Assembly (NCBI RefSeq): GCF_009377195.2
Contig: NZ_VJXX01000001.1
Location: 1-64,000 of the forward strand
DNA: 64,000 nt
From: Arthrobacter bussei
GTDB lineage: Bacteria > Actinomycetota > Actinomycetes > Actinomycetales > Micrococcaceae
Direction of reading: 5' to 3'
The translations under genes were made by a program, and so were the position numbers. The notes below the pieces were generated by a model, which saw only the letters and a list, made by a program, of their open reading frames with translations, did not search any database and was not told the DNA's origin. Below, piece by piece: positions 1-64,000 of the stretch (positions within the stretch are counted from its first letter, which is position 1; the number at the start of each line of letters is the position of its first letter).

Positions 1-84
1 CTGACGGAACGACTCACCGTTCCGCCACCCCTCCCAAATCGCTTGTTGCTGCTCCTCTGTGAACTCCACACGCACCTCCACCAC
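1..84 (-). CDS. IS30-like transposase, N-terminal fragment (runs off left edge)
   Basis: Twenty-eight codons are visible, starting at a GTG just after a TGA and an AGGA ribosome-binding site. The peptide contains EFTEEQQQAIWEGWRNGES, which matches the helix-turn-helix start of IS30-family transposases (typically SxEQxxxIWxxWxxGESLR). The rest of the gene, including the DDE catalytic domain, lies outside the window to the left. I infer an insertion sequence at the left edge of this accessory region; its inverted repeat cannot be placed from this sequence alone. A regulatory HTH protein is possible but less likely. Confidence 0.55.
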   Translation of the reverse strand, partial: MVEVRVEFTEEQQQAIWEGWRNGESFRQ

Positions 85-609
85 TCATCCTGCCAAGGAG
101 TGGTGCATTGACCGGTTGAGACCACCATCCTTTTTCAAGACGTCAGCTAGGCACACTGCCGCTCATCCCGGTGTCGCCACCGTGCTGGGGCCTAACAGGC
201 ACCACTTGGCACTTTGCCCAGTCCAACGCGTCTTATCTGGAATCTCACTGACCTTCATTGCAAAGTCCCGAAACTGACCTTAATCCGATACATCATCGAC
301 GGAGATCGGTCTGTGACGTATTTGTCTACCCAACACCGCCCCCTGCGACACTAGGGACTAACAACTGGGGTGGACTCTTAACGTCAACACTAAGTGATCT
401 TTGATCACCCGGTTGATCCCCTGATAGTCGATCCACCTCAAAGGAGTTACCCTTTTCCTAGGTAGGGGCATCTGGCACAAATCTGGAGGGCACAATGGAA
501 AAAGAAATACCCGATAACCGATCAAAGGTGACCCGGGAGCACTTCTGCTTGCGGTCCCCATCATAGCCATAGCCCCACTGTCCGAGGAAGGCGACTGGGT
601 ACCAACTAA

Positions 610-792
610 TACTGTGGTCGCTTTTGTCGTTTTTTTGTGCTCGTTGCTTTCTCCTGGCCGGAAGGCAAGGTGAATTTTCGCTATGCAATCGCTTTGAGCT
701 TGGTCGATGGCTTGACTTATGGCCACAACCCCAGCTCCCGCGGACGCATCACCCAAGCAATCGTCGACGCCTACAACGAAGCCCAGAGGTAG
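610..792 (+). pseudogene. 3' remnant of an unidentified gene
   Basis: This frame is open from a TAA at 607 to a TAG at 790-792 and reads as ordinary protein near its end: FRYAIALSLVDGLTYG, then NPSSRGRITQAIVDAYNEAQ. It has no start codon with a ribosome-binding site, and its first part (610-660) is T-rich and unlike the neighbouring coding DNA. A terminator-like hairpin follows about 40 nt downstream. It looks like the tail of a gene cut by insertion or deletion. I do not recognise the family. Confidence 0.35.
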
Positions 793-833
793 GCCCGCAC
801 TACTACGGACGCCTGAGCTGCCCGTACCAAGGC

Positions 834-860
834 GCCTCGATGAGCGAGGCTCATCGGGGC
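834..860. terminator. hairpin between convergent units
   Basis: GCCTCGATGAGC pairs with GCTCATCGGGGC around a 3-nt loop, giving 12 bp with one G-U wobble when read on the plus strand. A T-rich tail (gttgcttgtt) follows on plus. It sits between the remnant ending at 792 and the minus-strand lipoprotein gene ending at 871, so it can serve both. Confidence 0.55.
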
Positions 861-870
861 GTTGCTTGTT

Positions 871-1326
871 CTAGTTCTTTTCGAGTTCGACCGTTGTCGT
901 CGTTCCGAGCGCGCTGACCTTGTAGGTGATGGTTTCGCCCTCGAACATGAAGTCCTTGCTGTCTTCGGTAGATGCCAATAAGGCAGAGTTGGTTGCCTCT
1001 TTGTCCCGTACGGAGGTGAAGGATCCGTTTTCCTCCGTCGGTGCTTCGAATGTCCCGATCCAGTAGATCGACGTCGTGTTACCGCCGTCGGCGACCCATT
1101 CGATCGTGATGGTGTCCGCTGTCACTGTGGCCTGCTGGTAGTTCTCTTCGCTGTTCGGGTTGCTCTGCTTCCATGACCCGACCAGATCTGGAATCTGGGG
1201 TGCGTCCTCTGTTACCGATTCCGCTGACTCCACTGTCTCGGTCGTTGGGGTGTCCGCTTCCCCGCAACCGGACAGGGCTAGAGCAGCAGCGAAAGTAAGG
1301 GCGACCGATGTCGTGAGTTTCTTCAT
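871..1326 (-). CDS. small secreted lipoprotein, function unknown
   Basis: The 151-residue product starts MKKLTTSVALTFAAALALSG and has a lipobox (LSGC, Cys21), so it should be exported by Sec and lipid-anchored to the outer face of the membrane. An acidic linker rich in T and E follows (about 22-48). The rest is a single small domain with WKQSNPNSEENYQQATV, probably a beta-sandwich. I chose the ATG at 1326 over the upstream ATG at 1344 because the charged KK and hydrophobic run then form a proper signal peptide and AGGGTGAG precedes it. No enzymatic motif is visible. The next gene on the strand is another lipoprotein, but a 90-bp gap separates them. Confidence 0.7.
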   Translation of the reverse strand: MKKLTTSVALTFAAALALSGCGEADTPTTETVESAESVTEDAPQIPDLVGSWKQSNPNSEENYQQATVTADTITIEWVADGGNTTSIYWIGTFEAPTEENGSFTSVRDKEATNSALLASTEDSKDFMFEGETITYKVSALGTTTTVELEKN

Positions 1327-1415
1327 GAACTCACCCTGACACATGGCTCCGATGACGCAGGACGAGTCAGCCGAGCTGATCGAATGATGAAGGTGCAGGG
1401 ACTCGGACAGCGCGC

Positions 1416-2273
1416 CTAGTTCTTCTGCTCGCGGAAGGACGCAATGATCTTCTGGATCTTCCGGTGCTCGTCCGATCCGGCGTAGTCCTGTGCTTCCTGC
1501 AGCGTGTTGAAGTCCCGGGTTGAGATGAAGAGGATGGTCCGACTAGTCACCCCGTTGGAAGCTACGACGTCCGTCTCGACCTGGCCCAGCCCATACATGT
1601 ATCGAGGCACCATGGTTTGCGAGGGTGCCGCTGTATTGGAGCTCAGAGAGGTAACCATCTGAACATTCGTTGGCCAATCATTCACCTCGCGCTCTCGTGG
1701 AAAGGCCGACAGATCCATCGCGACGCTTCGGACAAGAAAGGGGCCGGATTTCGACAACGGCGCCCCGCCCGCCCAATCCCCCAGATAGGTGACAGGACGG
1801 TCAACACAGTTGTCAGGCGAGCACTCCGCGCCCCATGCCACGAGGATGCTAAGACTTGCCACCCGAACGCTCTGTGAGTTGATGACGGACACCCCAGCAG
1901 GCCCGGAAGGGTCATCCACAACAGCCCAACCTGACGGCAGATCGAACGCGTAGTCAACGTCCTCCCACGTTTCCGAGAAGGTCTTGAGTGCGTCACCGGA
2001 CAGCTCATCGTCAGTGATGACAGTAGGAGAAGCCGAGGCTGTACTCGACGGGCTACCCGCGTTCGTCGACGGAGGTGATGAAGGAACCGTAGACATTGGC
2101 TCAGAGGTAGGTGTCCCCTCCGCCGTTCCACCAGCCGTCTCGGCAGGTGTTCCAGCGGGTGCGTCGGTTGGTCCTTCGCCTGGCATGAAGTCAGTCGTAC
2201 AAGAGGCAACCGTCAACGCAGCACTAAGAACGACCGTCAGAATTCCTAGGCGGGCCGGGTGAAGGCTGACCAT
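1416..2273 (-). CDS. putative secreted lipoprotein, function unknown
   Basis: A 285-residue protein with a signal peptide and lipobox VASC (Cys25), followed by a long low-complexity linker of P, T, S, A and G (about 30-85) typical of cell-wall-spanning tethers in Gram-positives. The folded part (about 95-285) contains FDLPSGWAVVDDPSGPAGV and a cysteine pair in WGAECSPDNCVD that could form a disulfide outside the cell. The C terminus is a charged helix (YAGSDEHRKIQKIIASF). The family is not one I can name. The gene stands alone between two gaps. Confidence 0.65.
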   Translation of the reverse strand: MVSLHPARLGILTVVLSAALTVASCTTDFMPGEGPTDAPAGTPAETAGGTAEGTPTSEPMSTVPSSPPSTNAGSPSSTASASPTVITDDELSGDALKTFSETWEDVDYAFDLPSGWAVVDDPSGPAGVSVINSQSVRVASLSILVAWGAECSPDNCVDRPVTYLGDWAGGAPLSKSGPFLVRSVAMDLSAFPREREVNDWPTNVQMVTSLSSNTAAPSQTMVPRYMYGLGQVETDVVASNGVTSRTILFISTRDFNTLQEAQDYAGSDEHRKIQKIIASFREQKN

Positions 2274-2628
2274 GCTGCCGTCCTCGTATCGCGTAGTGAG
2301 CTTCGCTCGATAGTAGTCCGCGGAGGTTGTGAACCGAAGAAAAAAAGCAGCAACCTAGACGAATCCCAAATGCGCCCAGCTCCACGAGAAGAAGAGTTGC
2401 CTATGAGCTACCCTCCGCGTAGCTAAGGAACCGAGCATGTACCAGAACAGTGGTGCACAATCGGTCGTTTTTGAACGATGCCTACCCAGCCATAAGTGCA
2501 CCACAGAGATCACTTATGTGGGCGGCCCTTACGGGCATCACGACAGCCGCCATATATAAGGTCTTCGTGAACTAGAAATGCGTTGCATGTAATCTTGGGC
2601 CGGCGGGCGGCGGCTGCGCCCCGTGTGC
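2274..2628. other. intergenic, no gene seen
   Basis: This stretch of 355 bases holds the upstream region of the lipoprotein gene and the downstream region of the Mrr-like gene. The short frames here are antisense to each other and lack ribosome-binding sites. I see no tandem repeat or convincing hairpin. Confidence 0.5.
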
Positions 2629-3471
2629 TCAACTGTCGAGCATGTGCCACTCGTCGCCGAGAACCCAACGCAGCGCAGAGATCCGGCCCGAGAGGTAACC
2701 CCAAGCCCAGTCCGACTCCACGTCCTTCGCCAACTCTTCGACACCGTACTGCTCCTCCATACGGCGCTTAGACGCGAGCATCCCCGCTTTGACGTCGTCC
2801 GCCCAATCGTAGAGATGAATGTCCTTATCCGCGGGCTTTCTGCCGTACCAGAGCCGATCCATGAACTCCGACTCGGCCTTGAGAATCTCGGACACCCGCC
2901 GCAGCGTACTCGTGCCTACATCGTGGCGGAAGGCGAGATCCAGATTCTTCTCCACGAGCCTGAGGAGTTGGGGCTTCTCCCAGACGCGGATCCGGAAGGG
3001 CGGCCGGTTGGTGCGCTGGTAGTCCGCAATCCAGTCCTTCGCACCGTTGGTGAGGTAGCCGGAAGCGATGAAGAGCACGACTGCGGGACGCTCGGCCGTA
3101 GCCCAAGCGAGAGTGCCCTGGAGGGCGTCGGGTGGCACTCCACGCTTGTAGTGCTTGCAGTCGACGAACCAGGTTTCCTCGTACTCGTGGCCGTTAATGT
3201 CTTGCAGCGGCTTTCGAGCAACGATGTCCCGGCCCCGGTCGGAGGGTGAAGCCGCCAGGGGTGTGCCCTTCCGCCAGTCCACGTTAGAGAAGCCGCTCTC
3301 AGCCATGAGGTCGAAGCTGAACTCCTCGAAGTCAGTGGGAGATAGCCCGTCGAAGTCGAGGGAGCCAAGAGCGAAGTCGTCGTCCAACTCGGCGAGTTCG
3401 ACCGCCTGATCGTCTGGTTTATCCCCGTCCGGCTCGCCTACGGGTGCTTGCTCGTCAGGCTCCGTTGTCAT
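2629..3471 (-). CDS. Mrr-type (type IV-like) restriction endonuclease
   Basis: About 280 residues. The N-terminal third is acidic and probably flexible. The centre carries a Mrr catalytic fold: a GFSNVDWRKG strand-helix, then GRDIVARK, then WFVDCKHYK, which supply the D and (D/E/C)xK residues of this PD-(D/E)XK nuclease class, followed by VVLFIASGYLTNGAKDW, the usual Mrr helix-strand. Mrr proteins cut modified DNA. The C terminus (about 220-280) is a helical extension. The start is uncertain: the ATG at 3471 gives a natural acidic N terminus, while a TTG at 3570 would add 33 residues. It opens the defence island and is divergent from the methyltransferase operon. Confidence 0.75.
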   Translation of the reverse strand: MTTEPDEQAPVGEPDGDKPDDQAVELAELDDDFALGSLDFDGLSPTDFEEFSFDLMAESGFSNVDWRKGTPLAASPSDRGRDIVARKPLQDINGHEYEETWFVDCKHYKRGVPPDALQGTLAWATAERPAVVLFIASGYLTNGAKDWIADYQRTNRPPFRIRVWEKPQLLRLVEKNLDLAFRHDVGTSTLRRVSEILKAESEFMDRLWYGRKPADKDIHLYDWADDVKAGMLASKRRMEEQYGVEELAKDVESDWAWGYLSGRISALRWVLGDEWHMLDS

Positions 3472-3957
3472 CACCTGAGTATACGAAGGAGGCCGATAGG
3501 AAGCTGTTCGGTCGGGGCCAACATCGAGCCAACCGATAAACAACTCATCGACAGGCGCGGTTATCACCAAACCTCTTCATCGAGTACAACGAGGGTATTC
3601 CCTCGTACCGAATGACGCAGACTACGAATTCAATGTGAGCCCTCGTGGCAATAGCAAGTTCCATCCGCGCTCACCTGCCACAGGAATCGCTTCCTTCACC
3701 TGTCCCGCTCATCGGCCCCCACCGACGTCGTCCTGCCTGACCGACTCCAGTCCGGGTTCATAATCCGTACGGATCCACGCCGTCGCGGCCGTTCGGGCTC
3801 ACCCCGGAAGAGGCAAACCTGTCACACCGCACAGTCCTGATAATGTCTCGGCAGGCAGCCACTGCTCGCTTGTCAATGATTTGAGTCCCACTTGAGTGAG
3901 CCGCGGCTATCGGCGAATCTAGTAGGGGACCACGTTTATGAGAGAAGAAGACCTTCC
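3472..3957. other. divergent intergenic region ahead of the methyltransferase operon
   Basis: The region separates two divergent defence genes and must hold their promoters, but I cannot fix clear -35/-10 pairs. The methyltransferase frame stays open upstream to a TTG at 3892, so 3892-3957 could be coding if that start is used. Confidence 0.4.
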
Positions 3958-6660
3958 ATGGTGAAGCTCAACCTGAAAGCTGTCGAGGAGCGCGTCGCCC
4001 CACTCGGCAACCGTGAATCCTACGACCGCGAGCTCATTTTCAGCCTGCTGCTGGCCTACGGCAAGCCCCAAGGCAACGTGACGAGGTTGCGCAATGGCTC
4101 ACTCAACGTTGCCTACGACCCGTCCACTGAGGTCGCGCAGAAGAACGTCGTCTACTTTAAGGAGACGACCGGTGATCCTCTCGCGGTCATCGACGAATTG
4201 AAGACTTCACCGTTGGTCGTCCGGTACAACACCCGCTTCGTGATTGTCACCGACTACACGGAACTGCTTGCCATCGACACGAAGACCGGCGAGAACCTGA
4301 TGATCCCGATCCGGGACATCGACCAGCACTTCACGTTCTTCCTGCCATGGGCCGGCATGGAGAAGGCCCAATACGTTGCCGAGGCACACGCGGATGTCAA
4401 AGCTGCCGAGCGGATGGGCAAACTATTCGACGAGCTGCTCGCGTCGAACCCCGGAATGCTGGACATTGCACACGGGCGTCACGCTCTCAACGTCTTCTTC
4501 ACCAGGCTCCTGTTTTGTTTCTTCGCCGAAGACACCGCGATTTTTGAGGAAGGCGGGTTCACCAACGCCGTCGGCTCCCACACCCAAGCCGACGGATCGG
4601 ACGTCGCAGAGTTCTTGACCGACCTGTTCACAGCCCTCGATACCGAACGGACCGAAGACAAACCTAAGCACCTGGCACAGTTCCCTTACGTCAACGGTCG
4701 CCTGTTCACGATGGCACCAGAGCATGTCGTGCCGCAATTCACGAAAAAGGCCCGCGACCTGCTGATTGAGTCAGGCACGCTAATCTGGCGCGACATCAAC
4801 CCGGACATTTTCGGCTCGATGTTCCAGGCGATCGTCACCCCGGGCAAGCGCAGCGATCTGGGTCAGCACTACACCTCGGTGCCGAACATCCTCAAGACAA
4901 TCGAGCCGCTATTTTTGGATGATTTGAAGCAACAGCTTGATGAAGGGTTCGATTCCGTCAAGAAGCTTGAAGCGCTCCTCGGGCGAATCAGTGCGATCAA
5001 GGTTTTCGATCCCGCCTGTGGGTCCGGCAACTTCCTCATCATTGCGTACAAGGAATTGCGCCGTCTGGAGCACGCAATCCTGGAGCGACTATTTGAGATT
5101 GATCCGAAACACCAGATGCTGTACGCCGAGTCGAAGATCAATATTGAACACTTCTATGGCCTGGAGATCGACGACTTCGCTGTCGAAGTGGCGATCCTCT
5201 CCTTATGGATCGCGAAGCATCAGATGAACGCTGAGTTCAAGGAAAAGTTCAATCTCTCCATCCCGCTGATCCCGCTGAAGGAGACAGGCCAGATCCAGGC
5301 GGGCAACGCGACTCGCGTCGATTGGAACAGCCTGTGCCCGAACGACGGGACCGAAGAGATCTATCTCATCGGGAACCCGCCGTACAAGGGAGGGAAGTCA
5401 CAGAACAGGGAGATGAAGGCGGACTATCCGTTCGTGTTCGGGAACCGTCCCTATTCCAAGGATCTCGATTACATCGCACTGTGGTTCGTCAAGGGAACCG
5501 ACTACATCGAGGGAACCCGAGCGGAGCTTGCGTTCGTGACCACGAACTCCGTGTCTCAGGGTGAGCACGTCGGGCTGATGTTCCCGATGATCTTTGCCAA
5601 GCGCGTTGAGATTGGGTACGCCTTCACCTCCTTCAAGTGGGAGAACAACGCCAAGCGCAACGCCGGCGTCACTGTGGTGGTCATCAATCTGCGCATGGAA
5701 CGCCCTGGTGCAAAGTACATCTTCACTGAGGGCTTGCAGATCGAAGCGAAGAATATTAATGGCTATCTTGCCGATGCGCCCTCGGTATTCATATACAGAC
5801 GTTCACGCCCGCTGAGCTCGCAGTTGCCACGGATGGTCCTGGGCTCCATGCCGAAAGATGGAGGACACCTCATTCTTGACGCGGCTGAACGAGGACGAGC
5901 GCTTACCGACGATGCAACTGCAGATCGCTATTTGAAGAAGTACCTGGGGTCCGCAGAGTTTATCAATGACATCGAGCGCTACTGCATTTGGGTGTCTGAT
6001 GGCGAGCTCGCCGCGGCGAAGCAGGTCGCCCCTATAGCGGCGAGACTTGATGCAGTGGCCGCGTGGCGGGATAGTCGTGATGAAGTTGGCGTAAAGGCAT
6101 TTGCCGCCTACCCGAACCGATTCAAGCAAGTCGCATATAAGCCCACTGAGTCGATTGTGGTCCCGCGCGTCTCTTCAGAGCGTCGCGAATATATCCCCAT
6201 TGGCTTTCTCGACACGGAAACGGTCGTTTCTGACCTGGCAAATGCAGTCTACGATGCAGAGTCTTGGCTTTTCTCTCTGCTCACTTCTCGGATGCATAAC
6301 ATCTGGACCAGAGCCGTTGCGGGTCAGCTTGGAACGAGCATTCGGTACGGAGCATACATCGTCTATAACAACTTCCCGGTGCCGCCACTTTCGGGTTCGA
6401 TGAAAGAGCAGCTCACAGTTGCAGCGTTGCGGGTACTGGATGTGCGTGAGTATCACTGCGAGAAGACGCTCGCTGAGCTGTACGATCCGGACCTTATGCC
6501 TGCCGATCTGCGGCAGGCACACGCCGAGGTCGACACCCTGGTGGATTCCATCTACTCCAAGCGCGTCTACGAAACCGATGAGCAGAGATTGTCAGACCTC
6601 TTTGCTATGTATGAGGCAATGACAGCAGCAGAATCTGCCAGGGGGAACAAGAAGAAGTGA
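3958..6660 (+). CDS. MmeI-like N6-adenine DNA methyltransferase (large, multidomain)
   Basis: About 900 residues, the size of MmeI-class type IIG enzymes. Domain order by motif: an N-terminal nuclease-like fold (about 20-120), a helical spacer (about 150-340), the SAM-binding motif FDPACGSGNF (350-359), the catalytic motif NPPY (473-476), then a target-recognition and C-terminal region with FPVPPL near 810. It should methylate adenine N6 at a specific site and provide site specificity. In MmeI the first domain has a D...ExK nuclease site; here the matching stretch reads NVVYFKETTGD and appears to lack it, so cutting may be done by the downstream genes. ATG 3958 is chosen because homology starts there; a TTG at 3892 is possible. 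Its stop overlaps the next start (GTGA). Confidence 0.85.
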   Translation: MVKLNLKAVEERVAPLGNRESYDRELIFSLLLAYGKPQGNVTRLRNGSLNVAYDPSTEVAQKNVVYFKETTGDPLAVIDELKTSPLVVRYNTRFVIVTDYTELLAIDTKTGENLMIPIRDIDQHFTFFLPWAGMEKAQYVAEAHADVKAAERMGKLFDELLASNPGMLDIAHGRHALNVFFTRLLFCFFAEDTAIFEEGGFTNAVGSHTQADGSDVAEFLTDLFTALDTERTEDKPKHLAQFPYVNGRLFTMAPEHVVPQFTKKARDLLIESGTLIWRDINPDIFGSMFQAIVTPGKRSDLGQHYTSVPNILKTIEPLFLDDLKQQLDEGFDSVKKLEALLGRISAIKVFDPACGSGNFLIIAYKELRRLEHAILERLFEIDPKHQMLYAESKINIEHFYGLEIDDFAVEVAILSLWIAKHQMNAEFKEKFNLSIPLIPLKETGQIQAGNATRVDWNSLCPNDGTEEIYLIGNPPYKGGKSQNREMKADYPFVFGNRPYSKDLDYIALWFVKGTDYIEGTRAELAFVTTNSVSQGEHVGLMFPMIFAKRVEIGYAFTSFKWENNAKRNAGVTVVVINLRMERPGAKYIFTEGLQIEAKNINGYLADAPSVFIYRRSRPLSSQLPRMVLGSMPKDGGHLILDAAERGRALTDDATADRYLKKYLGSAEFINDIERYCIWVSDGELAAAKQVAPIAARLDAVAAWRDSRDEVGVKAFAAYPNRFKQVAYKPTESIVVPRVSSERREYIPIGFLDTETVVSDLANAVYDAESWLFSLLTSRMHNIWTRAVAGQLGTSIRYGAYIVYNNFPVPPLSGSMKEQLTVAALRVLDVREYHCEKTLAELYDPDLMPADLRQAHAEVDTLVDSIYSKRVYETDEQRLSDLFAMYEAMTAAESARGNKKK

Positions 6661-8633
6661 ACAAGCCGATGAACATCGTTGATGTGACCTATGCCCGCAC
6701 TAAGGCGTCGGTCAACACCGATGCCCTGGGCATGCGTGAGATGCAGCAGCGTGTCTTCGCCAAGAGAGATGCCCAGCACCTGCTGGTCAAAGCACCGCCG
6801 GCCTCAGGCAAGTCGCGTGCGCTGATGTTTGTTGCGCTCGACAAGCTCTATAACCAGGGCCGACAAAAGGTTATTGTCGCCGTTCCTGAACGCTCGATCG
6901 GCGGGTCCTTCTCTTCGACGAAGCTCACCTCGCACGGGTTCTTTGCAGACTGGGAAATCAAAGACGATCACAACCTCTGCGATGCCGGTTCCTCCCAGGG
7001 CAAGGTCGGAGCATTCATCGACTTTCTTCAAGGTCCCAACGCCACGCTGGTCTGCACGCATGCGACGCTGCGGTTCGCCTTTGAGAAACTCGCACCGGAA
7101 GCCTTCAACGGCACCGTGCTGGCGATCGATGAATTCCACCATGTCTCTGCGGACACTGAAGCCAACCGCCTCGGCGCGCTCCTGCGTGAGGTCATGAATG
7201 GCTCGGACGTGCACATTGTCGCGATGACCGGTTCATATTTCCGCGGAGACTCAGTGCCCGTGCTGTCCGCTGAAGACGAGGCCCGGTTCACGCCGGTCAC
7301 GTTCAACTACTACGACCAGCTCAACGGTTATGAGCACCTGCACTCGCTCGGCATCGGGCATCACTTCTACCAAGGCCGCTATACCGATGCGATTGGTGAG
7401 GTCCTGCACCTAGACAAGAAGACCATTGTTCATATTCCGAACGTCAACTCGGGGGAGTCCACCAAGGACAAAATCGAAGAGGTCGGGTTCATCATCGATG
7501 CGATCGGCCAGGTCGAAGCCACTGACCCCGATACCGGAATCATCAGCATTCGCCACAAAGACACCGGTGAAATTCTTCGCGTCGCCGACCTCGTGGATGA
7601 CACTGACCAGAAAAAACGTGCTGACACGCTCCACTATCTATCCCATGTCGCCTCGAAAGAGCGCGACGCTGTGGACATCATCATCGCCCTGGGCATGGCG
7701 AAGGAAGGCTTTGACTGGCCATTTGCAGAGCACGCCCTGACCGTCGGGTACCGGGCCTCGCTGACCGAGGTCATCCAGATTATCGGCCGCGTCACCCGCG
7801 ACAGCCCCGGCAAGGAGCATGCCCAGTTCACGAACCTGATCGCTGAGCCCGACGCCACTCAGGGTCAAGTGAAGGTCTCGGTGAATAACATGCTGAAAGC
7901 CATTACGGCATCTTTGCTGATGGAGCAGGTACTCGCACAGAACTTCACCTTCAAAACTAAGAAGTTCGACGGGGACGACTCGAAGATCCCCGGTCAACTG
8001 AAGATCAAGGGCTTCAAGGAGCCCTCGACGGAGCGTGTCAGGCAAATCGTCGAGACGGACCTGAACGATTTGAAAGCTACGATCTTGCAAGACGACACCT
8101 TCGCACGCGCAGCAGCGGGCTCGATCGACGCAGAGACCGCCAACCAGGTCCTGATCCCGAAGATCATCCGGGAAAAGTACCCGGACCTCAGCGACTCGCA
8201 GGTTGAGGAGGTGCGACAGCAGGTCGTCGTGGACTCGGTGGTCAAGAACGGTGAGGTTCGCGAAGTCGGAGACAAACGGTTCATCAAGATGGCCGAAAAG
8301 TTTGTCAACATCGACGAGCTCACCATAAACCTCATCGACTCGGTGAACCCCTTCCAGCGCGCCTTCGAGGTTATGTCCAAGTCGGTGACTCCCTCGGTAC
8401 TCCGGATCATCCAAGACCAGATCACGGCCACCCGTGTCGAGTTCACGGAAGAAGAGGCGCTAGCACTCGTTCCCCGGATCAAGAACTGGATCAAGGTCAA
8501 CGGTCGGCGACCGGACTCGAGGGCCGAGGAGCCGACCGAGAAACGGTACGCGGACGCACTGCTGTGGCTTCAGCGGGCCAAGCAAAAGCTCGAAGCCCAG
8601 AAGCGCGCAACGGAAATTGCGACGGACGAATGA
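6657..8633 (+). CDS. SF2 (DEAD/DEAH-type) helicase or translocase of the methyltransferase operon
   Basis: A 658-residue superfamily 2 ATPase. Walker A is APPASGKS (46-53), Walker B is DEFH (158-161), a motif III-like MTGSY follows, and motif VI is QIIGRVTR (374-381). After the two RecA folds comes a long helical region, and the C terminus (about 600-640) contains WIKVNGRRPDSRAEEPTEKR, which resembles helicase-associated DNA-binding units. It probably moves DNA for the modification or restriction complex, as HsdR or BrxHI-type motors do. The GTG start overlaps the methyltransferase stop and its own stop overlaps the next ATG, so the three genes are translationally coupled. Confidence 0.85.
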   Translation: MNKPMNIVDVTYARTKASVNTDALGMREMQQRVFAKRDAQHLLVKAPPASGKSRALMFVALDKLYNQGRQKVIVAVPERSIGGSFSSTKLTSHGFFADWEIKDDHNLCDAGSSQGKVGAFIDFLQGPNATLVCTHATLRFAFEKLAPEAFNGTVLAIDEFHHVSADTEANRLGALLREVMNGSDVHIVAMTGSYFRGDSVPVLSAEDEARFTPVTFNYYDQLNGYEHLHSLGIGHHFYQGRYTDAIGEVLHLDKKTIVHIPNVNSGESTKDKIEEVGFIIDAIGQVEATDPDTGIISIRHKDTGEILRVADLVDDTDQKKRADTLHYLSHVASKERDAVDIIIALGMAKEGFDWPFAEHALTVGYRASLTEVIQIIGRVTRDSPGKEHAQFTNLIAEPDATQGQVKVSVNNMLKAITASLLMEQVLAQNFTFKTKKFDGDDSKIPGQLKIKGFKEPSTERVRQIVETDLNDLKATILQDDTFARAAAGSIDAETANQVLIPKIIREKYPDLSDSQVEEVRQQVVVDSVVKNGEVREVGDKRFIKMAEKFVNIDELTINLIDSVNPFQRAFEVMSKSVTPSVLRIIQDQITATRVEFTEEEALALVPRIKNWIKVNGRRPDSRAEEPTEKRYADALLWLQRAKQKLEAQKRATEIATDE

Positions 8634-9823
8634 GCGAGAACGACGACATCTTCGAGGCGGCACCGTCCTCCCTGCAGGACCTCATCGACAACGACCTCGA
8701 CGGGCTGCTCGACGCGCCCGAGAAGCCCAAGAAGATCAGCTCGTCCGACCGGCTCGAGCGTGCGTTCCTGGAGATCGTGGAGTTCCGCCGGACGCACGGG
8801 CGCCTGCCGAGCTCAGCGACGCGGGAGATCGCCGAGCGGAAGCTCGGGGCCCGCCTCGAGGGCATCCTCGCCAACGACGAGAAGGTCGCGGCGCTCAGAC
8901 ACCTCGACACGGAGTTCGAGCTGCTGGCTGTAGAGGCAGCTGCCGAGTCGCTGGACGAGCTTCTCGAGAGCGATGACCTGGACGATCTGCTGGGCGACGA
9001 GAGCGGCATCCTCGACGTGTCGGATCTACCCGTGATCAAGCGTCCCGAGTCTCCAGACTCGGTCGCTCAGCGCGTGAAGTCCGAGGACTTCGACCTGTTC
9101 GAGCCGCTGTTTAAGGCGAAGCACGCTGAGCTTGCCGAGGGCGCGTACAAGCTGATGCCTTTTACTGGCATGGATCTCATCCGCATGGGTGCGTTCTTCG
9201 TGCTGAACGGCGTCATGTGCTTCGTGGCTGAGGTCGGCGAGGACGTAGACCTGGTCGTCGGTGGCAAGCCCAGGCAGAAGCAGCGCCTGCGCGTCGTCTT
9301 CGAGAACGGCACGGAGTCGGCGATGTACAAGCAGAGCCTCATGACCCGTATGTACGAGGCGCAGGGCCAAGTCCTGGCACGGACAGGCCACGATGCGGGC
9401 GAGGTCCTCGACGCGGACGTAGAGAGTGGTCATATCTATGTACTGCAGTCGCTCAGCGAGGACCCTGCTGTCGCGGGGATAAAGAATCTCCATAAGATCG
9501 GCTTCTCCACCAGCAACGTCGAGACCCGCATCAAGAACGCAGCGTATTCGCCGACCTATCTGATGGCACCCGTGAAGGTGCTGGCGGACTACCGGCTCTA
9601 CAACGTGCGTGCGTCGAGGCTGGAGCACCTCTTGCACCGCGTTTTCGCCGAGGTACGTTTGGACCTGACGCAGGTCGACCGGAAAGGACGCGATTACGAC
9701 CCCTCGGAGTGGTTCTTGGTTCCGCTGGAGACCATCAACAAGGCTGTCGCAATGATCATGTCCGGCGAGATCACGAACTACGTCTACGACAAGGCGCTGC
9801 AGCAACTGGTCGAACGCGGATAA
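8630..9823 (+). CDS. GIY-YIG family nuclease (T5orf172-like) of the methyltransferase operon
   Basis: A 397-residue protein starting at an ATG that overlaps the helicase stop (ATGA). The N-terminal 130 residues are acidic and carry a short unit with RRTHGRLPSSATREIAERKL that resembles the helicase C terminus. The C-terminal half holds a GIY-YIG nuclease fold: GHIYVL (267-272) and HKIGF (288-292) for the two GIY/YIG strands, and RLEHLLH with Glu332 as the likely metal ligand. The arrangement fits T5orf172/MUG113-type domains. I infer that it supplies the cut for the operon, since the methyltransferase nuclease site looks lost. Alternatively it could process DNA in repair. Confidence 0.8.
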   Translation: MSENDDIFEAAPSSLQDLIDNDLDGLLDAPEKPKKISSSDRLERAFLEIVEFRRTHGRLPSSATREIAERKLGARLEGILANDEKVAALRHLDTEFELLAVEAAAESLDELLESDDLDDLLGDESGILDVSDLPVIKRPESPDSVAQRVKSEDFDLFEPLFKAKHAELAEGAYKLMPFTGMDLIRMGAFFVLNGVMCFVAEVGEDVDLVVGGKPRQKQRLRVVFENGTESAMYKQSLMTRMYEAQGQVLARTGHDAGEVLDADVESGHIYVLQSLSEDPAVAGIKNLHKIGFSTSNVETRIKNAAYSPTYLMAPVKVLADYRLYNVRASRLEHLLHRVFAEVRLDLTQVDRKGRDYDPSEWFLVPLETINKAVAMIMSGEITNYVYDKALQQLVERG

Positions 9824-9850
9824 GCAGGGGGTCTCAGTAGACTGCGAGAT

Positions 9851-9869
9851 GCTGTGCGTGACGCACAGC
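9851..9869. terminator. perfect inverted repeat after the operon
   Basis: GCTGTGCGT and ACGCACAGC pair perfectly around a single G, 28 bases after the GIY-YIG stop codon. There is no T-run, so it could be a weak terminator or a protein-binding palindrome. Confidence 0.35.
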
Positions 9870-9988
9870 CGCGCCATGAGCAACAGGTAGTCCAAGGTAG
9901 GAAAGCGCCGATAACGGCCGGTTACATCAGCCAGTGCATCTCTCTCCGATAGATTATTAGCGCGGAGCTACTCACTCGGGAGCATTAC

Positions 9989-10897
9989 ATGGTCAATTAC
10001 TGGTGGGCGAGCCAGAATGACAATTACCGCCTAGTTATCCCCCTTGGAACTCTGTGGACTTGCCCGCGACCTAACGGGACAGTGCCGGTCTCGCGGGGTC
10101 TGATTAAGTCATTGGAACCAGGAGATATTGTGTTCCACCACGCAGAAAGTTTTCTGCGTGCGGTCAGTAGCGTGAGGGAGTCATGGAACCCCTACCCCCG
10201 CCCGGAGGGCTATTCCTCTAAACGCGAGGGGGAAGGCGACGACGGCTGGCTGGTCACCGTTGACCCTATTAGAACCAACCTGATGCTGCACTACACTCGG
10301 GTTGCCCAGCTCATTCGGGTGGGAGACAGTGCACCTCTCAACATAAACCGTGTACCTCAACAAAAGTACCTGTCGGCACTATCGGAGGAGGACGGGCTGG
10401 CACTCCTGGCCGAGCTCGATTTGCCTGCTCCTGCCACCACCGATGGAGGAAGTCTTTTCGGACGGCCTGACGATTTCTGGAAAGGTGAGGACACAGATGC
10501 AGTGTCCCTGGGGAATGTCCGCCAGGAACAGGAATATTTACGTCGACATCTACTGCGAGGCCGGGTTACAGCAGCGTGTTCAATTTGTGGGGAAGAACTC
10601 CCGCAGCAGCTCTTGATCGCCGCCCACATCAAGCCTCGTAGGGACTGCACTGAGCAGGAGCGCAAAGACTTCCGGTCAGTGGCGATGCTCGTCTGCAGCC
10701 TGGGCTGTGACGCGTTGTTCGGGTGGGGATACATCACTGTGAACGCAGAAGGCCGAGTCCGCCGGGGGATCTCGGCGGAAACCAAAGACGTCGAAGCGGC
10801 CGTAGACCTACTTATCGGCAGACCGTGCGGTGCCTACAACGCGCACACCGCCCCTAATTTCGCTGCACACTCAGACCTGCATCTTGCACGCTCCTAG
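9989..10897 (+). CDS. EVE/PUA-like domain plus HNH endonuclease
   Basis: A 302-residue protein with ribosome-binding site GGGAG six bases before ATG. The N terminus reads NYWWASQNDNYR and GDIVFHHAESFLRAVSSV, the pattern of PUA-like (EVE-type) domains that sense modified bases. The C-terminal part has an HNH layout: CSIC (197-200), AAHIKPR with His213, then a second pair of cysteines in LVCSLGCDALF, which would bind zinc. Such EVE-HNH proteins are known type IV-like enzymes cutting DNA with modified cytosine. It lies 165 bp downstream of the methyltransferase operon on the same strand, so it is part of the same island but probably its own unit. Confidence 0.7.
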   Translation: MVNYWWASQNDNYRLVIPLGTLWTCPRPNGTVPVSRGLIKSLEPGDIVFHHAESFLRAVSSVRESWNPYPRPEGYSSKREGEGDDGWLVTVDPIRTNLMLHYTRVAQLIRVGDSAPLNINRVPQQKYLSALSEEDGLALLAELDLPAPATTDGGSLFGRPDDFWKGEDTDAVSLGNVRQEQEYLRRHLLRGRVTAACSICGEELPQQLLIAAHIKPRRDCTEQERKDFRSVAMLVCSLGCDALFGWGYITVNAEGRVRRGISAETKDVEAAVDLLIGRPCGAYNAHTAPNFAAHSDLHLARS

Positions 10898-11277
10898 CTA
10901 ACAAGATCCCAATTTTTGCCGGGCAACTTGGTGCGTCACAACTCCCTTTCGCCCTAACCTGTCGATGCGATGAGATACCTTCATGTGTAAGTGTCGCTTC
11001 GCTGATCCTGTTATGCATCAGCGGTCTCAAACCCATGCCTATGCCGTATGAGGCGATCGCGAGCCGGCGGACAAGTCAAGTGCAGGACAGAAGCCAGAAG
11101 CCTCGTTATGTGGACGAAGGGTCACCCCATGCTCGCGATCAATTCCATCATTACCGACGCTCCTATAGCTGTCAACTTCCGTCAGCTACGTCGCTTGATA
11201 CCTCAACCCCAAGATCTATAACTCAACTATTGAGTGCCTTGCCCTGATGGACGATGCCTAGGCGGTGCTATCTTCCC
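10898..11277. other. noncoding stretch holding an orphan IS110 end
   Basis: No gene is visible. The centre (11041-11156) is a copy of the noncoding region upstream of the IS110 transposase at 12088-13332. The flanks show no transposase remnant, terminator or other motif. Confidence 0.5.
11041..11156 (-). repeat. orphan copy of an IS110 noncoding end (bridge-RNA-like)
   Basis: This 116-base block aligns without gaps to 13427-13542. The first ~50 bases (around gagccggcggacaagtca) and the last ~21 bases (around atcaattccatcattacc) are nearly identical, while the central 39 bases differ almost completely. No transposase lies beside it: the neighbouring genes are the HNH and deaminase genes. It is either the remnant of a deleted element or a solo copy of the RNA region. 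Given in the orientation of the intact element. Confidence 0.6.
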
Positions 11278-12033
11278 CTAGTGGTTAGAGCTGGTATCTG
11301 GGGTGACCACACGGAAGTCGACGACATCAACGAACGCGTCGGCGGGCATGAGGGGGTAGTGCTGTCGGAGGCCCTCCATGTACGCAGCCACCGTTCCGCC
11401 CTCAGAAAGCCGGAGGCGTTCTGGACTCAGGTCATCAACGTGGTATCGCTGGGCTTCGAGAATCTCGCCGTGCAGTGGCGAAAGCTCTGCATCATCCTCG
11501 AAATAAAGGATCGCAGGACCAACTGTGATGTCCTCATCCCACCGAACGGTAGAAGTTTTCCGTCCGCTGACAACTGCATCGTAATAGCGCCGGTTGAAGC
11601 GGAATACTCGCTCTGCTTGGGCATCTGGAAAGAAGTACGTATCCGATAGTAGCTTTGCAACTGGTTTCATCTGAGGACCGGTGTCGGTAGGGACGGCAAC
11701 AAGAAGGTCAGGGTGCAGATCCAGCATTACTTGCCGACAGCGACCACAGGGTGAGATCAGGCCGCGGCCCCTATCTCCGGCCGCCGCCATAGCGACGAGG
11801 GGCCCAGCTTCAGCGGTTGCAGCAACTCCTAATGTGACAAGCTCCGCGCAAGGTCCGCCGGTGAAGTGATAAACATTTACCGCGGTGTGGATACGCCCAC
11901 TTGTATCCATAGCAGCGGCAGCCACCGTGTGGTTGGGGTTGTTGCCGAGCGTGAGGGCAAGTGTCTCTGCCGCCTCGATCACGCGTCGTTCCATGCGTAA
12001 GGGTTCCATGAAGACCAGCATTCCACGCTCCAT
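11278..12033 (-). CDS. cytidine deaminase fused to an ASCH domain
   Basis: A 251-residue fusion. Residues 1-135 are a cytidine/blasticidin deaminase fold: zinc ligand and catalytic residues C62-A-E64 and the second motif P95-C-G-R-C99. Residues about 138-250 form an ASCH domain with GRKTSTVR (157-164), the signature lysine and threonine (K159, T162) of ASCH amidohydrolases such as YqfB, which turn N4-acetylcytidine into cytidine. The two domains could therefore act in sequence on a modified cytidine. ATG 12033 has AAGGA eight bases upstream; a GTG at 12039 is too close to it. It sits alone at the end of the defence island, so a defence role is also possible. Confidence 0.75.
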   Translation of the reverse strand: MERGMLVFMEPLRMERRVIEAAETLALTLGNNPNHTVAAAAMDTSGRIHTAVNVYHFTGGPCAELVTLGVAATAEAGPLVAMAAAGDRGRGLISPCGRCRQVMLDLHPDLLVAVPTDTGPQMKPVAKLLSDTYFFPDAQAERVFRFNRRYYDAVVSGRKTSTVRWDEDITVGPAILYFEDDAELSPLHGEILEAQRYHVDDLSPERLRLSEGGTVAAYMEGLRQHYPLMPADAFVDVVDFRVVTPDTSSNH

Positions 12034-12087
12034 GCGCACCGTCCTTCATGGGTGGATGCGTCATGGGACAAAATGAGGACCTTCAAG

Positions 12088-13332
12088 TCAGAGGCGATCT
12101 GAAGACCGACGTTCAGCTGATGCTTGGTCGTTCAACCAACTCCTGTACCTCACAGCTAGAAGATCGTTGCGGGTTCGTCCGCGCTCAAGGCGAGAGAGGT
12201 AGGAAGGCCATTGGTGGAGGTGCTCGGCCACTTGTTGCAGCGTGATGCCGAGTTCGCGTCGCTGTAGTCGTAGGTCGGTGATCATTGGTGCTGGGACTGG
12301 GTGGGTGATTTGTCGGTAGACCTCTCGGGCGACGTAGCGTTTGAGGCACCGCATGATTTCTCGTTTGCTTTTACCTTCGGCTGTGCGTTTGTCTACGTAG
12401 TCCTTCGTCCTAGCGTCCGAGCCCATCCTGACTAGGACGACATGGTGCAAGGCGCTGTTGGCTTGCCTGTCGCCGCCGCGGCTGAGCCGGTGACGGGTTG
12501 ATTTGCCGGACGATGCCGGGACAGGTGCCACGCCGGCTAGGGCCGCGAACTGGGCTTCGTTGTTGATGCGCTCTTTGTTGTCGCCCATGGTGACGAGCAG
12601 CTGGGACGCGACGTCCGTACCGACGCCTGGCAGGTCGCAGAGTAGAGGGGCATACAGGTCGAGGATCTTCTGCAACGAGGTACTCGCCTCCTCAATTTCT
12701 ACGGTCAGGTACTGATATCGCTGAGCGAGGGTCCTCAGCACCCGGGAGGTGATGTATTCAGGGTCGGCGGTGTGGCCGGTGGGACGGGATCTGGCCATCA
12801 TCGCGATCATCGGGAGTGTGGGCATGCCCCGATACTTTGCTCTGACAACGTCTTCTGCGGAGACGAGCAGGTCGCGGATTTGGTTGATCGTCGCGGTCCT
12901 AGACTTGATTGCGGAAGCCCTGCCTGCCCGTAGAACGCGCAGGCATTCGACGGGTCCGTCCTTTGCTTTCGGAACGGCTGTGCTTGTCCCTGCCAGGACT
13001 GACTGTGCTGCTTGGTAGGCGTCGAGAGGGTCTGATTTTCCTTGGTTTCGTCGTTGTTGGCGGTTGGGCCGGTTGACCTCGGTGACAGGGATACCTGCCC
13101 GTCGTAAGGCTTTTGTCAGTGCCGCCCCGTAGGTGCCTGTCCCTTCGATGCCCACTCCCCCGGGAACTCCGTGAGAGGTAATGAAGTCGACGATTGTGCG
13201 GTGTCCGGAGCTGGTGGCCACGAACTCCTGGTCAGCGACTCGTTTTCCGTAGCCGGTGATGATTGCGACGTGGTGAGTGTCAGCGTGGGTGTCGATACCG
13301 GCGAAAATGTGGTGTTGCTCCTGATCTGACAT
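12088..13332 (-). CDS. IS110-family transposase (DEDD)
   Basis: A 414-residue transposase. The RuvC-like DEDD site is spread over the N-terminal half: GIDTHADTHHVAI, VGIEGTGTYG and GKSDPLDAYQA. The C-terminal Tnp_20-type domain has LCDLPGVGTDVASQLL, ALAGVAPVPASSGKS with the catalytic serine region, and RGGDRQANSALH. The C terminus is extended by about 50 residues with an HTH-like stretch (LRLQRRELGITLQQVAEHL), which is unusual for this family. GGAAGGGA precedes the ATG. It would move the element with help of an RNA from the noncoding end. Confidence 0.9.
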   Translation of the reverse strand: MSDQEQHHIFAGIDTHADTHHVAIITGYGKRVADQEFVATSSGHRTIVDFITSHGVPGGVGIEGTGTYGAALTKALRRAGIPVTEVNRPNRQQRRNQGKSDPLDAYQAAQSVLAGTSTAVPKAKDGPVECLRVLRAGRASAIKSRTATINQIRDLLVSAEDVVRAKYRGMPTLPMIAMMARSRPTGHTADPEYITSRVLRTLAQRYQYLTVEIEEASTSLQKILDLYAPLLCDLPGVGTDVASQLLVTMGDNKERINNEAQFAALAGVAPVPASSGKSTRHRLSRGGDRQANSALHHVVLVRMGSDARTKDYVDKRTAEGKSKREIMRCLKRYVAREVYRQITHPVPAPMITDLRLQRRELGITLQQVAEHLHQWPSYLSRLERGRTRNDLLAVRYRSWLNDQASAERRSSDRL

Positions 13333-13426
13333 GTGTCCCTTCCTAGGCTGGTGGGGGCGTCACACGATGGAACGGGCAGGCAATACGGTAAGGGGATGTG
13401 TGTCAGGCTCCTATGAGGCCATGACC

Positions 13427-13542
13427 GTGCCGTGTGAGGTAATCGTGAGCCGGCGGACAAGTCATGTGGAGGACAGAGGCCAATGGTCACGTCAGGTGCA
13501 CAAAGAGCCACGCCGGACTCACGATCAATTCCATCATTACCG
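13427..13542 (-). ncRNA. candidate bridge RNA region of the IS110 element
   Basis: It lies about 95 bp upstream of the transposase start, the place where IS110-group elements encode their bridge RNA. The same 116-base layout recurs at 11041-11156 with conserved outer blocks and a replaced 39-base centre, as expected if the outer parts fold as scaffold and the centre holds the guide loops. The RNA ends and structure are inferred; only the repeat pattern is seen. Confidence 0.45.
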
Positions 13543-13718
13543 TTGCACAGCAGGGACCAAGGGCCCGCCTGCACACAACCACTTGCGTCACCGACACGGG
13601 GCAGCTCACCTCGAGCGAGCGGTAGCCGTGCACAGCCTCCATGGGTGCGGGCTGGGGACAAGAACCTGAAGATGCTCTCAAGGTCTGATTGTCGGCGCTG
13701 CCTCGTACTGTCCCCCAC

Positions 13719-14054
13719 GTGGGCCAGAGCAAGCGGTACGCGGCCACGTATGGGCGGCTGATGGACGAGCGGATCGAGGAGTTCGTCATGCGCGAGGAAC
13801 TGATCATGCTGACGGCGGCTGAGCTCGATGTCGAGTACTGTCGGCCCACCGACTTCCCGGAACCGCGCCGGGTGTACGCCTGGGTGCGGTACCCCTCGAA
13901 GGCGATCCGGGTTCAGGCGCACGCGATCGCGTACACGCGCACTGCGGTGAAGATCCGGTTCCTCGAACCGCTGATCAAGATCCAGCGTGAGGGCTGGGTG
14001 TGGCTGAACGCTGTCACGCCGGCCGATGCTGCCGGGTCTCCTGACAGAAGCTAG
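13719..14054 (+). CDS. small hypothetical protein
   Basis: 111 residues from a GTG at 13719 (an ATG at 13761 is an alternative; neither has a strong ribosome-binding site). The sequence is amphipathic with a clear middle domain: FPEPRRVYAWVRYPS, then VQAHAIAYTRTAVKIRF and EGWVWLNAVTP. This looks like a small beta-barrel with a conserved WVWLNAV end. I do not recognise the family. A piece of the same gene (the EGWVWLNAVTPA end) appears again at 28805-28845, so the gene belongs to the mobile, plasmid-like part of the window. It converges on the HTH gene. Confidence 0.6.
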   Translation: MGQSKRYAATYGRLMDERIEEFVMREELIMLTAAELDVEYCRPTDFPEPRRVYAWVRYPSKAIRVQAHAIAYTRTAVKIRFLEPLIKIQREGWVWLNAVTPADAAGSPDRS

Positions 14055-14071
14055 TCCAGCCCTCCGGTCGT

Positions 14072-14350
14072 CTAGTCCACTGCCTCTAAGGTTGTCCCGA
14101 CGTCGCCGCGTGCGATGTCGGTGCGGGCTTTGGCGTAGGCGCCGGTGATGTAGTCCTCGAGCTTGGTGCGTTCGATGCGCCACTGGCCGCGTCCGCCGAT
14201 CTGGATGGCTGGCAGGTCCCCTGAGGCGATGAGCGCCCGGATGGTGCTGTGCTTGGTGTTCAGCTCGTCGGCTACCTGCTGCAGTGTGAGGAACCGCAGC
14301 GGCCTGGGCGGCTGATCGGGCTGCCCGTTGTCGTGGGGTTGGTCTGTCAT
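14072..14350 (-). CDS. excisionase-type helix-turn-helix DNA-binding protein
   Basis: 92 residues starting at ATG 14350. The core reads FLTLQQVADELNTKHSTIRA, then LIASGDLPAIQIGGRGQWRI and RTKLEDYI, the winged-helix pattern of the MerR/excisionase (HTH_17) group. Such proteins act as excisionases or small regulators on plasmids and integrative elements. The longer frame upstream (to 14716) is not used because it runs through the hairpin at 14428-14460 and has no sensible start. It lies downstream of parB on the same strand, 396 bp away. Confidence 0.75.
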   Translation of the reverse strand: MTDQPHDNGQPDQPPRPLRFLTLQQVADELNTKHSTIRALIASGDLPAIQIGGRGQWRIERTKLEDYITGAYAKARTDIARGDVGTTLEAVD

Positions 14351-14746
14351 GTACCCAGCATTCCAGCCACAAACGCTGCATCCCCTGATCGACTCCGGAT
14401 CGACGCGGGAACACGCCTTAAGCGAGTGGAGACGGAACCACACCACATGGTTCCGTCTCCGGTTTTCCCTCGTGACAAGGAAATCTGTTGGGCTCCCTAT
14501 CTGGGCGGGAGCCTTATTCGCGCTGTTGAAAGCGTTATCTGCACTGCATCTCCCAAGGGGAGTCTGCGTTGTGTGACGCACAGGTGTGAAAGATGTTCTT
14601 CGGGGGTGACACCCGAAGAAGCGTCGGGCCGCGGTGGAGTGCTTACTGAGATCGGGTGGCTCTTCTGTTTTAACAGTGGGCAGAACCCGCCCGGGGGCGG
14701 CAGGATCGCTGCGCACTGCGCTCCCCTGCCGCCCCGCCTCACTCCC
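14351..14746. other. intergenic region between parB and the HTH gene
   Basis: Contains a strong 13-bp hairpin (14428-14460) and otherwise no gene. The open frames here lack starts and known motifs. A plasmid centromere (parS) could lie near parB, but I cannot see a canonical actinobacterial parS palindrome. Confidence 0.4.
14428..14460. terminator. 13-bp perfect hairpin upstream of the HTH gene
   Basis: GGAGACGGAACCA pairs perfectly with TGGTTCCGTCTCC around CACCACA. A short GGTTTT tail follows on the plus strand. It could end transcription arriving from the parB side or serve as a binding site for the HTH protein, which starts 78 bases away. Confidence 0.55.
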
Positions 14747-16135
14747 CTACCCTGCCGACCCGGCCGACTCCGTGTCCTTGCTGCCCTTGGTGTCTTTCAT
14801 GGCGTGGGCGGTGATGAGGGATTCGACCTCGCTGAGCGTGTACCCCCACTCTTCGAGCTGGAAGAGGTAGTAGGCGGCCTGGGGGCCGGGGCGTCGCCAT
14901 GATTCGCGGCTGAGGTCCGCCTCGTGCGCGGCGAGCATCATCGCCAGGACAGCCTTGTCAGGGTTCGTGGTCGGCCTCTCCACCAGCGCCCGGTAGGCCC
15001 GGTAGTCGGGGTCGGTGACGCCCGCGAGGCCGGCAGCGAGTTCGTGCTTCTGCGCCGTCGCCCGGGCCACCGAGTTGCCGTAGTTCGCGAGGGTCGTTGC
15101 CGTGAACTGCGCCCATCCTTTCGGCGGGGTCTTCCTCCCCAGCAGGGTGGTCAGCCATCCCTGCCGGACCTCGGTGCTCGCGTCCCACTTCTTATTGTTC
15201 TGGATCACCGTGCGGCGCTCTTCCTTCTGCGCGTCCGTCACCGGCCCGGACTGGCCCGCCGCGGGGCTCATACCGAGCCCTTCGCGGACCGTGTACCCGT
15301 GGCCCCGGAAGTTCGCGACCACGCCGGTCACCTGAACCTCGCCCCGGTAGGTCGAGCTGATCACCACGGCGTTCGCATCATCCTTGGTCGCTTTCTCGCC
15401 GTCTGCCCGCAGAAGCATGTGGGGGTGCTGGTGCTCCGGTTGTCCGTATCCGGCCCCTTCGACGACGGTGTTGCCGAGCGCTTCCTGCTCAGCCCTCGCG
15501 GCCGCCATGAGGCGGGCGGTGGTGCGCTCGGCGCGGAGGTAGGCGACCTGGTGGTCGAACTGCTCGGGCTGGACCTCGAGGATGTGCTGCAGGCGCTTCA
15601 CGGACAGCTCCTCGTCGCTGAACTCCTCTAAAGCGGCTGACTGCTCCAACGTCCACCCTGCGGTGAGCGCTTCGGAGGCTGTCGTGTTGGCGCGGTCCTT
15701 CAGCGCGGTCTCCACAAGGGTCTTCTTCGTTCCGGTCTTCTTAGCGATTTGCGCGGCCGTGATGCCCATGAGGGACAGCTGGTGGAACGCTTCGGTGCGG
15801 TCCCGGTCGTTCAGGGCCAGGCGCTGGTCGTTCTCGACCATCTGCTGCACCAACCGGTCAGCCTCACTCAGGGAAGCAACAACGTACACGGGCATGGTCG
15901 GCTGTGCGGTCTCCACGGCCGCCAGCGTCCGGCGCTGCCCGTACAGGACATGCACACCGGCCTCGGTGCGGTGGGCTACGACCGGCTGGAGGACGCCGTG
16001 CTGCTTGATCGAAGCCAGGAACTCAGGATCGAGCCGGACATCAGCACGGACGTTGGCGTCGATGGTGAGCTGGGTCGGGTCGAGGTGCTCAAAGACAGCC
16101 GTGGTGCTCGCTGGGGTGCTGGTCTGGGTGGTCAT
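14747..16135 (-). CDS. parB: ParB/RepB/Spo0J-family partition protein
   Basis: A 462-residue ParB-like protein. The N-terminal ParB domain shows IKQHGVLQPVVAHRT and YGQRRTLAAVE (the GxRR CTP-binding box), followed by LVQQMVENDQRLALNDRDR and the HTH region LMGITAAQIAKKTGTKKTLV. The C-terminal 200 residues are an extension not found in short ParBs, with WGYTLSEVESLI near the end. AAGGAGC precedes the ATG by nine bases. ParB binds centromere sites for segregation of plasmids or chromosomes; no parA is present in the window, which suggests an integrated or rearranged plasmid segment or a ParB-like regulator. Confidence 0.8.
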   Translation of the reverse strand: MTTQTSTPASTTAVFEHLDPTQLTIDANVRADVRLDPEFLASIKQHGVLQPVVAHRTEAGVHVLYGQRRTLAAVETAQPTMPVYVVASLSEADRLVQQMVENDQRLALNDRDRTEAFHQLSLMGITAAQIAKKTGTKKTLVETALKDRANTTASEALTAGWTLEQSAALEEFSDEELSVKRLQHILEVQPEQFDHQVAYLRAERTTARLMAAARAEQEALGNTVVEGAGYGQPEHQHPHMLLRADGEKATKDDANAVVISSTYRGEVQVTGVVANFRGHGYTVREGLGMSPAAGQSGPVTDAQKEERRTVIQNNKKWDASTEVRQGWLTTLLGRKTPPKGWAQFTATTLANYGNSVARATAQKHELAAGLAGVTDPDYRAYRALVERPTTNPDKAVLAMMLAAHEADLSRESWRRPGPQAAYYLFQLEEWGYTLSEVESLITAHAMKDTKGSKDTESAGSAG

Positions 16136-16646
16136 GGGTTGTTGCTCCTTCGGTCACGAGGTGGGGAGGGCCTGTGGTGGTGGCACGTGCTGCTCGGCTC
16201 TTCCCCCGACGCTTCTATGTCTTATCAAGCGGTCGTCAGCGGGTGCGGGCCAAGTTGTCTGCCGGTGGCGGGGCGCCTTAGGTGACCGGCCAGCGTCCCC
16301 TCTCCCCCGACGTTTTTGCCTGCTGGCGAAGCTTGCGGAGCTGTGCCCGACGGAGCCGGGGCAACCCGAAGGGCAAGCAGTCGATGGGTTGTAGGAGGAA
16401 ATAAGCGAAGCGCCGACACAACGCATCGACTGCGCAGCCGTCCGCAGGACGGTTGAGCAGGTGGAGCGGGCACGTACGATCTGAAGGACAGCAGACAAAA
16501 ACAGAAAAACGCTTCTACAGCCCGAGCGAAGCGAGGTCCGTGACACGAGGGCTTCGATTCGTCGGGAAACCACCACAACGAATACTTGTTCGGTAGGTTC
16601 TGAACTCAGATGGTCTCAGTAGCACCAAAATGTGGGGGAATCACGG
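16136..16646. other. intergenic region with a structured RNA candidate
   Basis: Between divergent parB and the DUF488-partner gene. It contains the 189-base structured element at 16313-16501 and a flanking block (about 16519-16539, gagcgaagcgaggtcc) that is shared with the second copy. No protein-coding gene is supported. Confidence 0.5.
16313..16501 (-). ncRNA. structured noncoding element, copy 1
   Basis: The ends TTTTTGCCTGCTG (16313-16325) and CAGCAGACAAAAA (16489-16501) pair along 13 positions when read on the minus strand (one U-G wobble); on plus there is a C-A mismatch. Inside, 16377-16386 pairs perfectly with 16424-16433, and 16388-16392 with 16418-16422. A CCGTCC/GGACGG hairpin lies at about 16439-16452. 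Copy 2 (27548-27745) keeps the layout with different helix sequence. Shared unpaired blocks include ggaaataagcga and gaaggacagcagacaaaaa. I know no named family that matches. Confidence 0.65.
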
Positions 16647-17489
16647 ATGTTCGACATGCTGCCGCTCGATGGGGAAGGTCGTAGCTGCTACCCGAAGGAA
16701 CACGGAAATCAATGGGAAACAGCCAAGATCCTTATAACGGTGAAGGCCGCCCCGCAGCCCTCAGCTGCGCACGGAGACACCGTGTGTGTAGCCGGCATAC
16801 GAATGCGCCCTGACGGACCCGAGTGGGTGCGCTTGTATCCCATCCCTTTCAGGTCGATGGAAGAGTACCTGCGGTTTAGTAAGTACGACCTCATTACTGT
16901 GCAGGTGAAGCCGTCGGGCAAGGATCCGCGAAGTGAGAGTTATATCCCCGACCGTTCGACCATCACTACGGTGGAGCACCTCGACGGGTGGAAGTCTCGT
17001 CACCCATATCTGTCACCACTGTCGTCTCAATGGACGATGTGCGGGATTCTCGGTGCTTTGAGGGAAGGGCGACCGTATCCGTCTCTCGCTGTAATCAGAC
17101 CACTGGAGGTCGCGGACTTGAAGGTGGTGCGGCATCCTGGTTGGACAGCGGAACAAGCCGAGAAGCTGAGGGTCAATCTTGGTCAGGAGGATCTTTTTGG
17201 GGCGGCGCCAAAGGTGCAGCTCCTGGAAGCTCCACGTTTCGAGGCTAAGTACTCGTACTCCTGCGAGGACGCCAGTTGCAGGGGTCATAACCAGGGCCTG
17301 CTCGATTGGGAGTTAGTCGCTCTCGAGAGGCGGTTGAAGCATCTAGACGATGTGGCCGCCATGGGTGAACTGCGGAAGAAGTTCTTTGAGCAGATGTGCT
17401 CGCCGAGTCGGGGACCCATGTTCTTTGTGGGCAATCAGCTGAAGCATCCTCTGGCCTTCAGCGTGCTTGGGGTCTACCGATCTCGATAA
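16647..17489 (+). CDS. DUF488-associated protein, probable OB-type nucleic-acid-binding protein
   Basis: 280 residues from ATG 16647, chosen over GTG 16632 because GGGGGA lies at the right distance. The sequence shows GPEWVRLYPIPFRSMEEY, SSQWTMCGILGAL and a cysteine-histidine segment YSCEDASCRGHNQGLLDWEL. I recall this CxxxxCxGHxxxxDWE pattern from uncharacterised proteins paired with DUF488 genes, some described as dual OB-fold proteins; that assignment is tentative. The gene ends six bases from the end of the convergent DUF488 gene. Such pairs have been suggested as nucleic-acid or nucleotide sensors in conflict systems, which is inference here. Confidence 0.6.
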   Translation: MFDMLPLDGEGRSCYPKEHGNQWETAKILITVKAAPQPSAAHGDTVCVAGIRMRPDGPEWVRLYPIPFRSMEEYLRFSKYDLITVQVKPSGKDPRSESYIPDRSTITTVEHLDGWKSRHPYLSPLSSQWTMCGILGALREGRPYPSLAVIRPLEVADLKVVRHPGWTAEQAEKLRVNLGQEDLFGAAPKVQLLEAPRFEAKYSYSCEDASCRGHNQGLLDWELVALERRLKHLDDVAAMGELRKKFFEQMCSPSRGPMFFVGNQLKHPLAFSVLGVYRSR

Positions 17490-17494
17490 CGGAG

Positions 17495-17947
17495 CTACCG
17501 GTGCGAGCCGGCGAGTTGGAAGGTGTTGAGTTCATCAAGAATCAGATGGCGGTGACAGGTTTCTTCGCGAGCTTCGAAGCAAAGCAGAGCCACTGATGCC
17601 GTAGCGGCCTTTTCCACTAGCTCCCGCATCGCGGCTACCGCTTGCTCTGACTGAAGCACCCGCCGGTACTCTGCGTGGGCATGAGTCGCGAGGTCTGTTC
17701 CAGGCTTCCAGAAGCCGTCCCGATTTTCCTTCGGGTTACCGAGGGCTGGGAGGTGAAGGTACTCAATCCCCGCCTCGGCCAACGAAGCGGTCAGGATGCG
17801 CTTCGAGAATCCCTTCTTACGCGAGATGGCGTTCAACCGGACATCGACGACGCAATCGACTTTCTCGGCCGTAAGGGCAGCAAGGAACGACGGGAGGCTA
17901 TGCCCCTCGTATCCGACCCCCACGATCCGTTGAGTCACTTGTTCCAT
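17495..17947 (-). CDS. DUF488 family protein
   Basis: 150 residues with the DUF488 hallmarks: GVGYEGHSLPSFLAAL at the start, VDCVVDVRLNAISRKKGFSK in the middle, and the terminal VALLCFEAREETCHRHLI with the CHR motif. DUF488 proteins are widespread, of unknown activity, and often found in mobile regions. The length is normal for the single-domain form. It converges with the preceding gene with only five bases between stops, so the two probably work together although transcribed towards each other. Confidence 0.85.
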   Translation of the reverse strand: MEQVTQRIVGVGYEGHSLPSFLAALTAEKVDCVVDVRLNAISRKKGFSKRILTASLAEAGIEYLHLPALGNPKENRDGFWKPGTDLATHAHAEYRRVLQSEQAVAAMRELVEKAATASVALLCFEAREETCHRHLILDELNTFQLAGSHR

Positions 17948-17999
17948 TCCTTGATGATGTCACGGTCAGCTCGGCTAGCCCGTGCCCTCTGCGGCAGCC

Positions 18000-18563
18000 T
18001 CAAGCTCTGACGTCGTCACCGAGGTGGCGATAGATCGTCCCCCGCGAGACTCCGAAGGTCTCTGCGATCTGCTGCACGGTGTACGTCTTTTCGTCATACA
18101 TCGCTCGTGCCTGCCGAATCTTCGTCGGGCTCATCTTGATCCGACCGCCGCCCTTGCGACCGCGGGCTCTAGCCGCTGCCAGGCCGTCCTTTGTGCGTTC
18201 GACGATGAGGTCGTGCTCGAACTCAGCGATAGCCGCGAGCATGTGGAAGAACAACCGCCCACCCGGGGTCGTCGTGTCGATGCCCTGGGAGAGGGCCTTC
18301 AAACCGACACCCCGCTTTTCGAGCCCGTCGACCACTTCTTTGAGGTTCCGCACCGACCGGCCGAGGCGGTCAAGCTTTGTAACGACGAGGGTGTCGACAG
18401 TCCTCAGGTAGTCGAGTGCGTCTTCGAGGGCGGGACGCTTCGCCAAGACTCCTGAAGCGTGTTCGATGAAGACCTTCTCGCACCTGGCCGCTTCGAGGGC
18501 ATCGGTCTGACCATGAAGATTTTGATCCCGGGTCGAGACTCGGGCGTATCCGACTGCTGCCAT
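18000..18563 (-). CDS. serine recombinase, resolvase/invertase family
   Basis: A 187-residue small serine recombinase. The catalytic domain starts VGYARVSTRDQNLHGQ with Ser10 in the ARVS motif, continues with TKLDRLGRSVRN and FFHMLAAIAEFEHDLIVERT, and ends in a DNA-binding HTH TYTVQQIAETFGVSRGTIYR. This fits TnpR/Pin-type enzymes that resolve cointegrates or invert DNA. No tnpA transposase is visible nearby, so it may be left from a Tn3-type element or serve a plasmid as multimer resolvase. Nested inverted repeats directly upstream may be its site. Confidence 0.9.
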   Translation of the reverse strand: MAAVGYARVSTRDQNLHGQTDALEAARCEKVFIEHASGVLAKRPALEDALDYLRTVDTLVVTKLDRLGRSVRNLKEVVDGLEKRGVGLKALSQGIDTTTPGGRLFFHMLAAIAEFEHDLIVERTKDGLAAARARGRKGGGRIKMSPTKIRQARAMYDEKTYTVQQIAETFGVSRGTIYRHLGDDVRA

Positions 18564-18587
18564 ACCCAGAGTGTATCGTCAACGTAC

Positions 18588-18691
18588 CTGACAGTACGTA
18601 GCTTGCGGACACGGGCCATAGAACACGACGCGCCGCTCGGGCCACGTTCCTTCTGACCGTCTTATGGACGGTCGTTCGTAAGAAGGGAACG
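18588..18691. promoter_or_regulatory. inverted repeats upstream of the resolvase, candidate res site
   Basis: CGTAC-N6-GTACG lies at 18588-18603. At 18645-18691 CGTTCCTTCT pairs with AGAAGGgAACG, enclosing GACCGTC-N5-GACGGTC. Small serine recombinases act on such clustered dyads next to their gene; assignment as res is inferred. Confidence 0.35.
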
Positions 18692-18831
18692 TTGCGGTTC
18701 ATCCGCCGGAACGTTGGATGGGGTCTACTCATCCACCGGTCGACGGCTTTGAGCTCTCTCCTTCGGGCTCCACCCGACCACAGGTGGATGACTAGGACAG
18801 TGAGTTCTTGCGTGGACTCTAGGGTTATCGA

Positions 18832-20025
18832 GTGATCAGTGGTGGACAGGACAGGCCTCGCGGGGGCTTGGCGGCGATGTGCGTCTCGCAGACGACGAGC
18901 TGGGGCCTGCTCTACTACTCCCTACCGGTGGCGTTGGTCCCGATCAGCGCAGATACTGGTTGGTCCGTGCCTGCGCTGACGGCGGCATTCTCAGCCGGCC
19001 TGATCGTGTCGGCCCTCGCTGGCGTCCGGGTCGGTCGCATGCTGGACCAAAGGGGTCCGAGGCTCCTGATGACTGCGGGAAGCATTATCGGCGTCCTGGC
19101 TCTGCTGCTGGTTAGTGGTGCTCCGAACTTCGCGGTGTTCGCGGCCGCCTGGCTGGTTGCGGGGTTCGCACAAGCCGCGGTGTTCTACCAGCCGGCGTTC
19201 GTAGTCCTGACCCGCTGGTACGGTACGCACCGGGTGCGGGCGTTGACGACTCTGACCCTCGTGGCAGGGTTCGCGTCGACGATCTTCGCCCCCATCACGG
19301 CCGCGCTGATCGACGGGCTCGGGTGGCGAACGGCCTACATCACGCTGGCCGGAATCCTGGCCATCGTGACGATCCCGCTGCACTGGTTCTTCCTCAACGC
19401 GCACTGGACATCCGGGCCGGTTTCGCCTGTGCAGGGGGAGCCGGCCCAGGATGTTCGGGCAGTGGTGCGAAGCGCCCCGTTCCGGTTCCTGCAGGCGACG
19501 ATGGCGCTGTCCACCCTGGCCCTGTATGCGGTCACGTTCAACCTGATCGCCCTGTTCCTCGAGCGGGGAGTGGACTATCAGACTGCCGCTGTTGCTTTCG
19601 GTCTGATCGGGGTCGGGCAGGTCATCGGGCGGGTCGCCTATTCGGCCCTGCCCTCGCGTACTTCCGCTGTACGGCGGACCGTCGTCCTGACCGCGGCCGG
19701 TGCCGCTTCCGTATGGGGACTGGCACTGGTGCCGGGACCCACCGGGCTACTCGTTGTCGTCGCGGTCCTCGCCGGCATGGTGCGCGGCTGCAACACCCTG
19801 TTGCAGGCCACGGCCGTGTCCGAGCGGTGGGGTACCCGGAACTTCGGGTCCCTGCAGGGTGTCTTCGCCGCGCCCGTCACCATCGTGGGCGCGTTGGCTC
19901 CCGCCGCGGGCCCGGCCCTGGCGACCGTGCTCGGCGGCTACCCCATCATGGGTGTCGTCATGGCAGTCCTCGCCACGATCGGCGTCGTCACCGCAACACG
20001 CACCCGCACCCGCACCACCGCCTAA
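18832..20025 (+). CDS. MFS transporter next to the ars genes
   Basis: 397 residues and about 12 membrane helices, with an MFS loop 2-3 motif GVRVGRMLDQRGPRLLM and helix starts such as FAVFAAAWLVAGFAQAAVFY. The fold resembles OxlT/NarK-like or ArsK-like single-subunit carriers. Its place at the edge of an arsenic cluster suggests export of an arsenical, but no substrate residue proves this. The gene starts with a GTG and is convergent with arsB, with only 64 bases between them. Another possibility is an unrelated drug exporter that came with the mobile element. Confidence 0.75.
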   Translation: MISGGQDRPRGGLAAMCVSQTTSWGLLYYSLPVALVPISADTGWSVPALTAAFSAGLIVSALAGVRVGRMLDQRGPRLLMTAGSIIGVLALLLVSGAPNFAVFAAAWLVAGFAQAAVFYQPAFVVLTRWYGTHRVRALTTLTLVAGFASTIFAPITAALIDGLGWRTAYITLAGILAIVTIPLHWFFLNAHWTSGPVSPVQGEPAQDVRAVVRSAPFRFLQATMALSTLALYAVTFNLIALFLERGVDYQTAAVAFGLIGVGQVIGRVAYSALPSRTSAVRRTVVLTAAGAASVWGLALVPGPTGLLVVVAVLAGMVRGCNTLLQATAVSERWGTRNFGSLQGVFAAPVTIVGALAPAAGPALATVLGGYPIMGVVMAVLATIGVVTATRTRTRTTA

Positions 20026-20089
20026 CCGCAGAACTAATGTCCCACGCCCACAGCCACCAGAACAGGATGGCGCGGCAGCGACCGAGTCC

Positions 20090-21625
20090 TCAGACCCCGA
20101 TGATGGTGAGCCAGCCGGCGAGGGCGAGGAGCGTGATGATCAGGACGGGGATGGTCAGGACGATGCCCGTGCGAAAGTACTGGCCCCAGCCGATGTGGAT
20201 GCCCCTGCGGTCCAGGACGTGCAGCCAGAGCAGGGTGGCGAGGCTGCCGATCGGCGTGATCTTGGGACCGAGGTCGGAGCCGATGACGTTGGCGTAGATC
20301 ATCGCTTCCTGGGTCAGCCCGGTAGCTCCTGCAGCGCCGATCGCGAGGGAGGCGATGAGGACGGTGGGCATGTTGTTCATCAGGGACGCGAGGACGGCGA
20401 CGATGACGCCGACGCCGAGTGCGGTGATCAGGACCCCGTTGTTGCTGATGGCTGAGAAGACGCCGGCGAGTTCGTCGGTAAGGCCCTGGTTCCGCAGCCC
20501 GTAGACCACCAGGTACATGCCGATGGAGAACAGGACGATCTGCCAGGGCGCCTCGCGCAAGATCCGCGGCACCGAGATCCGACCGTTCGGAAGCACTGCC
20601 ACGCCACCACCAACTGAGGAGAGGGACACATCGTCGTTCACGTCCGAGTTGCGCGTGTCAGAGGCCGGGTGGGCACTGTTCGCGGCGCCCCCGGTGGAGC
20701 GGTGGGCCGCTCCAACAGTTTCGTAGTCGGGGTCGGCTGCCCGCCCCGCAGCATCAACTTCGGACACAGGTTCCCGCATTGCCGGAACAGGCATGCGGGG
20801 GAAGAGGAAGGCAGGTTTGCGGGATGCCACCAGCATGAGGACCACGGCGCCGACACCTGCCACGGCGGACAGTGGGATGTGCAGTGGTTCGGCGGCGAAG
20901 TAGCCGATGAGCAGGACACCGAGGATGACCCACCCGGTCTTGAACGTAAGGGGGTCCGCAATTGCTGACCTGGGTGCCTCGAGGGCGCTCATGTCGTAGC
21001 GGCGTGGGATGACCTTGCGGAAGAACAGCAGGAGCACGCCGAGGCTGGCGGCGACGGACACGATACCGACCGGGACCATGACGGCGGCGTAGCGGGCGAA
21101 GCTGATGTCGAAGAAGTCCGCGGTGACGATGTTCACGAGGTTGGACACGACCAGGGGAAGGCTACCGGCGTCGGCGATGAACCCGCAGGCGATGACGAAG
21201 CCGAGGGATGCTTTAGCCGGGAACTTCAGGGCCAGGAGCATCTGGATGACGATCGGGGTCAGGATGAGGGCCGCGCCGTCGTTGGCGAACACCGCCGCGA
21301 TGGCGGCTCCGAGCAGGACGATGAGCGTGAACAGCAGCCGCCCGTTACCCCGCCCCCATCGGGCCACATGGAGTGCGGCCCATGTGAAGAACCCGGATTC
21401 GTCGAGGATGAGGGAGATGATCACGATCGCGACGAAGGCGAAGGTCGCGTTCCACACGATGTCCCACACGATCGGGATGTCGGAGAGACTCACCACCGTG
21501 GTGATCAGGGCCAGGGCAGCACCGCCGAGGGCGGACCAGCCGATGCCGAGGCCCTTGGGTTGCCAGATGACCAGGGTCAGGGTGGCGAGGAAGATCAGAA
21601 CAGCGACCACGGTCATGGCAGTCAT
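20090..21625 (-). CDS. arsB: arsenite efflux permease ArsB
   Basis: 511 residues of the ArsB/NhaD ion transporter superfamily. Typical segments are [50 protein letters not shown] and, near the end, [20 protein letters not shown]. It exports As(III)/Sb(III) across the membrane. ArsB is normally about 430 residues; here the central cytoplasmic loop (about 275-370) is expanded by roughly 80-95 hydrophilic residues of low complexity. It is the last gene of the minus-strand unit arsR-arsC-arsB. An ATG three codons later is an alternative start. Confidence 0.9.
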
Positions 21626-21783
21626 AGCAGCAGGACTCCTAACAGGAGGGCAGAAAGAAGCGCGCCGACGAACTCACACGTGAAGTCGTGGTGAGGTCGT
21701 GACGGACTCGGGAGTGAACACCGGGCGACGACGGCGGTTGAACAGGGCCGTTGTCGTTCGGTGCGAGGAGCGTTGGGCGCGCG

Positions 21784-22218
21784 TTATCGGGTGGTGAGAG
21801 TGGCGTGAAGGTCGGTGACGCGCTCGAGGATGTCGTCGCGGACCAGCCGCATCCGCTCGATGCCGTCGATCCCGCGGTCGCTGGGCTCGTCAGTTTCCCA
21901 CCGCTCGTAGAGGGTGCCTTCGACGTCGTCGACCTGCGCTTCGGGGCCGAGGATGACGACGATGTCCGCCTGCTCCTGGTCCTCGACGGTGATCTGGCGG
22001 GGGACGTTCTGGCTGATGTCGACCCCGACCTCGGCCAGAACCTGGGCGGAAAGATCGTTGACCGCGGAGCCGGGCTTCGAGCCGGCGGAAGCGGTGGTCA
22101 CAGTATCTCCTGCGACTTTGTCCATGAGGCCGGCAGCCATCTGGGACTTGCCTCCGTTCTTCACGCACACGAACAGGACAGAGGGCTTGTCGGCCTTGAA
22201 AGTCACAGGGATACTCAC
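21784..22218 (-). CDS. arsC: arsenate reductase-like protein of the low-molecular-weight phosphatase family, variant active site
   Basis: 144 residues with the fold of LMW-PTP-type Ars[21 protein letters not shown] at the start and ADIVVILGPEAQVDD later. The usual CX5R loop of this family is C18-VKNGG-K24, so the arginine is replaced by lysine; the loop is otherwise intact. The GTG start gives MSIPVTFKADKPS. It lies between arsR and arsB and probably reduces arsenate for ArsB export, possibly with mycothiol as in corynebacterial enzymes. The lysine form may alter oxyanion binding. Confidence 0.8.
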   Translation of the reverse strand: MSIPVTFKADKPSVLFVCVKNGGKSQMAAGLMDKVAGDTVTTASAGSKPGSAVNDLSAQVLAEVGVDISQNVPRQITVEDQEQADIVVILGPEAQVDDVEGTLYERWETDEPSDRGIDGIERMRLVRDDILERVTDLHATLTTR

Positions 22219-22309
22219 TTCTTCTGAGTGGACGGAAGGAAATCAGGAATCAAGCAGGGGCCAAGCAGGAACCGGACGGGAACTAGGTTTGGCCCGGGTG
22301 GCTGGGGTG

Positions 22310-22699
22310 TTACTTGGGTTCGGTGAGGACGCCGGCGAGGGCGTCCAGAGCGCCGGGCACGATGGAGAAGTACGCCCACACGCCGCGCTTTTCCCGGTGC
22401 AGGATCCCGGCGTCGACGAGGATCTTCAGATGATGCGACACCGTCGGCTGCCCGAGTTCCAGGGGCTCGGTGAGGTCACATACGCAGGCTTCATTCTCGG
22501 CGCTGGCGGAGATTAGTGAGACCAGGCGCAACCGGTTCGGGTCGGCGATCGCCTTGAACTGCCTGGACAACGCCTCAGCCCGCTCCGCGCTCATCGCCGG
22601 CGCACCGGACGGCACGCAGCACCGACCCTCATCAACCATCTCAGTAGTCGCGAGGCCCGTGTTCGCAGCCATAGTTCGGGGCTCGGAAATCGTCGTCAT
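22310..22699 (-). CDS. arsR: arsenic-responsive repressor ArsR
   Basis: 129 residues, winged-helix ArsR/SmtB family: FKAIADPNRLRLVSLIS, then CVCDLTEPLELGQPTVSHHL and HHLKILVDAGILHREKRG. Candidate As(III) ligands are an adjacent Cys27-Cys28 pair near the N terminus plus Cys72/Cys74 before the recognition helix. This resembles the corynebacterial CgArsR type, which uses an N-terminal CC pair with one further cysteine, more than the E. coli ELCVC-only type. ATG 22699 is chosen; the frame upstream to 22753 crosses the operator. It should repress both divergent ars units. Confidence 0.9.
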   Translation of the reverse strand: MTTISEPRTMAANTGLATTEMVDEGRCCVPSGAPAMSAERAEALSRQFKAIADPNRLRLVSLISASAENEACVCDLTEPLELGQPTVSHHLKILVDAGILHREKRGVWAYFSIVPGALDALAGVLTEPK

Positions 22700-22720
22700 G
22701 CAACCCAGCATACCCGCACA

Positions 22721-22759
22721 TTGACAACCGTCGATATATCTCCGCATACTCAATATCGA
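22721..22759. promoter_or_regulatory. divergent ars promoter and ArsR operator
   Basis: TCGATAT (22731-22737) and ATATCGA (22753-22759) form an inverted repeat. On the plus strand TTGACA (22721-22726) lies 18 bases before CATACT (22745-22750), so the dyad overlaps a promoter for the arsC-trxB-arsO unit. Binding of ArsR is inferred from position. Confidence 0.6.
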
Positions 22760-22880
22760 AGACAGTCAATCTCTCCTCGGACACCTGAGTAGGCAGTGTC
22801 TGAGGAGCGGTTCGACTCCTACCCACTATCCACGAGGCCTGTCCGGATCACCGGAACAGAGCGAGACCTGAAGGATCACC

Positions 22881-23390
22881 ATGACTGCCGAGACAGCAGA
22901 AACCACTCCTGAGACCAGCTCTGATACCGCTGGTTTGCCCGATGATCTCGCCGGGAAAAAGCCGTCGGTCCTGTTCGTCTGCGTCCACAACGCCGGTCGG
23001 TCGCAAATGGCCGCCGCGTACCTGAACCACCTGTCCATGGGACGTATCGAGGTCCTCTCCGCCGGGTCCCAGCCCGCGGACCAGGTGAACCCCGCTGCGG
23101 TCGAAGCCATGAGGGAGGAGGGCATCGACATCACGGCCGAGGCCCCGAAGATCCTCACCACCGAGGCCGTGAAGGCCTCCGACGTCGTCGTGACCATGGG
23201 CTGCGGGGACGAGTGCCCCTACTTCCCGGGCAAGAGGTACGAGGACTGGGTCCTGGAGGATCCCGCCGGCAAGGGCGTCGAATCCGTCCGCCCCATTCGG
23301 GACGAGATCAAGGGCCGCATCCAGCAGCTGATCAAGGAACTGCTGCCCACCATCGACTCCAGCACCAGCACCGGTACACCGAGCGCCTGA
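22881..23390 (+). CDS. arsC: arsenate reductase ArsC, LMW-phosphatase type
   Basis: 169 residues with a complete CX5R loop: [20 protein letters not shown], Cys34 to Arg40. A second cysteine pair (Cys108 and Cys112 in [18 protein letters not shown]) and the aspartate of the DP(A/G) loop are present. The layout fits actinobacterial ArsC that reduces arsenate with mycothiol or thioredoxin. A trxB-type reductase follows 57 bases later, which favours a thioredoxin-linked redox cycle. The first 25 residues are an acidic extension. It is the first gene of the plus-strand ars unit. Confidence 0.9.
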
Positions 23391-23446
23391 CCCGCGCACT
23401 CCCTTCACCCGTCGCTCAGCGCTTCCAGGATTCGAAAGGCACCGTC

Positions 23447-24457
23447 ATGACAGGCACACAGACAGATTCTCAGCAGGACGTGCGACAGGAGAAGATCATC
23501 ATCGTCGGCTCCGGCCCCGCCGGGTACACGGCGGCGATCTACGCGGCCCGGGCGGGCCTGGCACCGAGGGTCATCGCCGGCGCCGTGACTGCCGGTGGTG
23601 CGCTGATGAACACGACGGAGGTCGAGAACTTCCCCGGGTTCACCGACGGCATCCAGGGACCCGAGTTGATGGAGAACCTCCGCGGCCAGGCCGAACGCTT
23701 CGGCGCCGTCATCGAATACGACGACGCGGCCACCGTCGAACTCACCGGGACCCTGAAGACCGTCACCACGCTGAGCGGCACCACGTACCAGGCGCCAGCG
23801 GTGATCCTCGCGACCGGCTCCGCCTACAAGGAGCTCGGCCTACCCGATGAGAAGCGCCTGTCCGGTCGGGGCGTGTCGTGGTGCGCGACGTGTGACGGGT
23901 TCTTCTTCCGCAACCAGGACATCATCGTCGTTGGTGGCGGGGACTCGGCCATGGAGGAAGCCCTGTTCCTCACCCGCTTCGCGGCCACCGTCACCGTCGT
24001 CGTCCGCGGCTCGGCCCTGCGGGCGTCGAAGATCATGGCGCAGCGGGCCATGGACAACGACAAAATCCGCTTCGCATATACCAGCGCGATCACCAAGATC
24101 CACGGGGACGCGAAAGTCACCGGGGTCACCCTTACCGACACCATCACCGGGGACACCCGGGAACTGGATGCGACCGGGATTTTCGTAACCATCGGGCACC
24201 TGCCCCGCACCGACCTCGTCCAGGACCAGGTCACCCTCGACGACGAGGGATACATCGTCGTCGACGCGCCCACCACCCTGACGAACCTCTCCGGTGTCTT
24301 CGCCTGCGGCGACGCCGTCGACCACCGGTACCGGCAAGCCATCACCGCAGCAGGATCCGGCTGCGCCGCAGCCCTGGACGCCGAACGCTACCTCGCTGCA
24401 CTCGAGGACGCCCCCAGCATCGCCACCGCTCTCATCGAGGAGAACGCCCATGTCTGA
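23447..24457 (+). CDS. trxB: thioredoxin reductase-like flavoprotein (ArsT)
   Basis: 336 residues from ATG 23447 with AAAGG eight bases upstream. It has two dinucleotide folds ([18 protein letters not shown] and [17 protein letters not shown]) and the redox pair Cys146-Ala-Thr-Cys149 in WCATCDGFF, plus the FAD-binding [19 protein letters not shown]. This is a normal low-molecular-weight thioredoxin reductase. In streptomycete ars clusters the same gene is called arsT and recharges the ArsC cycle. No thioredoxin gene is adjacent, so it must use one encoded elsewhere. The stop overlaps arsO by eight bases. Confidence 0.9.
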
Positions 24458-25958
24458 CACCACCCCCGCCTCAGCTGCCATGACTGGCCTCCCTGAGTCC
24501 ACTGAGCTCACTGATCTGCCGGTCGCCGTTATCGGCGCCGGACCGATCGGGCTGTCCGCGGCCGCGAACCTCCTCGAGCAGGGGCTGACCCCGATCGTGT
24601 TCGAGCAGGGAGATAGTGTCGGATCAGCGGTGCGTCAGTGGGCGCACATTCGCCTGTTCTCGCCCTGGCAGTACAACATCGACTCCGCCGCCCGGCGTCT
24701 TCTGGAACCCACAGGCTGGACCGAACCACGCCAGACCGCCCTCCCCTACGGGCGCGAGTTGGTGGAGGCCTACCTCGAGCCCCTCGCCGCGATCCCCGCG
24801 ATCAGGGACACCCTGCGCTTCAAGAGCACCGTCGTTGCGGTCACCCGCCTCGGCATGGACAAGACCCGCACCAAGGACCGCGACACCACACCCTTCCTCG
24901 TTCGCGTTACCAGCCCCGAGGGCACCACCGATTACCTCGTGCGCGCCGTCATTGACGCCTCCGGCACGTGGAGCCAGCCCAACCCCCTCGGCCAGGCCGG
25001 CCTGCAGGCTCCCGGAGAAGACGCGGCGTGCGTGTTCATCACCACCGCGCTGCCTGACGTCGTCGGAACCGAACGCGACCACTTCGCGGGCAAGACCGTG
25101 ATGGTTGTCGGGGCCGGCCACTCGGCCGCGAATACCCTCATCAACCTCGGCCAGGTCGCCAAGAACGAACCCGGCACCCGCATCCTCTGGGCCGTACGCG
25201 GTAGCGGATCTGCACAGAAACTCTATGGAGGCGGGGACCTCGACGGCTTGCCCGCACGTGGGCAGCTCGGCAGCCGCCTGCGCACCCTCGTCGGCGACGG
25301 CGTCGTCGAGCTCGTCACCAACTTCACCATCACCAGCTTCGAGACGACCGACACGGGCCTGGCGGTGACCGCGTCGACGCCGGACGGCCCCCGGACCATG
25401 GACGTCGACGTCCTCGTGCCGGCGACCGGGTTCCGGCCGGACCTTGACATCCTGCGCGAGCTGCGCCTGGAACTCGATCCCGCCGTGGAGGCTCCGCGTG
25501 CCCTCGGACCCCTCATCGACCCGGAGTTCCATTCCTGCGGAACAGTCCCGGCCCATGGGGCGGACGTCCTGGCGCACCCGGAGAAGGATTTCTACCTCGT
25601 CGGGATGAAGTCCTACGGACGCGCACCCACCTTCCTGCTCGCCACCGGGTACGAGCAGGTCCGCTCCGTGACCGCAGCGATCGCCGGCGACCTCGAAGCC
25701 GCATCCCGCCTCCAGCTCGAGCTGCCCGAAACCGGGGTCTGCAGCACGGACCTCGGCGGCTCCTGCGACACCCCTGCCGCAACAGCACCCGCTGAAACCA
25801 CTGCGGCCACTGGTGCGTCCTGCGGAACTGGAACCACCGATGATGCGGCCTCTGAGGCTGGTGCTGGTGGGTGCTGCTCCGCGCCCGAGCCACAACTGGT
25901 CATGATCGGGTTCCCCACCGGCACGGCCCACGGCCGTTCCGGCGACCCCGACTACTGA
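24450..25958 (+). CDS. arsO: ArsO-like flavin monooxygenase with cysteine-rich tail
   Basis: 502 residues. Two nucleotide-binding motifs are seen: [20 protein letters not shown] for FAD and [18 protein letters not shown] for NADPH, with [18 protein letters not shown] and [11 protein letters not shown] typical of ArsO-type or flavin-containing monooxygenase-like proteins found in actinobacterial ars operons. The last ~70 residues are a T/A-rich tail with six cysteines ([24 protein letters not shown]), a pattern able to bind As(III) or another soft metal. The start overlaps trxB, so the two are translationally coupled. The exact reaction of ArsO is not established. Confidence 0.8.
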
Positions 25959-26024
25959 CACCGACCAAGGACTGGGAATGGTGGCCGGTTCGGATAAAGG
26001 CCGGCAAGCAAGTTGAAGGAGGAC

Positions 26025-26048
26025 CCGGCAGGCGGACTCGCCTGCCGG
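26025..26048 (+). terminator. 10-bp perfect hairpin after arsO
   Basis: CCGGCAGGCG pairs with CGCCTGCCGG around GACT, 66 bases past the arsO stop. No T-run follows, as is common for actinobacterial terminators. Confidence 0.55.
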
Positions 26049-26109
26049 TGAGCGCACCAGGAAGGACGAACACAAGCGACCCCTCCGCAGTCGAAGCGCA
26101 GGTGCCACA

Positions 26110-27246
26110 TCAGGGAAGCGCAATCGAAGGACACCGCACCTCTCCCTGGTGGGGCTGTTCCCCTGAAACATGGGGTCGGGCTGAATCCGCTGTGGCGTAA
26201 AGCGAGTTGAGTTGGCGGTAGAGGATTCGGGCGATGTAGCGCTTGAGAGATCTGCGGATCTCGCGGTAGCTGCGGCCTTCTCGGGTGCGTTTGGTGACGT
26301 AGTCCCGCGTTCCGGGGTCGTGGACCATACGGGTCATGGTGATGGTATGCAAGGCACGATTGAGGCGCCTATCCCCGCCCCGGTTGAGCCTGTGTCGGAC
26401 AGTGTTACCGCTTGAGGCGGGCAAGGGATTCACTCCTGCCAGTGAGGCGAAGGCAGCTTCGCTGCGAACCCTTCCTGGATGCGACCAGTCTGTCAGGACG
26501 GTGGCGACAGTGACAGCACCGGCGCCCACCATCTCCAGCAGCGGCGCCGCTGGGCTTTGCTGGATCAGCTCGGTCATGCGCTTTTGGTTTGCAGTCAGCT
26601 GAGTGGTCACTTCAAGAACGCGGCGCGCCAACCGGACTGCTTCCTCGCGCGCGATCAGCAACTCGATTGGCTCGTCTCGTTCCCGCCATCTGGTGATTGT
26701 GGCGATCTGGGCGGCAACCAGCGGTTTACGAGCGTCGATTCCCAGGTCGTGTGCCCGGAGTAGGGCGATGAGTGCGTTGACGTTTACTGTTCGTTCGCGT
26801 GTCAACTGATCCCGTGCTGCGCTGAGGATCCTGAGCCCGGCACGGGTTCCTTCATCCCGGCGCGGGATTCGGAGCTGGGACTCCTCCAAGCTGAGGACTG
26901 CGGTTCCGATGGCGGCGGCGTCCAGCGGGTCGGATTTGCCGATTGTCCGACGGCCTCGGGCGTTCATCCGTGGAGCTTCGGCGACGTCGTAGCCGGCGTC
27001 GGCTACTGCTCGGGCCAGGCGTGCACCATAAGAGCCGATACCCTCAACGGCCCACAGACAGGCCGTATCGCCGCCTGTCCGTCGGCCTACCCAGGCAAGT
27101 GCGCGCGAAAGCCCTGCCGAGGTGGTCGGGAACTGTTCGCACGCGACCCGTTGCTTGGTACTGGCCTCGATGATGGCGTAGGTGTGGGTGCGGGCGTGGC
27201 AGTCCACGCCGATGACGAATGGGCGGGTCTGCGCAACGATAGTCAA
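26110..27246 (-). CDS. IS110-family transposase, second and different element
   Basis: About 378 residues from a TTG at 27246, chosen because GGAGG lies nine bases upstream; the GTG at 27255 abuts it. DEDD motifs: FVIGVDCHARTHTYAI, LWAVEGIGSYG and GKSDPLDAAAIG. The C-terminal domain has VGAGAVTVATVL, ASLAGVNPLPASSGN and RGGDRRLNRALH. It is clearly of another subgroup than the transposase at 12088 (they share only family motifs). Its noncoding guide-RNA region would lie upstream, at 27247 and beyond. It directly follows the arsenic cluster and may have brought or truncated it. Confidence 0.9.
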   Translation of the reverse strand: MTIVAQTRPFVIGVDCHARTHTYAIIEASTKQRVACEQFPTTSAGLSRALAWVGRRTGGDTACLWAVEGIGSYGARLARAVADAGYDVAEAPRMNARGRRTIGKSDPLDAAAIGTAVLSLEESQLRIPRRDEGTRAGLRILSAARDQLTRERTVNVNALIALLRAHDLGIDARKPLVAAQIATITRWRERDEPIELLIAREEAVRLARRVLEVTTQLTANQKRMTELIQQSPAAPLLEMVGAGAVTVATVLTDWSHPGRVRSEAAFASLAGVNPLPASSGNTVRHRLNRGGDRRLNRALHTITMTRMVHDPGTRDYVTKRTREGRSYREIRRSLKRYIARILYRQLNSLYATADSARPHVSGEQPHQGEVRCPSIALP

Positions 27247-27547
27247 TGCGGCCACCCTCCTTCCTTTCGAGCGGGCAAGACTGGTCGCATCACGACCGGC
27301 ACTGACCTGGGAGGAGTCACGTCGAGGCAATACTGTGATGAGCCACAACCTCCAGAGGCTGGGCAAGCTTCTAATCAAGCCACCGTCGTGGGACAGGTCA
27401 AGGCCGGCCACTCCACCCAGCGCGGACAAGTCGGGGGAAATGCACCCTGGCGGGGCAATTGTTTTTTCGAGTCACGCGCCAGGCAGAACGACCGACATCA
27501 ACACTGCCAGCTAGTCCCAGACCAGCCACCGTCAAGACTCACAGTTG
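27247..27547 (-). other. noncoding upstream part of the second IS110 element
   Basis: No gene is visible. By analogy with other IS110 elements this is where the bridge RNA should be encoded, but no second copy exists in the window to show which parts are conserved. It abuts the structured element at 27548. Confidence 0.4.
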
Positions 27548-27745
27548 TTTTTTACCTGCTGGCGAGCTCGCTCGCTCGTCCCCGACGGAGCAGTGTCAAC
27601 CCCGAAGGGACAGAGGCCTGCCAGAAACTTCGAAGGAAATAAGCGACGCAGGAGCGCCGTAGAGGTTTATGGCCGGCTTTCGTCGGCGCAGCCGATTGAC
27701 GCTGTGGAGCGGGGGCACACAATCCGAAGGACAGCAGACAAAAAA
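27548..27745 (-). ncRNA. structured noncoding element, copy 2
   Basis: TTTTTTACCTGCTG (27548-27561) and CAGCAGACAAAAAA (27732-27745) pair along all 14 positions on the minus strand, two of them G-U wobbles; on plus these two are mismatches. The inner helix 27616-27628 with 27665-27677 pairs at 11 of 13 positions although its sequence differs from copy 1. A CCCC-GAA-GGG hairpin block and ggaaataagcga are shared with copy 1. The downstream flank (27788-27826) recurs at 28875-28914. Confidence 0.65.
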
Positions 27746-27908
27746 CATCAGGGTCGGGTGCGACGAAGGAGCGCCCGGGCCCTATTCGGCCGGAGCGAAG
27801 CAAGAGGTCCATTGCCCTGCTCGGAGCCCCCTGGCGGAGAGCAGGGAAGCACTACAGGTGAGACACCCGCGGCCCGCCGGCCATGACACTTTCCGTAGAG
27901 TTGTGACC

Positions 27909-28127
27909 ATGACTATGGGGACGAATAACCACGCACAGGCACGATCGCGCAGCTCAAAGCGCGGAGCAGCGATCTATGGGTTCGCAGGCATGATGCTCGC
28001 GCTGATTGCCGGAATGACCTTCCCGAGCCTCGATGCTTGGTACATGGTCGCTGGCTACTTTCTGATCGCGATCATGGCTGTCGTGTACGTAGCCAAAGCG
28101 ATTGTCGCGCTACGCCAGGACGACTAG
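27909..28127 (+). CDS. small membrane protein
   Basis: 72 residues from ATG 27909. After a basic N terminus (HAQARSRSSKRGAA) there are two predicted membrane helices, IYGFAGMMLALIAGMTF and MVAGYFLIAIMAVVYVAKAI. Nothing identifies its function. The following gene starts three bases after the stop and also encodes a two-helix protein, so they form a small operon and perhaps a membrane complex. Confidence 0.6.
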   Translation: MTMGTNNHAQARSRSSKRGAAIYGFAGMMLALIAGMTFPSLDAWYMVAGYFLIAIMAVVYVAKAIVALRQDD

Positions 28128-28129
28128 AT

Positions 28130-28321
28130 ATGACTGTCTGGACTCGTAATCTGTTTTGGGTCTCGCTCGTGTTCGGGATGAGCGTGACGATCCTCGCGGA
28201 GCGGTTGCCGACCTGGTGGGGTCCCGCGTCGATCCTCGCCATGGTTTTGGCTGCGTCTGCGTTCCTGACCTGCTCGGTCCTCGACTACCGGCGTGAGCAA
28301 CGCAAATCACTGACCCGCTGA
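28130..28321 (+). CDS. small membrane protein, second gene of the pair
   Basis: 63 residues with AGGA nine bases before the ATG. Two membrane helices are seen, NLFWVSLVFGMSVTILA and WWGPASILAMVLAASAFLT, followed by a basic tail YRREQRKSLTR that should face the cytoplasm. Unknown family. Its coupling to the preceding gene suggests joint function; toxin-type or transporter-accessory roles are possible but unsupported. Confidence 0.55.
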   Translation: MTVWTRNLFWVSLVFGMSVTILAERLPTWWGPASILAMVLAASAFLTCSVLDYRREQRKSLTR

Positions 28322-28342
28322 CCAGGGTGAACGGACGTCTGC

Positions 28343-28513
28343 TCACCTCGTGCGGAAGTACGCTCTAACGGCGTCGGCTCGCTCCTGGTTCAGTCGCCAT
28401 CTGCTCTCGTACGGTGGCAGAAGCCCGTACCGCTCGCGTAGAAAGTCCCTGATCCTCTTGGCGTCGACGCCGAGTTCCCGCGACAGGTCAGCTGGTGTCG
28501 TGTCCTGATCCAT
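28343..28513 (-). CDS. 56-residue DNA-binding-like protein (Lsr2 C-terminal type)
   Basis: The short gene runs from ATG 28513 to TGA 28343. The product contains ADLSRELGVDAKRIRDFLRE and ends ADAVRAYFRTR. This resembles the compact helix-turn-helix found at the C terminus of Lsr2 and in many small actinobacterial plasmid proteins, where it binds A/T-rich DNA. It lies 29 bases downstream of the zinc-ribbon gene on the same strand, so both may be cotranscribed. It converges with the membrane-protein pair. Confidence 0.55.
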   Translation of the reverse strand: MDQDTTPADLSRELGVDAKRIRDFLRERYGLLPPYESRWRLNQERADAVRAYFRTR

Positions 28514-28542
28514 GCTGGGCAGCGTAGCTCAAGCCATCACGG

Positions 28543-28674
28543 TCAAGCTCGGTGAGCGTGCTCGGGGCAGTAGTAGCGGCCGACGTCGACGGTAACCGTC
28601 CGGTACAGCCAGCCCTCGGGCAGGGGCCGTCCCTCGCGGCAGACACAGCACTGTGCCAGGGCCGGGGTAATCAT
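28543..28674 (-). CDS. 43-residue zinc-ribbon protein
   Basis: Starts at ATG 28674 with GAAGGTG upstream. The product begins MITPALAQCCVCREG, continues with LPEGWLYRTVTVD and ends GRYYCPEHAHRA. Cys10/Cys12 and the later CPEH (Cys36, His39) form a small zinc-binding site. A longer version of the same gene lies at 34556-34702 but has lost its start. Both copies share the upstream palindrome and hairpin. Function unknown; such tiny zinc proteins are common on actinobacterial plasmids and phages. Confidence 0.6.
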   Translation of the reverse strand: MITPALAQCCVCREGRPLPEGWLYRTVTVDVGRYYCPEHAHRA

Positions 28675-28705
28675 CAGGTCACACCTTCCGCATCAAAGCT
28701 ATCTG

Positions 28706-28794
28706 GGGAGCGCTCCCACCCAGTAGAACTATCAGTGAAGGCCCCGGCCGTCTGCGTGTATATCCCCCATCCACGCAGCCTCCCCGGGGCCTTC
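28706..28794 (-). promoter_or_regulatory. palindrome and long hairpin upstream of the zinc-ribbon gene, copy 1
   Basis: GGGAGCGCTCCC (28706-28717) is a perfect 12-base palindrome 32 bases upstream of the start. Behind it GAAGGCCCCGG (28737-28747) pairs with CCGGGGCCTTC (28784-28794) and CTGCGTG with CACGCAG inside. Copy 2 at 34738-34826 keeps both. The palindrome may be an operator and the hairpin a terminator of the gene that stood upstream. Confidence 0.5.
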
Positions 28795-28804
28795 CTCTAT
28801 TCAC

Positions 28805-28845
28805 CGTGAAGGTTGGGTGTGGTTGAACGCAGTCACGCCGGCACC
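28805..28845 (+). pseudogene. fragment of the small gene found intact at 13719-14054
   Basis: The frame reads REGWVWLNAVTPA, the same as the C-terminal part of the 111-residue protein at 13719. The rest of that gene is missing, and the frame then runs into an unrelated repeated block. It marks a recombination junction rather than a working gene. Confidence 0.55.
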
Positions 28846-28874
28846 CACGACGAAGGAGCAGCCTGGCCGGAACA

Positions 28875-28914
28875 GGCCGGAGCGAAGCGAAGGACCCATT
28901 GCCCTGCTCGGAGC
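28875..28914 (-). repeat. third copy of the block flanking the structured RNA
   Basis: Nearly identical to 27788-27826 (ggccggagcgaagc ... attgccctgctcggagc), the flank of RNA copy 2, and partly to about 16519-16539. No RNA body is attached here. Given in the RNA orientation. Confidence 0.5.
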
Positions 28915-29018
28915 TCGGATGCCCCGGGCCGCCCATTTTCGCTGCACGATTGGTGAAGGCTGTTCGCTGGCCCTGCTCAGACAAGTCACGCTTCAGCTGT
29001 CGTACTTAGCAGGCTGTG

Positions 29019-30071
29019 TCAGGCGTTGATGATTTCCATCTGTGTGAGGCCGGCGAGGATGCGGAGCTTGCGGCGGTCCTCTTCGGAGAAGGACCGGGGT
29101 TCGGTGTCGAGGATGCAGAGTGCCCCGATGCGCCAGCCTCCGGGTCCGGTCAAGGGATGCCCGGCGTAGAAGCGGATGCGTGGTGTTTCGCTGACGAGCA
29201 GGTTATCGACGAATCGGCTGTCGATCGTGGCATCTGGGATGACCAGGGTTCTGTCTTCCGCGATGGTGTGCGAGCAGAAGGACTTGTCCCGCGGCACATC
29301 GGTTCCGAGGGGGCCGGTGGATGACTTCACGAACTGCCGATCACGACCGATGAAGGAGATCGTTGCAGAACTTGTCCCGAACGTCTGCTGCGCTTCCCGG
29401 GTGATCCGGTCGAAGCGCTCCTCCGGCGCCGAGTCGAAGAGTCTGGTCACTCGCAGGGCTTCAAGGCGCCTGTTCTCGGCCTCGGCGGGGTTGAACATCG
29501 ACACCAGCCGGGTTTGAAGTGGAGGCCATGACACTCCGGGCCGCGCGAGCCCCACGTCGGCTTGTGGCTGTCCCTTTTCATTCAGCGCCAGGAGGGGTGT
29601 GCCGGCTGGCTCGTGGTCGTACGGGGCGCGAAACGCCGGAAACCGGGAGGAGTTCGCCTGGTCCTGGGCTGCATCCTGGCCCATCATGATCCGTTCGAAC
29701 TCACTATCGGTGATCGCGTCAGAACCGCTTCCACCTGAGCTTCGTAGACCCGGCAATTCGACCTCGGGTCTGTCACCGGGATGGTTGTCGGTGGTGTTGT
29801 CGGCTTCGCTCAGGAGTTCGTTGATGGCATGAGTGATGAGGTCGCGTTGCATGGTGTCGAGGATGAGATGGCCGTGGAGGTAGGCCGCGATGGCGACCGC
29901 GTCAGCGATGCCGCCGAGAGCTACGTAGCGCACCCATACGTCATCGACGGGAATCTCGGAGTGGGACAGGACCTGGGCCGTGAGCCATTGCTGGTCGTGT
30001 GCGTTGATGACGTGCCTCGCTGCTGGTGCGTTCGAGCACAGCGCTTCGGGCCGGGTCTGGTACAGGCGCAA
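29019..30071 (-). CDS. GAF-domain sensor protein
   Basis: About 350 residues. The N-terminal domain (about 40-90) reads VWVRYVALGGIADAVAIAAY and recurs in the proteins at 31968 and 43063. A low-complexity linker follows. The C-terminal GAF domain (about 200-345) has LFDSAPEERFDRITREAQ, FVKSSTGPLGTDVPRDKSFC and IRFYAGHPLTGPGGWRIGAL, the phytochrome-related GAF pattern. It probably senses a small ligand or light and signals through partners, since no output domain is present. The start is uncertain: a TTG at 30071 directly after a stop is the only option upstream of the first domain. The Hpt-like gene lies 41 bases upstream. Confidence 0.75.
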   Translation of the reverse strand: MRLYQTRPEALCSNAPAARHVINAHDQQWLTAQVLSHSEIPVDDVWVRYVALGGIADAVAIAAYLHGHLILDTMQRDLITHAINELLSEADNTTDNHPGDRPEVELPGLRSSGGSGSDAITDSEFERIMMGQDAAQDQANSSRFPAFRAPYDHEPAGTPLLALNEKGQPQADVGLARPGVSWPPLQTRLVSMFNPAEAENRRLEALRVTRLFDSAPEERFDRITREAQQTFGTSSATISFIGRDRQFVKSSTGPLGTDVPRDKSFCSHTIAEDRTLVIPDATIDSRFVDNLLVSETPRIRFYAGHPLTGPGGWRIGALCILDTEPRSFSEEDRRKLRILAGLTQMEIINA

Positions 30072-30112
30072 TCATCAGTGTGCTTAGCCTTCAGTGTGCG
30101 CTGTCGCTCGCC

Positions 30113-30466
30113 CTATGCCAAGGTTTGCCCATTCAGGAATGAGGCGAACGCCAACGCGAAGATCCTCCCATCGGTTCGTAGACGCCCCTTCGAGTCCTCC
30201 AGAGCAAACACATCCGACGGATCGATTGTGAGCAGGTTCGCGCATGTCTGCTCGATTCGTTGCGCCCCGGCCCTATTCGCACTGGTACCGAGCCCAGTGA
30301 CGGCACTCGACCACTCCTGCGGATCCATCACCGGGTGGGCGAGGTCGATGCGGATCAGACGCTCCTCGAGCATGTCGGAAAAGGATCGAACGAATGCGCT
30401 GGCCGCGATCTCGCCGACCTCGTCGCATAGGCGGGCGAGAACATTCATGTCGAAAGCTTGGTGCAT
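30113..30466 (-). CDS. Hpt-like protein without the phospho-histidine
   Basis: 117 residues with GGAGG ahead of the ATG. The helical pattern LCDEVGEIAASAFVRSFSDM followed by WSSAVTGLGTSANRAGAQRI and ANLL matches a histidine-phosphotransfer four-helix bundle, where the site normally reads HxLKGSSxxxGA. Here the histidine position is Ala or Val, so phosphotransfer should not occur. It may bind a receiver domain as a decoy or scaffold. It is the first gene of a two-gene unit with the GAF protein. The assignment rests on pattern only. Confidence 0.5.
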   Translation of the reverse strand: MHQAFDMNVLARLCDEVGEIAASAFVRSFSDMLEERLIRIDLAHPVMDPQEWSSAVTGLGTSANRAGAQRIEQTCANLLTIDPSDVFALEDSKGRLRTDGRIFALAFASFLNGQTLA

Positions 30467-30697
30467 GGCTCCTCCAAGGGAAACCCACAGCTCCGGGTGT
30501 GGCCCTTCGCCCCGGCGGCCACGTCTTCAGACTACGGGGCGTTCCAGCACGCAGCTGGCCGCGAGCTCGATGGGCTCATGCTTGTCCCTCGCTCACGTCA
30601 TTGGACTCTCATGACGTTCGCATTCGACGCAATCCTTCTGGGGCCCGGGAGGATTGCGTCGGTCGTGCCCGGAACGCGTCCCGGTTAGGCTGACCGC

Positions 30698-31480
30698 ATG
30701 CTTCAGGTGTTGGGTGAAGGCGGGCAGGCCGTGCTTCTGCTGCCGGGTGGGGGCGAAGCCGTCGAGGGGTTCTTTCCGGGGCTGGTCGAGGGGCTGGTCG
30801 CTGATCCGGGCTGCCGCGTCATCCTCTACGACCGGCCGGGCACCGCAGCATCAGAGGTCGGCGGCGGACTGGCTGACGCGACCGACGCGATCCACACCGT
30901 GCTAACCGACCTATCCGTCGGACCCGTCGTCGTGATCGGTCAGAGCCTCGGCGGTGCTGTCGCAATGCTGCTGGCCCGCGATCATCCCGAGGACGTCGCC
31001 GGGCTCGTGCTGCTCGATCCGACACCCGTCAACGATGTGACGCTCGCGAGGCAGATGGAGCGAACAGCCTCGGTGACAGCGATTCTCTCAAAAGCGCCGG
31101 GCCTCGGCCGGGCCTTCAGGGCGCTGCTACGCAGCAGCGCCACCCGTTCGGCGACACGACATTCCATGACTCCAGCGGCGCGGGCCGCTGCTCTAACCAT
31201 CGCCGACGTCGACCTCCCACGACTCAGCACGGCCGCCACCGGCCTCGAACGCATCGCACAGAGCTTCACTGAGGCGCAGCTTCCCCTGGTACCAGCAGCT
31301 GTCGTGACCGCAGACCGCAGACCCGGCTCTTCCCTGCGGCGCGCACACCAGCGAGTAGCGGCCGCCCTCGGCACTCCCCTGGTGTCGTGGCCCGGCGCCG
31401 TACACGAGGTCCACCTCAGCCACGAGCGGGAGGTGCTCGCCGTTTCACGCACGGTCGTGCGAGCCGTCATCGCGGCCTAG
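30698..31480 (+). CDS. alpha/beta hydrolase
   Basis: 260 residues of the alpha/beta hydrolase fold. The oxyanion-hole start is VLLLPGGGEAVEGFFP, the nucleophile elbow is GQSLGG, followed by GLVLLDPTPVND on the next strand, and the catalytic His is probably in AVHEVHLSH near the C terminus. The substrate cannot be told; esterase, lactonase or peptidase activity are all possible. The gene stands alone on the plus strand between gene-poor stretches. Confidence 0.85.
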   Translation: MLQVLGEGGQAVLLLPGGGEAVEGFFPGLVEGLVADPGCRVILYDRPGTAASEVGGGLADATDAIHTVLTDLSVGPVVVIGQSLGGAVAMLLARDHPEDVAGLVLLDPTPVNDVTLARQMERTASVTAILSKAPGLGRAFRALLRSSATRSATRHSMTPAARAAALTIADVDLPRLSTAATGLERIAQSFTEAQLPLVPAAVVTADRRPGSSLRRAHQRVAAALGTPLVSWPGAVHEVHLSHEREVLAVSRTVVRAVIAA

Positions 31481-31967
31481 ACCCTAACTCGCTACCCCTC
31501 GTACGCCTCAAGAACCGCGCCTATAGGCGCAAAAGCTCTCCGTCTCGGCAAGGCACAGTGCGCCGTGGTTCGTTGAATCAAACACCGCTGTCGGGTGGAA
31601 GCAACCAACCCAACGCAGGAGTAGATTCCGGCCAGACCCTCTCCGGGGCGACCCGCTTACCCAGAATGGCCCACTCCCTGTTGTCGTTGCCCGACACCTG
31701 GACCGTTCTTCACTTGCACGGCCTCCACGAGCTGACGGTCGGGAAGAACAGCGGACGTCCAGCTGTGGCTGGTCGCGGTGAACAACGTCATGGTCAACAA
31801 CGTCATGGTGAACAACGTCGTAATGAACGGGTGCCCGCGACGTTGCCCTCCACCCAAGGCTTTGCAAGCACCAGATCGGCCTTACCTGGTCCTGCAACCT
31901 GCTCCTAGGCTGGAAGCACTGACGTCGAGCAGAGGCGCACCCCACGCATACGAGCTGGAAAAGTAGT
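31481..31967. other. gene-poor stretch with a short tandem repeat
   Basis: No supported gene. At 31777-31821 a 15-base unit (ggtgaacaacgtcat with small changes) occurs three times in tandem. The overlapping frames through it lack known motifs. It may hold the promoter of the gene at 31968. Confidence 0.5.
31777..31821 (+). repeat. 15-base tandem repeat, three units
   Basis: Units at 31777-31791, 31792-31806 and 31807-31821: ggtgaacaacgtcat, ggtcaacaacgtcat, ggtgaacaacgtcgt. Not linked to any gene I can support. Confidence 0.7.
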
Positions 31968-32267
31968 TTGGACGCCGCAGACAACACAGCAGACGACTCG
32001 AAGGATGACGCGGATCAGAACGCTGCGGCATTTTCGCTCATGCACTTGGCGGGCATCACTGCGGGTGAGCTCTGGGTCCATTACTTCAGCATCGGAGGCA
32101 GCGTCGGCGAGTTCGAGGTCAACGCATACTTACACGGACTGATGCGACTGCCGGCGCTCGACAGGGACCTGCTGTCTCAGTCTCTCGATGAGATGTACGA
32201 CGACCTGTGTCGGAGCCCGCGTGCTCCCTTCAGCGAGAACCTCCGTGACCGGAAGCACAATCCGTAG
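31968..32267 (+). CDS. stand-alone copy of the GAF-protein N-terminal domain
   Basis: 99 residues from a TTG at 31968 with GGAAAAG upstream. After an acidic start (DNTADDSKDDADQN) the body reads AGELWVHYFSIGGSVGEFEV, then NAYLHGLMRLPALDRDLLSQ. The spacing LWxxY..xGG....E..AYLxGLxxLP..xRDLL is shared with the N termini of the GAF proteins at 29019 and 43063. It lacks the GAF part, so it is either a truncated paralogue or a free partner that could form mixed complexes. Confidence 0.6.
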   Translation: MDAADNTADDSKDDADQNAAAFSLMHLAGITAGELWVHYFSIGGSVGEFEVNAYLHGLMRLPALDRDLLSQSLDEMYDDLCRSPRAPFSENLRDRKHNP

Positions 32268-32416
32268 ATCCGGCGACGATCGAAAGCTTTCGTAAGCCGG
32301 TCTAGGGGAAAGCCCAGGAGTGGCAGGAGAAGCGCGAGGATCTACCGGGGCTGCGGGGTGCGGTCAGGTGTTGGCGTGATGATCGGGGCGATTCTGCTCA
32401 TCCACCTGTGGGGGAG

Positions 32417-32833
32417 CTACCTAGTTGATTGACGGCAGAAGTAGTCCGCGAGCACTGCGTTGTCCTCGTACGCCAGTTCCATGGCGCGGATGTCCGGCTC
32501 GGTGAACCAGGTGATGCGTTGACCTTCGGTCAGGATTATCGAGGTCGAGGCAGCGTCCAGTGGTGCGGTGAAGGTGTTCTCAACCCCGTAGGACCGGCGA
32601 GTTCGTCCGAGGAATTCAATCGACTCAGCGGGCAGGGTGACGCCGAGTTCCTCGCGGACTTCCCGAGCGATGCAGGCAGCGGCTGTCTCGTCGGGGTCGA
32701 GCATTCCGCCGGGGATGACCCACATGTTCGGGAAGGCGATGGTGGGCTTGTTATCGCGAAGCTGCAGAAGGACAGCACCGACCTTATTGACCAGGATGAT
32801 CTGGCAGCCTTCACGGGCTCCGGCGCTACTCAT
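32417..32833 (-). CDS. Nudix hydrolase
   Basis: 138 residues from ATG 32833. The Nudix box is complete: GGMLDPDETAAACIAREV followed by REELG (Gx5Ex7REUxEExGU), with WVIPGG directly before it. The fold length is normal for a single-domain enzyme cleaving a nucleoside diphosphate linked to another group. The substrate is not evident; the strand before the box (LLQLRDNKPTIAFPNMW) resembles ADP-ribose or dNTP pyrophosphatases. It is divergent from the GNAT gene. Confidence 0.85.
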   Translation of the reverse strand: MSSAGAREGCQIILVNKVGAVLLQLRDNKPTIAFPNMWVIPGGMLDPDETAAACIAREVREELGVTLPAESIEFLGRTRRSYGVENTFTAPLDAASTSIILTEGQRITWFTEPDIRAMELAYEDNAVLADYFCRQSTR

Positions 32834-32996
32834 GCCACCAGTGTATGAACCCGGGACCTTGTACCAGCCGGCCACGCTCGGCCGTCGCCAACTGTTCAGC
32901 TGATGCTGGTTGCTTCTGCGGGCTTTAGGTCTAGTGTTCGAATCACACATAGGTCTAGACACAGGCCAGGGATGTGTATTAAACGCGGAGACGGCC

Positions 32997-33680
32997 ATGA
33001 CCGAACTTCTGAAAGACCCCGTAACACCCACGAGCACCAGTGCCGCTGCAGCTCCGCTCACGGTCCTCACAGGACCCCGTAGGGCAAGGACGTCGGCAAA
33101 GCTCACCCGGGCGAGTCAGTTCGGGACGATTGACACGGAGCAGCTGACCGCGTGGGTGGAATCCCAGCAGGAACCCGACGACTCCCCCACCGACGGTGAA
33201 CCATTGACGCCGGCTGTTCTCGCTTCACTTTCCATCCGCCGGCTGCGGATGCTCGTGAACCAGGCGTACACGCTGATGGATACCGGCTTCTCGCCCAGCC
33301 GGACGGTGGACCGGTACGAGATGCTCGTCGACGAGCTCGAGCGCAGAGCCGAGGCAGCGAAGAAACGGCATCCGGTGAGCACGACGCGGGAGAAGTTCCG
33401 GGACAACTCCCTGTCCTCCCGGTTCGAGCTGTTCATCGACGGACACCTGGTCGCGTACATGCAGTACCGGATGAACGGCGGGGACCTGACCCTGATCATG
33501 GGTAACGAGCTGTCGGGCTTCCGGGACCAGGGCGCTGCTACAACCTTGATGCGGGCCGTCGTCCTCGACGCCCACAAACGCCGCCTGAACCTCATCCCCC
33601 GCTGCCAGATGGCCTCCACATTCCTAGCGGACAATCCTCAGTACCAGCAATACACCAGCCACCACGCGACCCACACCTGA
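32997..33680 (+). CDS. protein with a YjdJ-type GNAT acetyltransferase domain
   Basis: 227 residues from ATG 32997. The N-terminal half is flexible and then helical (IRRLRMLVNQAYTLMDTGFS). The C-terminal ~80 residues read FELFIDGHLVAYMQYRMNGG and GFRDQGAATTLMRAVVLDAH, then RCQMASTFLADNPQYQQY, the small GCN5-related N-acetyltransferase type with an acetyl-CoA loop replaced by RDQGAA. The usual product of this family is about 90 residues, so the N-terminal fusion is extra. Substrate unknown. Confidence 0.75.
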   Translation: MTELLKDPVTPTSTSAAAAPLTVLTGPRRARTSAKLTRASQFGTIDTEQLTAWVESQQEPDDSPTDGEPLTPAVLASLSIRRLRMLVNQAYTLMDTGFSPSRTVDRYEMLVDELERRAEAAKKRHPVSTTREKFRDNSLSSRFELFIDGHLVAYMQYRMNGGDLTLIMGNELSGFRDQGAATTLMRAVVLDAHKRRLNLIPRCQMASTFLADNPQYQQYTSHHATHT

Positions 33681-33772
33681 CCTACATCTGACTCGTATCT
33701 GACCCACGCGGCCGATAGCTTGCCTGTCACCGGTCCATCGCCAGCCAACTGCAGGGTCGCTTGATTGTGCGT

Positions 33773-34465
33773 CTACTTCGTAGTCGGCGTGGCCGGCATC
33801 CAGTCGGGGAGGGCTGCGGGCAGGCGGTGCCGGCGATCGAGTCTGAGGCGGCCTTTGCGTTCCCAGGTTCGCTGACGTATCAGCCACACCGCGAGCAGTC
33901 TTTCCTCGGGCCGGCGTACCGGGTCGTACATGGGCAGGCGCCCATGAGACCGATGGAACAGGCACAGCTCGGTCAAACGCCGCGTCCAGTGCTCGTCGGG
34001 GCGTCCACGGCGGACGCCCTGCCAGGAGCCCAGCCGGTCGAGGGCCTCGAGCTTGTCGTGCGTGAGGTTCCCGGCGTCGTTCTGCCGGCGCTGGGCTTCA
34101 ATCCACCGGTACAGCACCCGGGCGTGGTCCCCATGGTTCTGCGACGGCAGCATTCCGTGCGCAGAGACGTGCGCGGCGACGTCGTTATAGTGCTTCCACC
34201 ACAACCCTTCCCGGGTCGGCCGGTTGAACTTCTCCCGAAGGTCAGCGGGCTGGTCATGGATCCGCAGGCACTGGTCGAACCAGCTCGGACTGTGCCGGAT
34301 CTGCTTCTCAACCGCCCGGCGCACCCGCGCCGGCGTCACCCTGCACCACGACGCGATCACATCGACCGAGACACCTCGGGAGTACGTGAGAAGCCACTCG
34401 CGCCTACTCTCACAGGGACCCGAGGGGTAGTCGTCCTCAGGCACCAGCAGGTCATCAAACCTCAT
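33773..34465 (-). CDS. helicase-associated (HA) domain DNA-binding protein
   Basis: 230 residues. The start (about 25-60) resembles an HTH: SRGVSVDVIASWCRVTPARV. Two helicase-associated repeats follow: WWKHYNDVAAHVSAHGMLPS with LYRWIEAQRRQND, and ELCLFHRSHGRLPMYDPV with LAVWLIRQRTWERKG. HA domains are triple-helical DNA-binding units usually hung on helicases and in plasmid proteins of actinobacteria. No helicase core is present, so it probably binds DNA on its own. Confidence 0.7.
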   Translation of the reverse strand: MRFDDLLVPEDDYPSGPCESRREWLLTYSRGVSVDVIASWCRVTPARVRRAVEKQIRHSPSWFDQCLRIHDQPADLREKFNRPTREGLWWKHYNDVAAHVSAHGMLPSQNHGDHARVLYRWIEAQRRQNDAGNLTHDKLEALDRLGSWQGVRRGRPDEHWTRRLTELCLFHRSHGRLPMYDPVRRPEERLLAVWLIRQRTWERKGRLRLDRRHRLPAALPDWMPATPTTK

Positions 34466-34555
34466 GGCAACTACTCAACCACCGTCATGCTGCACGGTGA
34501 CGGTCACCGACAATGACACCTCTGTCGAGCCGCGAATTCGTATCGGCGAGCTCGG

Positions 34556-34702
34556 TCAGGCTTTGTGGGCGTGATCGGGGCAGTAGTAGCGGCCGACGTC
34601 GACGGTAATCGTCCTGTACAGCCAGCCCTCGGGCAGGGGCCGTCCCTCCTCCTGGAGCTTGGCTGTGGCGCGGCAGATGCAGCACTGCGCCAGGGCCGGT
34701 GC
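34556..34702 (-). pseudogene. zinc-ribbon gene, second copy with lost start
   Basis: The frame reads LAQCCICRATAKLQEEGRP, then LPEGWLYRTITVDVGRYYCP and ends DHAHKA. It is close to the intact gene at 28543-28674 but has eight extra residues in the middle. Two bases are missing at the start relative to that copy, so the ATG after the ribosome-binding site reads into another frame and the true frame begins after a stop. Probably not translated as such. Confidence 0.6.
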
Positions 34703-34737
34703 TCATCAGGTCACACCTTCCGCATCGAAACTATCTG

Positions 34738-34826
34738 GGGAGCGCTCCCACCCAGTAGAACTATCCCTGAAGGCTCCGGTCGTCTGCGTGTTGATCCCCC
34801 ATCCACGCAGCCTCCCCGGGGCCTTC
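34738..34826 (-). promoter_or_regulatory. palindrome and long hairpin, copy 2
   Basis: GGGAGCGCTCCC (34738-34749) and the hairpin GAAGGCTCCGG (34769-34779) with CCGGGGCCTTC (34816-34826). The hairpin starts one base after the stop of the zinc protein gene at 34828, which makes it that gene's likely terminator; the palindrome would belong to the next gene. Confidence 0.5.
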
Positions 34827-34827
34827 G

Positions 34828-35088
34828 TCATTCGTCCTCGAACGAACCGGTGGGCGGTGGTTTTCGGTCGCCGGCGAGCTTGTCCAGCTCGCCCTTCTTG
34901 TAGATCCTGATGACGTCCTGCCAGCCCTCGGGCATCCGCGGCCGGTGCAGCGGACAGAACGTCACACCTGCATCCACGATGTACGCCCAGTCCTTCGGCG
35001 TTCCGTCTCCGGTGAGCGTCAGCGGAGCGGTCCTGCCGCATTCCGCGCATTCGGCCACTTGGTCATTGTCGGGGCGGGTCGCGGGCAT
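34828..35088 (-). CDS. 86-residue zinc-binding protein
   Basis: Cys-rich small protein: VAECAECGRTAPLTLTGDG, then DWAYIVDAGVTFCPLHRPRM and a charged C-terminal helix (IRIYKKGELDKLAGDRK). The CxxC and CxxH pairs should bind one zinc. It resembles the shorter zinc-ribbon proteins next to it in layout but not in sequence, so an array of related genes is likely. Function unknown. Confidence 0.65.
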   Translation of the reverse strand: MPATRPDNDQVAECAECGRTAPLTLTGDGTPKDWAYIVDAGVTFCPLHRPRMPEGWQDVIRIYKKGELDKLAGDRKPPPTGSFEDE

Positions 35089-35262
35089 CTGTTCAGTGTG
35101 TCAGCTGCGGTGTCAGGACCGTGTTCTACGCTCTGTCGTGGAGTCCTGTCCGGGGTGTCCGTCGTACTCGACCTACCGTGCACCCTGGGCAGGACTTCCC
35201 ACTCCCCGCGAGCACCACTAGTGAGGACTGTCTGCCGGCGGCGGATGTGCGGCGCAGCGGCT

Positions 35263-35735
35263 CTAGATGACGTTGGCGTTGGCGTTGGCGTTGGGCCAGT
35301 CGTAGGGCCGGGCGAGGCGCACGATCAACGTCGGCGTACCGTCCTCGGTGAACTCGAACCCTGAGTGTTCATGGCTTCCGCCAGCGTGCGCGATCGCGGC
35401 GAGGACAAGTGCCAGCACACATCACGGTCCAAACCCGGGATGACGTCGCCGAGGTCCACCAGCGCTCCCCCGTCGCCAAGAGATGCAACCAGCAGCATGA
35501 ACCGGCGTTCGCCGCCGGAAAGTCCTTCAAGGTTGCCCTCGATCGCTTCGAAGTCGACGTAGGGCCAGCGGCTGCCCATACCAATCCACGGCTGTCCCGA
35601 CCTGACAAAGCAGCTTTCATGGGCGCGGATCAGCAGCTCGGTTGCTGCCTCGATCGTGTAGGTAACTTTCGCCCATGACCTCAGCCCGCAGTGATACTCG
35701 TTCGTGAGCGCTTGTACCTCGGGGTTGCTGGTCAC
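35263..35735 (-). pseudogene. hypothetical gene with an internal frameshift
   Basis: From a GTG at 35735 (AGGAAAG upstream; ATG 35786 is an alternative) the frame reads VQALTNEYHCGLRSWAKVTY, MGSRWPYVDFEAIEGNLEG and LVDLGDVIPGLDRDV. At 35416-35420 (a GTGTG run on the minus strand) it leaves this frame; the sensible continuation in another frame is LALVLAAIAHAGGSHEHSGF, then DGTPTLIVRLARPYDWPNAN and a stop at 35263. A two-base GT duplication explains it. The restored product of about 155 residues is of unknown family. Sequencing error is the other explanation. Confidence 0.55.
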
Positions 35736-36169
35736 GGGCTTCTCTTTCCTACTAGGCGACTCATGCGGCTGATTACTGGTCGTCATTGTGGAAGTACGTC
35801 GGGTCAGGGTAAGACGCCCCACTGACGCCATACTCACCGCCCGGAGGTTGACGGGCTGTTCCCGCCGAGCTGGCGCGCGAAAGCAGGAGTCGCTCAAACG
35901 CTGGGACTCCCCCGGCCGGCAGTCCAAGACTTCCTTACCTCCAAGAAATGGAGCCAGTGATGAGAAGAGTGAAGATCGGCCTGTGACACCTCAGTGAGCA
36001 CCCGCGAAGAGGTGGCCCGCACAGAGACCGGCATGAACCGAGAGAACGGGAACCCAAGCGGCCACGGTCGTGAACCGGTAGACGAACGCTGTACTGGCTT
36101 CGGGACAACGGCAACACGATCGAGTCCGCGGACGAGGAAGCCGCAAGACAGGCGTAGTACCCTTCCGCG
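35736..36169. other. gene-poor stretch with a possible broken small gene
   Basis: Apart from the small frameshifted frame at 35994-36157 I see no gene, strong hairpin or repeat. Confidence 0.4.
35994..36157 (+). pseudogene. possible small gene with a frameshift
   Basis: From GTG 35994 the frame reads VSTREEVARTETGMNRENGN up to about 36085; the adjacent frame then gives TLYWLRDNGNTIESADEEAA and stops at 36157. Joining them needs a one-base change near 36083-36092. The second half has the look of a real protein end. Weak evidence, no family known. Confidence 0.3.
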
Positions 36170-36766
36170 ATGACTATGCCCCGGCGCTCGACGGGTCGCT
36201 TGTCGGAACGGCGGCTCGGCCGGACTTCTGTCCTGTGCGCGGTGGCTGCGATGATGCTTGTGGTGTTGGGGTGGTGCGGACTGATCCTGGTGTTCGGCCC
36301 GTCTGTCCTTCCTCCATGGATTCCAGGCACCGCCCTGTTGATCGCGGCGATCATCCTCAACCACACCGCTCGGCGTGTAAGGACTGGCGAGAAAGATCGG
36401 ATAATGCCAGTCCTCTGGCGCGTTGTGAGCACGATGGCTGCCGTCGGGTGCGTCGTTGCGTTCATCGGGGACGCCTTCTTCTCTGCTAACTACACCGTTT
36501 TGAAGCCCTCCGCGCCGGGAGGCTGCAGGGCCGTTGTCCGGGAGAGTTCGTTCCTCATGTCTGGTGCGGGCCAGGTCTACTCGATACACCCGATAGGAGT
36601 TGGCTGGCGCACAGGAACATGGACGGCCGACGACGGGATCCGCCCGATCGGCGACAAACAGTACGAGCTGTCCTGGGGCGTGGCAGGGGGATTACTCACG
36701 CTGAGAGGAGATGGCCGTAACCCTGTCTACCCAAGCCTGCACGAGCCGATCTGTCATTCAACGTGA
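36170..36766 (+). CDS. membrane protein with extracellular C-terminal domain, unknown
   Basis: 198 residues with three hydrophobic helices (TSVLCAVAAMMLVVLGWCGL, IPGTALLIAAIILNHTA and VVSTMAAVGCVVAFIGDAFF) and a polar C-terminal domain (about 110-198) containing two cysteines, PGGCRAVVRESSFLMSGAG and HEPICHST, that could form a disulfide outside. No known motif. It is a single gene between gene-poor regions. Confidence 0.6.
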   Translation: MTMPRRSTGRLSERRLGRTSVLCAVAAMMLVVLGWCGLILVFGPSVLPPWIPGTALLIAAIILNHTARRVRTGEKDRIMPVLWRVVSTMAAVGCVVAFIGDAFFSANYTVLKPSAPGGCRAVVRESSFLMSGAGQVYSIHPIGVGWRTGTWTADDGIRPIGDKQYELSWGVAGGLLTLRGDGRNPVYPSLHEPICHST

Positions 36767-37091
36767 GCGGACACCGCGATCAGCGTCAACGGCCACCCAG
36801 ACTGACTGGTTCGAGTGAGGTTGTCGGGCTCCTCACGTGAGTCCTTGCCTTCGACGGGCTCACGATGAGTTGAACTTCGATCACCATCAAATCTGACGAG
36901 CGTCGGACTTGAGTCACATCTCATCACCGCCGGAAGTGTTGGAGGGGTGCTCCTGACTGAGGCAAACAGAATCGCGAACGTCGGTGTGGTCGGTCTGGTG
37001 GCACCCTGGCGCAGGGTGAGCTTTCAGGACCTCCCGGCTTACGAGGCACTCCACCAGGAATTTCGGCAGGGCGCGAATCCACCCCCGGCCC
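36767..37091. other. intergenic, no supported gene
   Basis: A 55-codon plus-strand frame from GTG 36947 to 37114 (ends LMRRWLG, overlapping the next gene antisense) is open, but its ribosome-binding site touches the start and I do not accept it as a gene. Nothing else is seen. Confidence 0.4.
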
Positions 37092-37826
37092 TCATGCGTA
37101 GGTGGCTCGGTTGAGGGCAGCGATGTCGTCGGAGGTCAGGGAGCCGAACGTGTCCCCGATGGTTGCCATGACCCGATCCCGCCGGCCGGCCAGGAGGTCC
37201 TTCTGGGCGCGTGCCAGGGCGGCCGGCAGCTCCTCCTGGGTCAGTTCAGTGCAGTAGGCCGGAGCTCCGGGCTGCTGCCGCCAAGATTCGGACAGTGTAC
37301 CGGCGTCGACGGTGTCGAACCCGGTATCCTCCACCAGACTGATCGCAGCACGCTTGCCGACCTCATCGTCGCCTGCAACGGGAATGGCGAGGCGGCCGGC
37401 CTGCCCTGCAGGACGGCCCTTGGCCTCGAAAGTACCCGAGAGAATCGCGTTCCAGGCCTTCACGACGGGGCGCCCGATCTGCTCGCTGACCCACAGGCCT
37501 TCCACCTGCCCGCCATCGAGGGCTTCGATGTGACCGTCGCGCAGCGGGTAGTAGTTCGACGTGTCGATGACGACCGCGTCCGCAGAAAGCTCCTCGAGGA
37601 GCGGACGGATCCCTGCCATCCGGGCGAGGGGAATCGAGGTCACGAGCACGTCGACGTCCTGGACGACGTCGGACGCCTCGACGGCGGTCGCTCCTGTTGC
37701 CAGGACCGTCTCGTCGATGGTTTCCGGACCACGGGAGTTGGCGACCTTCACCTGATGGCCTGCTTCAGCGAGTTTCTGCGCCAGCGTCGAACCGATGGAT
37801 CCTGCTCCGAGGATGCCGATCTTCAT
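37092..37826 (-). CDS. F420H2/NADPH-type oxidoreductase (NpdG-like)
   Basis: 244 residues from ATG 37826 with AAGGAC upstream. The N terminus is a Rossmann fold, MKIGILGAGSIGSTLAQKLA, then VKVANSRGPETI, which fixes NADP through the arginine. VIDTSNYYPLRDG and VKAWNAILSGTFEAKGRPAG match the F420-dependent NADP reductase family (coenzyme F420:NADP oxidoreductase-like). Many such proteins use only NADP, so F420 use is not certain. A MerR-type operator lies 35-70 bases upstream, shared with the exporter and monooxygenase genes. Confidence 0.8.
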   Translation of the reverse strand: MKIGILGAGSIGSTLAQKLAEAGHQVKVANSRGPETIDETVLATGATAVEASDVVQDVDVLVTSIPLARMAGIRPLLEELSADAVVIDTSNYYPLRDGHIEALDGGQVEGLWVSEQIGRPVVKAWNAILSGTFEAKGRPAGQAGRLAIPVAGDDEVGKRAAISLVEDTGFDTVDAGTLSESWRQQPGAPAYCTELTQEELPAALARAQKDLLAGRRDRVMATIGDTFGSLTSDDIAALNRATYA

Positions 37827-37860
37827 GAATGTCCTTCCATCGAGCAAGGTGTGAACCACC

Positions 37861-37892
37861 AGTCTCCAACCCTCCACCAATGTGAAGGTCAA
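37861..37892 (-). promoter_or_regulatory. MerR-type promoter, site 1 (oxidoreductase)
   Basis: On the minus strand TTGACC (37892-37887), then TTCACATTGGTGG, AGGGTT (37873-37868) and the -10 GAGACT (37866-37861). The spacer is 20 bases, the elongated length typical of MerR-controlled promoters. Confidence 0.6.
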
Positions 37893-37951
37893 ATCCCGGC
37901 GTGAATCCGGTCCTGCTGGAGGTCATGTGACAACTCTCATAGGCCCACGGC

Positions 37952-37983
37952 TTGACCCTGCCATTAGTGAGAGGGTCGCACGA
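37952..37983 (+). promoter_or_regulatory. MerR-type promoter, site 2 (exporter)
   Basis: TTGACC (37952-37957) overlaps GACCCT, followed by gccattagtgag and AGGGTC (37972-37977), a perfect dyad, with the -10 GCACGA 20 bases after the -35. Same design as sites 1 and 3. Confidence 0.6.
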
Positions 37984-38125
37984 TAGGTCATGAGGTTCTG
38001 TCGCGCTGCCTTCTGCGCACTCGGTGAGTGCGGCTCGAGCGGACCGAAGCTTAGGTAGCACCAGCTGCTCGAAGACATGCTGCTACCTCGTTTTCTACCC
38101 CCTTCGTCATGACCAGGAGAACCCC

Positions 38126-39670
38126 GTGCCGGGATCGACACCGAATGAAACAGCCCTGACCGCACCCCACCCACTCCCCGACGCCGCAGCCGCGTACACG
38201 CCTGATGAAAGCCCGGGTACGAGGCCCCCAGCTACTGATACTGCTGCCGGCGCTCCTGGTGATCGGATGGCGCCTGGAAGCGCGATGATCATCGGTCTGC
38301 TGATGGTCTCGGCGTTCGTGGTCCTGCTGAACGAGATGATGCTCGGCGTCGCCCTGCCGACGCTGATCGCGGACCTGGACATCACCCCGACGACCGGCCA
38401 GTGGCTCACCACCGGGTACCTGCTGACCCTGGCGGTCCTGATCCCGGCCACCGGGTTCGTGATGCGCCGGTTCACCACGCGCGGGATCTTCCTGGGCTCG
38501 ATGTCGCTGTTCCTTCTCGGAACGGTCGTCGCCGCGGTCGCCCCGGGCTTCGGAGTACTCTTCGCCGGGCGGATCATCCAGGCCATCGGCACTGCGGTCT
38601 TCGTGCCCCTGCTGATCACCACGACCATGCGCCTGGTGCCGGCATCGCGGCGGGGCAGGATGATGGCCCTCGTCACCGCGGTGCCCGCCATCGCCCCCGC
38701 AGTCGGTCCCGCGGTATCCGGCGTAATCCTCTCTCAGCTGTCCTGGCGGTGGCTGTTCGTCCTCATGCTGCCCATCGCCGTGGTGGCACTGATCCTGGGT
38801 GCGCTGAAACTACCGAACGTGACCACACCGGAGCGGGTGAGCCTGGACGTGGTGTCCCTGCTGCTGTCCGTCGTCGGCTTCGGCGGGCTGGTCTTCGGCC
38901 TGGCGTCCATCGGCGAATCGGTGTCCGGGCACGCACCCGTCGCCCCCTACATCCCCATCCTCATCGGGCTAGCCGGCGTGGCCGCGTTCGTCCACCGCCA
39001 GGTGAAGCTGCAGAAGCACGGGGATGCATTCCTGGACATGCGGATCTTCTCCGCCCGCCAGTACGTCATGCCGACGATCGTCATGACGTTCGTCGCGATG
39101 AACGGCTTCGGGGTGGTCCTGGTCCTGCCTCTCATTCTGACCGCCGTCCTCGGTCTGGACACCCTGCAGATGGGATTGTTCCTCTTCCCGGGAGGGGCGA
39201 TGATCGCGACCGTCTCCGCACTCGGCGGACGCATCTACGACAAGGTCGGACCCAAGCCCCTGGCGATCCCCGGCTCCATCATCTGGGTGGGAACCATCTG
39301 GTTCCTCACCACTATCAATGAGGACACCAGCATCTGGCTGGTCCTCGCCGTCTACCTGCTCATGACCGGCACGCAGGTACTGATGTGGGCTCCCATGACC
39401 ACCTCGGCCCTGGGATCCCTGCCGGCCGAGCTCTACCCCCACGGCACCGCCGCGTTCTCCACCGTCCAGCAGCTTGCCGGCGCTGCAGGAGGCGCAATCC
39501 TCATCTCCGCCTTCACCATCGGCGCGAATGCCACCCGGACAGGTGCCCTCAGCGCCGCTCAGAGCATCGACGCGGGACAGGCTGCCTTCACCGTCGCCGC
39601 AATCCTCGCCCTCGGCGCCGTCATCGGCACCCTCTTCGTCAGCAAGCCCCGCACCACCCAGGACGCCTGA
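38126..39670 (+). CDS. DHA2-family multidrug efflux MFS transporter
   Basis: 514 residues from GTG 38126 (AGGAGA six bases upstream). After a 50-residue disordered start there are 14 predicted helices. DHA2 hallmarks include NEMMLGVALPTLIADLDITP, WLTTGYLLTLAVLIPATGFV and GRIIQAIGTAVFVPLLIT, with VPAIAPAVGPAVSGVI for motif C of exporters. It should expel drugs or toxic organic compounds using the proton gradient. Site 2 of the MerR operator lies 140-175 bases upstream. Confidence 0.9.
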   Translation: MPGSTPNETALTAPHPLPDAAAAYTPDESPGTRPPATDTAAGAPGDRMAPGSAMIIGLLMVSAFVVLLNEMMLGVALPTLIADLDITPTTGQWLTTGYLLTLAVLIPATGFVMRRFTTRGIFLGSMSLFLLGTVVAAVAPGFGVLFAGRIIQAIGTAVFVPLLITTTMRLVPASRRGRMMALVTAVPAIAPAVGPAVSGVILSQLSWRWLFVLMLPIAVVALILGALKLPNVTTPERVSLDVVSLLLSVVGFGGLVFGLASIGESVSGHAPVAPYIPILIGLAGVAAFVHRQVKLQKHGDAFLDMRIFSARQYVMPTIVMTFVAMNGFGVVLVLPLILTAVLGLDTLQMGLFLFPGGAMIATVSALGGRIYDKVGPKPLAIPGSIIWVGTIWFLTTINEDTSIWLVLAVYLLMTGTQVLMWAPMTTSALGSLPAELYPHGTAAFSTVQQLAGAAGGAILISAFTIGANATRTGALSAAQSIDAGQAAFTVAAILALGAVIGTLFVSKPRTTQDA

Positions 39671-39724
39671 ACCGCCTGAACCGCATAGACCGCTGGAGCT
39701 GGTTCGGGGGTTAGCTCCAGTGGT

Positions 39725-40114
39725 TCAGCCGGCTTCGAGCGATTGCTCCTGAGTGGCGGCGGCGTCGATGGCCTCGATGTACCGGGTGATGGAGTCCCGG
39801 TTGTGGATGAGGAAGTCGATCTTGTCCGACATGCGGTCCCGCTCTGTCACCAGCAGTTCCCGCAGCCCGGGCTCGGCGTTCTTCACGACGATGGTCTGCG
39901 GCTGGTCCAGACACGGCAGGATGCTCGAGATGATCCTCGTCGGGATACCGGAATCGACCAGCCCTCTGATCTTCTTCACCCGGTCCACCAGGTAGTCGTC
40001 ATACATCCGGTACCCGTTGTCCAGGCGCCGGGGGGAAATGAGCCCCTGCTCCTCGTAATACCGCAGCATCCGGGCAGGAACACCGGTCTTCTTCGCGAGC
40101 TCACCAATGCGCAT
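39725..40114 (-). CDS. MerR-family transcriptional regulator
   Basis: 129 residues from ATG 40114 with GGAGGG upstream. The DNA-binding part reads MRIGELAKKTGVPARMLRYY followed by EEQGLISPRRLDNGYRMY, then a coiled-coil dimerisation helix (LRELLVTERDRMSDKIDFLI). The effector region has one cysteine (SILPCLDQPQ) and no metal-binding loop, so it fits drug- or redox-sensing members better than metal sensors. The operators at 37861, 37952 and 40149 lie within 2.3 kb; it probably activates all three genes. Confidence 0.85.
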   Translation of the reverse strand: MRIGELAKKTGVPARMLRYYEEQGLISPRRLDNGYRMYDDYLVDRVKKIRGLVDSGIPTRIISSILPCLDQPQTIVVKNAEPGLRELLVTERDRMSDKIDFLIHNRDSITRYIEAIDAAATQEQSLEAG

Positions 40115-40148
40115 CCGACCCTCCAAGGCGTACGAGCCAATCATCGAC

Positions 40149-40180
40149 TTGACCTTCACATTAGTGGCAGGGTCCACACT
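40149..40180 (+). promoter_or_regulatory. MerR-type promoter, site 3 (monooxygenase)
   Basis: TTGACC (40149-40154), TTCACATTAGTGGC, AGGGTC (40169-40174) and -10 CACACT (40175-40180), spacer 20. It lies between the divergent regulator and monooxygenase genes, so the regulator may also control itself. Confidence 0.6.
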
Positions 40181-40257
40181 GATCAATGCGGCCACGGGCG
40201 CCGTCGCGATCCACCAGCGCCGAACATGATGGACGACAGCATGAACGAGGAGAAGTG

Positions 40258-41592
40258 ATGACGAACCACCAGATGATCCTGGGCATGCACTTGGGCAACG
40301 GATACGGATCCCAGAGTTCAGCCTGGCGCGCCCCTGGCGTCGATCCTGCGAACTACTCGAGCTTCGACGCGCAGGTCCGCTACGCCCAGACCGCCGAGCG
40401 AGGGAAGTTCGCCTTCCTGTTCCTCCCGGACTTCCCCGGCCTGCAGGCCGACGTGGACCACGAGGCCCCCTCGATGACTTTGGAACCGATGATGACCCTC
40501 GCGGCGATCGCCCGAGCCACAGAGCGTATCGGCCTCGTCGCTACCGGGTCCACGAGCTTCACTGAGCCTTTCAACCTCGCACGCCAGTTCAAGGCCCTGG
40601 ACGTGATGAGCCACGGCCGTGCCGGGTGGAACGCGGTCACGACCAGTGACCCAGCTGCTGCGGCGAACTTCGGCCAGGCCCTGGCATCCCGCCCGGACCG
40701 CTACCAGCGCGCCCACGAGACGATCCAGATCGCTCAGGCCCTCTGGGGAAGCTGGGAGCAGGACGCCTGGATCAAGGACAAGAAAACGGGCCGCTTCGCC
40801 GACCCTGAAAAGATCCAGGCGGTCAACATGCAGGGCGGGCATGTTGCCTCCCGCGGGCCGCTGCCCATTCCACCGTCCGAACAGGGCCAGCCCGTCATCT
40901 TCTCAGCTGGTGGAGGCGCAAACGGACTTGAGATCGCCGGCCGCTACGCCAATGGCGTCATCGGTGCCACGTTCACCATCGACGACGCCCGCGCACAGCG
41001 CCAGGCATACCGCGACGCCGCAGCCACGGCAGGACGGAACCCGGATGAGATCACGTTCTTCGCCGGAGTCATGCCCGCGATCGGCAAGACCAAACGTGCC
41101 GCCCTTGACCGGCGCGTACAACTCGCTGAGCTCACTGCAGCATCCCGTGTCCCCTACCTCGGCTCGATGCTGAACCTTCACCTAGACCCTAGCCAGCTCG
41201 ACGAACCACTGACCGCTCAGCAGCTGGCGGTCGCCGCCCCGAGCCCGTTCGACCCCCGCTCACCCCGAGCGCTCGAGGTCGCCCGTGAGGGATGGACGCT
41301 CCGCGACATCCTCGCCCACGGCGTCATCGACTACCACCCCACCCCCGTCGGTGAAGCATCAGTGACCGCGGACCACATGCAGGAATGGTTCGAAGCCGGC
41401 GCCTGCGACGGATTCTGGGTCTCCATCGACGTCAACGAGGACGGCATCGACACCTTCGTCGACGAGGTCGTGCCACTCCTGCAGGAACGCGGCATCTACC
41501 ACCACGACTACGACGGCACCACCCTCCGCGACCACCTCCACGCACCCGCCCAATACGGACTCGACCCACGCCTCGGCGACTCCACGTCATGA
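40258..41592 (+). CDS. NtaA/DmoA-family FMN-dependent monooxygenase (luciferase-like)
   Basis: 444 residues from ATG 40258 (GAGGAGAAGTG upstream). Class marks: ARATERIGLVATGSTSFTEP, HGRAGWNAVTTSDPAAAANF and QPVIFSAGGGANGLEIAGRY, as in nitrilotriacetate, dibenzothiophene and DmoA-type monooxygenases that use FMNH2 from a partner reductase. No flavin reductase gene is adjacent. The substrate is unknown; co-control with an exporter suggests a role in coping with or using a xenobiotic. Confidence 0.85.
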   Translation: MTNHQMILGMHLGNGYGSQSSAWRAPGVDPANYSSFDAQVRYAQTAERGKFAFLFLPDFPGLQADVDHEAPSMTLEPMMTLAAIARATERIGLVATGSTSFTEPFNLARQFKALDVMSHGRAGWNAVTTSDPAAAANFGQALASRPDRYQRAHETIQIAQALWGSWEQDAWIKDKKTGRFADPEKIQAVNMQGGHVASRGPLPIPPSEQGQPVIFSAGGGANGLEIAGRYANGVIGATFTIDDARAQRQAYRDAAATAGRNPDEITFFAGVMPAIGKTKRAALDRRVQLAELTAASRVPYLGSMLNLHLDPSQLDEPLTAQQLAVAAPSPFDPRSPRALEVAREGWTLRDILAHGVIDYHPTPVGEASVTADHMQEWFEAGACDGFWVSIDVNEDGIDTFVDEVVPLLQERGIYHHDYDGTTLRDHLHAPAQYGLDPRLGDSTS

Positions 41593-42090
41593 AGAACCAG
41601 CCGCACAGCACACCCGCACACCCGTCACTGGAGCGAGTACCGACTCCACGCGGACCACCGCGCGGGTGGTACTGCAGCTTTCCTCATCGGCTCGTCCTCC
41701 CGCCGCCGCGCGTCGTCGATGATGTACCCGGCGCCGGGGCGTGGTGTCCACTGGGCATCCACCTGCTGCCGGTCGCACCGTGGAGAGAGTCCATGTACCG
41801 CTGGAGTACCGCGCGGAATATCCGGTACGAGCGGCCTATGCGAACGCTGTACAGCGTCCCTGACGGCACCGGGCTGTACACCGTCATCTTCTACACCCTC
41901 ATGGTCAGCGCGATCTCCCCCACCGTCAGGTATCCCGTCGCGGGGTGCAATTCTGCCGGTCCTGAATGTACGCGCGACCACGATCCCCCCTTCCGTCGGC
42001 TCGGCTTCCCGGTCGCGTGGGGCCTGGGGCGCGGAGCGCGCGGCGGCGCGACGGCGCCGGAGCGCCCGTCGGGTCTGTAGGCTTTCCCTC
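41593..42090. other. gene-poor stretch near the border with the core
   Basis: No well-supported gene. A minus-strand frame at 41684-41887 (67 residues, SYRIFRAVLQRYMDSLHG near its middle, GAGG nine bases upstream) could be a small gene, but it has no family and an atypical proline/threonine end. The accessory region probably gives way to chromosomal DNA hereabouts. Confidence 0.4.
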
Positions 42091-42929
42091 ATGCACGATG
42101 CCCTTGGTCCCGCGACGCTCGACTCCGCGACGAGCGGAGCGGGCGGAGTACCTGGCGCCGTGCAGGGAGTCGCGAGCCTCCGCAGCTCCGGCGGTACGGT
42201 ACCGGAGGTATCGACGCCTGCTGTCGACGGCGAGCCAAGCCCGCTGGCGCGATCGGGAGCCACCCCGGCAGTCCTTGAGCAGTTGACGGACCTCGGCGCG
42301 CAGCTCTTCGGCGCTGATCGCGCGGTACCCTGCGGTCTCATGTTCAGGCGCGAGGGCGGACAGGCACTCTTCCTCAGTGTCTCCCCCGCGGTTCTGGCGC
42401 TCTACGCCGCCCTCAACACGCAGCATGCGGCGGACGCCGGACCCGCTCCCCTGGCCCTCGAGGCGCCGGGCCTGCAGGTGGCTGATGACACGAGAGATCC
42501 GACCTACCCCCGTTCTTCGCGGTGACCGCGGCGGTGGGATTCCTCTCGATTCTCAGCATCCCCCTCGCCCTCGACGGCGGGGACCGAGCGGCTCTGAACT
42601 TCTACGCGCGCCCCGCCGCGTTCTTCACCCCGGAGCGCCAGCACACCGCGGCTGTCTTCGCGGAACAGGCCGGCGCGACGGCGCGGGCGCACGTCCGGCT
42701 GAAGGCCAGCGAGAAGCTTTCGGACGACCTGCAGGCGGCCATGCGGTCCAGGACCGGCATCGACATCGCGATCGGGATCATCGTCGCCCAGAACCGCTGC
42801 TCGCAGGACGAGGCCTTCGGCATCCTCAAGCGCGCCTCGATGGCCCGCAACATCAAGCTGAAGGACCTCGCGGCGGGCATCATCACCCAGGCAGGCGGAG
42901 CCGGGACCCGCACGCACTTCGGCACCTGA
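42091..42929 (+). pseudogene. GAF-ANTAR regulator interrupted by a one-base frameshift
   Basis: From ATG 42091 the first frame covers a variable N terminus and the first half of a GAF domain (LTDLGAQLFGADRAVPCGLM) and stops at 42525. The rest, in the next frame, is FLSILSIPLALDGGDRAALN and an ANTAR domain: LQAAMRSRTGIDIAIGIIVA, CSQDEAFGILKRASMARNI. A run of five Cs at 42507-42511 is the likely site: six would restore one reading frame of about 279 codons. ANTAR proteins bind RNA hairpins to prevent termination. It is either a real loss or phase-variable C-tract, or an assembly error. Confidence 0.75.
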
Positions 42930-43062
42930 TGCGCCTCGTAGCAGGAGTGCCGGATGATGACAGGTGCAGGATGCAGCCGCTCGATCACCGGCGTCGTCCG
43001 CGCCTCGCCCCCACCACACGGAATGGGACCGGACGACCGGGACCATCGATCTCGGAGACTCC

Positions 43063-43839
43063 ATGAGCAGCCAGGTGCAGATCACCACGACCACCCGCGC
43101 GTTGTCCGAGGCGAACCTGGAGCTGTCACAGCTCTGGATGCGGTACTACGCGATCGGCGGGGCCGTCTCGGGTTACGAGGTGGAGGCGTATCTCGGTGGG
43201 CTGCTGATCCTGCCCGGAGTGGAGCGGAATCTTCTCGCTGACGCCATGAACGAGCTGCTCGAGCAGACCTCCGTCCTGACGCGGGTGCCGCAGAGCGGGA
43301 CGCAGTCCGACGGCGGCACGGAACAGGACCCGAGGAGGGCCCTGGGAGCGGCGGCCGCATTCCTGTTCACGGACGGCGAGGCCGAGCAGGAGCGCCTCGA
43401 CGCCGTCACCCGCACCCACCTGCTGGACACCGCTTCGGAGCAGCGATTCGACCGGTACACCGCCCTGGTGCGGACGCACCTCGGGGTGAGCTCCTCGATC
43501 ATCGCCCTGATCGACGACCACAGGATGTTCCTGAAGTCAGTCCTCGGACCGATCGAGCAGAACCTGCCCCGGGAGATCACGTTCTGCAATGCGACGATCC
43601 GGAATGCAGGGCCGCTGATCGTCCCGGACGCCCTGGAGGACGCACGCTTCGCCTCGAATCCCCTGGTGCTCGGGGAACCCCGCATCCGCTTCTACGCGGG
43701 CTATCCCCTGCGCGGCCAGGGCGGGTGGACCGTGGGCACCCTCTGCGCGATCGACCAGGCGCCGCGCGACTTCAGCGCAGCGGACGAGCGGTTCCTGCAG
43801 GAGGTGGCCCTCGCGGTCGAGGCCGAGATCGCCCGCTGA
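43063..43839 (+). CDS. GAF-domain sensor protein
   Basis: 258 residues from ATG 43063 with CGGAG upstream. The N-terminal domain (about 15-65) reads LWMRYYAIGGAVSGYEVEAY and is shared with the proteins at 29019 and 31968. The GAF domain (about 110-258) contains LLDTASEQRFDRYTALVRTH, FLKSVLGPIEQNLPREITFC and IRFYAGYPLRGQGGWTVGTL. No output domain. It follows the GAF-ANTAR gene by 133 bases on the same strand and may signal to it. Confidence 0.8.
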   Translation: MSSQVQITTTTRALSEANLELSQLWMRYYAIGGAVSGYEVEAYLGGLLILPGVERNLLADAMNELLEQTSVLTRVPQSGTQSDGGTEQDPRRALGAAAAFLFTDGEAEQERLDAVTRTHLLDTASEQRFDRYTALVRTHLGVSSSIIALIDDHRMFLKSVLGPIEQNLPREITFCNATIRNAGPLIVPDALEDARFASNPLVLGEPRIRFYAGYPLRGQGGWTVGTLCAIDQAPRDFSAADERFLQEVALAVEAEIAR

Positions 43840-43881
43840 CATACTCGACGCGGCAGGATCGGATGCGTCGGCTGGACGCAG

Positions 43882-43920
43882 GAAGCCCCCGTCCCGCGGG
43901 AGGCGGGTGACGGGAGCTTC
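43882..43920. terminator. bidirectional terminator between GAF gene and nusB
   Basis: GAAGCCCCCGTC (43882-43893) pairs with GACGGGAGCTTC (43909-43920) with one mismatch around ccgcgggaggcgggt. It lies between convergent genes. Confidence 0.6.
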
Positions 43921-43938
43921 GGGTCGCGCGGGCGGTGA

Positions 43939-44349
43939 CTACGCCAGGAGCGTCGGCTTCAGCTGCTGCAGACGGCCGAGCAGCCCGTTGACGAACTTGG
44001 GCGACTCGTCGGTGGAGAGCATCTTCGCGAGCTCGACCGCCTCGCTCACGGCGACGCCGTCGGGGACGTCGTCGTTGTAGAGCAGTTCCCAGCTCCCGAT
44101 CCGGAGGATCATGAGGTCGACGGCGGGCATCCGGTCGAGGGTCCAGCCCTGGGAGTAGGTGCTCAGGAACTCGTCGATCTGCTCCTGGTGCTCCAGGACG
44201 CCCTCGACGACATCGACGGTGTAGTCGGCGATCACCATGTCGGTCTTCTCCCGGCGGGCGCGGATGACCTCCAGGGCCGGCATCTCACGCTGCGTCGACT
44301 CGAACAGGATGTCCAGGGCCCGGCGTCGCGCCTTGCTGCGTGCGCTCAC
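43939..44349 (-). CDS. nusB: transcription antitermination factor NusB
   Basis: 136 residues, normal length. Seen: [18 protein letters not shown] at the start with the arginine-rich helix, [20 protein letters not shown], and [20 protein letters not shown] plus [17 protein letters not shown] and FVNGLLGRL. It binds rRNA boxA with NusE for antitermination of rRNA operons. It overlaps the efp stop (ATGA) and ends the aroE...nusB run. In related genomes pyrR and pyrB usually follow; here the GAF genes do. Confidence 0.95.
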
Positions 44350-44909
44350 TCGTTGACGCGTCCCAGGTACTCGCCCGTGCGGGTGTCGACCTTGACCTTG
44401 GTGCCGTTGCCGAGGAAGAGGGGGACCTGGATCTCGTGGCCCGTCTCGACGGTGGCCGGCTTGGTGCCGCCGGTGGAGCGGTCACCCTGCAGACCGGGCT
44501 CCGTGTAGGTGATCTCGAGCGTGACCGAGGCCGGGAGCTCGACGTAGAGGGGCGAACCCTCGTGCATGGCGATCGTGGCCATCTGGCTCTCCAGCATGAA
44601 ATTGGCCGCGTTGCCGACCGTCTTGCCCGGGACCGTGATCTGGTCGTAGTCCGTGGTGTCCATGAAGACGAAGTCCTCGCCGTCCTTGTACAGGTACTGG
44701 TAATCGCGGCGGTCCACGGTGGCCGTCTCGATCTTCAGGCCGGCGTTGAAGGTCTTGTCGACGACCTTCCCCGAGAGGATGTTGCGGAGCTTGGTACGGA
44801 CGAAGGCGCCACCCTTGCCGGGCTTGACGTGCTGGAACTCGAGGACGTTCCAGAGGTTGCCCTCGAGCTTCAGCACAGTGCCGTTCTTGATGTCGTTCGT
44901 GGTCGCCAC
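44346..44909 (-). CDS. efp: elongation factor P
   Basis: 187 residues from GTG 44909, the standard EF-P length; the longer frame to 44951 is not needed. [20 protein letters not shown] at the N terminus, the [15 protein letters not shown] loop with the conserved lysine at the modified position, and the C-terminal SSU-like domain ending [11 protein letters not shown] rescues ribosomes stalled at polyproline. It sits between aroB and nusB as in other Micrococcaceae. Confidence 0.95.
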
Positions 44910-45081
44910 AGATTCACTTTCGTCGGTTTCGTACGTGTCGTCGTCGGACACGGGAGCGGATGGGCCGGCCGAGGCGCAGCGGGCACGCCGGAGCGCGCCG
45001 AAAGTCCGTGGTCCAGTCTACCCTGCGCACGCGGACCGGCTGCTAGGGACCCAGCAGTCCGTGGAACGGCCGGGGGCCTGG

Positions 45082-46818
<1,737 letters not shown>

Positions 46819-46819
<1 letters not shown>

Positions 46820-48027
46820 CAGGCCTGCGCGGAGCCCAGGAACTCCGGGATGTTCTCGAGGTAGGTGCGGAGATTCCGCCTGGTCTCCTCGAGGGAGTCG
46901 CCGCCGAACTTCTCGGTGACCGCTTCGGCGAGGACCAGGGCCGTCATGGCCTCGGCGACGACGCCGGCCGCGGGCACGGCGCAGACGTCCGACCGCTGGT
47001 GGTGGGCACGGGCGGCGGCACCGGTGCTCACGTCCACGGTGCGCAGGGCCCGCGGTACGGTCGCGATGGGCTTCATGGCAGCGCGGACGCGCAGGACGTC
47101 CCCGATGCTCATGCCGCCCTCGATCCCGCCGGCACGGTTGCTGGCACGAACGATCTTGCCGTCGTCGTCGCGGATGATCTCGTCATGGGCGGCGGTGCCG
47201 CGGCGCGCCGCGGTCTCGAAGCCGTCGCCGACCTCGACGCCCTTGATCGCCTGGATGCCCATGAGTGCCGCGGCGAGCCGGGAGTCGAGGCGCCGGTCCC
47301 AGTGCACGTAGCTGCCGAGCCCGGGCGGAAGGCCGTAGGCCACCACCTCGACGACACCGCCGAGGGTCTCGCCCTCTTTGTGTGCGGCGTCGACCTCGGC
47401 CACCATGGCGTCCGAGGTGTCGCGGTGGAAGCAGCGCAGGGGGTCTGTGTCGAGGGCGATGACGTCGCTCGGCCTCGGCAGCGGGGCGTCCTCGGGCACG
47501 GACACCGAGGCGATGGACACCGTGTGGCTGACGAGGCGGATGCCGAGGCCCTCGAGGAACTTCACGGCGACGGCGCCAAGCGCCACGCGCGTGGCGGTCT
47601 CGCGGGCGCTGGCCCGTTCCAGCACGGGGCGCGCCTCGTCGAAGCCGTACTTCTGCATCCCGGTGAAGTCTGCGTGTCCGGGCCGCGGCCGCGTGAGGGG
47701 TGCGTTGCGCGCGGAATCAGCGAGCTCGGCGGCGTCCTGCTCGCTCAGTGGATCGGCGGACATGATCTTGTCCCACTTGGGCCACTCGGTGTTCGCGACC
47801 TCGATGGCCACGGGACCGCCCTGCGTCACGCCGTGGCGCACACCGCCGATGATCCGGACCTGGTCCTGCTCGAACTTCATCCGGGCGCCGCGACCGTAGC
47901 CGAGCCGGCGCCGGGCCAGGGACTCCTGGATGTCGGTACTCGTGATACCCACCCCGGCGGGCATCCCCTCGATGATCCCGACCACGGCGGGGCCGTGCGA
48001 TTCTCCTGCCGTCAGCCAACGCAACAT
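46819..48027 (-). CDS. aroC: chorismate synthase
   Basis: 402 residues from ATG 48027, where the family starts ([14 protein letters not shown]). FMN-binding regions [35 protein letters not shown] and [15 protein letters not shown] are intact, as is the C-terminal [20 protein letters not shown]. Last step of the shikimate pathway. Two in-frame upstream ATGs exist and cannot be excluded. Confidence 0.97.
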
Positions 48028-48059
48028 GGCTCCCATACTGCCATGCAGCACGGCGGTGA

Positions 48060-48923
48060 TCAGCGTCGGGTCGCGCCGACCGCGTCACACATCACGCCGA
48101 GCACCGCGGCACGGTCCTGCGCCACCTCGGGGAAGAACAGGCGCACCTGCTCCACCGCCTGGTGGAGCAGCATGTCGAGGCCGGGGACGATGGTCCCGCC
48201 GGCGCGCTCCCACGCGTCCGCGAGCACGCTCGGCCAGGGGTCGTAGGCGACGTCGAGCAGTGTCGCCTGCGTCCGGAAGCGCGCATCGGTGGCGAGTTCC
48301 CTGCCGAGACCGTCGGCCGCCCGCGGCGGGAGCGTCGAGACGACGACGTCAGCGGACCGCACGCGTTCCCCCGCCCTGTCCCAGGGCTGGAGGGAGACGT
48401 CGAGCCCGAGGGCCGAGCCGATCCGCAGCAGATCGGCGGCCGCACCAGGGCGCCGGACCACCACCGAGACGGAGCGCGCTCCGAGCCCGGCCAGACCTGC
48501 CACCGCAGCGGCTGCGGTGCCACCACCTCCGAGGATCACGCCGCGCGCAGGACCGTCGACACCCGCGGCGGCCAGGGCATGCGAGATACCGGTGACGTCG
48601 GTGTTGTACGCCTGCAGGCGGATACCACCGCCGGCGTGATCGACCACAACGGTGTTCGCGACGCCGAGGACTGCAGCGAGCTCCGAGACGCCGTCGGCCA
48701 GCCGTGCGATGCCGGGCTTGAGCGGCATGGTGACGGACAGTCCCCGCCAGCCCGGCGTGCTCCTCACGTCGGTGATGAACCCGGTCAGCGCGGACTCCGG
48801 CACGTCGATGGCGCTGTAGTCGCAGTCGACGCCGATGAAGCGGTAGGCCGCCGCGTGCAGGACGGGCGACTTCGAATGACCGATCGGCGAACCGATCACG
48901 GCGGCGCGCAGGTCACACGCCAC
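48060..48923 (-). CDS. aroE: shikimate dehydrogenase
   Basis: 287 residues from GTG 48923, chosen because GGGAGG lies four bases upstream; GTG 48941 would add six residues. [18 protein letters not shown] binds shikimate, VTMPLKP carries the catalytic lysine, YNTDVTG the aspartate, and [15 protein letters not shown] binds NADP. Reduces dehydroshikimate. It lies between mltG and aroC in the conserved order. Confidence 0.95.
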
Positions 48924-48941
48924 CGATCCTCCCGGAACCAC

Positions 48942-50171
48942 CTACTCGCAGCGCCCGGGGTTGTCCCCGCACCAGGCGTCGTACTCGGCGACGTACCGGA
49001 GGTGCTCCGCATAGGTCTCGGAGAACTTGGTCTCGGCCGTATCAAGGTTGACGGTCACCCAGAAGTAGAACGGCACGTCGGCGGGGTTGACGGTGGCGTC
49101 GATCGCCTCGTCGCTCGGCGAGCCGATCGGACCCTTCGGGAGCCCTGGATTGGCGAAGGTGTTGTACGGATTGCTGGTGTCCGCCTTCTCCTCGGGACTC
49201 AGCTGGTAGGTCCGTTTCCCGAGTCCGTAGGCCACCGTGGCGTCGGACTGCAGCAGGCCGTTCGTCTCGGTGTTCCCCGGGGTCAGGCGGTTGTTGATGG
49301 ACCCGGCGACGGTCGCGTAGTCGCCCTCGCCGGCTTCGGCCTGCACGATGCTCGCGATGGTCAGGATCCGGTACTGCTCGCTCGGGTCGGTGACGCCGTC
49401 CTGCGCGAGGCGATCGGTGGTCGCCTTGACCATCTCCGCCACGATCTCGGTGGCGGTGGCCTCGACGTCGAAGCGGTACTCGCCCGGGTGCAGGTAGCCC
49501 TCCAGGGACAGCGCCTCGGGTGGGAGCCCGAACTGCGTGGGCTCGGCGGCCAGGGCGTCGAACTCCGCCCGCGGGATACCCGTGGACGTGCTCAGGATGT
49601 CGAACACCTCACCCTGGCGCAGGTCGCGGGCGACCGCGGCGTAGGAGACGAGGGACGGATCCTCCCCGAGGAGTGCCTCTGCGGCAGCGGCGGCCGGCAT
49701 CTGGAGACGCATCTCGTACTCACCGGGCTGCACCTCGCGGCCCTCCGAGATACCACCGAGCGCGTCGATGAAGGTCTGCGAGTCCGCGACAATGTCCGCG
49801 CTCTCGAGTCCGGTGCCGATCGCCAGCGCGCCGGCGCCCTCGGGAACGGTGAAGACGGTCGGTTCGCCGCCCGGTCCGGCATAGTCCGTAACCTCGTTCA
49901 GGCCGATCGCGTCCCGGAGCATCAGCGCCGCCGCGTACACCGTTCCCGCGAAGAGCATGAGGACCACGAGCATGACGACCGTCCGGCGGAGACGCCGGCG
50001 CTGCTTGGCCTTGGAGGCCGGCCGGCGACGGTTGCGCCGGGGAGCCTCCTGGGCGGCGAAGAACTCCTCGACGGGTTCGGGGTGCGCGTAGTCGGCGTCG
50101 TCGTCGTACTCGTCCGCGTGCTGGTCCGGGCTGTCCTGGGGCGTGGAGGGGTTGTGGGTCCGATTGTTCAC
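48942..50171 (-). CDS. mltG: endolytic peptidoglycan transglycosylase MltG
   Basis: 409 residues: an acidic, disordered cytoplasmic part (1-60) with an arginine-rich stop, one membrane helix (TVVMLVVLMLFAGTVYAAAL) and the YceG domain outside. The catalytic region is LTIASIVQAEAGEGDYATVA with the conserved glutamate, followed by GSINNRL and YNTFANPGLPKGPIGSPSDE. It cleaves nascent peptidoglycan strands. Overlaps ruvX by four bases. Confidence 0.93.
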   Translation of the reverse strand: MNNRTHNPSTPQDSPDQHADEYDDDADYAHPEPVEEFFAAQEAPRRNRRRPASKAKQRRRLRRTVVMLVVLMLFAGTVYAAALMLRDAIGLNEVTDYAGPGGEPTVFTVPEGAGALAIGTGLESADIVADSQTFIDALGGISEGREVQPGEYEMRLQMPAAAAAEALLGEDPSLVSYAAVARDLRQGEVFDILSTSTGIPRAEFDALAAEPTQFGLPPEALSLEGYLHPGEYRFDVEATATEIVAEMVKATTDRLAQDGVTDPSEQYRILTIASIVQAEAGEGDYATVAGSINNRLTPGNTETNGLLQSDATVAYGLGKRTYQLSPEEKADTSNPYNTFANPGLPKGPIGSPSDEAIDATVNPADVPFYFWVTVNLDTAETKFSETYAEHLRYVAEYDAWCGDNPGRCE

Positions 50172-50782
50172 GACTCCTGGTCCCTCCTGCTCGGCGTGCT
50201 GTGCTTGATAACTGGCTCCTCCGTAGGGGTCAGCAACGGGCCCTGAGCGCCCGGTGCGTCACGCACAGGAACCGGATCCCCCACGTCCCGTTCACGTGAA
50301 CGTTGCATGTCGATGGCGTGCTGGAGAATTTCGACGGCCGCCACCTGATCCACTACCTTACGATGCTCCCGGCTGCTCAGACCAGCGGAATGTAGCGATC
50401 GGTGCGCGGATACGGTACTGAGCCGCTCGTCGACCAGCCGTACCGGTAACGGATGGGACTGCCGGGATAGTTCCCCCACAAGCAGGTCGGCGTACGTCCT
50501 CGCCATCTCCGCGGAGGCACCTTCCCTGCCGGACAGGTTCTTCGGCAACCCCACGATGATCTGCACGGCGCCCCGCTCGATGGCCTCCCGAACCACGATC
50601 CGGATGTCGCTGTTCCTGCGCGGGTCCCGCTTCATGGTGCGTACGGGCGTGGCGAGCAGGCCGTCACGGTCCGACGCCGCAAGACCGACACGGACCTGCC
50701 CGACGTCGACGCCCAGCTTGGGCCCCCAGGGGTACGGAGCCGCGGACCGGCCGGCCTCCGCTCCCCCGCCGCCCTTGGACAA
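50168..50782 (-). CDS. ruvX: Holliday junction resolvase-like protein RuvX (YqgF)
   Basis: 204 residues. LGVDVGQVRVGLAASD carries the first RNase H-fold aspartate, VGLPKNLSGREG the central motif and VRLVDERLSTVSAHRSL the C-terminal catalytic residues. The family is about 140-160 residues; here a C-terminal tail (about 165-204) is extra. It takes part in 16S rRNA 5'-end processing and maybe recombination. Next to alaS as in most actinobacteria. Confidence 0.93.
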   Translation of the reverse strand: MSKGGGGAEAGRSAAPYPWGPKLGVDVGQVRVGLAASDRDGLLATPVRTMKRDPRRNSDIRIVVREAIERGAVQIIVGLPKNLSGREGASAEMARTYADLLVGELSRQSHPLPVRLVDERLSTVSAHRSLHSAGLSSREHRKVVDQVAAVEILQHAIDMQRSRERDVGDPVPVRDAPGAQGPLLTPTEEPVIKHSTPSRRDQES

Positions 50783-50790
50783 CGGACCGG

Positions 50791-53469
50791 TCAGCGCTCG
50801 GCGACCGCGGAGCGGATCGCCGAGAGCGCGTCGGGGATGCGTGCGGCGTCGGACCCGCCGCCCTGGGCGACGTCGTCCTTGCCGCCACCGCCGCCCCCGA
50901 GGATCTTTGCGGCGGTGCGGACGAGGGCACCCGCCTTCACGCCCGCGGCCCGCGCCGCTTCATTGGTCGCGACGAGGACGAGCGGGCGTTCCTGGGAGAC
51001 ACCGGTGGCGGCGACGACGGCGGGTTCGGAGCCGAGCCGGCCCCGAAGGTCCAGCACGAGGGTGCGGAGTTCGTCCGCGCCTCCGATCTCGCCCGCATCA
51101 TGGGCGATCAGGCGGACGCCGTCGACGTCCACCGCCGTGTCGACCAGCGATCCCGCGGCCACGGCGAGCTGTTCCTTCCGCAGGCGGTCCAGCTCCTTCT
51201 CCGCCGTCTTGAGCTTGGACAGCGTGGCGGAGAGCCGCTCGGGCAGCTGCGCGGAGGGGACCTTGAGCATGTCGGACAGCTCGGAGACCAGGGCGCGTTC
51301 GGCCGCCAGGTGGCGGAAGGCGTCGAGCCCCACCAGCGCCTCGACGCGCCGGTTCCCCGACCCGACGGACTGCTCGCCGAGCAGGGTCAGGCTGCCGATG
51401 AGCGACGTCGAGGCGACGTGGGTGCCTCCGCACAGTTCCCGGGAGAACTCGGCATTCATCTCGACGACCCGCACGGTGTCGCCGTACGCCTCGCCGAAAA
51501 GCGCCGTGGCACCGAGCGCCTTCGCGTCGGCGAGGGACATGATCTTCGTCTCGACCTCGTAGTTGTTGCGGATCGCGATGTTCGAGACCTCCTCGATCTC
51601 CGATCGCGCGGCGGCGCTGATGCCCTCACCCCAGGAGAAGTCGAAACGGAGGTAACCGGCCTTGTTGAAGGATCCGCGCTGGAGCGCCTCGGGGCCAAGG
51701 ATCTCATGGAGTGCCGCGTGGACGATGTGCGTGCCCGAGTGGGCCTGCTCGCCCGCGTGGCGGCGCTGCCGGTCGACGGCGGCCGTGACGGTGGCGCCCT
51801 GCGCGATCTCACCCTCGCGCACGACGGCGCGGTGGACGCTCAGGCCCTTGACCGGGCGCTGGACGTCGAGGACCTCGACCACGAAGCCGTCACCCGTGAT
51901 GAGCCCGACATCGGCTGCCTGGCCGCCTGCTTCCGCGTAGAAGGGCGTCTGGTCGAGGACCACCTCGATCTCGTCGCCCTGCAGGGCGCTCGGGATCGAC
52001 TGGCCCTTGTCGAGGACCGCGACGACGATGGCCTCGGTGGTCAGCTCGTCATAGCCCGTGAAGACGGTCTGGCCCCGGCCGAGGAGTTCGGTGAAGACGG
52101 AGAGGTCGGCGTGGCCGGCCTTCTTGCCCCGGGCATCCGCCTGCGCCCGCCGGCGCTGCTCGAGCATGAGCGAGCGGAAGCCGTCGGCGTCGACGGCGAG
52201 GCCGGCCTCCTCCGCCATCTCCAGCGTGAGGTCGATGGGGAAGCCGTAGGTGTCGTGGAGCGTGAAGGCTTCCTCGCCCGAGAGCGGGCGCTGCTCGGCG
52301 AGCGATTCGCGCACGGCGTCCTCGAGACGCGCCGTCCCGGAGGCGATGGTGCGCAGGAAGGCCTTCTCCTCGGCGTAGGCGATGCGACTGATGCGCTCGA
52401 AGTCGCTCTCGACCTCCGGGTATACACCCTTCATCGCGTCGCGTGATGCGGGGAGCAGTTCGGGGAGGCAGGCCTTCTCGACGCCGAGGAGCCGCATGGC
52501 GCGCACGGCGCGGCGGATGAGGCGGCGCAGCACGTACCCGCGTCCCTCATTGGAGGGTGACACGCCGTCGGCGATGAGCATCAGTGAGGAGCGGATGTGG
52601 TCGGCGACCACCCGCATCCGGACGTCGTCGGTGTGGTGGGGGTCCTCGGGCGACTCGGCGCTCGTGTAGGCCCTGCCACTCAGCGCTGCGGCCCGGTCGA
52701 GGACGGGGCGCACCTGGTCGGTCTCGTACATGTTCTCGACGCCCTGCAGGATCATGGCGAGCCGCTCGAGGCCGAGACCGGTGTCGATGTTCTTCCTGGG
52801 GAGCTCGCCGAGGATCTCGAAGTCGTCCTTGCCCGTGCCCTCGCCGCGCTGGTACTGCATGAACACGAGGTTCCAGATCTCGACGTACCGGGTGTCGTCG
52901 GCCTCCGGGCCGCCGTCGATCCCGTACTCCGGGCCGCGGTCGTAGAAGATCTCCGAGCAGGGGCCGGCGGGGCCGGGCTGGCCGGTGGACCAGTAGTTGT
53001 CCTTCTTGCCCATCTTCTGGATGCGATCGGCGGGGACTCCGATGCTGTCGCGCCAGATGCCCAGCGCTTCCTCGTCCTCGTGGTAGACGGTGATCCAGAG
53101 CTTCTCCGCGGGCAAACCGAACCCGCCGTCGGCGACGTCGCTGGTCAGCAGGTTCCAGGCCATGCGGATGGCCTCGGCCTTGAAGTAGTCGCCGAAGGAG
53201 AAGTTGCCGCACATCTGGAAGAAGGTGCCGTGGCGCGCGGTCTTCCCGACCTCCTCGATGTCTCCCGTGCGGATGCACTTCTGCACGCTGGTCGCACGGT
53301 CGTAGGGCGCCTCCTCGCGGGCGGTGAGGTACGGGATGAAGGGCACCATGCCGGCGACGGTGAACAGGAGCGAGGGATCGGAGGAGACCAGCGAGGCCGA
53401 CGGCACGACCGTGTGCCCGTTCTTCTCGAAGTAGCTCAGCCAGCGGCTGGCGATCTCGTGGGACTTCAT
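50791..53469 (-). CDS. alaS: alanyl-tRNA synthetase
   Basis: 892 residues, full length. Class II catalytic core starts MKSHEIASRWLSYFEKNGHT, with LRRLIRRAVRAMRLLG and DDVRMRVVADHIRSSLMLIA. The editing domain zinc site is HSGTHIVHAAL and ELCGGTHVAS, and the C-Ala domain ends with a glycine-rich GGGGGGKDDVAQGGG. Charges tRNA-Ala and edits Ser/Gly. AAGGA lies ten bases before ATG. Confidence 0.98.
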   Translation of the reverse strand: MKSHEIASRWLSYFEKNGHTVVPSASLVSSDPSLLFTVAGMVPFIPYLTAREEAPYDRATSVQKCIRTGDIEEVGKTARHGTFFQMCGNFSFGDYFKAEAIRMAWNLLTSDVADGGFGLPAEKLWITVYHEDEEALGIWRDSIGVPADRIQKMGKKDNYWSTGQPGPAGPCSEIFYDRGPEYGIDGGPEADDTRYVEIWNLVFMQYQRGEGTGKDDFEILGELPRKNIDTGLGLERLAMILQGVENMYETDQVRPVLDRAAALSGRAYTSAESPEDPHHTDDVRMRVVADHIRSSLMLIADGVSPSNEGRGYVLRRLIRRAVRAMRLLGVEKACLPELLPASRDAMKGVYPEVESDFERISRIAYAEEKAFLRTIASGTARLEDAVRESLAEQRPLSGEEAFTLHDTYGFPIDLTLEMAEEAGLAVDADGFRSLMLEQRRRAQADARGKKAGHADLSVFTELLGRGQTVFTGYDELTTEAIVVAVLDKGQSIPSALQGDEIEVVLDQTPFYAEAGGQAADVGLITGDGFVVEVLDVQRPVKGLSVHRAVVREGEIAQGATVTAAVDRQRRHAGEQAHSGTHIVHAALHEILGPEALQRGSFNKAGYLRFDFSWGEGISAAARSEIEEVSNIAIRNNYEVETKIMSLADAKALGATALFGEAYGDTVRVVEMNAEFSRELCGGTHVASTSLIGSLTLLGEQSVGSGNRRVEALVGLDAFRHLAAERALVSELSDMLKVPSAQLPERLSATLSKLKTAEKELDRLRKEQLAVAAGSLVDTAVDVDGVRLIAHDAGEIGGADELRTLVLDLRGRLGSEPAVVAATGVSQERPLVLVATNEAARAAGVKAGALVRTAAKILGGGGGGKDDVAQGGGSDAARIPDALSAIRSAVAER

Positions 53470-53597
53470 GGGAGGAACATCCTTCGTTCAGTGGTCTGGA
53501 CGCTGCCGTGGGCGCGTCCGGGCAGGTCCGGGCATGGTCGCCGGCGCCGGCCCGTGGCTGCGACGCCGACAGGACGTGCCGCGTGCCGGAGGGTCTG

Positions 53598-53879
53598 CTA
53601 ACGGAGGGAGCGGCGCGAGGCGGGAGCGGTGTCGGCCTCCGGCGCAGGGGCAGCGGGGGCCGCGGGCACCTCTACGCCGAGGGCGGCGCGGAGGTCGTTC
53701 TCCCGCTCGGACATCGCGGAACGGAGGGCGTCGGTGAAATCGGCGAGGCTGTCGCTGATCTGTCCGACGGCACGGTTGAGCCCCTCGGGCCCGAGGTTCG
53801 ACTTCGCCTGCGACACCTTGCGTACGGCGACGACGCCGATGGTGATGCCGGCGGCCAGCCAGAAAGCTCTTCTGATCAT
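53598..53879 (-). CDS. small membrane-anchored protein (DUF6167-like)
   Basis: 93 residues with GGAGAG before the ATG. One membrane helix at the start (AFWLAAGITIGVVAVRK) and an amphipathic helix VGQISDSLADFTDALRSAMS in the cytoplasm, then an alanine/proline-rich tail. Genes of this kind are regularly found between DUF948 and alaS in actinobacteria; the function is unknown, perhaps partnering DUF948 at the membrane. Confidence 0.8.
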   Translation of the reverse strand: MIRRAFWLAAGITIGVVAVRKVSQAKSNLGPEGLNRAVGQISDSLADFTDALRSAMSERENDLRAALGVEVPAAPAAPAPEADTAPASRRSLR

Positions 53880-53903
53880 CGTTTCTCTCCGGGGTTCGTG
53901 GGG

Positions 53904-54278
53904 CTAGCGGCTGCGGCGTCGGCGCGCGGGAGCGGTCCGGCCGGCGAGTGCGGAGCGGACGCCGTAGGAGAACGCCGACACCTTGATGAGCGGGGAACCG
54001 ATCGTCGCGGCGATGAGCGAGGACAGCGCGGAGATGTTGGCCGAGGCGTCGGAGACGTTCGAGGTGATGCCGTCGACCGTCTTGAGCTGCTGGTGCGTGG
54101 TGCTCACGGTGCTGGTGACTTCCTCGATCAGCGGCGTCGTCTCGTCGGTCACGGTCCGGATCGCCTTGCGCAGCTCGTCGAGGACCCGCCCGAGCTTCCA
54201 GATCGGTACGGCCAGCAGCAGGACCAGGACGGCGAACACGCCAGCAGCTATCAGGCCCGCAATATCTCCACCTGACAT
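53904..54278 (-). CDS. DUF948 family membrane protein
   Basis: 124 residues with AAGGAG upstream. The N-terminal helix LIAAGVFAVLVLLLAVPIW spans the membrane and is followed by a long coiled coil of T, V and E residues (VTDETTPLIEEVTSTVSTTH, DGITSNVSDASANISAL), as in the DUF948 family. The end is basic (RRRRSR). It is conserved next to alaS. Its role is unknown; cell-envelope or shape functions have been guessed. Confidence 0.85.
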   Translation of the reverse strand: MSGGDIAGLIAAGVFAVLVLLLAVPIWKLGRVLDELRKAIRTVTDETTPLIEEVTSTVSTTHQQLKTVDGITSNVSDASANISALSSLIAATIGSPLIKVSAFSYGVRSALAGRTAPARRRRSR

Positions 54279-54358
54279 GGGCGGTCTCCTTTACGCAGGG
54301 GTGCACCGCCTCCATGGGCGGGCGTGGGAATTCTTGGCTCCTAGTACCTTACAGAACG

Positions 54359-54388
54359 AAGAGCCCGCGGCGTGTGCCGCGGGCTCTT
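54359..54388 (-). terminator. terminator after rpsD
   Basis: AAGAGCCCGCGGC and GCCGCGGGCTCTT form a perfect 13-bp stem around GTGT, 51 bases past the rpsD stop, followed by TTCGTTCTGT on the minus strand. Confidence 0.85.
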
Positions 54389-54439
54389 GGTCCACACTCC
54401 TCGCAAGATGCCGGCTGGTTCGCAGCCGGTATCGGGCGA

Positions 54440-55066
54440 CTAGCGTGCGTAGTACTCGACGACGAGCTGCTCTTCGCAGGTCACGGGGACCTCGGAGCGC
54501 TTCGGGCGACGCACGAGGCGCGCCTGGAGCTTGTCGAGCTGGACATCCAGGTAGCCGGGGACGGCGGGGAGGACGTCGCGGTGCGCACCAGCGGCGGCAA
54601 CCTGCAGCGGGACCATGGTCTCGCTGCGGCTGTGCACGTGGATGAGCTGGCCTTCGGCCACGCGGAAGGACGGGCGGTCCACGCGGGCACCGTCGACCAT
54701 GATGTGGCGGTGCACGATCAGCTGGCGGGCCTGTGCACTCGTCCGGGCGAAGCCGGCGCGGAGCACGAGGGCATCGAGACGCATCTCGAGCAGCTCGATC
54801 AGGTTCTCACCGGTCAGGCCTGCCGTGCGGCGCGCTTCCTCGAAGATACGGGCCATCTGCGCTTCGCGGATGTTGTACTGGGCACGGAGACGCTGCTTTT
54901 CGCGCAGACGGACGGCGTAGTCGCTGTCCTGCTTACGACGCGCGCGGCCGTGCTGGCCCGGCGCGTAGGGCCGACGCTCGAGGTACTTCTCGGCCTTGGG
55001 GGTCAGAGCAATGCCGAGGGCCCGCGAGATGCGGACCTTGCGGCGGGCACGTGTGTTGTTAGCCAC
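54440..55066 (-). CDS. rpsD: 30S ribosomal protein S4
   Basis: 208 residues from GTG 55066, with AAAGGTGAAC upstream. Begins VANNTRARRKVRISRALGIA and continues with RRPYAPGQHGRARRKQDSDY, ARRTAGLTGENLIELLEMRL and the S4 RNA-binding part QARQLIVHRHIMVDGARV. No N-terminal zinc cysteines, so the C-minus form. It nucleates 30S assembly. Confidence 0.97.
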   Translation of the reverse strand: MANNTRARRKVRISRALGIALTPKAEKYLERRPYAPGQHGRARRKQDSDYAVRLREKQRLRAQYNIREAQMARIFEEARRTAGLTGENLIELLEMRLDALVLRAGFARTSAQARQLIVHRHIMVDGARVDRPSFRVAEGQLIHVHSRSETMVPLQVAAAGAHRDVLPAVPGYLDVQLDKLQARLVRRPKRSEVPVTCEEQLVVEYYAR

Positions 55067-55346
55067 GTTCACCTTTCGATTTTTGCGGCGAAGAAGCGGA
55101 GTGAGCCACGGGGACGTCCGCACTTCCTGGTGTCGCTGGCCTCCACTTGCGGAGAGCCGGGATTGGCCGCTTCCCGGTACTACAGTCCGCCGCGACCCTG
55201 GCCGCCCGCGCGCACACCATCAGCGGAACTGCCGGGATGCGAGGGGAGGCTGGTACACGACGACTTGCCAGTCAGCGTCCAATGCTACCAGCGCCGTCGG
55301 GCGGGTCCGAATCACGGGGACCCAGGCTGATCCGCCGGGCCCGGGC

Positions 55347-56948
55347 CTACGTCCCGCGGATGATGCGGCGCAGCCTCGACACCCTCGACGCGATGTCGCG
55401 CTCGACACCACGGTCCGTCGGCTCGTAGTAGTCCCGACCCACGAGGTCGTCCGGTGCGTACTGCTGGAGGGCGATCCCGTGGGGCTCGTCGTGGGAGTAC
55501 ACGTAGCCCTTGCCGTGCCCCAACTGGGACGCACCGGGGTAGTGCGCATCCCTGAGGTGCGCGGGGATGCCCTGGCCACGCCCCGCCCTGACGTCGGCGA
55601 TGGCGGCATTGATGCCGTTGTAGGCGGCATTGGACTTGGGCGCCGTCGCGATGTGCACCACCGCTTCCGCGAGGATGATCCGCGCCTCGGGCATCCCGAC
55701 CAGCTGGACGGCCTGCGCGGCCGCGACGGCGGTCTGCAGCGCCGACGGATCGGCCATCCCCACGTCCTCGGCGGCGGAGATCATGAGCCGGCGCGCGATG
55801 AACCGCGGGTCCTCCCCCGCCTCGAGCATCTTCGCGACGTAGTGCAGGGCTGCGTCGACGTCGGATCCGCGGAGCGACTTGATGAAGGCGCTGGCGACGT
55901 CGTAGTGCTGGTCCCCTGCCCGGTCGTAGCGCAGAGCTGCGACGTCCACAGCCTTCTCGGCATGCTCGAGCGTGACCAAAACGGGGAGGACGGGGAGGAC
56001 GGGCGGTTCGCTGCCGGCTGCGTCCCTGTCATCCCCGTCGTCATCCCCGTCGTCTGCACCGGACCGTCCCGCGTAGGGGTCGCCCTGCCCCTCCGGTCGT
56101 GCTCGTTGCTCCGGTTGCTCCGGTTGCTCCGGTTGCTCCGGTTGCTCCGGTTGCTCCGACTGCGCGACGCCGGCGGCCGCCTCCAGGGCCGTCAGCCCAC
56201 GCCGGGCATCGCCCGCAGCGAGGCGGACGAGGTGTTCGAGTGCCTCCTCCGACAGTTCGACGGACCCGGCGAGGCCGCGCTCGTCGGTCACGGCGCGCTC
56301 CAGGAGACCCCTGACGTCGGCCTCGTCGAGCGGCCTGAGGGTCTGGAGCAGGGACCGGGACAGCAGGGGCGAGACCACCGAGAAGGAGGGGTTCTCGGTG
56401 GTCGCGGCGATCAGCACCACCCAGCCGTTCTCCACGCCGGGCAGCAGGGCATCCTGCTGGGCCTTGTTGAACCGGTGGATCTCGTCGAGGAACAGCACGG
56501 TGGTCTGCCGGTACAGGTCGCGGGTGGTCAGGGCTTCGTCCATCACGCGGCGTACGTCCTTGACGCCGGCGGTGATGGCGGATAGTTCGACGAACGTCCG
56601 GCCCTGGCCACGGGCGATCACGTGCGCCAGCGTGGTCTTGCCCGTGCCGGGCGGGCCCCAGAGGATCACCGACGACGGTGCCGCATGCGCACCCGGATCG
56701 TGCTCGCCCGCGAGTGTCCGCAGCGGGGCGCCGCGACCGAGCAGGTGCTGCTGGCCGACCACCTCGTCGAGGGTGCGCGGGCGCATGCGCACCGCGAGCG
56801 GACTGCGTGGGCGTGCGGAGCCGGAGGGCCTCGCGCCCCGAGCGCCGCGGACGGCGGAACCATCCGATCCGTCGTCGTCTGAAGCCGCGCTGAATAGATC
56901 GTCCACGACGTCAACGTTACTGTGGGCCACTGACGCACCGAGCACCAC
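55347..56948 (-). CDS. rarA: replication-associated recombination protein A (RarA/MgsA)
   Basis: 533 residues. After a low-complexity start come [16 protein letters not shown], the Walker [10 protein letters not shown], Walker [20 protein letters not shown] and sensor [19 protein letters not shown]. The C-terminal domain includes [20 protein letters not shown] and the tetramerisation part. RarA acts at stalled replication forks. A repeated EQP segment and an acidic linker (about 270-315) are inserted between the two halves. The start is uncertain because the first 15 residues have no ribosome-binding site. Confidence 0.93.
56106..56159 (-). repeat. 9-base tandem repeat inside rarA
   Basis: Six units of ttgctccgg (last one ttgctccga) read as repeated Glu-Gln-Pro in the protein. 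The number can change by slippage without breaking the frame. Confidence 0.85.
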
Positions 56949-57053
56949 CCGGACCCGCCGGGCGCGTGTCCGCGCGGCGCCGCCGCACCGCCATCACCAG
57001 CCCATCCGCCGCTGCGGAGCGCCTGACGGCACGCGGCCGAACGGAAGGTTATC

Positions 57054-57758
57054 ATGCCCACGTCCAGGTCGGTGCTCGTCGAGCCGGCCCGCCTGCCCGG
57101 CTGGCTCGCCCGCTTCGAGGAGCGGAACGGCGCCTATGCCATCGAGCCCGGCACGACGGCGGACCACGGTGTCGGCCTCGTCGCCGCCAATGGCTGCAGC
57201 GCGCGACTCACTCCCGCGCTGCCCGCACCCGGCCCTGCGGGAGGCGCGCCCGGGACGGCGGACCGCGAGGCCCTGCTCGCAGCGGTGCTGCCGGACGCCG
57301 AGCAGGCGCACACGGTCGGTCTGGTGCTCGTGCGCCGCGGCGGGTACTCCGTGGGAGTGGCGCGCGGCGGGCAGATCGTGTCCTCGAAGACCGGTACGCG
57401 GTACGTCCAGGGCCGCACGGCGGCCGGCGGGTGGTCGCAGCAACGCTTCGCACCCCGCCGGGCGAACCAGGCGGATGCGCTCGTCGAGGAGACGGCCGTG
57501 CGGGCGGCGGCGCTCTTCCGTGCCGACCCGCCGTCGTGCCTGCAGCTCGGCGGGGACAGGACGCTCGCAGCCGCCGTCCTGGCGGAACCGGTCCTCGCGC
57601 TCGTGGCCGATCTGCCGCGGGTGCCCTTCCTGACCGTTCCGGATCCCCGCTTCGCGGTGCTCAAGGACGCCGCCCGGACGGCACTCGCCGTGCGCATCAC
57701 CGTCACGGACCCCCCGGCCGGGACTCCCGACGCCGGCAGCACGGGCCCCGGAGCCTGA
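57054..57758 (+). CDS. acVLRF1-family peptidyl-tRNA hydrolase / release-factor-like protein
   Basis: 234 residues. The signature of the actinobacterial VLRF1 group is present: TGTRYVQGRTAAGG then GGWSQQRFAPRRANQ (G125-G126-W-S-Q-Q-R-F132), with the catalytic glutamine expected in this loop. These relatives of Vms1/eRF1 are proposed to release nascent chains from obstructed large ribosomal subunits. It is divergent from rarA and converges on the dehydrogenase gene, with five bases between. Confidence 0.85.
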   Translation: MPTSRSVLVEPARLPGWLARFEERNGAYAIEPGTTADHGVGLVAANGCSARLTPALPAPGPAGGAPGTADREALLAAVLPDAEQAHTVGLVLVRRGGYSVGVARGGQIVSSKTGTRYVQGRTAAGGWSQQRFAPRRANQADALVEETAVRAAALFRADPPSCLQLGGDRTLAAAVLAEPVLALVADLPRVPFLTVPDPRFAVLKDAARTALAVRITVTDPPAGTPDAGSTGPGA

Positions 57759-57762
57759 ACCC

Positions 57763-58704
57763 TCAGGCCAGCCTTCGCAGCGGGCGGCCCGCGGTCCAGG
57801 CCGTGATGTTCTCGACGGCCTGGGCGTAGAAGACCGCGTAGGTGTCATCGGTGACATAGCCGAGATGCGGGGTGAGGACCGTCCCGGGCGCCGAGAGCAG
57901 CGGATGGTCCGCCGGCAGGTGTTCGACGTCGAAGACGTCCGGCCCGGCACCCCGGAGGCGCCCGCCCCGGAGCGCCCGGATCAGCGCGTCGGTGTCGCCC
58001 GGCGGTCCTCGCGAGGTGTTCACGAGGATCGCCGGGCGACGCATCATCGCGAGTTCACGGGCCCTGACCATCCCGCGGCTGCGGTCGCTCAGCTTGTAGT
58101 GCACCGTCACGACGTCGGACGACGCGAAGAGTTCCTCCTTGCTCACCGCCCGCGCGCCGGCTTCCGCTGCCCGTACCGGAGCGAGGTTCTGGCTCCACGC
58201 GATGACCTCCATTCCGAAGGCTGCGCCGACGGCTGCGACCCTCGAGCCCAGCCGCCCGAGGCCGACGATGCCCAGCGTGCGGCCCGCGAGGTCGCCGCCG
58301 ACGGTCGTCTGCCACTGGCCGCGCCGCATCCCGGCGTCCTCGTGCGGGATGGAGCGGAGCGTGGCGAGGATGAGGCCCCAGGTCAGTTCCGCCGTCGCCG
58401 CCGGTGGCGAGTCCGTCCCGCAGACCACGATCCCCCGCGCCCGGGCCTCGTCGAGGTCGATCGCCGCGTTCGCCCTGCCGGTGGTGACCAGAAGCTGCAG
58501 CGCGGGCAGGCGGCGCAGGCGGGCGGTAGAGAACGCCGTGCGCTCGCGCTTCGCGACCACCACGTCGGCGTCCGCCAGGAGCGCCCCGAGGTCCTCGTCG
58601 TCGCGGATGGGCCTGTCGACCGCGACCACCTCCGCGTCCAGGTCCTGCCAGGCCGCGTGACCCAGGGCGACCCCCTGATAATCGTCCGGCACCACGACCC
58701 GCAT
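57763..58704 (-). CDS. D-2-hydroxyacid dehydrogenase family protein
   Basis: 313 residues. The NAD-binding fold is LGIVGLGRLGSRVAAVGAAF; catalytic residues are Arg in LVNTSRG, Glu in DVFDVE and His in TPHLGYVT. In between, TTGRANAAIDLDEARARGI matches the phosphoglycerate dehydrogenase-like group. The alternative substrate cannot be told from sequence. GPPGDTDALIRALR differs from the more usual GxxVDxxAL pattern, a small change near the active site. Confidence 0.88.
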   Translation of the reverse strand: MRVVVPDDYQGVALGHAAWQDLDAEVVAVDRPIRDDEDLGALLADADVVVAKRERTAFSTARLRRLPALQLLVTTGRANAAIDLDEARARGIVVCGTDSPPAATAELTWGLILATLRSIPHEDAGMRRGQWQTTVGGDLAGRTLGIVGLGRLGSRVAAVGAAFGMEVIAWSQNLAPVRAAEAGARAVSKEELFASSDVVTVHYKLSDRSRGMVRARELAMMRRPAILVNTSRGPPGDTDALIRALRGGRLRGAGPDVFDVEHLPADHPLLSAPGTVLTPHLGYVTDDTYAVFYAQAVENITAWTAGRPLRRLA

Positions 58705-58967
58705 CGATCGTCCTCCCTCGTCCCGTCCTTACGACAACGGCGCTTCATCCCCGACGGGTCCGATCAGCGCAGCCGACCGCGTCGGAGTCCGCCCGCCACA
58801 GCGGCGGAGGCCCGACCGACCGGGTCACCGAGAACGGCCGGGTCCGCCCGGCCGGGATACCGCAAGGTGGCGCTGTCCGCGTGGCCTGCATCCGCTCGCG
58901 ATGTCGTCCGGCCGTTCGAGGACGGGACCTGGACGATCCTTCGTCCGTCTGAAGAAGGCGGCTCGGA

Positions 58968-59654
58968 TCAGGTGCCGGAGTGCCCGCCAGCAGCGGCCCG
59001 GCCGCCGGCCGCAGCCCGCAGTGAGGCGATCGCGGCGGCGGCGTCCTCGGCCCCGTACACCGAGGAACCTGCCACGAAGACCGTCGCCCCGGCATCGGCT
59101 GCGCGGAGGATGGTCTCTTCGGTGATTCCGCCGTCCACCTGGATCACGAGGGGCAGACCCGCGCCGCGGATGGCGTCCGCGGCGCGGCGGATCTTCGGCA
59201 GGGTGAGATCCAGGAAGGACTGGCCGCCGAATCCGGGCTCCACCGTCATGACGAGCAGCAGGTCCAGCTCCCCCAGCAGGTCGAGGTAGGGCTCCACGGG
59301 GCTGGCCGGACGCAGCGCCATGCCCGCTTTCGCACCGATGCTCCGCAGCTCCCGGGCCAGCTTCACGGGAGCCGCGGCCGCCTCCGCGTGGAAGGTCACC
59401 GACGCGGCGCCCGTCTCCGCGTACTGCGGCGCCCAGCGGTCGGCGTCCTCGATCATGAGGTGGATGTCGAGGGGAAGGGGACTGACCTCCTGGATGCGCC
59501 GGACGATCGGCAACCCGAGCGTCAGGTTCGGCACGAAGTGGTTGTCCATCACGTCGACGTGCACTGCATCCGCGGTGGAGATCCGCTGCAGCTCGGCCTG
59601 CAGGTTGACGAAGTCCGCCGAGAGGATGCTCGGGTTGATGCGGAGGTGGGTCAC
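58968..59654 (-). CDS. rpe: ribulose-phosphate 3-epimerase
   Basis: 228 residues from GTG 59654 (AAAGGAAC upstream). [64 protein letters not shown] and [11 protein letters not shown] carry the metal and catalytic residues. Converts ribulose 5-phosphate to xylulose 5-phosphate in the pentose phosphate pathway. The end is a short Gly/Ala-rich tail. It follows rsmB with 62 bases between. Confidence 0.96.
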
Positions 59655-59716
59655 AGCCGTTCCTTTCGTTGCGGCGCCCTGCCGTGGACCGGCGGGATGT
59701 ACGCGCTCTGGACGGG

Positions 59717-61300
59717 TCAGGTGGTCTTCCGGATGAGGGCCAGGTACATGGCGTCCGTCCCGTGGACGTGCGGCCAGAGCTGCGCGGTCGGGCCGTGTCC
59801 GGCACCGAGCGCTCCCCCGATGCTGACGGCGTCGAGCGCTAATCCCGCGTCGAGCCGCTCGAAGCCGCTGCGCTTGCGCAGGCAGTCGTCGACGACCGCG
59901 TCGGTCTCGGCGTGGTGCGGGGAGCACGTGACGTAGGCGACCACACCGCCCGGCGCCACGGCGTCGAGTGCGGATGCGAGGAGTTCCCGCTGCAGCGGCG
60001 CGAGGGACACGAGGTCAGACGGCGTCCTGCGCCAGCGCGACTCCGGCCGACGACGCAGGGCACCGAGGCCGGTGCACGGCGCATCGACGAGGACGCGGTC
60101 AAAGCTCTCGGGCTGGTCCTTGCCGACACCCCGTCCGTCGGCGACCTGCACCGTCCAGGACTGCTCGGGCAAGGGGCGGAGGGCCTGACGGACCAGCTGC
60201 GCGCGGTGCGGGACGGGCTCGACGGCGGTGAGGTGCACGCCCGTGTCCTGACCGATCGCGGCCAGGAGGGCTGATTTGCCGCCCGGCCCTGCACACAGGT
60301 CCAGCCAGCGCTCGGGCTCCGTGCCGCCGCGTTCCCCGAGATCCACACCGGCCAGTGCACGGGCGACGAGTTGCGACCCCGAGTCCTGGACCCGGACGGT
60401 CCCGGTCGAGATCCCGGGCAGGCGGCTGACGTCGCCGCCCGCGTAGTAGGCGGAGTCCGGCGCCAATCGGCCGGGCTCCGCCCCTTCGGCGAGGGCGTCG
60501 TCGAGCGTCGCCAGTCCTGGCAGGGCCACGAGGTGCACCATCGGCGCGGCGTTGTCCGCGGCGAGGAGCGCATCGATCTCCCCGACGTCCCGCCCGTGGG
60601 CGACGAGTGCCTGCCGCAGGGCGCGCACGATCCATTCGGGATGGCTGTGGGTGAGGGCCGCGATGGCGGTGCCGTCCGTCAGGCCGTCGGTGATCTCCGC
60701 GATCCAGCCGTCGAGGTCGCGCGCCGTCACCTTGCGGAGCACCGCGTTGGCGAGCGACGACGGTCCCGCGCCGATTACCGCGCGCACCAAGCCGACGGTC
60801 TGGTCGAGCGCCGCGTGGGCCGGGACCCGCATGGCGAGGATCTGGTGCACCCCGATGCGCAGGGCGTCGAGGATCGCGGGATCGAGCTGGTCGAGTGGAC
60901 GGTCCACGCAGCGCGCGAGCACCGCGTCGTACGTCCCCTGGCCGCGAAGGGCGCCGTAGGTCAGTTCGGTGGCGAACCCGGCGTCGCGACGATCGAGGCG
61001 ATGCCTGCGGATGCTCGTCGGCAGCACGAGGTTGGCGTAGGCGTCCTCCGCCGCGACCGCGCGCAGGACCTCGAAGGCCACCAGCCGGGCCGGATCCGCG
61101 CGTCTCGTGCGCTGCGACGGCGCCGCCTGGGAGAACTGACGCTCTCCGCCCCGGTTCCGTTCCCTGCCCTGCTCGTTGCGCCGGCCGGCTCCCTGCCCGC
61201 CTGCACCCTGCCCACCGGCTGCACCACCGGAGCGCTGGCCCTTGCCCTGCCGGGGGGTTCCTCGTCCCCGGGGTCCGCCTGTTCCTGCGGTCTCGCTCAT
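59717..61300 (-). CDS. rsmB: 16S rRNA m5C methyltransferase RsmB (NOP family)
   Basis: 527 residues. A basic Gly/Arg/Gln-rich start (1-50), a NusB-like RNA-binding domain ([40 protein letters not shown]) and the methyltransferase fold ([55 protein letters not shown]). The two cysteines in DAPCTG and TCSP are catalytic. It overlaps the fmt stop (ATGA). Confidence 0.95.
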
Positions 61301-62280
61301 TCGAACACCAGCTCTCCGCGCGCTGCCGCGCCTCGTGCCCAGTCGAGGGCACCCATCATCTTCTTGCCCGCGGGCTGGACCTGTCCGAGCTGCACGGGCG
61401 CGGTGCCGGTACCCACGAGGACGGCGCGCCCCTCGACGCCGACCTCCCCGGGAACCAGTGCACGGGGTCCCGGCTCCCCCTCCGTCAGGGAGGCGCCGTC
61501 GGGGCCGGTCGTCCCTGGTGGCCCGGACCGTTCGGCGGCCGGCGTCACGGGCCCCACTTTCACCCGCTGACCCTCGAGCAGGGTCCAGGCTCCCGGTTCG
61601 GGCGTGACCGCGTTGATCCGCCGCCGGACCGCGACCGCAGGCTGCGACCAGTCGATGCGTGCGTCGTCGATGGTCAGCTTGGGTGCGAGGGTGGCCTCCC
61701 CCGTCTGGGGAGTCGCCGTGACCTGCCCGGTGTCGATGCCCGAGAGGGTCTGGACGAGGAGCACGGCTCCGCTGTGCGAGAGGCGCTCGAGCAGCTCACC
61801 GCTGGTCGAGCCAGGATCGAGCGTCTCGGTCATCACGCCGAAGACCGGCCCGGTGTCGAGGCCCTCCTCGAGCAGGAAGGTGGAGGCACCCGTCACGTCG
61901 TCGCCGGCGAGGACGGAGTGCTGCACCGGGGCCGCTCCGCGCCAGGCGGGGAGGACCGAGAAGTGGAGATTGATCCAACCGTGGCGCGGGATCCGCAGCC
62001 CGGCCGGCGGAACGATGCCGCCGTAGGCGACGATCGCCGCAGCGTCGAGGTCCAGCTCGTCGAGCTCGGCGATGAGCTCCTGAGTGAAGCGGTTCGCCTT
62101 GAGGACCGGCAGACCCAGCTCCTCCGCGGCCGCTGCCACGGGGCTGGGCGTCAGGACCTTCCGGCGTCCGAGCGGCGCGTCGACGCGCGTGAGCACACCG
62201 GCGACGTCGAACCCTGCGTCCACCAGTGCGCGCAGTGACGGCACCGCCACCTCGGGTGTCCCAGCGAACAGGATCCTCAT
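61297..62280 (-). CDS. fmt: methionyl-tRNA formyltransferase
   Basis: 327 residues. Start MRILFAGTPEVAVPSLRALV; the formyl-folate site has GWINLHFSVLPAWRGAAPVQ with the catalytic N-x-H-x-S-L-P pattern, and the aspartate lies in MTETLDPGSTSG. The C-terminal OB-like domain binds tRNA and carries a Gly/Pro-rich insert near 245-265. It makes formyl-Met-tRNA for initiation. Starts inside the def stop (ATGA). Confidence 0.96.
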   Translation of the reverse strand: MRILFAGTPEVAVPSLRALVDAGFDVAGVLTRVDAPLGRRKVLTPSPVAAAAEELGLPVLKANRFTQELIAELDELDLDAAAIVAYGGIVPPAGLRIPRHGWINLHFSVLPAWRGAAPVQHSVLAGDDVTGASTFLLEEGLDTGPVFGVMTETLDPGSTSGELLERLSHSGAVLLVQTLSGIDTGQVTATPQTGEATLAPKLTIDDARIDWSQPAVAVRRRINAVTPEPGAWTLLEGQRVKVGPVTPAAERSGPPGTTGPDGASLTEGEPGPRALVPGEVGVEGRAVLVGTGTAPVQLGQVQPAGKKMMGALDWARGAAARGELVFE

Positions 62281-62879
62281 CGGCTGGTCCCGCCGGAAGG
62301 TCCACTCGTCGCTCCCGGCAGGACTCCCCGGGTGAAGCTCGAGCCGAGCGATCGGGCGCGCTCCGCGGCCGTGCGGGTCGTCACCCGGTTGTAGTCGGCG
62401 CTGCGGATGGCGCGGAGGGCGTTCTTCCGGTCCTCGCCCGCCAACCGGTCGATATAGAGCCGCCCCCTGAGGTGGTCCGTCTCATGCTGCAGCGCCCGCG
62501 CCAGCATGCCGGTACCCTCGACGACGATCTCCTGACCGGTGAGGTCCTTCCCTGTGACCCTGGCCCATTCCGTCCTGTCGACGAAGCTGCCGAGCCCCGG
62601 GACCGACAGGCAGCCCTCGACGTCGATCTCGCCCTGCGATGCGCCGGCGACCTCCAGGACGGGGTTGACCACATGGCCCTCGGCGCCGTCCACGCGGTAG
62701 GTGAAGACCTGGAGGCCGATGCCGACCTGGGGTGCAGCGAGGCCGGCCCCCTGGACGTCGATCATCGTCTCGGTCATGTCGCCGATCAGGCGCGCGAGCT
62801 CGGGACCGAAATCGGTGACCTCGGCGGCCGGTGTGCGGAGGATCGGGTCGCCGATCATGCGGATGCTCAGGACGGCCAT
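62277..62879 (-). CDS. def: peptide deformylase
   Basis: 200 residues from ATG 62879. Motif 1 is GAGLAAPQVGIG, motif 2 EGCLSVPG and motif 3 QHETDHLRGRLYID, which bind the metal. The C-terminal tail (about 165-200) is longer than in E. coli and basic, as in some actinobacteria. Removes formyl from nascent proteins. First gene of the def-fmt-rsmB unit. Confidence 0.96.
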   Translation of the reverse strand: MAVLSIRMIGDPILRTPAAEVTDFGPELARLIGDMTETMIDVQGAGLAAPQVGIGLQVFTYRVDGAEGHVVNPVLEVAGASQGEIDVEGCLSVPGLGSFVDRTEWARVTGKDLTGQEIVVEGTGMLARALQHETDHLRGRLYIDRLAGEDRKNALRAIRSADYNRVTTRTAAERARSLGSSFTRGVLPGATSGPSGGTSR

Positions 62880-63033
62880 CGGTGTTCGGATCCTCGTTTC
62901 GGTCGCGCGGCGCTCCCGCCGGACTGTGGGTTCGTGCCCCGCGGGCCACTCCATGGCCGCGAGGCTCCCGTCAATCCTAGTGCCGACCCGGGATCCGGTT
63001 GCGGGTACCCACCTTCTGCACCTGCCGCCTGCA

Positions 63034-63951
63034 TCAGGCAGGGACGGCGGGTCCGGTGCTGTCGGTGGTCCCCGTCGAACCCGGGTTCGACGCGGGATGC
63101 GAGCCCGTCCGGGCGGGAGGCGGACCGACGGGCAGCAGGGCACGCCCTGCCTCCTCCGCCTCCAGGCCTGCCTCCCACGCCCGCCGCAGCGCGCAGAACC
63201 GCAACCAGTGGTTCCTGAGCACTGCCGGGTTGGCACGCATGGCGCGTACCTCGGTCTGCCCGACGGCCACGCCGAGCAGGAGCGGCTGGTCGCCGTGCGC
63301 CCACGGGCGCCATTGCCCCTTCTCGGGATCGACCAGCGACTCCTCGGCCTTCATCCCGGCGACCAGCTGCATGACGACCTTGTCGTCGAGTGCCTTCACG
63401 AACCCGTCGCGGTCCGTGTTCTTGGTCTTGTAGTCGATCAGGCAGGTGCGTCCGCCGATCGTCGCGACCAGGTCGAGGGTGCCCGCGTAGCCGAGGGCAG
63501 CATTCCAGACCGTGATCTCCGGTTCCACCGGCCGCACGTCGTACAGGTCCCACCATTCGTCGAAGCGCTGCGCGAAGCCCTGCTCCCCGTTCTCCTCGAG
63601 AGCCAGGCGCGCGGCGTCCAGCGTCTCAGGCCTGCCGAGGGCCCGCAGCGCCACCTGCTCGCAGTAGTGGTGCACCCGGGTACCGCGCAGGGCTGCCACG
63701 TCGCGGTACCGTTCGGCCGCCGAGGACGCGTCCCGCACCGTGGTCCGCAGCTCGGCGGGGTTGCCGAGCGCGCCGGGAAGACGCGGATCCTTCGCCAGGG
63801 CCGTTGCGGCCATGTGTCCGTACCAGCCGCCGAGGGAGCTGGGCAGCTGGGAGATGACGGTAGTGATGGAGGGTACGGCGGGCTGTTCCGAGGTGGAACG
63901 CGCGTACATCCTGCCGTGGGGTGTCGCATGGGCGAGGAGCGGGGCGGTCAT
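63034..63951 (-). CDS. RecB/Cas4-like PD-(D/E)XK nuclease-fold protein
   Basis: 305 residues. The nuclease core is RGTRVHHYCEQVALRAL, then EITVWNAALGYAGTLDLVAT and TCLIDYKTKNTDRDG, which give the H, D and DxK residues of a RecB-like site. The C-terminal tail is low-complexity (TGTTDSTGPAVPA). The gene is conserved next to def-fmt in Micrococcaceae, as I recall. It may process DNA ends; the partner is not known. Little space remains to the right edge. Confidence 0.8.
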   Translation of the reverse strand: MTAPLLAHATPHGRMYARSTSEQPAVPSITTVISQLPSSLGGWYGHMAATALAKDPRLPGALGNPAELRTTVRDASSAAERYRDVAALRGTRVHHYCEQVALRALGRPETLDAARLALEENGEQGFAQRFDEWWDLYDVRPVEPEITVWNAALGYAGTLDLVATIGGRTCLIDYKTKNTDRDGFVKALDDKVVMQLVAGMKAEESLVDPEKGQWRPWAHGDQPLLLGVAVGQTEVRAMRANPAVLRNHWLRFCALRRAWEAGLEAEEAGRALLPVGPPPARTGSHPASNPGSTGTTDSTGPAVPA

Positions 63952-64000
63952 GAGCCAAGTCTCTCAGGCACCTCCGACAGGATGGTGCGGCGTCGGACCA

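Follow-up and report, generated by a model that had tools for sequence, protein, structure and literature searches.

The window analysed here, the first 64 kb (64,000 nucleotides) of a 1.73-Mb contig of Arthrobacter bussei, contains two copies, c1 and c2, of a non-coding element of about 200 nt. An intact parB-like gene lies downstream of c1 and an IS110-family transposase gene downstream of c2, both on the minus strand. The features of the two copies and their neighbours are as follows.

14747-16135, minus strand: parB-like gene, intact, 462 aa, ParB_N (PF02195), downstream of c1
16136-16307, minus strand: leader between c1 and parB, with a GGGGGAGAGGGGA..GCTGGCCGGTCACC..CGCCCC block at its start, then about 100 extra bases
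16308-16505, plus strand: element copy c1 (covariance model R1, 168.7 bits; fold)
16312-16325, plus strand: c1 closing helix P1, 5′ arm; in the model, template for the first transcribed bases
16342-16349, plus strand: c1 helix P2, 5′ arm, opposite the promoter spacer (consensus structure columns 39-46)
16377-16433, plus strand: c1 apical helix with the GGAAATAAGCGA loop
16453-16458, plus strand: c1 -35-like hexamer TTGAGC
16467-16474, plus strand: c1 helix P2, 3′ arm, abutting the -10 (consensus structure columns 212-219)
16475-16480, plus strand: c1 -10-like hexamer TACGAT, 16 nt after the -35, outside the main helices
16489-16502, plus strand: c1 closing helix P1, 3′ arm
26110-27246, minus strand: IS110-family transposase gene, downstream of c2
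27543-27748, plus strand: element copy c2 (R1, 178.3 bits; fold)
27547-27561, plus strand: c2 closing helix P1, 5′ arm
27577-27584, plus strand: c2 helix P2, 5′ arm
27696-27701, plus strand: c2 -35-like hexamer TTGACG
27710-27717, plus strand: c2 helix P2, 3′ arm
27718-27723, plus strand: c2 -10-like hexamer CACAAT, 16 nt after the -35
27732-27746, plus strand: c2 closing helix P1, 3′ arm

An initial annotation had described two structured copies of about this length, with a shared closing helix and an inner helix that differs in sequence between the copies although its pairing is kept; all of this was confirmed. By blastn c1 and c2 match each other in two pieces (E values of 5e-8 and 2e-7). 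The GGGGGAGAGGGGA..GCTGGCCGGTCACC..CGCCCC block of the c1 leader resembles the block found after annotated copies elsewhere. The plus strand of c1 would be the folding strand, of the type transferred in conjugation, and parB, on the minus strand, would be the gene that c1 serves.

Both PF03432 relaxase matches of the genome lie on contigs other than that of the window, and no TrwC-type relaxase was found in the genome; therefore, the window copies apparently sit in a chromosomal plasmid remnant, and they may no longer be active. The genome has a third copy of the element on contig C41, which also carries one of the PF03432 relaxases. IS110 perhaps inserted at the site of the original gene of c2. 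Judging from the open reading frames, positions 21784-26000, between IS110 and a resolvase gene, appear to hold an arsenate-reductase/thioredoxin-reductase/flavoprotein-like gene block beside the element remnant.

Family and structure of the element

Blastn found matches to c1 in 44 plasmid records and to c2 in 31, all of them from Arthrobacter, Paenarthrobacter, Pseudarthrobacter or Citricoccus. The covariance model R1 was built from alignment A2, which holds 16 of 23 copies (five duplicates or near-duplicates and two copies with a different apical loop were left out), and it matched 95 of 295 sampled Micrococcaceae genomes, in 17 of 32 genera. At the order level R1 matched 20 and model R2 23 of 396 genomes (10 and 13, respectively, outside Micrococcaceae); 7 of 394 genomes matched at the class level (4 outside) and 2 of 396 at the phylum level (1 outside). 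The order, class and phylum sets overlap, and the matches outside Micrococcaceae are weaker. The homologues are largely from Micrococcaceae, and some of the stretches used below come from related plasmids (L050 is the same plasmid as L008).

We searched 65 fetched stretches, with 164 matches, and a further 8, with 32. The best 150 of the 164 were aligned, which brings 182 of the 196 matches into the counts, and 21 of these were opposite-strand shadows; 161 copies remain in 73 stretches, with up to five in one stretch. They include 158 full-length and 143 unique copies and 88 representatives at 90% identity. Alignment A5 comprises 72 of these representatives, with 5 truncated and 11 distant or low-scoring copies left out. 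The element has no match in Rfam: no covariance model matched in the whole window at the gathering cut-off, or around c1 or c2 at E values up to 1. Phage origin was looked for with c1 only, which had no match in 50,697 phage records.

We predicted the structure with RNAalifold from the strand that is the template of the downstream gene (the template strand), using the MAFFT alignment A5, which was not fitted to any structure. The result is a multi-branch fold in which 86.8% of cells are paired across the 72 copies. Changes on both sides occur in 41 of the 60 pairs, compared with 34.1 in shuffled alignments, of which 1 in 500 reached 41. The covariation score was 0.368, against 0.149±0.006 for shuffles (0 of 500 reached the observed value) and at most 0.110 when the structure was slid. 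The homologues thus contain the further compensatory changes by which the initial annotation had proposed to judge the element, and at the level of the family its description is supported: the element is non-coding, structured and covarying, and it recurs in a mobile setting. Of the 72 representatives, 45 have the GGAAATAAGCGA block, also noted there as conserved, in its exact form, and 8 others differ by a C at one position.

Individual copies depart from this plan. In two (L005:23600-23817 and L009:10008-10215) the GGAAATAAGCGA apex is swapped for a GGATCC-type or similar hairpin and, therefore, is not strictly required. In four others (L061:785-991, L106:9455-9655, L076:9341-9541 and L114:35224-35420) the 3′ arm of P1 is replaced by a common sequence of about 19 nt (reverse complement TTGACAACATCATTGAGAY) that begins just after a TCC-GGA hairpin, beyond which the sequences diverge. 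From the sequence, insertion or recombination may have recurred at this site. An 18-mer of the common sequence also occurs once in L068, away from any element, and an ISL3 transposase gene adjoins that sequence in L114.

Gene context and relaxase polarity

The 13 annotated stretches contain 40 elements. One of these stands where its record ends; for each of the other 39 a downstream gene is listed, always co-oriented with the element. From element to start codon the distance is 58-79 nt in 33 of these cases and 153-2929 nt in six. The genes led by elements are dprA, DUF4192 genes, parB or ParB-N genes and small unknowns (one gene annotated as unknown proved to encode DUF4192), together with one IS110 and one integrase gene. 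The initial annotation had seen no protein neighbour in common to the two copies; for the family this is wrong, as the copies lie directly upstream of co-oriented plasmid genes. The intervening leader of about 70 nt is itself conserved across plasmids and genes, with the G-rich and C-rich blocks GGGGGAGAGGGGA..GCTGGCCGGTCACC..CGCCCC and a Shine-Dalgarno-like site. By tblastn, 119 of the 161 elements have a co-oriented homologue of a query protein within 400 nt downstream, and the other 42 are unmatched. A simple gene caller, run on the unannotated loci, gave a next gene in sense orientation in 127 of 157 cases, with 52 elements overlapping a called gene; these counts proved unreliable, as open reading frames with the longest start enter the element, and were replaced by the annotated loci and tblastn. 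All elements of a locus share one orientation in each of the 50 multi-copy loci (L008 and L050, the same plasmid, both counted).

The orientation of the elements also follows that of the relaxase gene. In the 30 stretches with a relaxase in view, all 74 elements share the orientation of the relaxase and 73 lie upstream of it; the one downstream is a low-scoring match (70.1 bits, L086:17370). These relaxases comprise 26 distinct proteins at 90% identity and belong to both MOBP and MOBF. Upstream genes were co-oriented with the relaxase in 24 of 24 cases when led by an element, compared with 82 of 155 other genes (Fisher P=1e-6, the genes not being independent); eight annotated loci have a relaxase in view, and all but L113 entered this count. 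Selection acting on the genes themselves, and not on the elements, could account for part of the polarity of the gene blocks.

At all 14 MOBF loci (L007, L009, L049, L057, L058, L063, L066, L069, L072, L073, L077, L084, L107 and L114) the sequence TGCAWGAGGTGTGAC occurs on the minus strand about 44-91 bp upstream of the relaxase gene. Plasmid F has TGCGTGGGGTGTG on the same strand, next to the gap between a transglycosylase gene and traM; we take this to be the nic of F, and 10 or 11 of its 13 letters agree with TGCAWGAGGTGTGAC. A search of the literature for the F nic sequence brought up only unrelated papers. By this analogy TGCAWGAGGTGTGAC is a putative nic of the actinobacterial MOBF plasmids, and it lies on the strand that our model takes as transferred. 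At the MOBP loci no nic site was identified: a search upstream of mobC or the relaxase gene for TCCTG, which we take to be the RP4-type nic motif, gave nothing consistent across loci, and where TCCTG precedes three related MOBP relaxases it is on the plus strand, which, if it were a nic, would be the wrong one for our model and would count against it. A conserved inverted-repeat block with GGGGTCGCTGCGCTGG stands just before mobC in most of the 12 MOBP loci examined (L110, L112, L113, L005, L054, L056, L061, L111, L064, L065, L051 and L068) and is, from its sequence and place, a likely oriT. Taken together, the polarity of the relaxase genes and the F-like putative nic of the MOBF plasmids suggest that the transferred strand is the template strand of the genes led by the elements.

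Promoter motif and proposed folding strand

The 3′ arm of the template strand holds a -35/-10 pair, TTGAGC-16-TACGAT in c1 and TTGACG-16-CACAAT in c2, with pairs such as TTGACG-16-CATAAT and TAGACG-16-TAGAAT in other copies. In the 72-copy alignment, base counts by column are T 70, T 45/A 25, G 71, A 51, C 47 and G 41 for the -35 and T 48/C 19, A 71, mixed, A 52, A 67 and T 72 for the -10, which corresponds to TTGAcn or TAGACn, 16 nt and mostly (T/C)AnnAT; the spacer is 16 nt in 70 copies and 17 nt in two. The mean match to the promoter, 6.64 of 12, is the best among 1372 placements differing in strand, offset and spacing (mean 2.44, s.d. 0.55). At least 9 of 12 positions matched in 46 of the 72 copies on the template strand and in 2.4-2.6% of shuffles; on the sense strand no promoter was found within the element by this measure (0 of 72). 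The -35 matches are imperfect, the second base being A in 25 of 72 copies. When copies were scanned without alignment, several of the low-scoring or distant ones showed no -10-like hexamer.

The promoter is fitted between the helices. The last pair of P2 adjoins the -10, and P1, a 14-bp helix, begins 8 nt after it in 56 of the 72 copies, 9 nt in 14 and 7 nt in two. The -35 and the spacer are mostly helical, in P3 and P2, and P1 forms duplex again from about +3. The stretch between, -12 to about +2 in the usual promoter numbering, begins with the -10 and takes no part in the main helices. It holds only a 3-bp TCC-GGA hairpin, which starts with the final T of the -10; on the template (5′-arm) side the same gap has another small hairpin. 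In the predicted fold this gap with its flanking duplex would thus approximate the bubble of an open complex. Read as duplex, the promoter would point away from the gene; in the fold, where the 5′ arm serves as template, it would read into the gene.

Folding by itself did not identify the strand. Against dinucleotide shuffles, with DNA parameters, the folding z-scores were -4.07 (plus) and -4.34 (minus) for c1 and -3.50 (plus) and -3.41 (minus) for c2; both strands of both copies beat their shuffles and, therefore, folding of the two copies cannot choose between them. The template strand was the lower in folding energy in 88 of 88 representatives with DNA parameters and in 86 of 88 with RNA parameters. 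We discarded this advantage as decisive evidence, because it mostly reflects base composition, the shuffles of c1 and c2 differing in the same way.

The mispairs also bear on the strand. In five helices of the template strand, over the 72 copies, G-T was seen 370 times, against about 444 expected from column composition, and A-C 83 times, against about 182; A-C, which would be G-U in a sense RNA, is thus avoided about twice as strongly as G-T. In P2 the counts were 53 G-T (about 61 expected) and 2 A-C (about 32 expected). The helices used in these counts derive from the template-strand prediction; the 41 pairs common to separate predictions from either strand contain 148 G-T and 67 A-C.

The initial annotation had taken the molecule to be an RNA of the minus strand, because mismatches in the closing helix on the plus strand (C-A or A-C, one in c1 and two in c2) become G-U on the minus strand. 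The mismatches are there, and as A-C mismatches in P1 on our proposed strand they count against our model; the P1 columns concerned are also mismatched in 26 and 29 of the 72 copies. However, the strand assignment rested on three mismatched pairs in two copies, and over the family it is not supported. Single-stranded DNA is favoured over RNA by the avoidance of A-C, by the sigma70-type promoter that lies between two helices of the template strand and reads into the gene, and by the tie of element orientation to the relaxase; on these grounds the minus-strand RNA is probably wrong, and we rejected it.

A cis-acting leader RNA of a plasmid regulon (a riboswitch, an attenuator or a protein-binding 5′ UTR), made in the sense direction and controlling the gene about 70 nt downstream, would account for the constant short distance to the start codon, the strong covariation, the conserved leader after the element and the fact that P1 of c1 and c2 has G-U on the sense strand where the template strand has A-C. 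It does not, however, agree with the lack of a sense promoter within the element, with A-C being avoided more than G-T on the template strand or with a conserved promoter fitted between the helices of the other strand, and it gives no reason for an orientation locked to the relaxase. We consider such a leader unlikely.

Proposed mechanism and relation to known systems

Single-stranded-DNA promoters are established for enterobacterial plasmids, and we think it probable that the element is such a promoter, functionally like Frpo of plasmid F. In conjugation, the transferred strand would enter the recipient 5′ end first and would serve as template for genes directed towards oriT. Its elements of about 200 nt would each fold into the multi-helix structure, with the non-template promoter sequence given by the 3′ arm and the template by the 5′ arm. 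P3 and P2 would render the -35 and the spacer mostly double-stranded, and P1 would provide the downstream duplex from about +3. Host RNA polymerase could then bind a ready-opened promoter and read out through P1, making mRNA for the gene about 70 nt on (parB-like, dprA, DUF4192 or a small unknown) before the second strand exists. Synthesis of the second strand would destroy the fold and switch the promoter off. What we infer here is the use of the element by the polymerase and its timing.

We hold somewhat less firmly, yet still favour, a broader reading: that the elements are the first family of single-stranded-DNA promoters in Gram-positive bacteria, that they arose independently of Frpo, that they have a pre-opened geometry (predicted duplex up to -13, unpaired except for the small hairpin to about +2, duplex from +3), and that they serve MOBP and MOBF plasmids for expressing parB-, dprA- and DUF4192-type genes ahead of second-strand synthesis. 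The model of a single-stranded-DNA promoter gives no account of the conserved leader that follows the element or of the GGAAATAAGCGA motif at its apex.

The folded transferred strand might instead act as an ssi/sso site, recruiting RNA polymerase or primase to prime the second strand, with gene expression secondary. The strand logic is the same, plasmids have several copies, and Frpo itself has been described as both promoter and primer site (Masai and Arai 1997, by its title as cited). One priming site would be enough, however, yet the copies are tied to their own genes at constant spacing, and we regard priming as the main role as rather improbable. An ordinary double-stranded promoter or operator would explain the good sigma70-like hexamers, but the duplex form fires away from the gene, and duplex DNA has no need of 41 pairs with changes on both sides; this is very unlikely. 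A dispersed MITE-like mobile repeat, suggested by the inverted ends and the many copies, we can practically dismiss, given the constant place before start codons, the single orientation and the covariation between divergent copies.

The Frpo/ssi sequences of F and ColIb-P9, as described in the passages available from two papers, are non-coding leading-region copies upstream of ssb, parB-like and establishment genes, and their folded transferred strand rebuilds a -35 and a -10 (PMC11541004, PMC9849209). According to the latter passages, the downstream fusions tested did not rise significantly at early times when F lacked Frpo1 or Frpo2 (PMC9849209). The present element is similar in that its fold, on what is probably the transferred strand, carries a -35/-10 pair reading into the gene, and in its leading-region place with genes pointing to oriT, as judged by the relaxase (74 of 74 co-oriented, 73 of 74 upstream) and the putative MOBF nic. 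In favour of the single-stranded-DNA promoter, the leading region of F has the same layout, its SSB, ParB-like, psiB and DUF932 genes pointing towards traM and traY. Over about 420 nt the transferred strands of Frpo1 and Frpo2 have folding energies of -109.6 and -109.3, against -98.8 and -100.1 for the other strand, a comparison to which the caveat of base composition applies; in the shortest sub-windows the advantage was absent.

The element differs from Frpo in several respects. It is unrelated in sequence to the two copies of F, the only Frpo plasmid compared: blastn of c1 and c2 against F 50000-69000 gave a best E value of 0.12, outside the two Frpo repeats, and R1 scored at best 13.4 bits on the leading region of F and 12.5 bits inside one Frpo repeat, at a 34-nt AT-rich hairpin. 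It is about 200 nt long and multi-branched, the sequence from the -10 to about +2 lying where two helices join, and it occurs on actinobacterial MOBP and MOBF plasmids.

Repeats at these places have been reported before. Twelve Arthrobacter and Paenarthrobacter plasmids share DNA repeats 5′ of DUF4192, DprA and ParB genes, according to a passage of PMC10494377 citing Mihasan and Brandsch 2016. The elements of pAO1 (L111) stand before dprA, DUF4192 and a ParB-N gene, and by their location the repeats of Mihasan and Brandsch, as cited, are very probably the same DNA. The passages citing that work give the repeats no promoter role; the repeats are thus already reported, and the single-stranded-DNA promoter mechanism for them is new. 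Among the papers listed by our literature searches (titles, abstract openings and passages, with subscription journals mostly outside), none describes an actinobacterial or other Gram-positive single-stranded-DNA promoter. In the passages available, homologues of Frpo have so far been sought mainly by BLAST with known sequences, with candidates from few islands, and an island of Streptococcus pneumoniae is said to have no Frpo-like sequence (PMC11541004). A covarying actinobacterial family makes transcription from incoming single strands in Gram-positive bacteria directly testable, and its fold suggests how the polymerase could use single-stranded DNA. The elements also mark the leading regions of actinobacterial plasmids and point to dprA, DUF4192 and ParB-like genes as candidate early establishment functions.

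A Gram-positive parallel in the passages available is EGeRS1 of the Bacillus pLS20 family, likewise a repeated structured sequence just upstream of several establishment operons. According to the available parts of PMC8708921, its authors considered EGeRS1 as a single-stranded-DNA promoter and rejected this; the case of pLS20, where establishment genes can lie on the strand that is wrong for such a promoter, also counts against our model (PMC8708921). As described there, EGeRS1 is 400-600 bp long, with no promoter found in its fold and with the non-template strand transferred, whereas the elements described here are about 200 nt long and their transferred strand would be the template.
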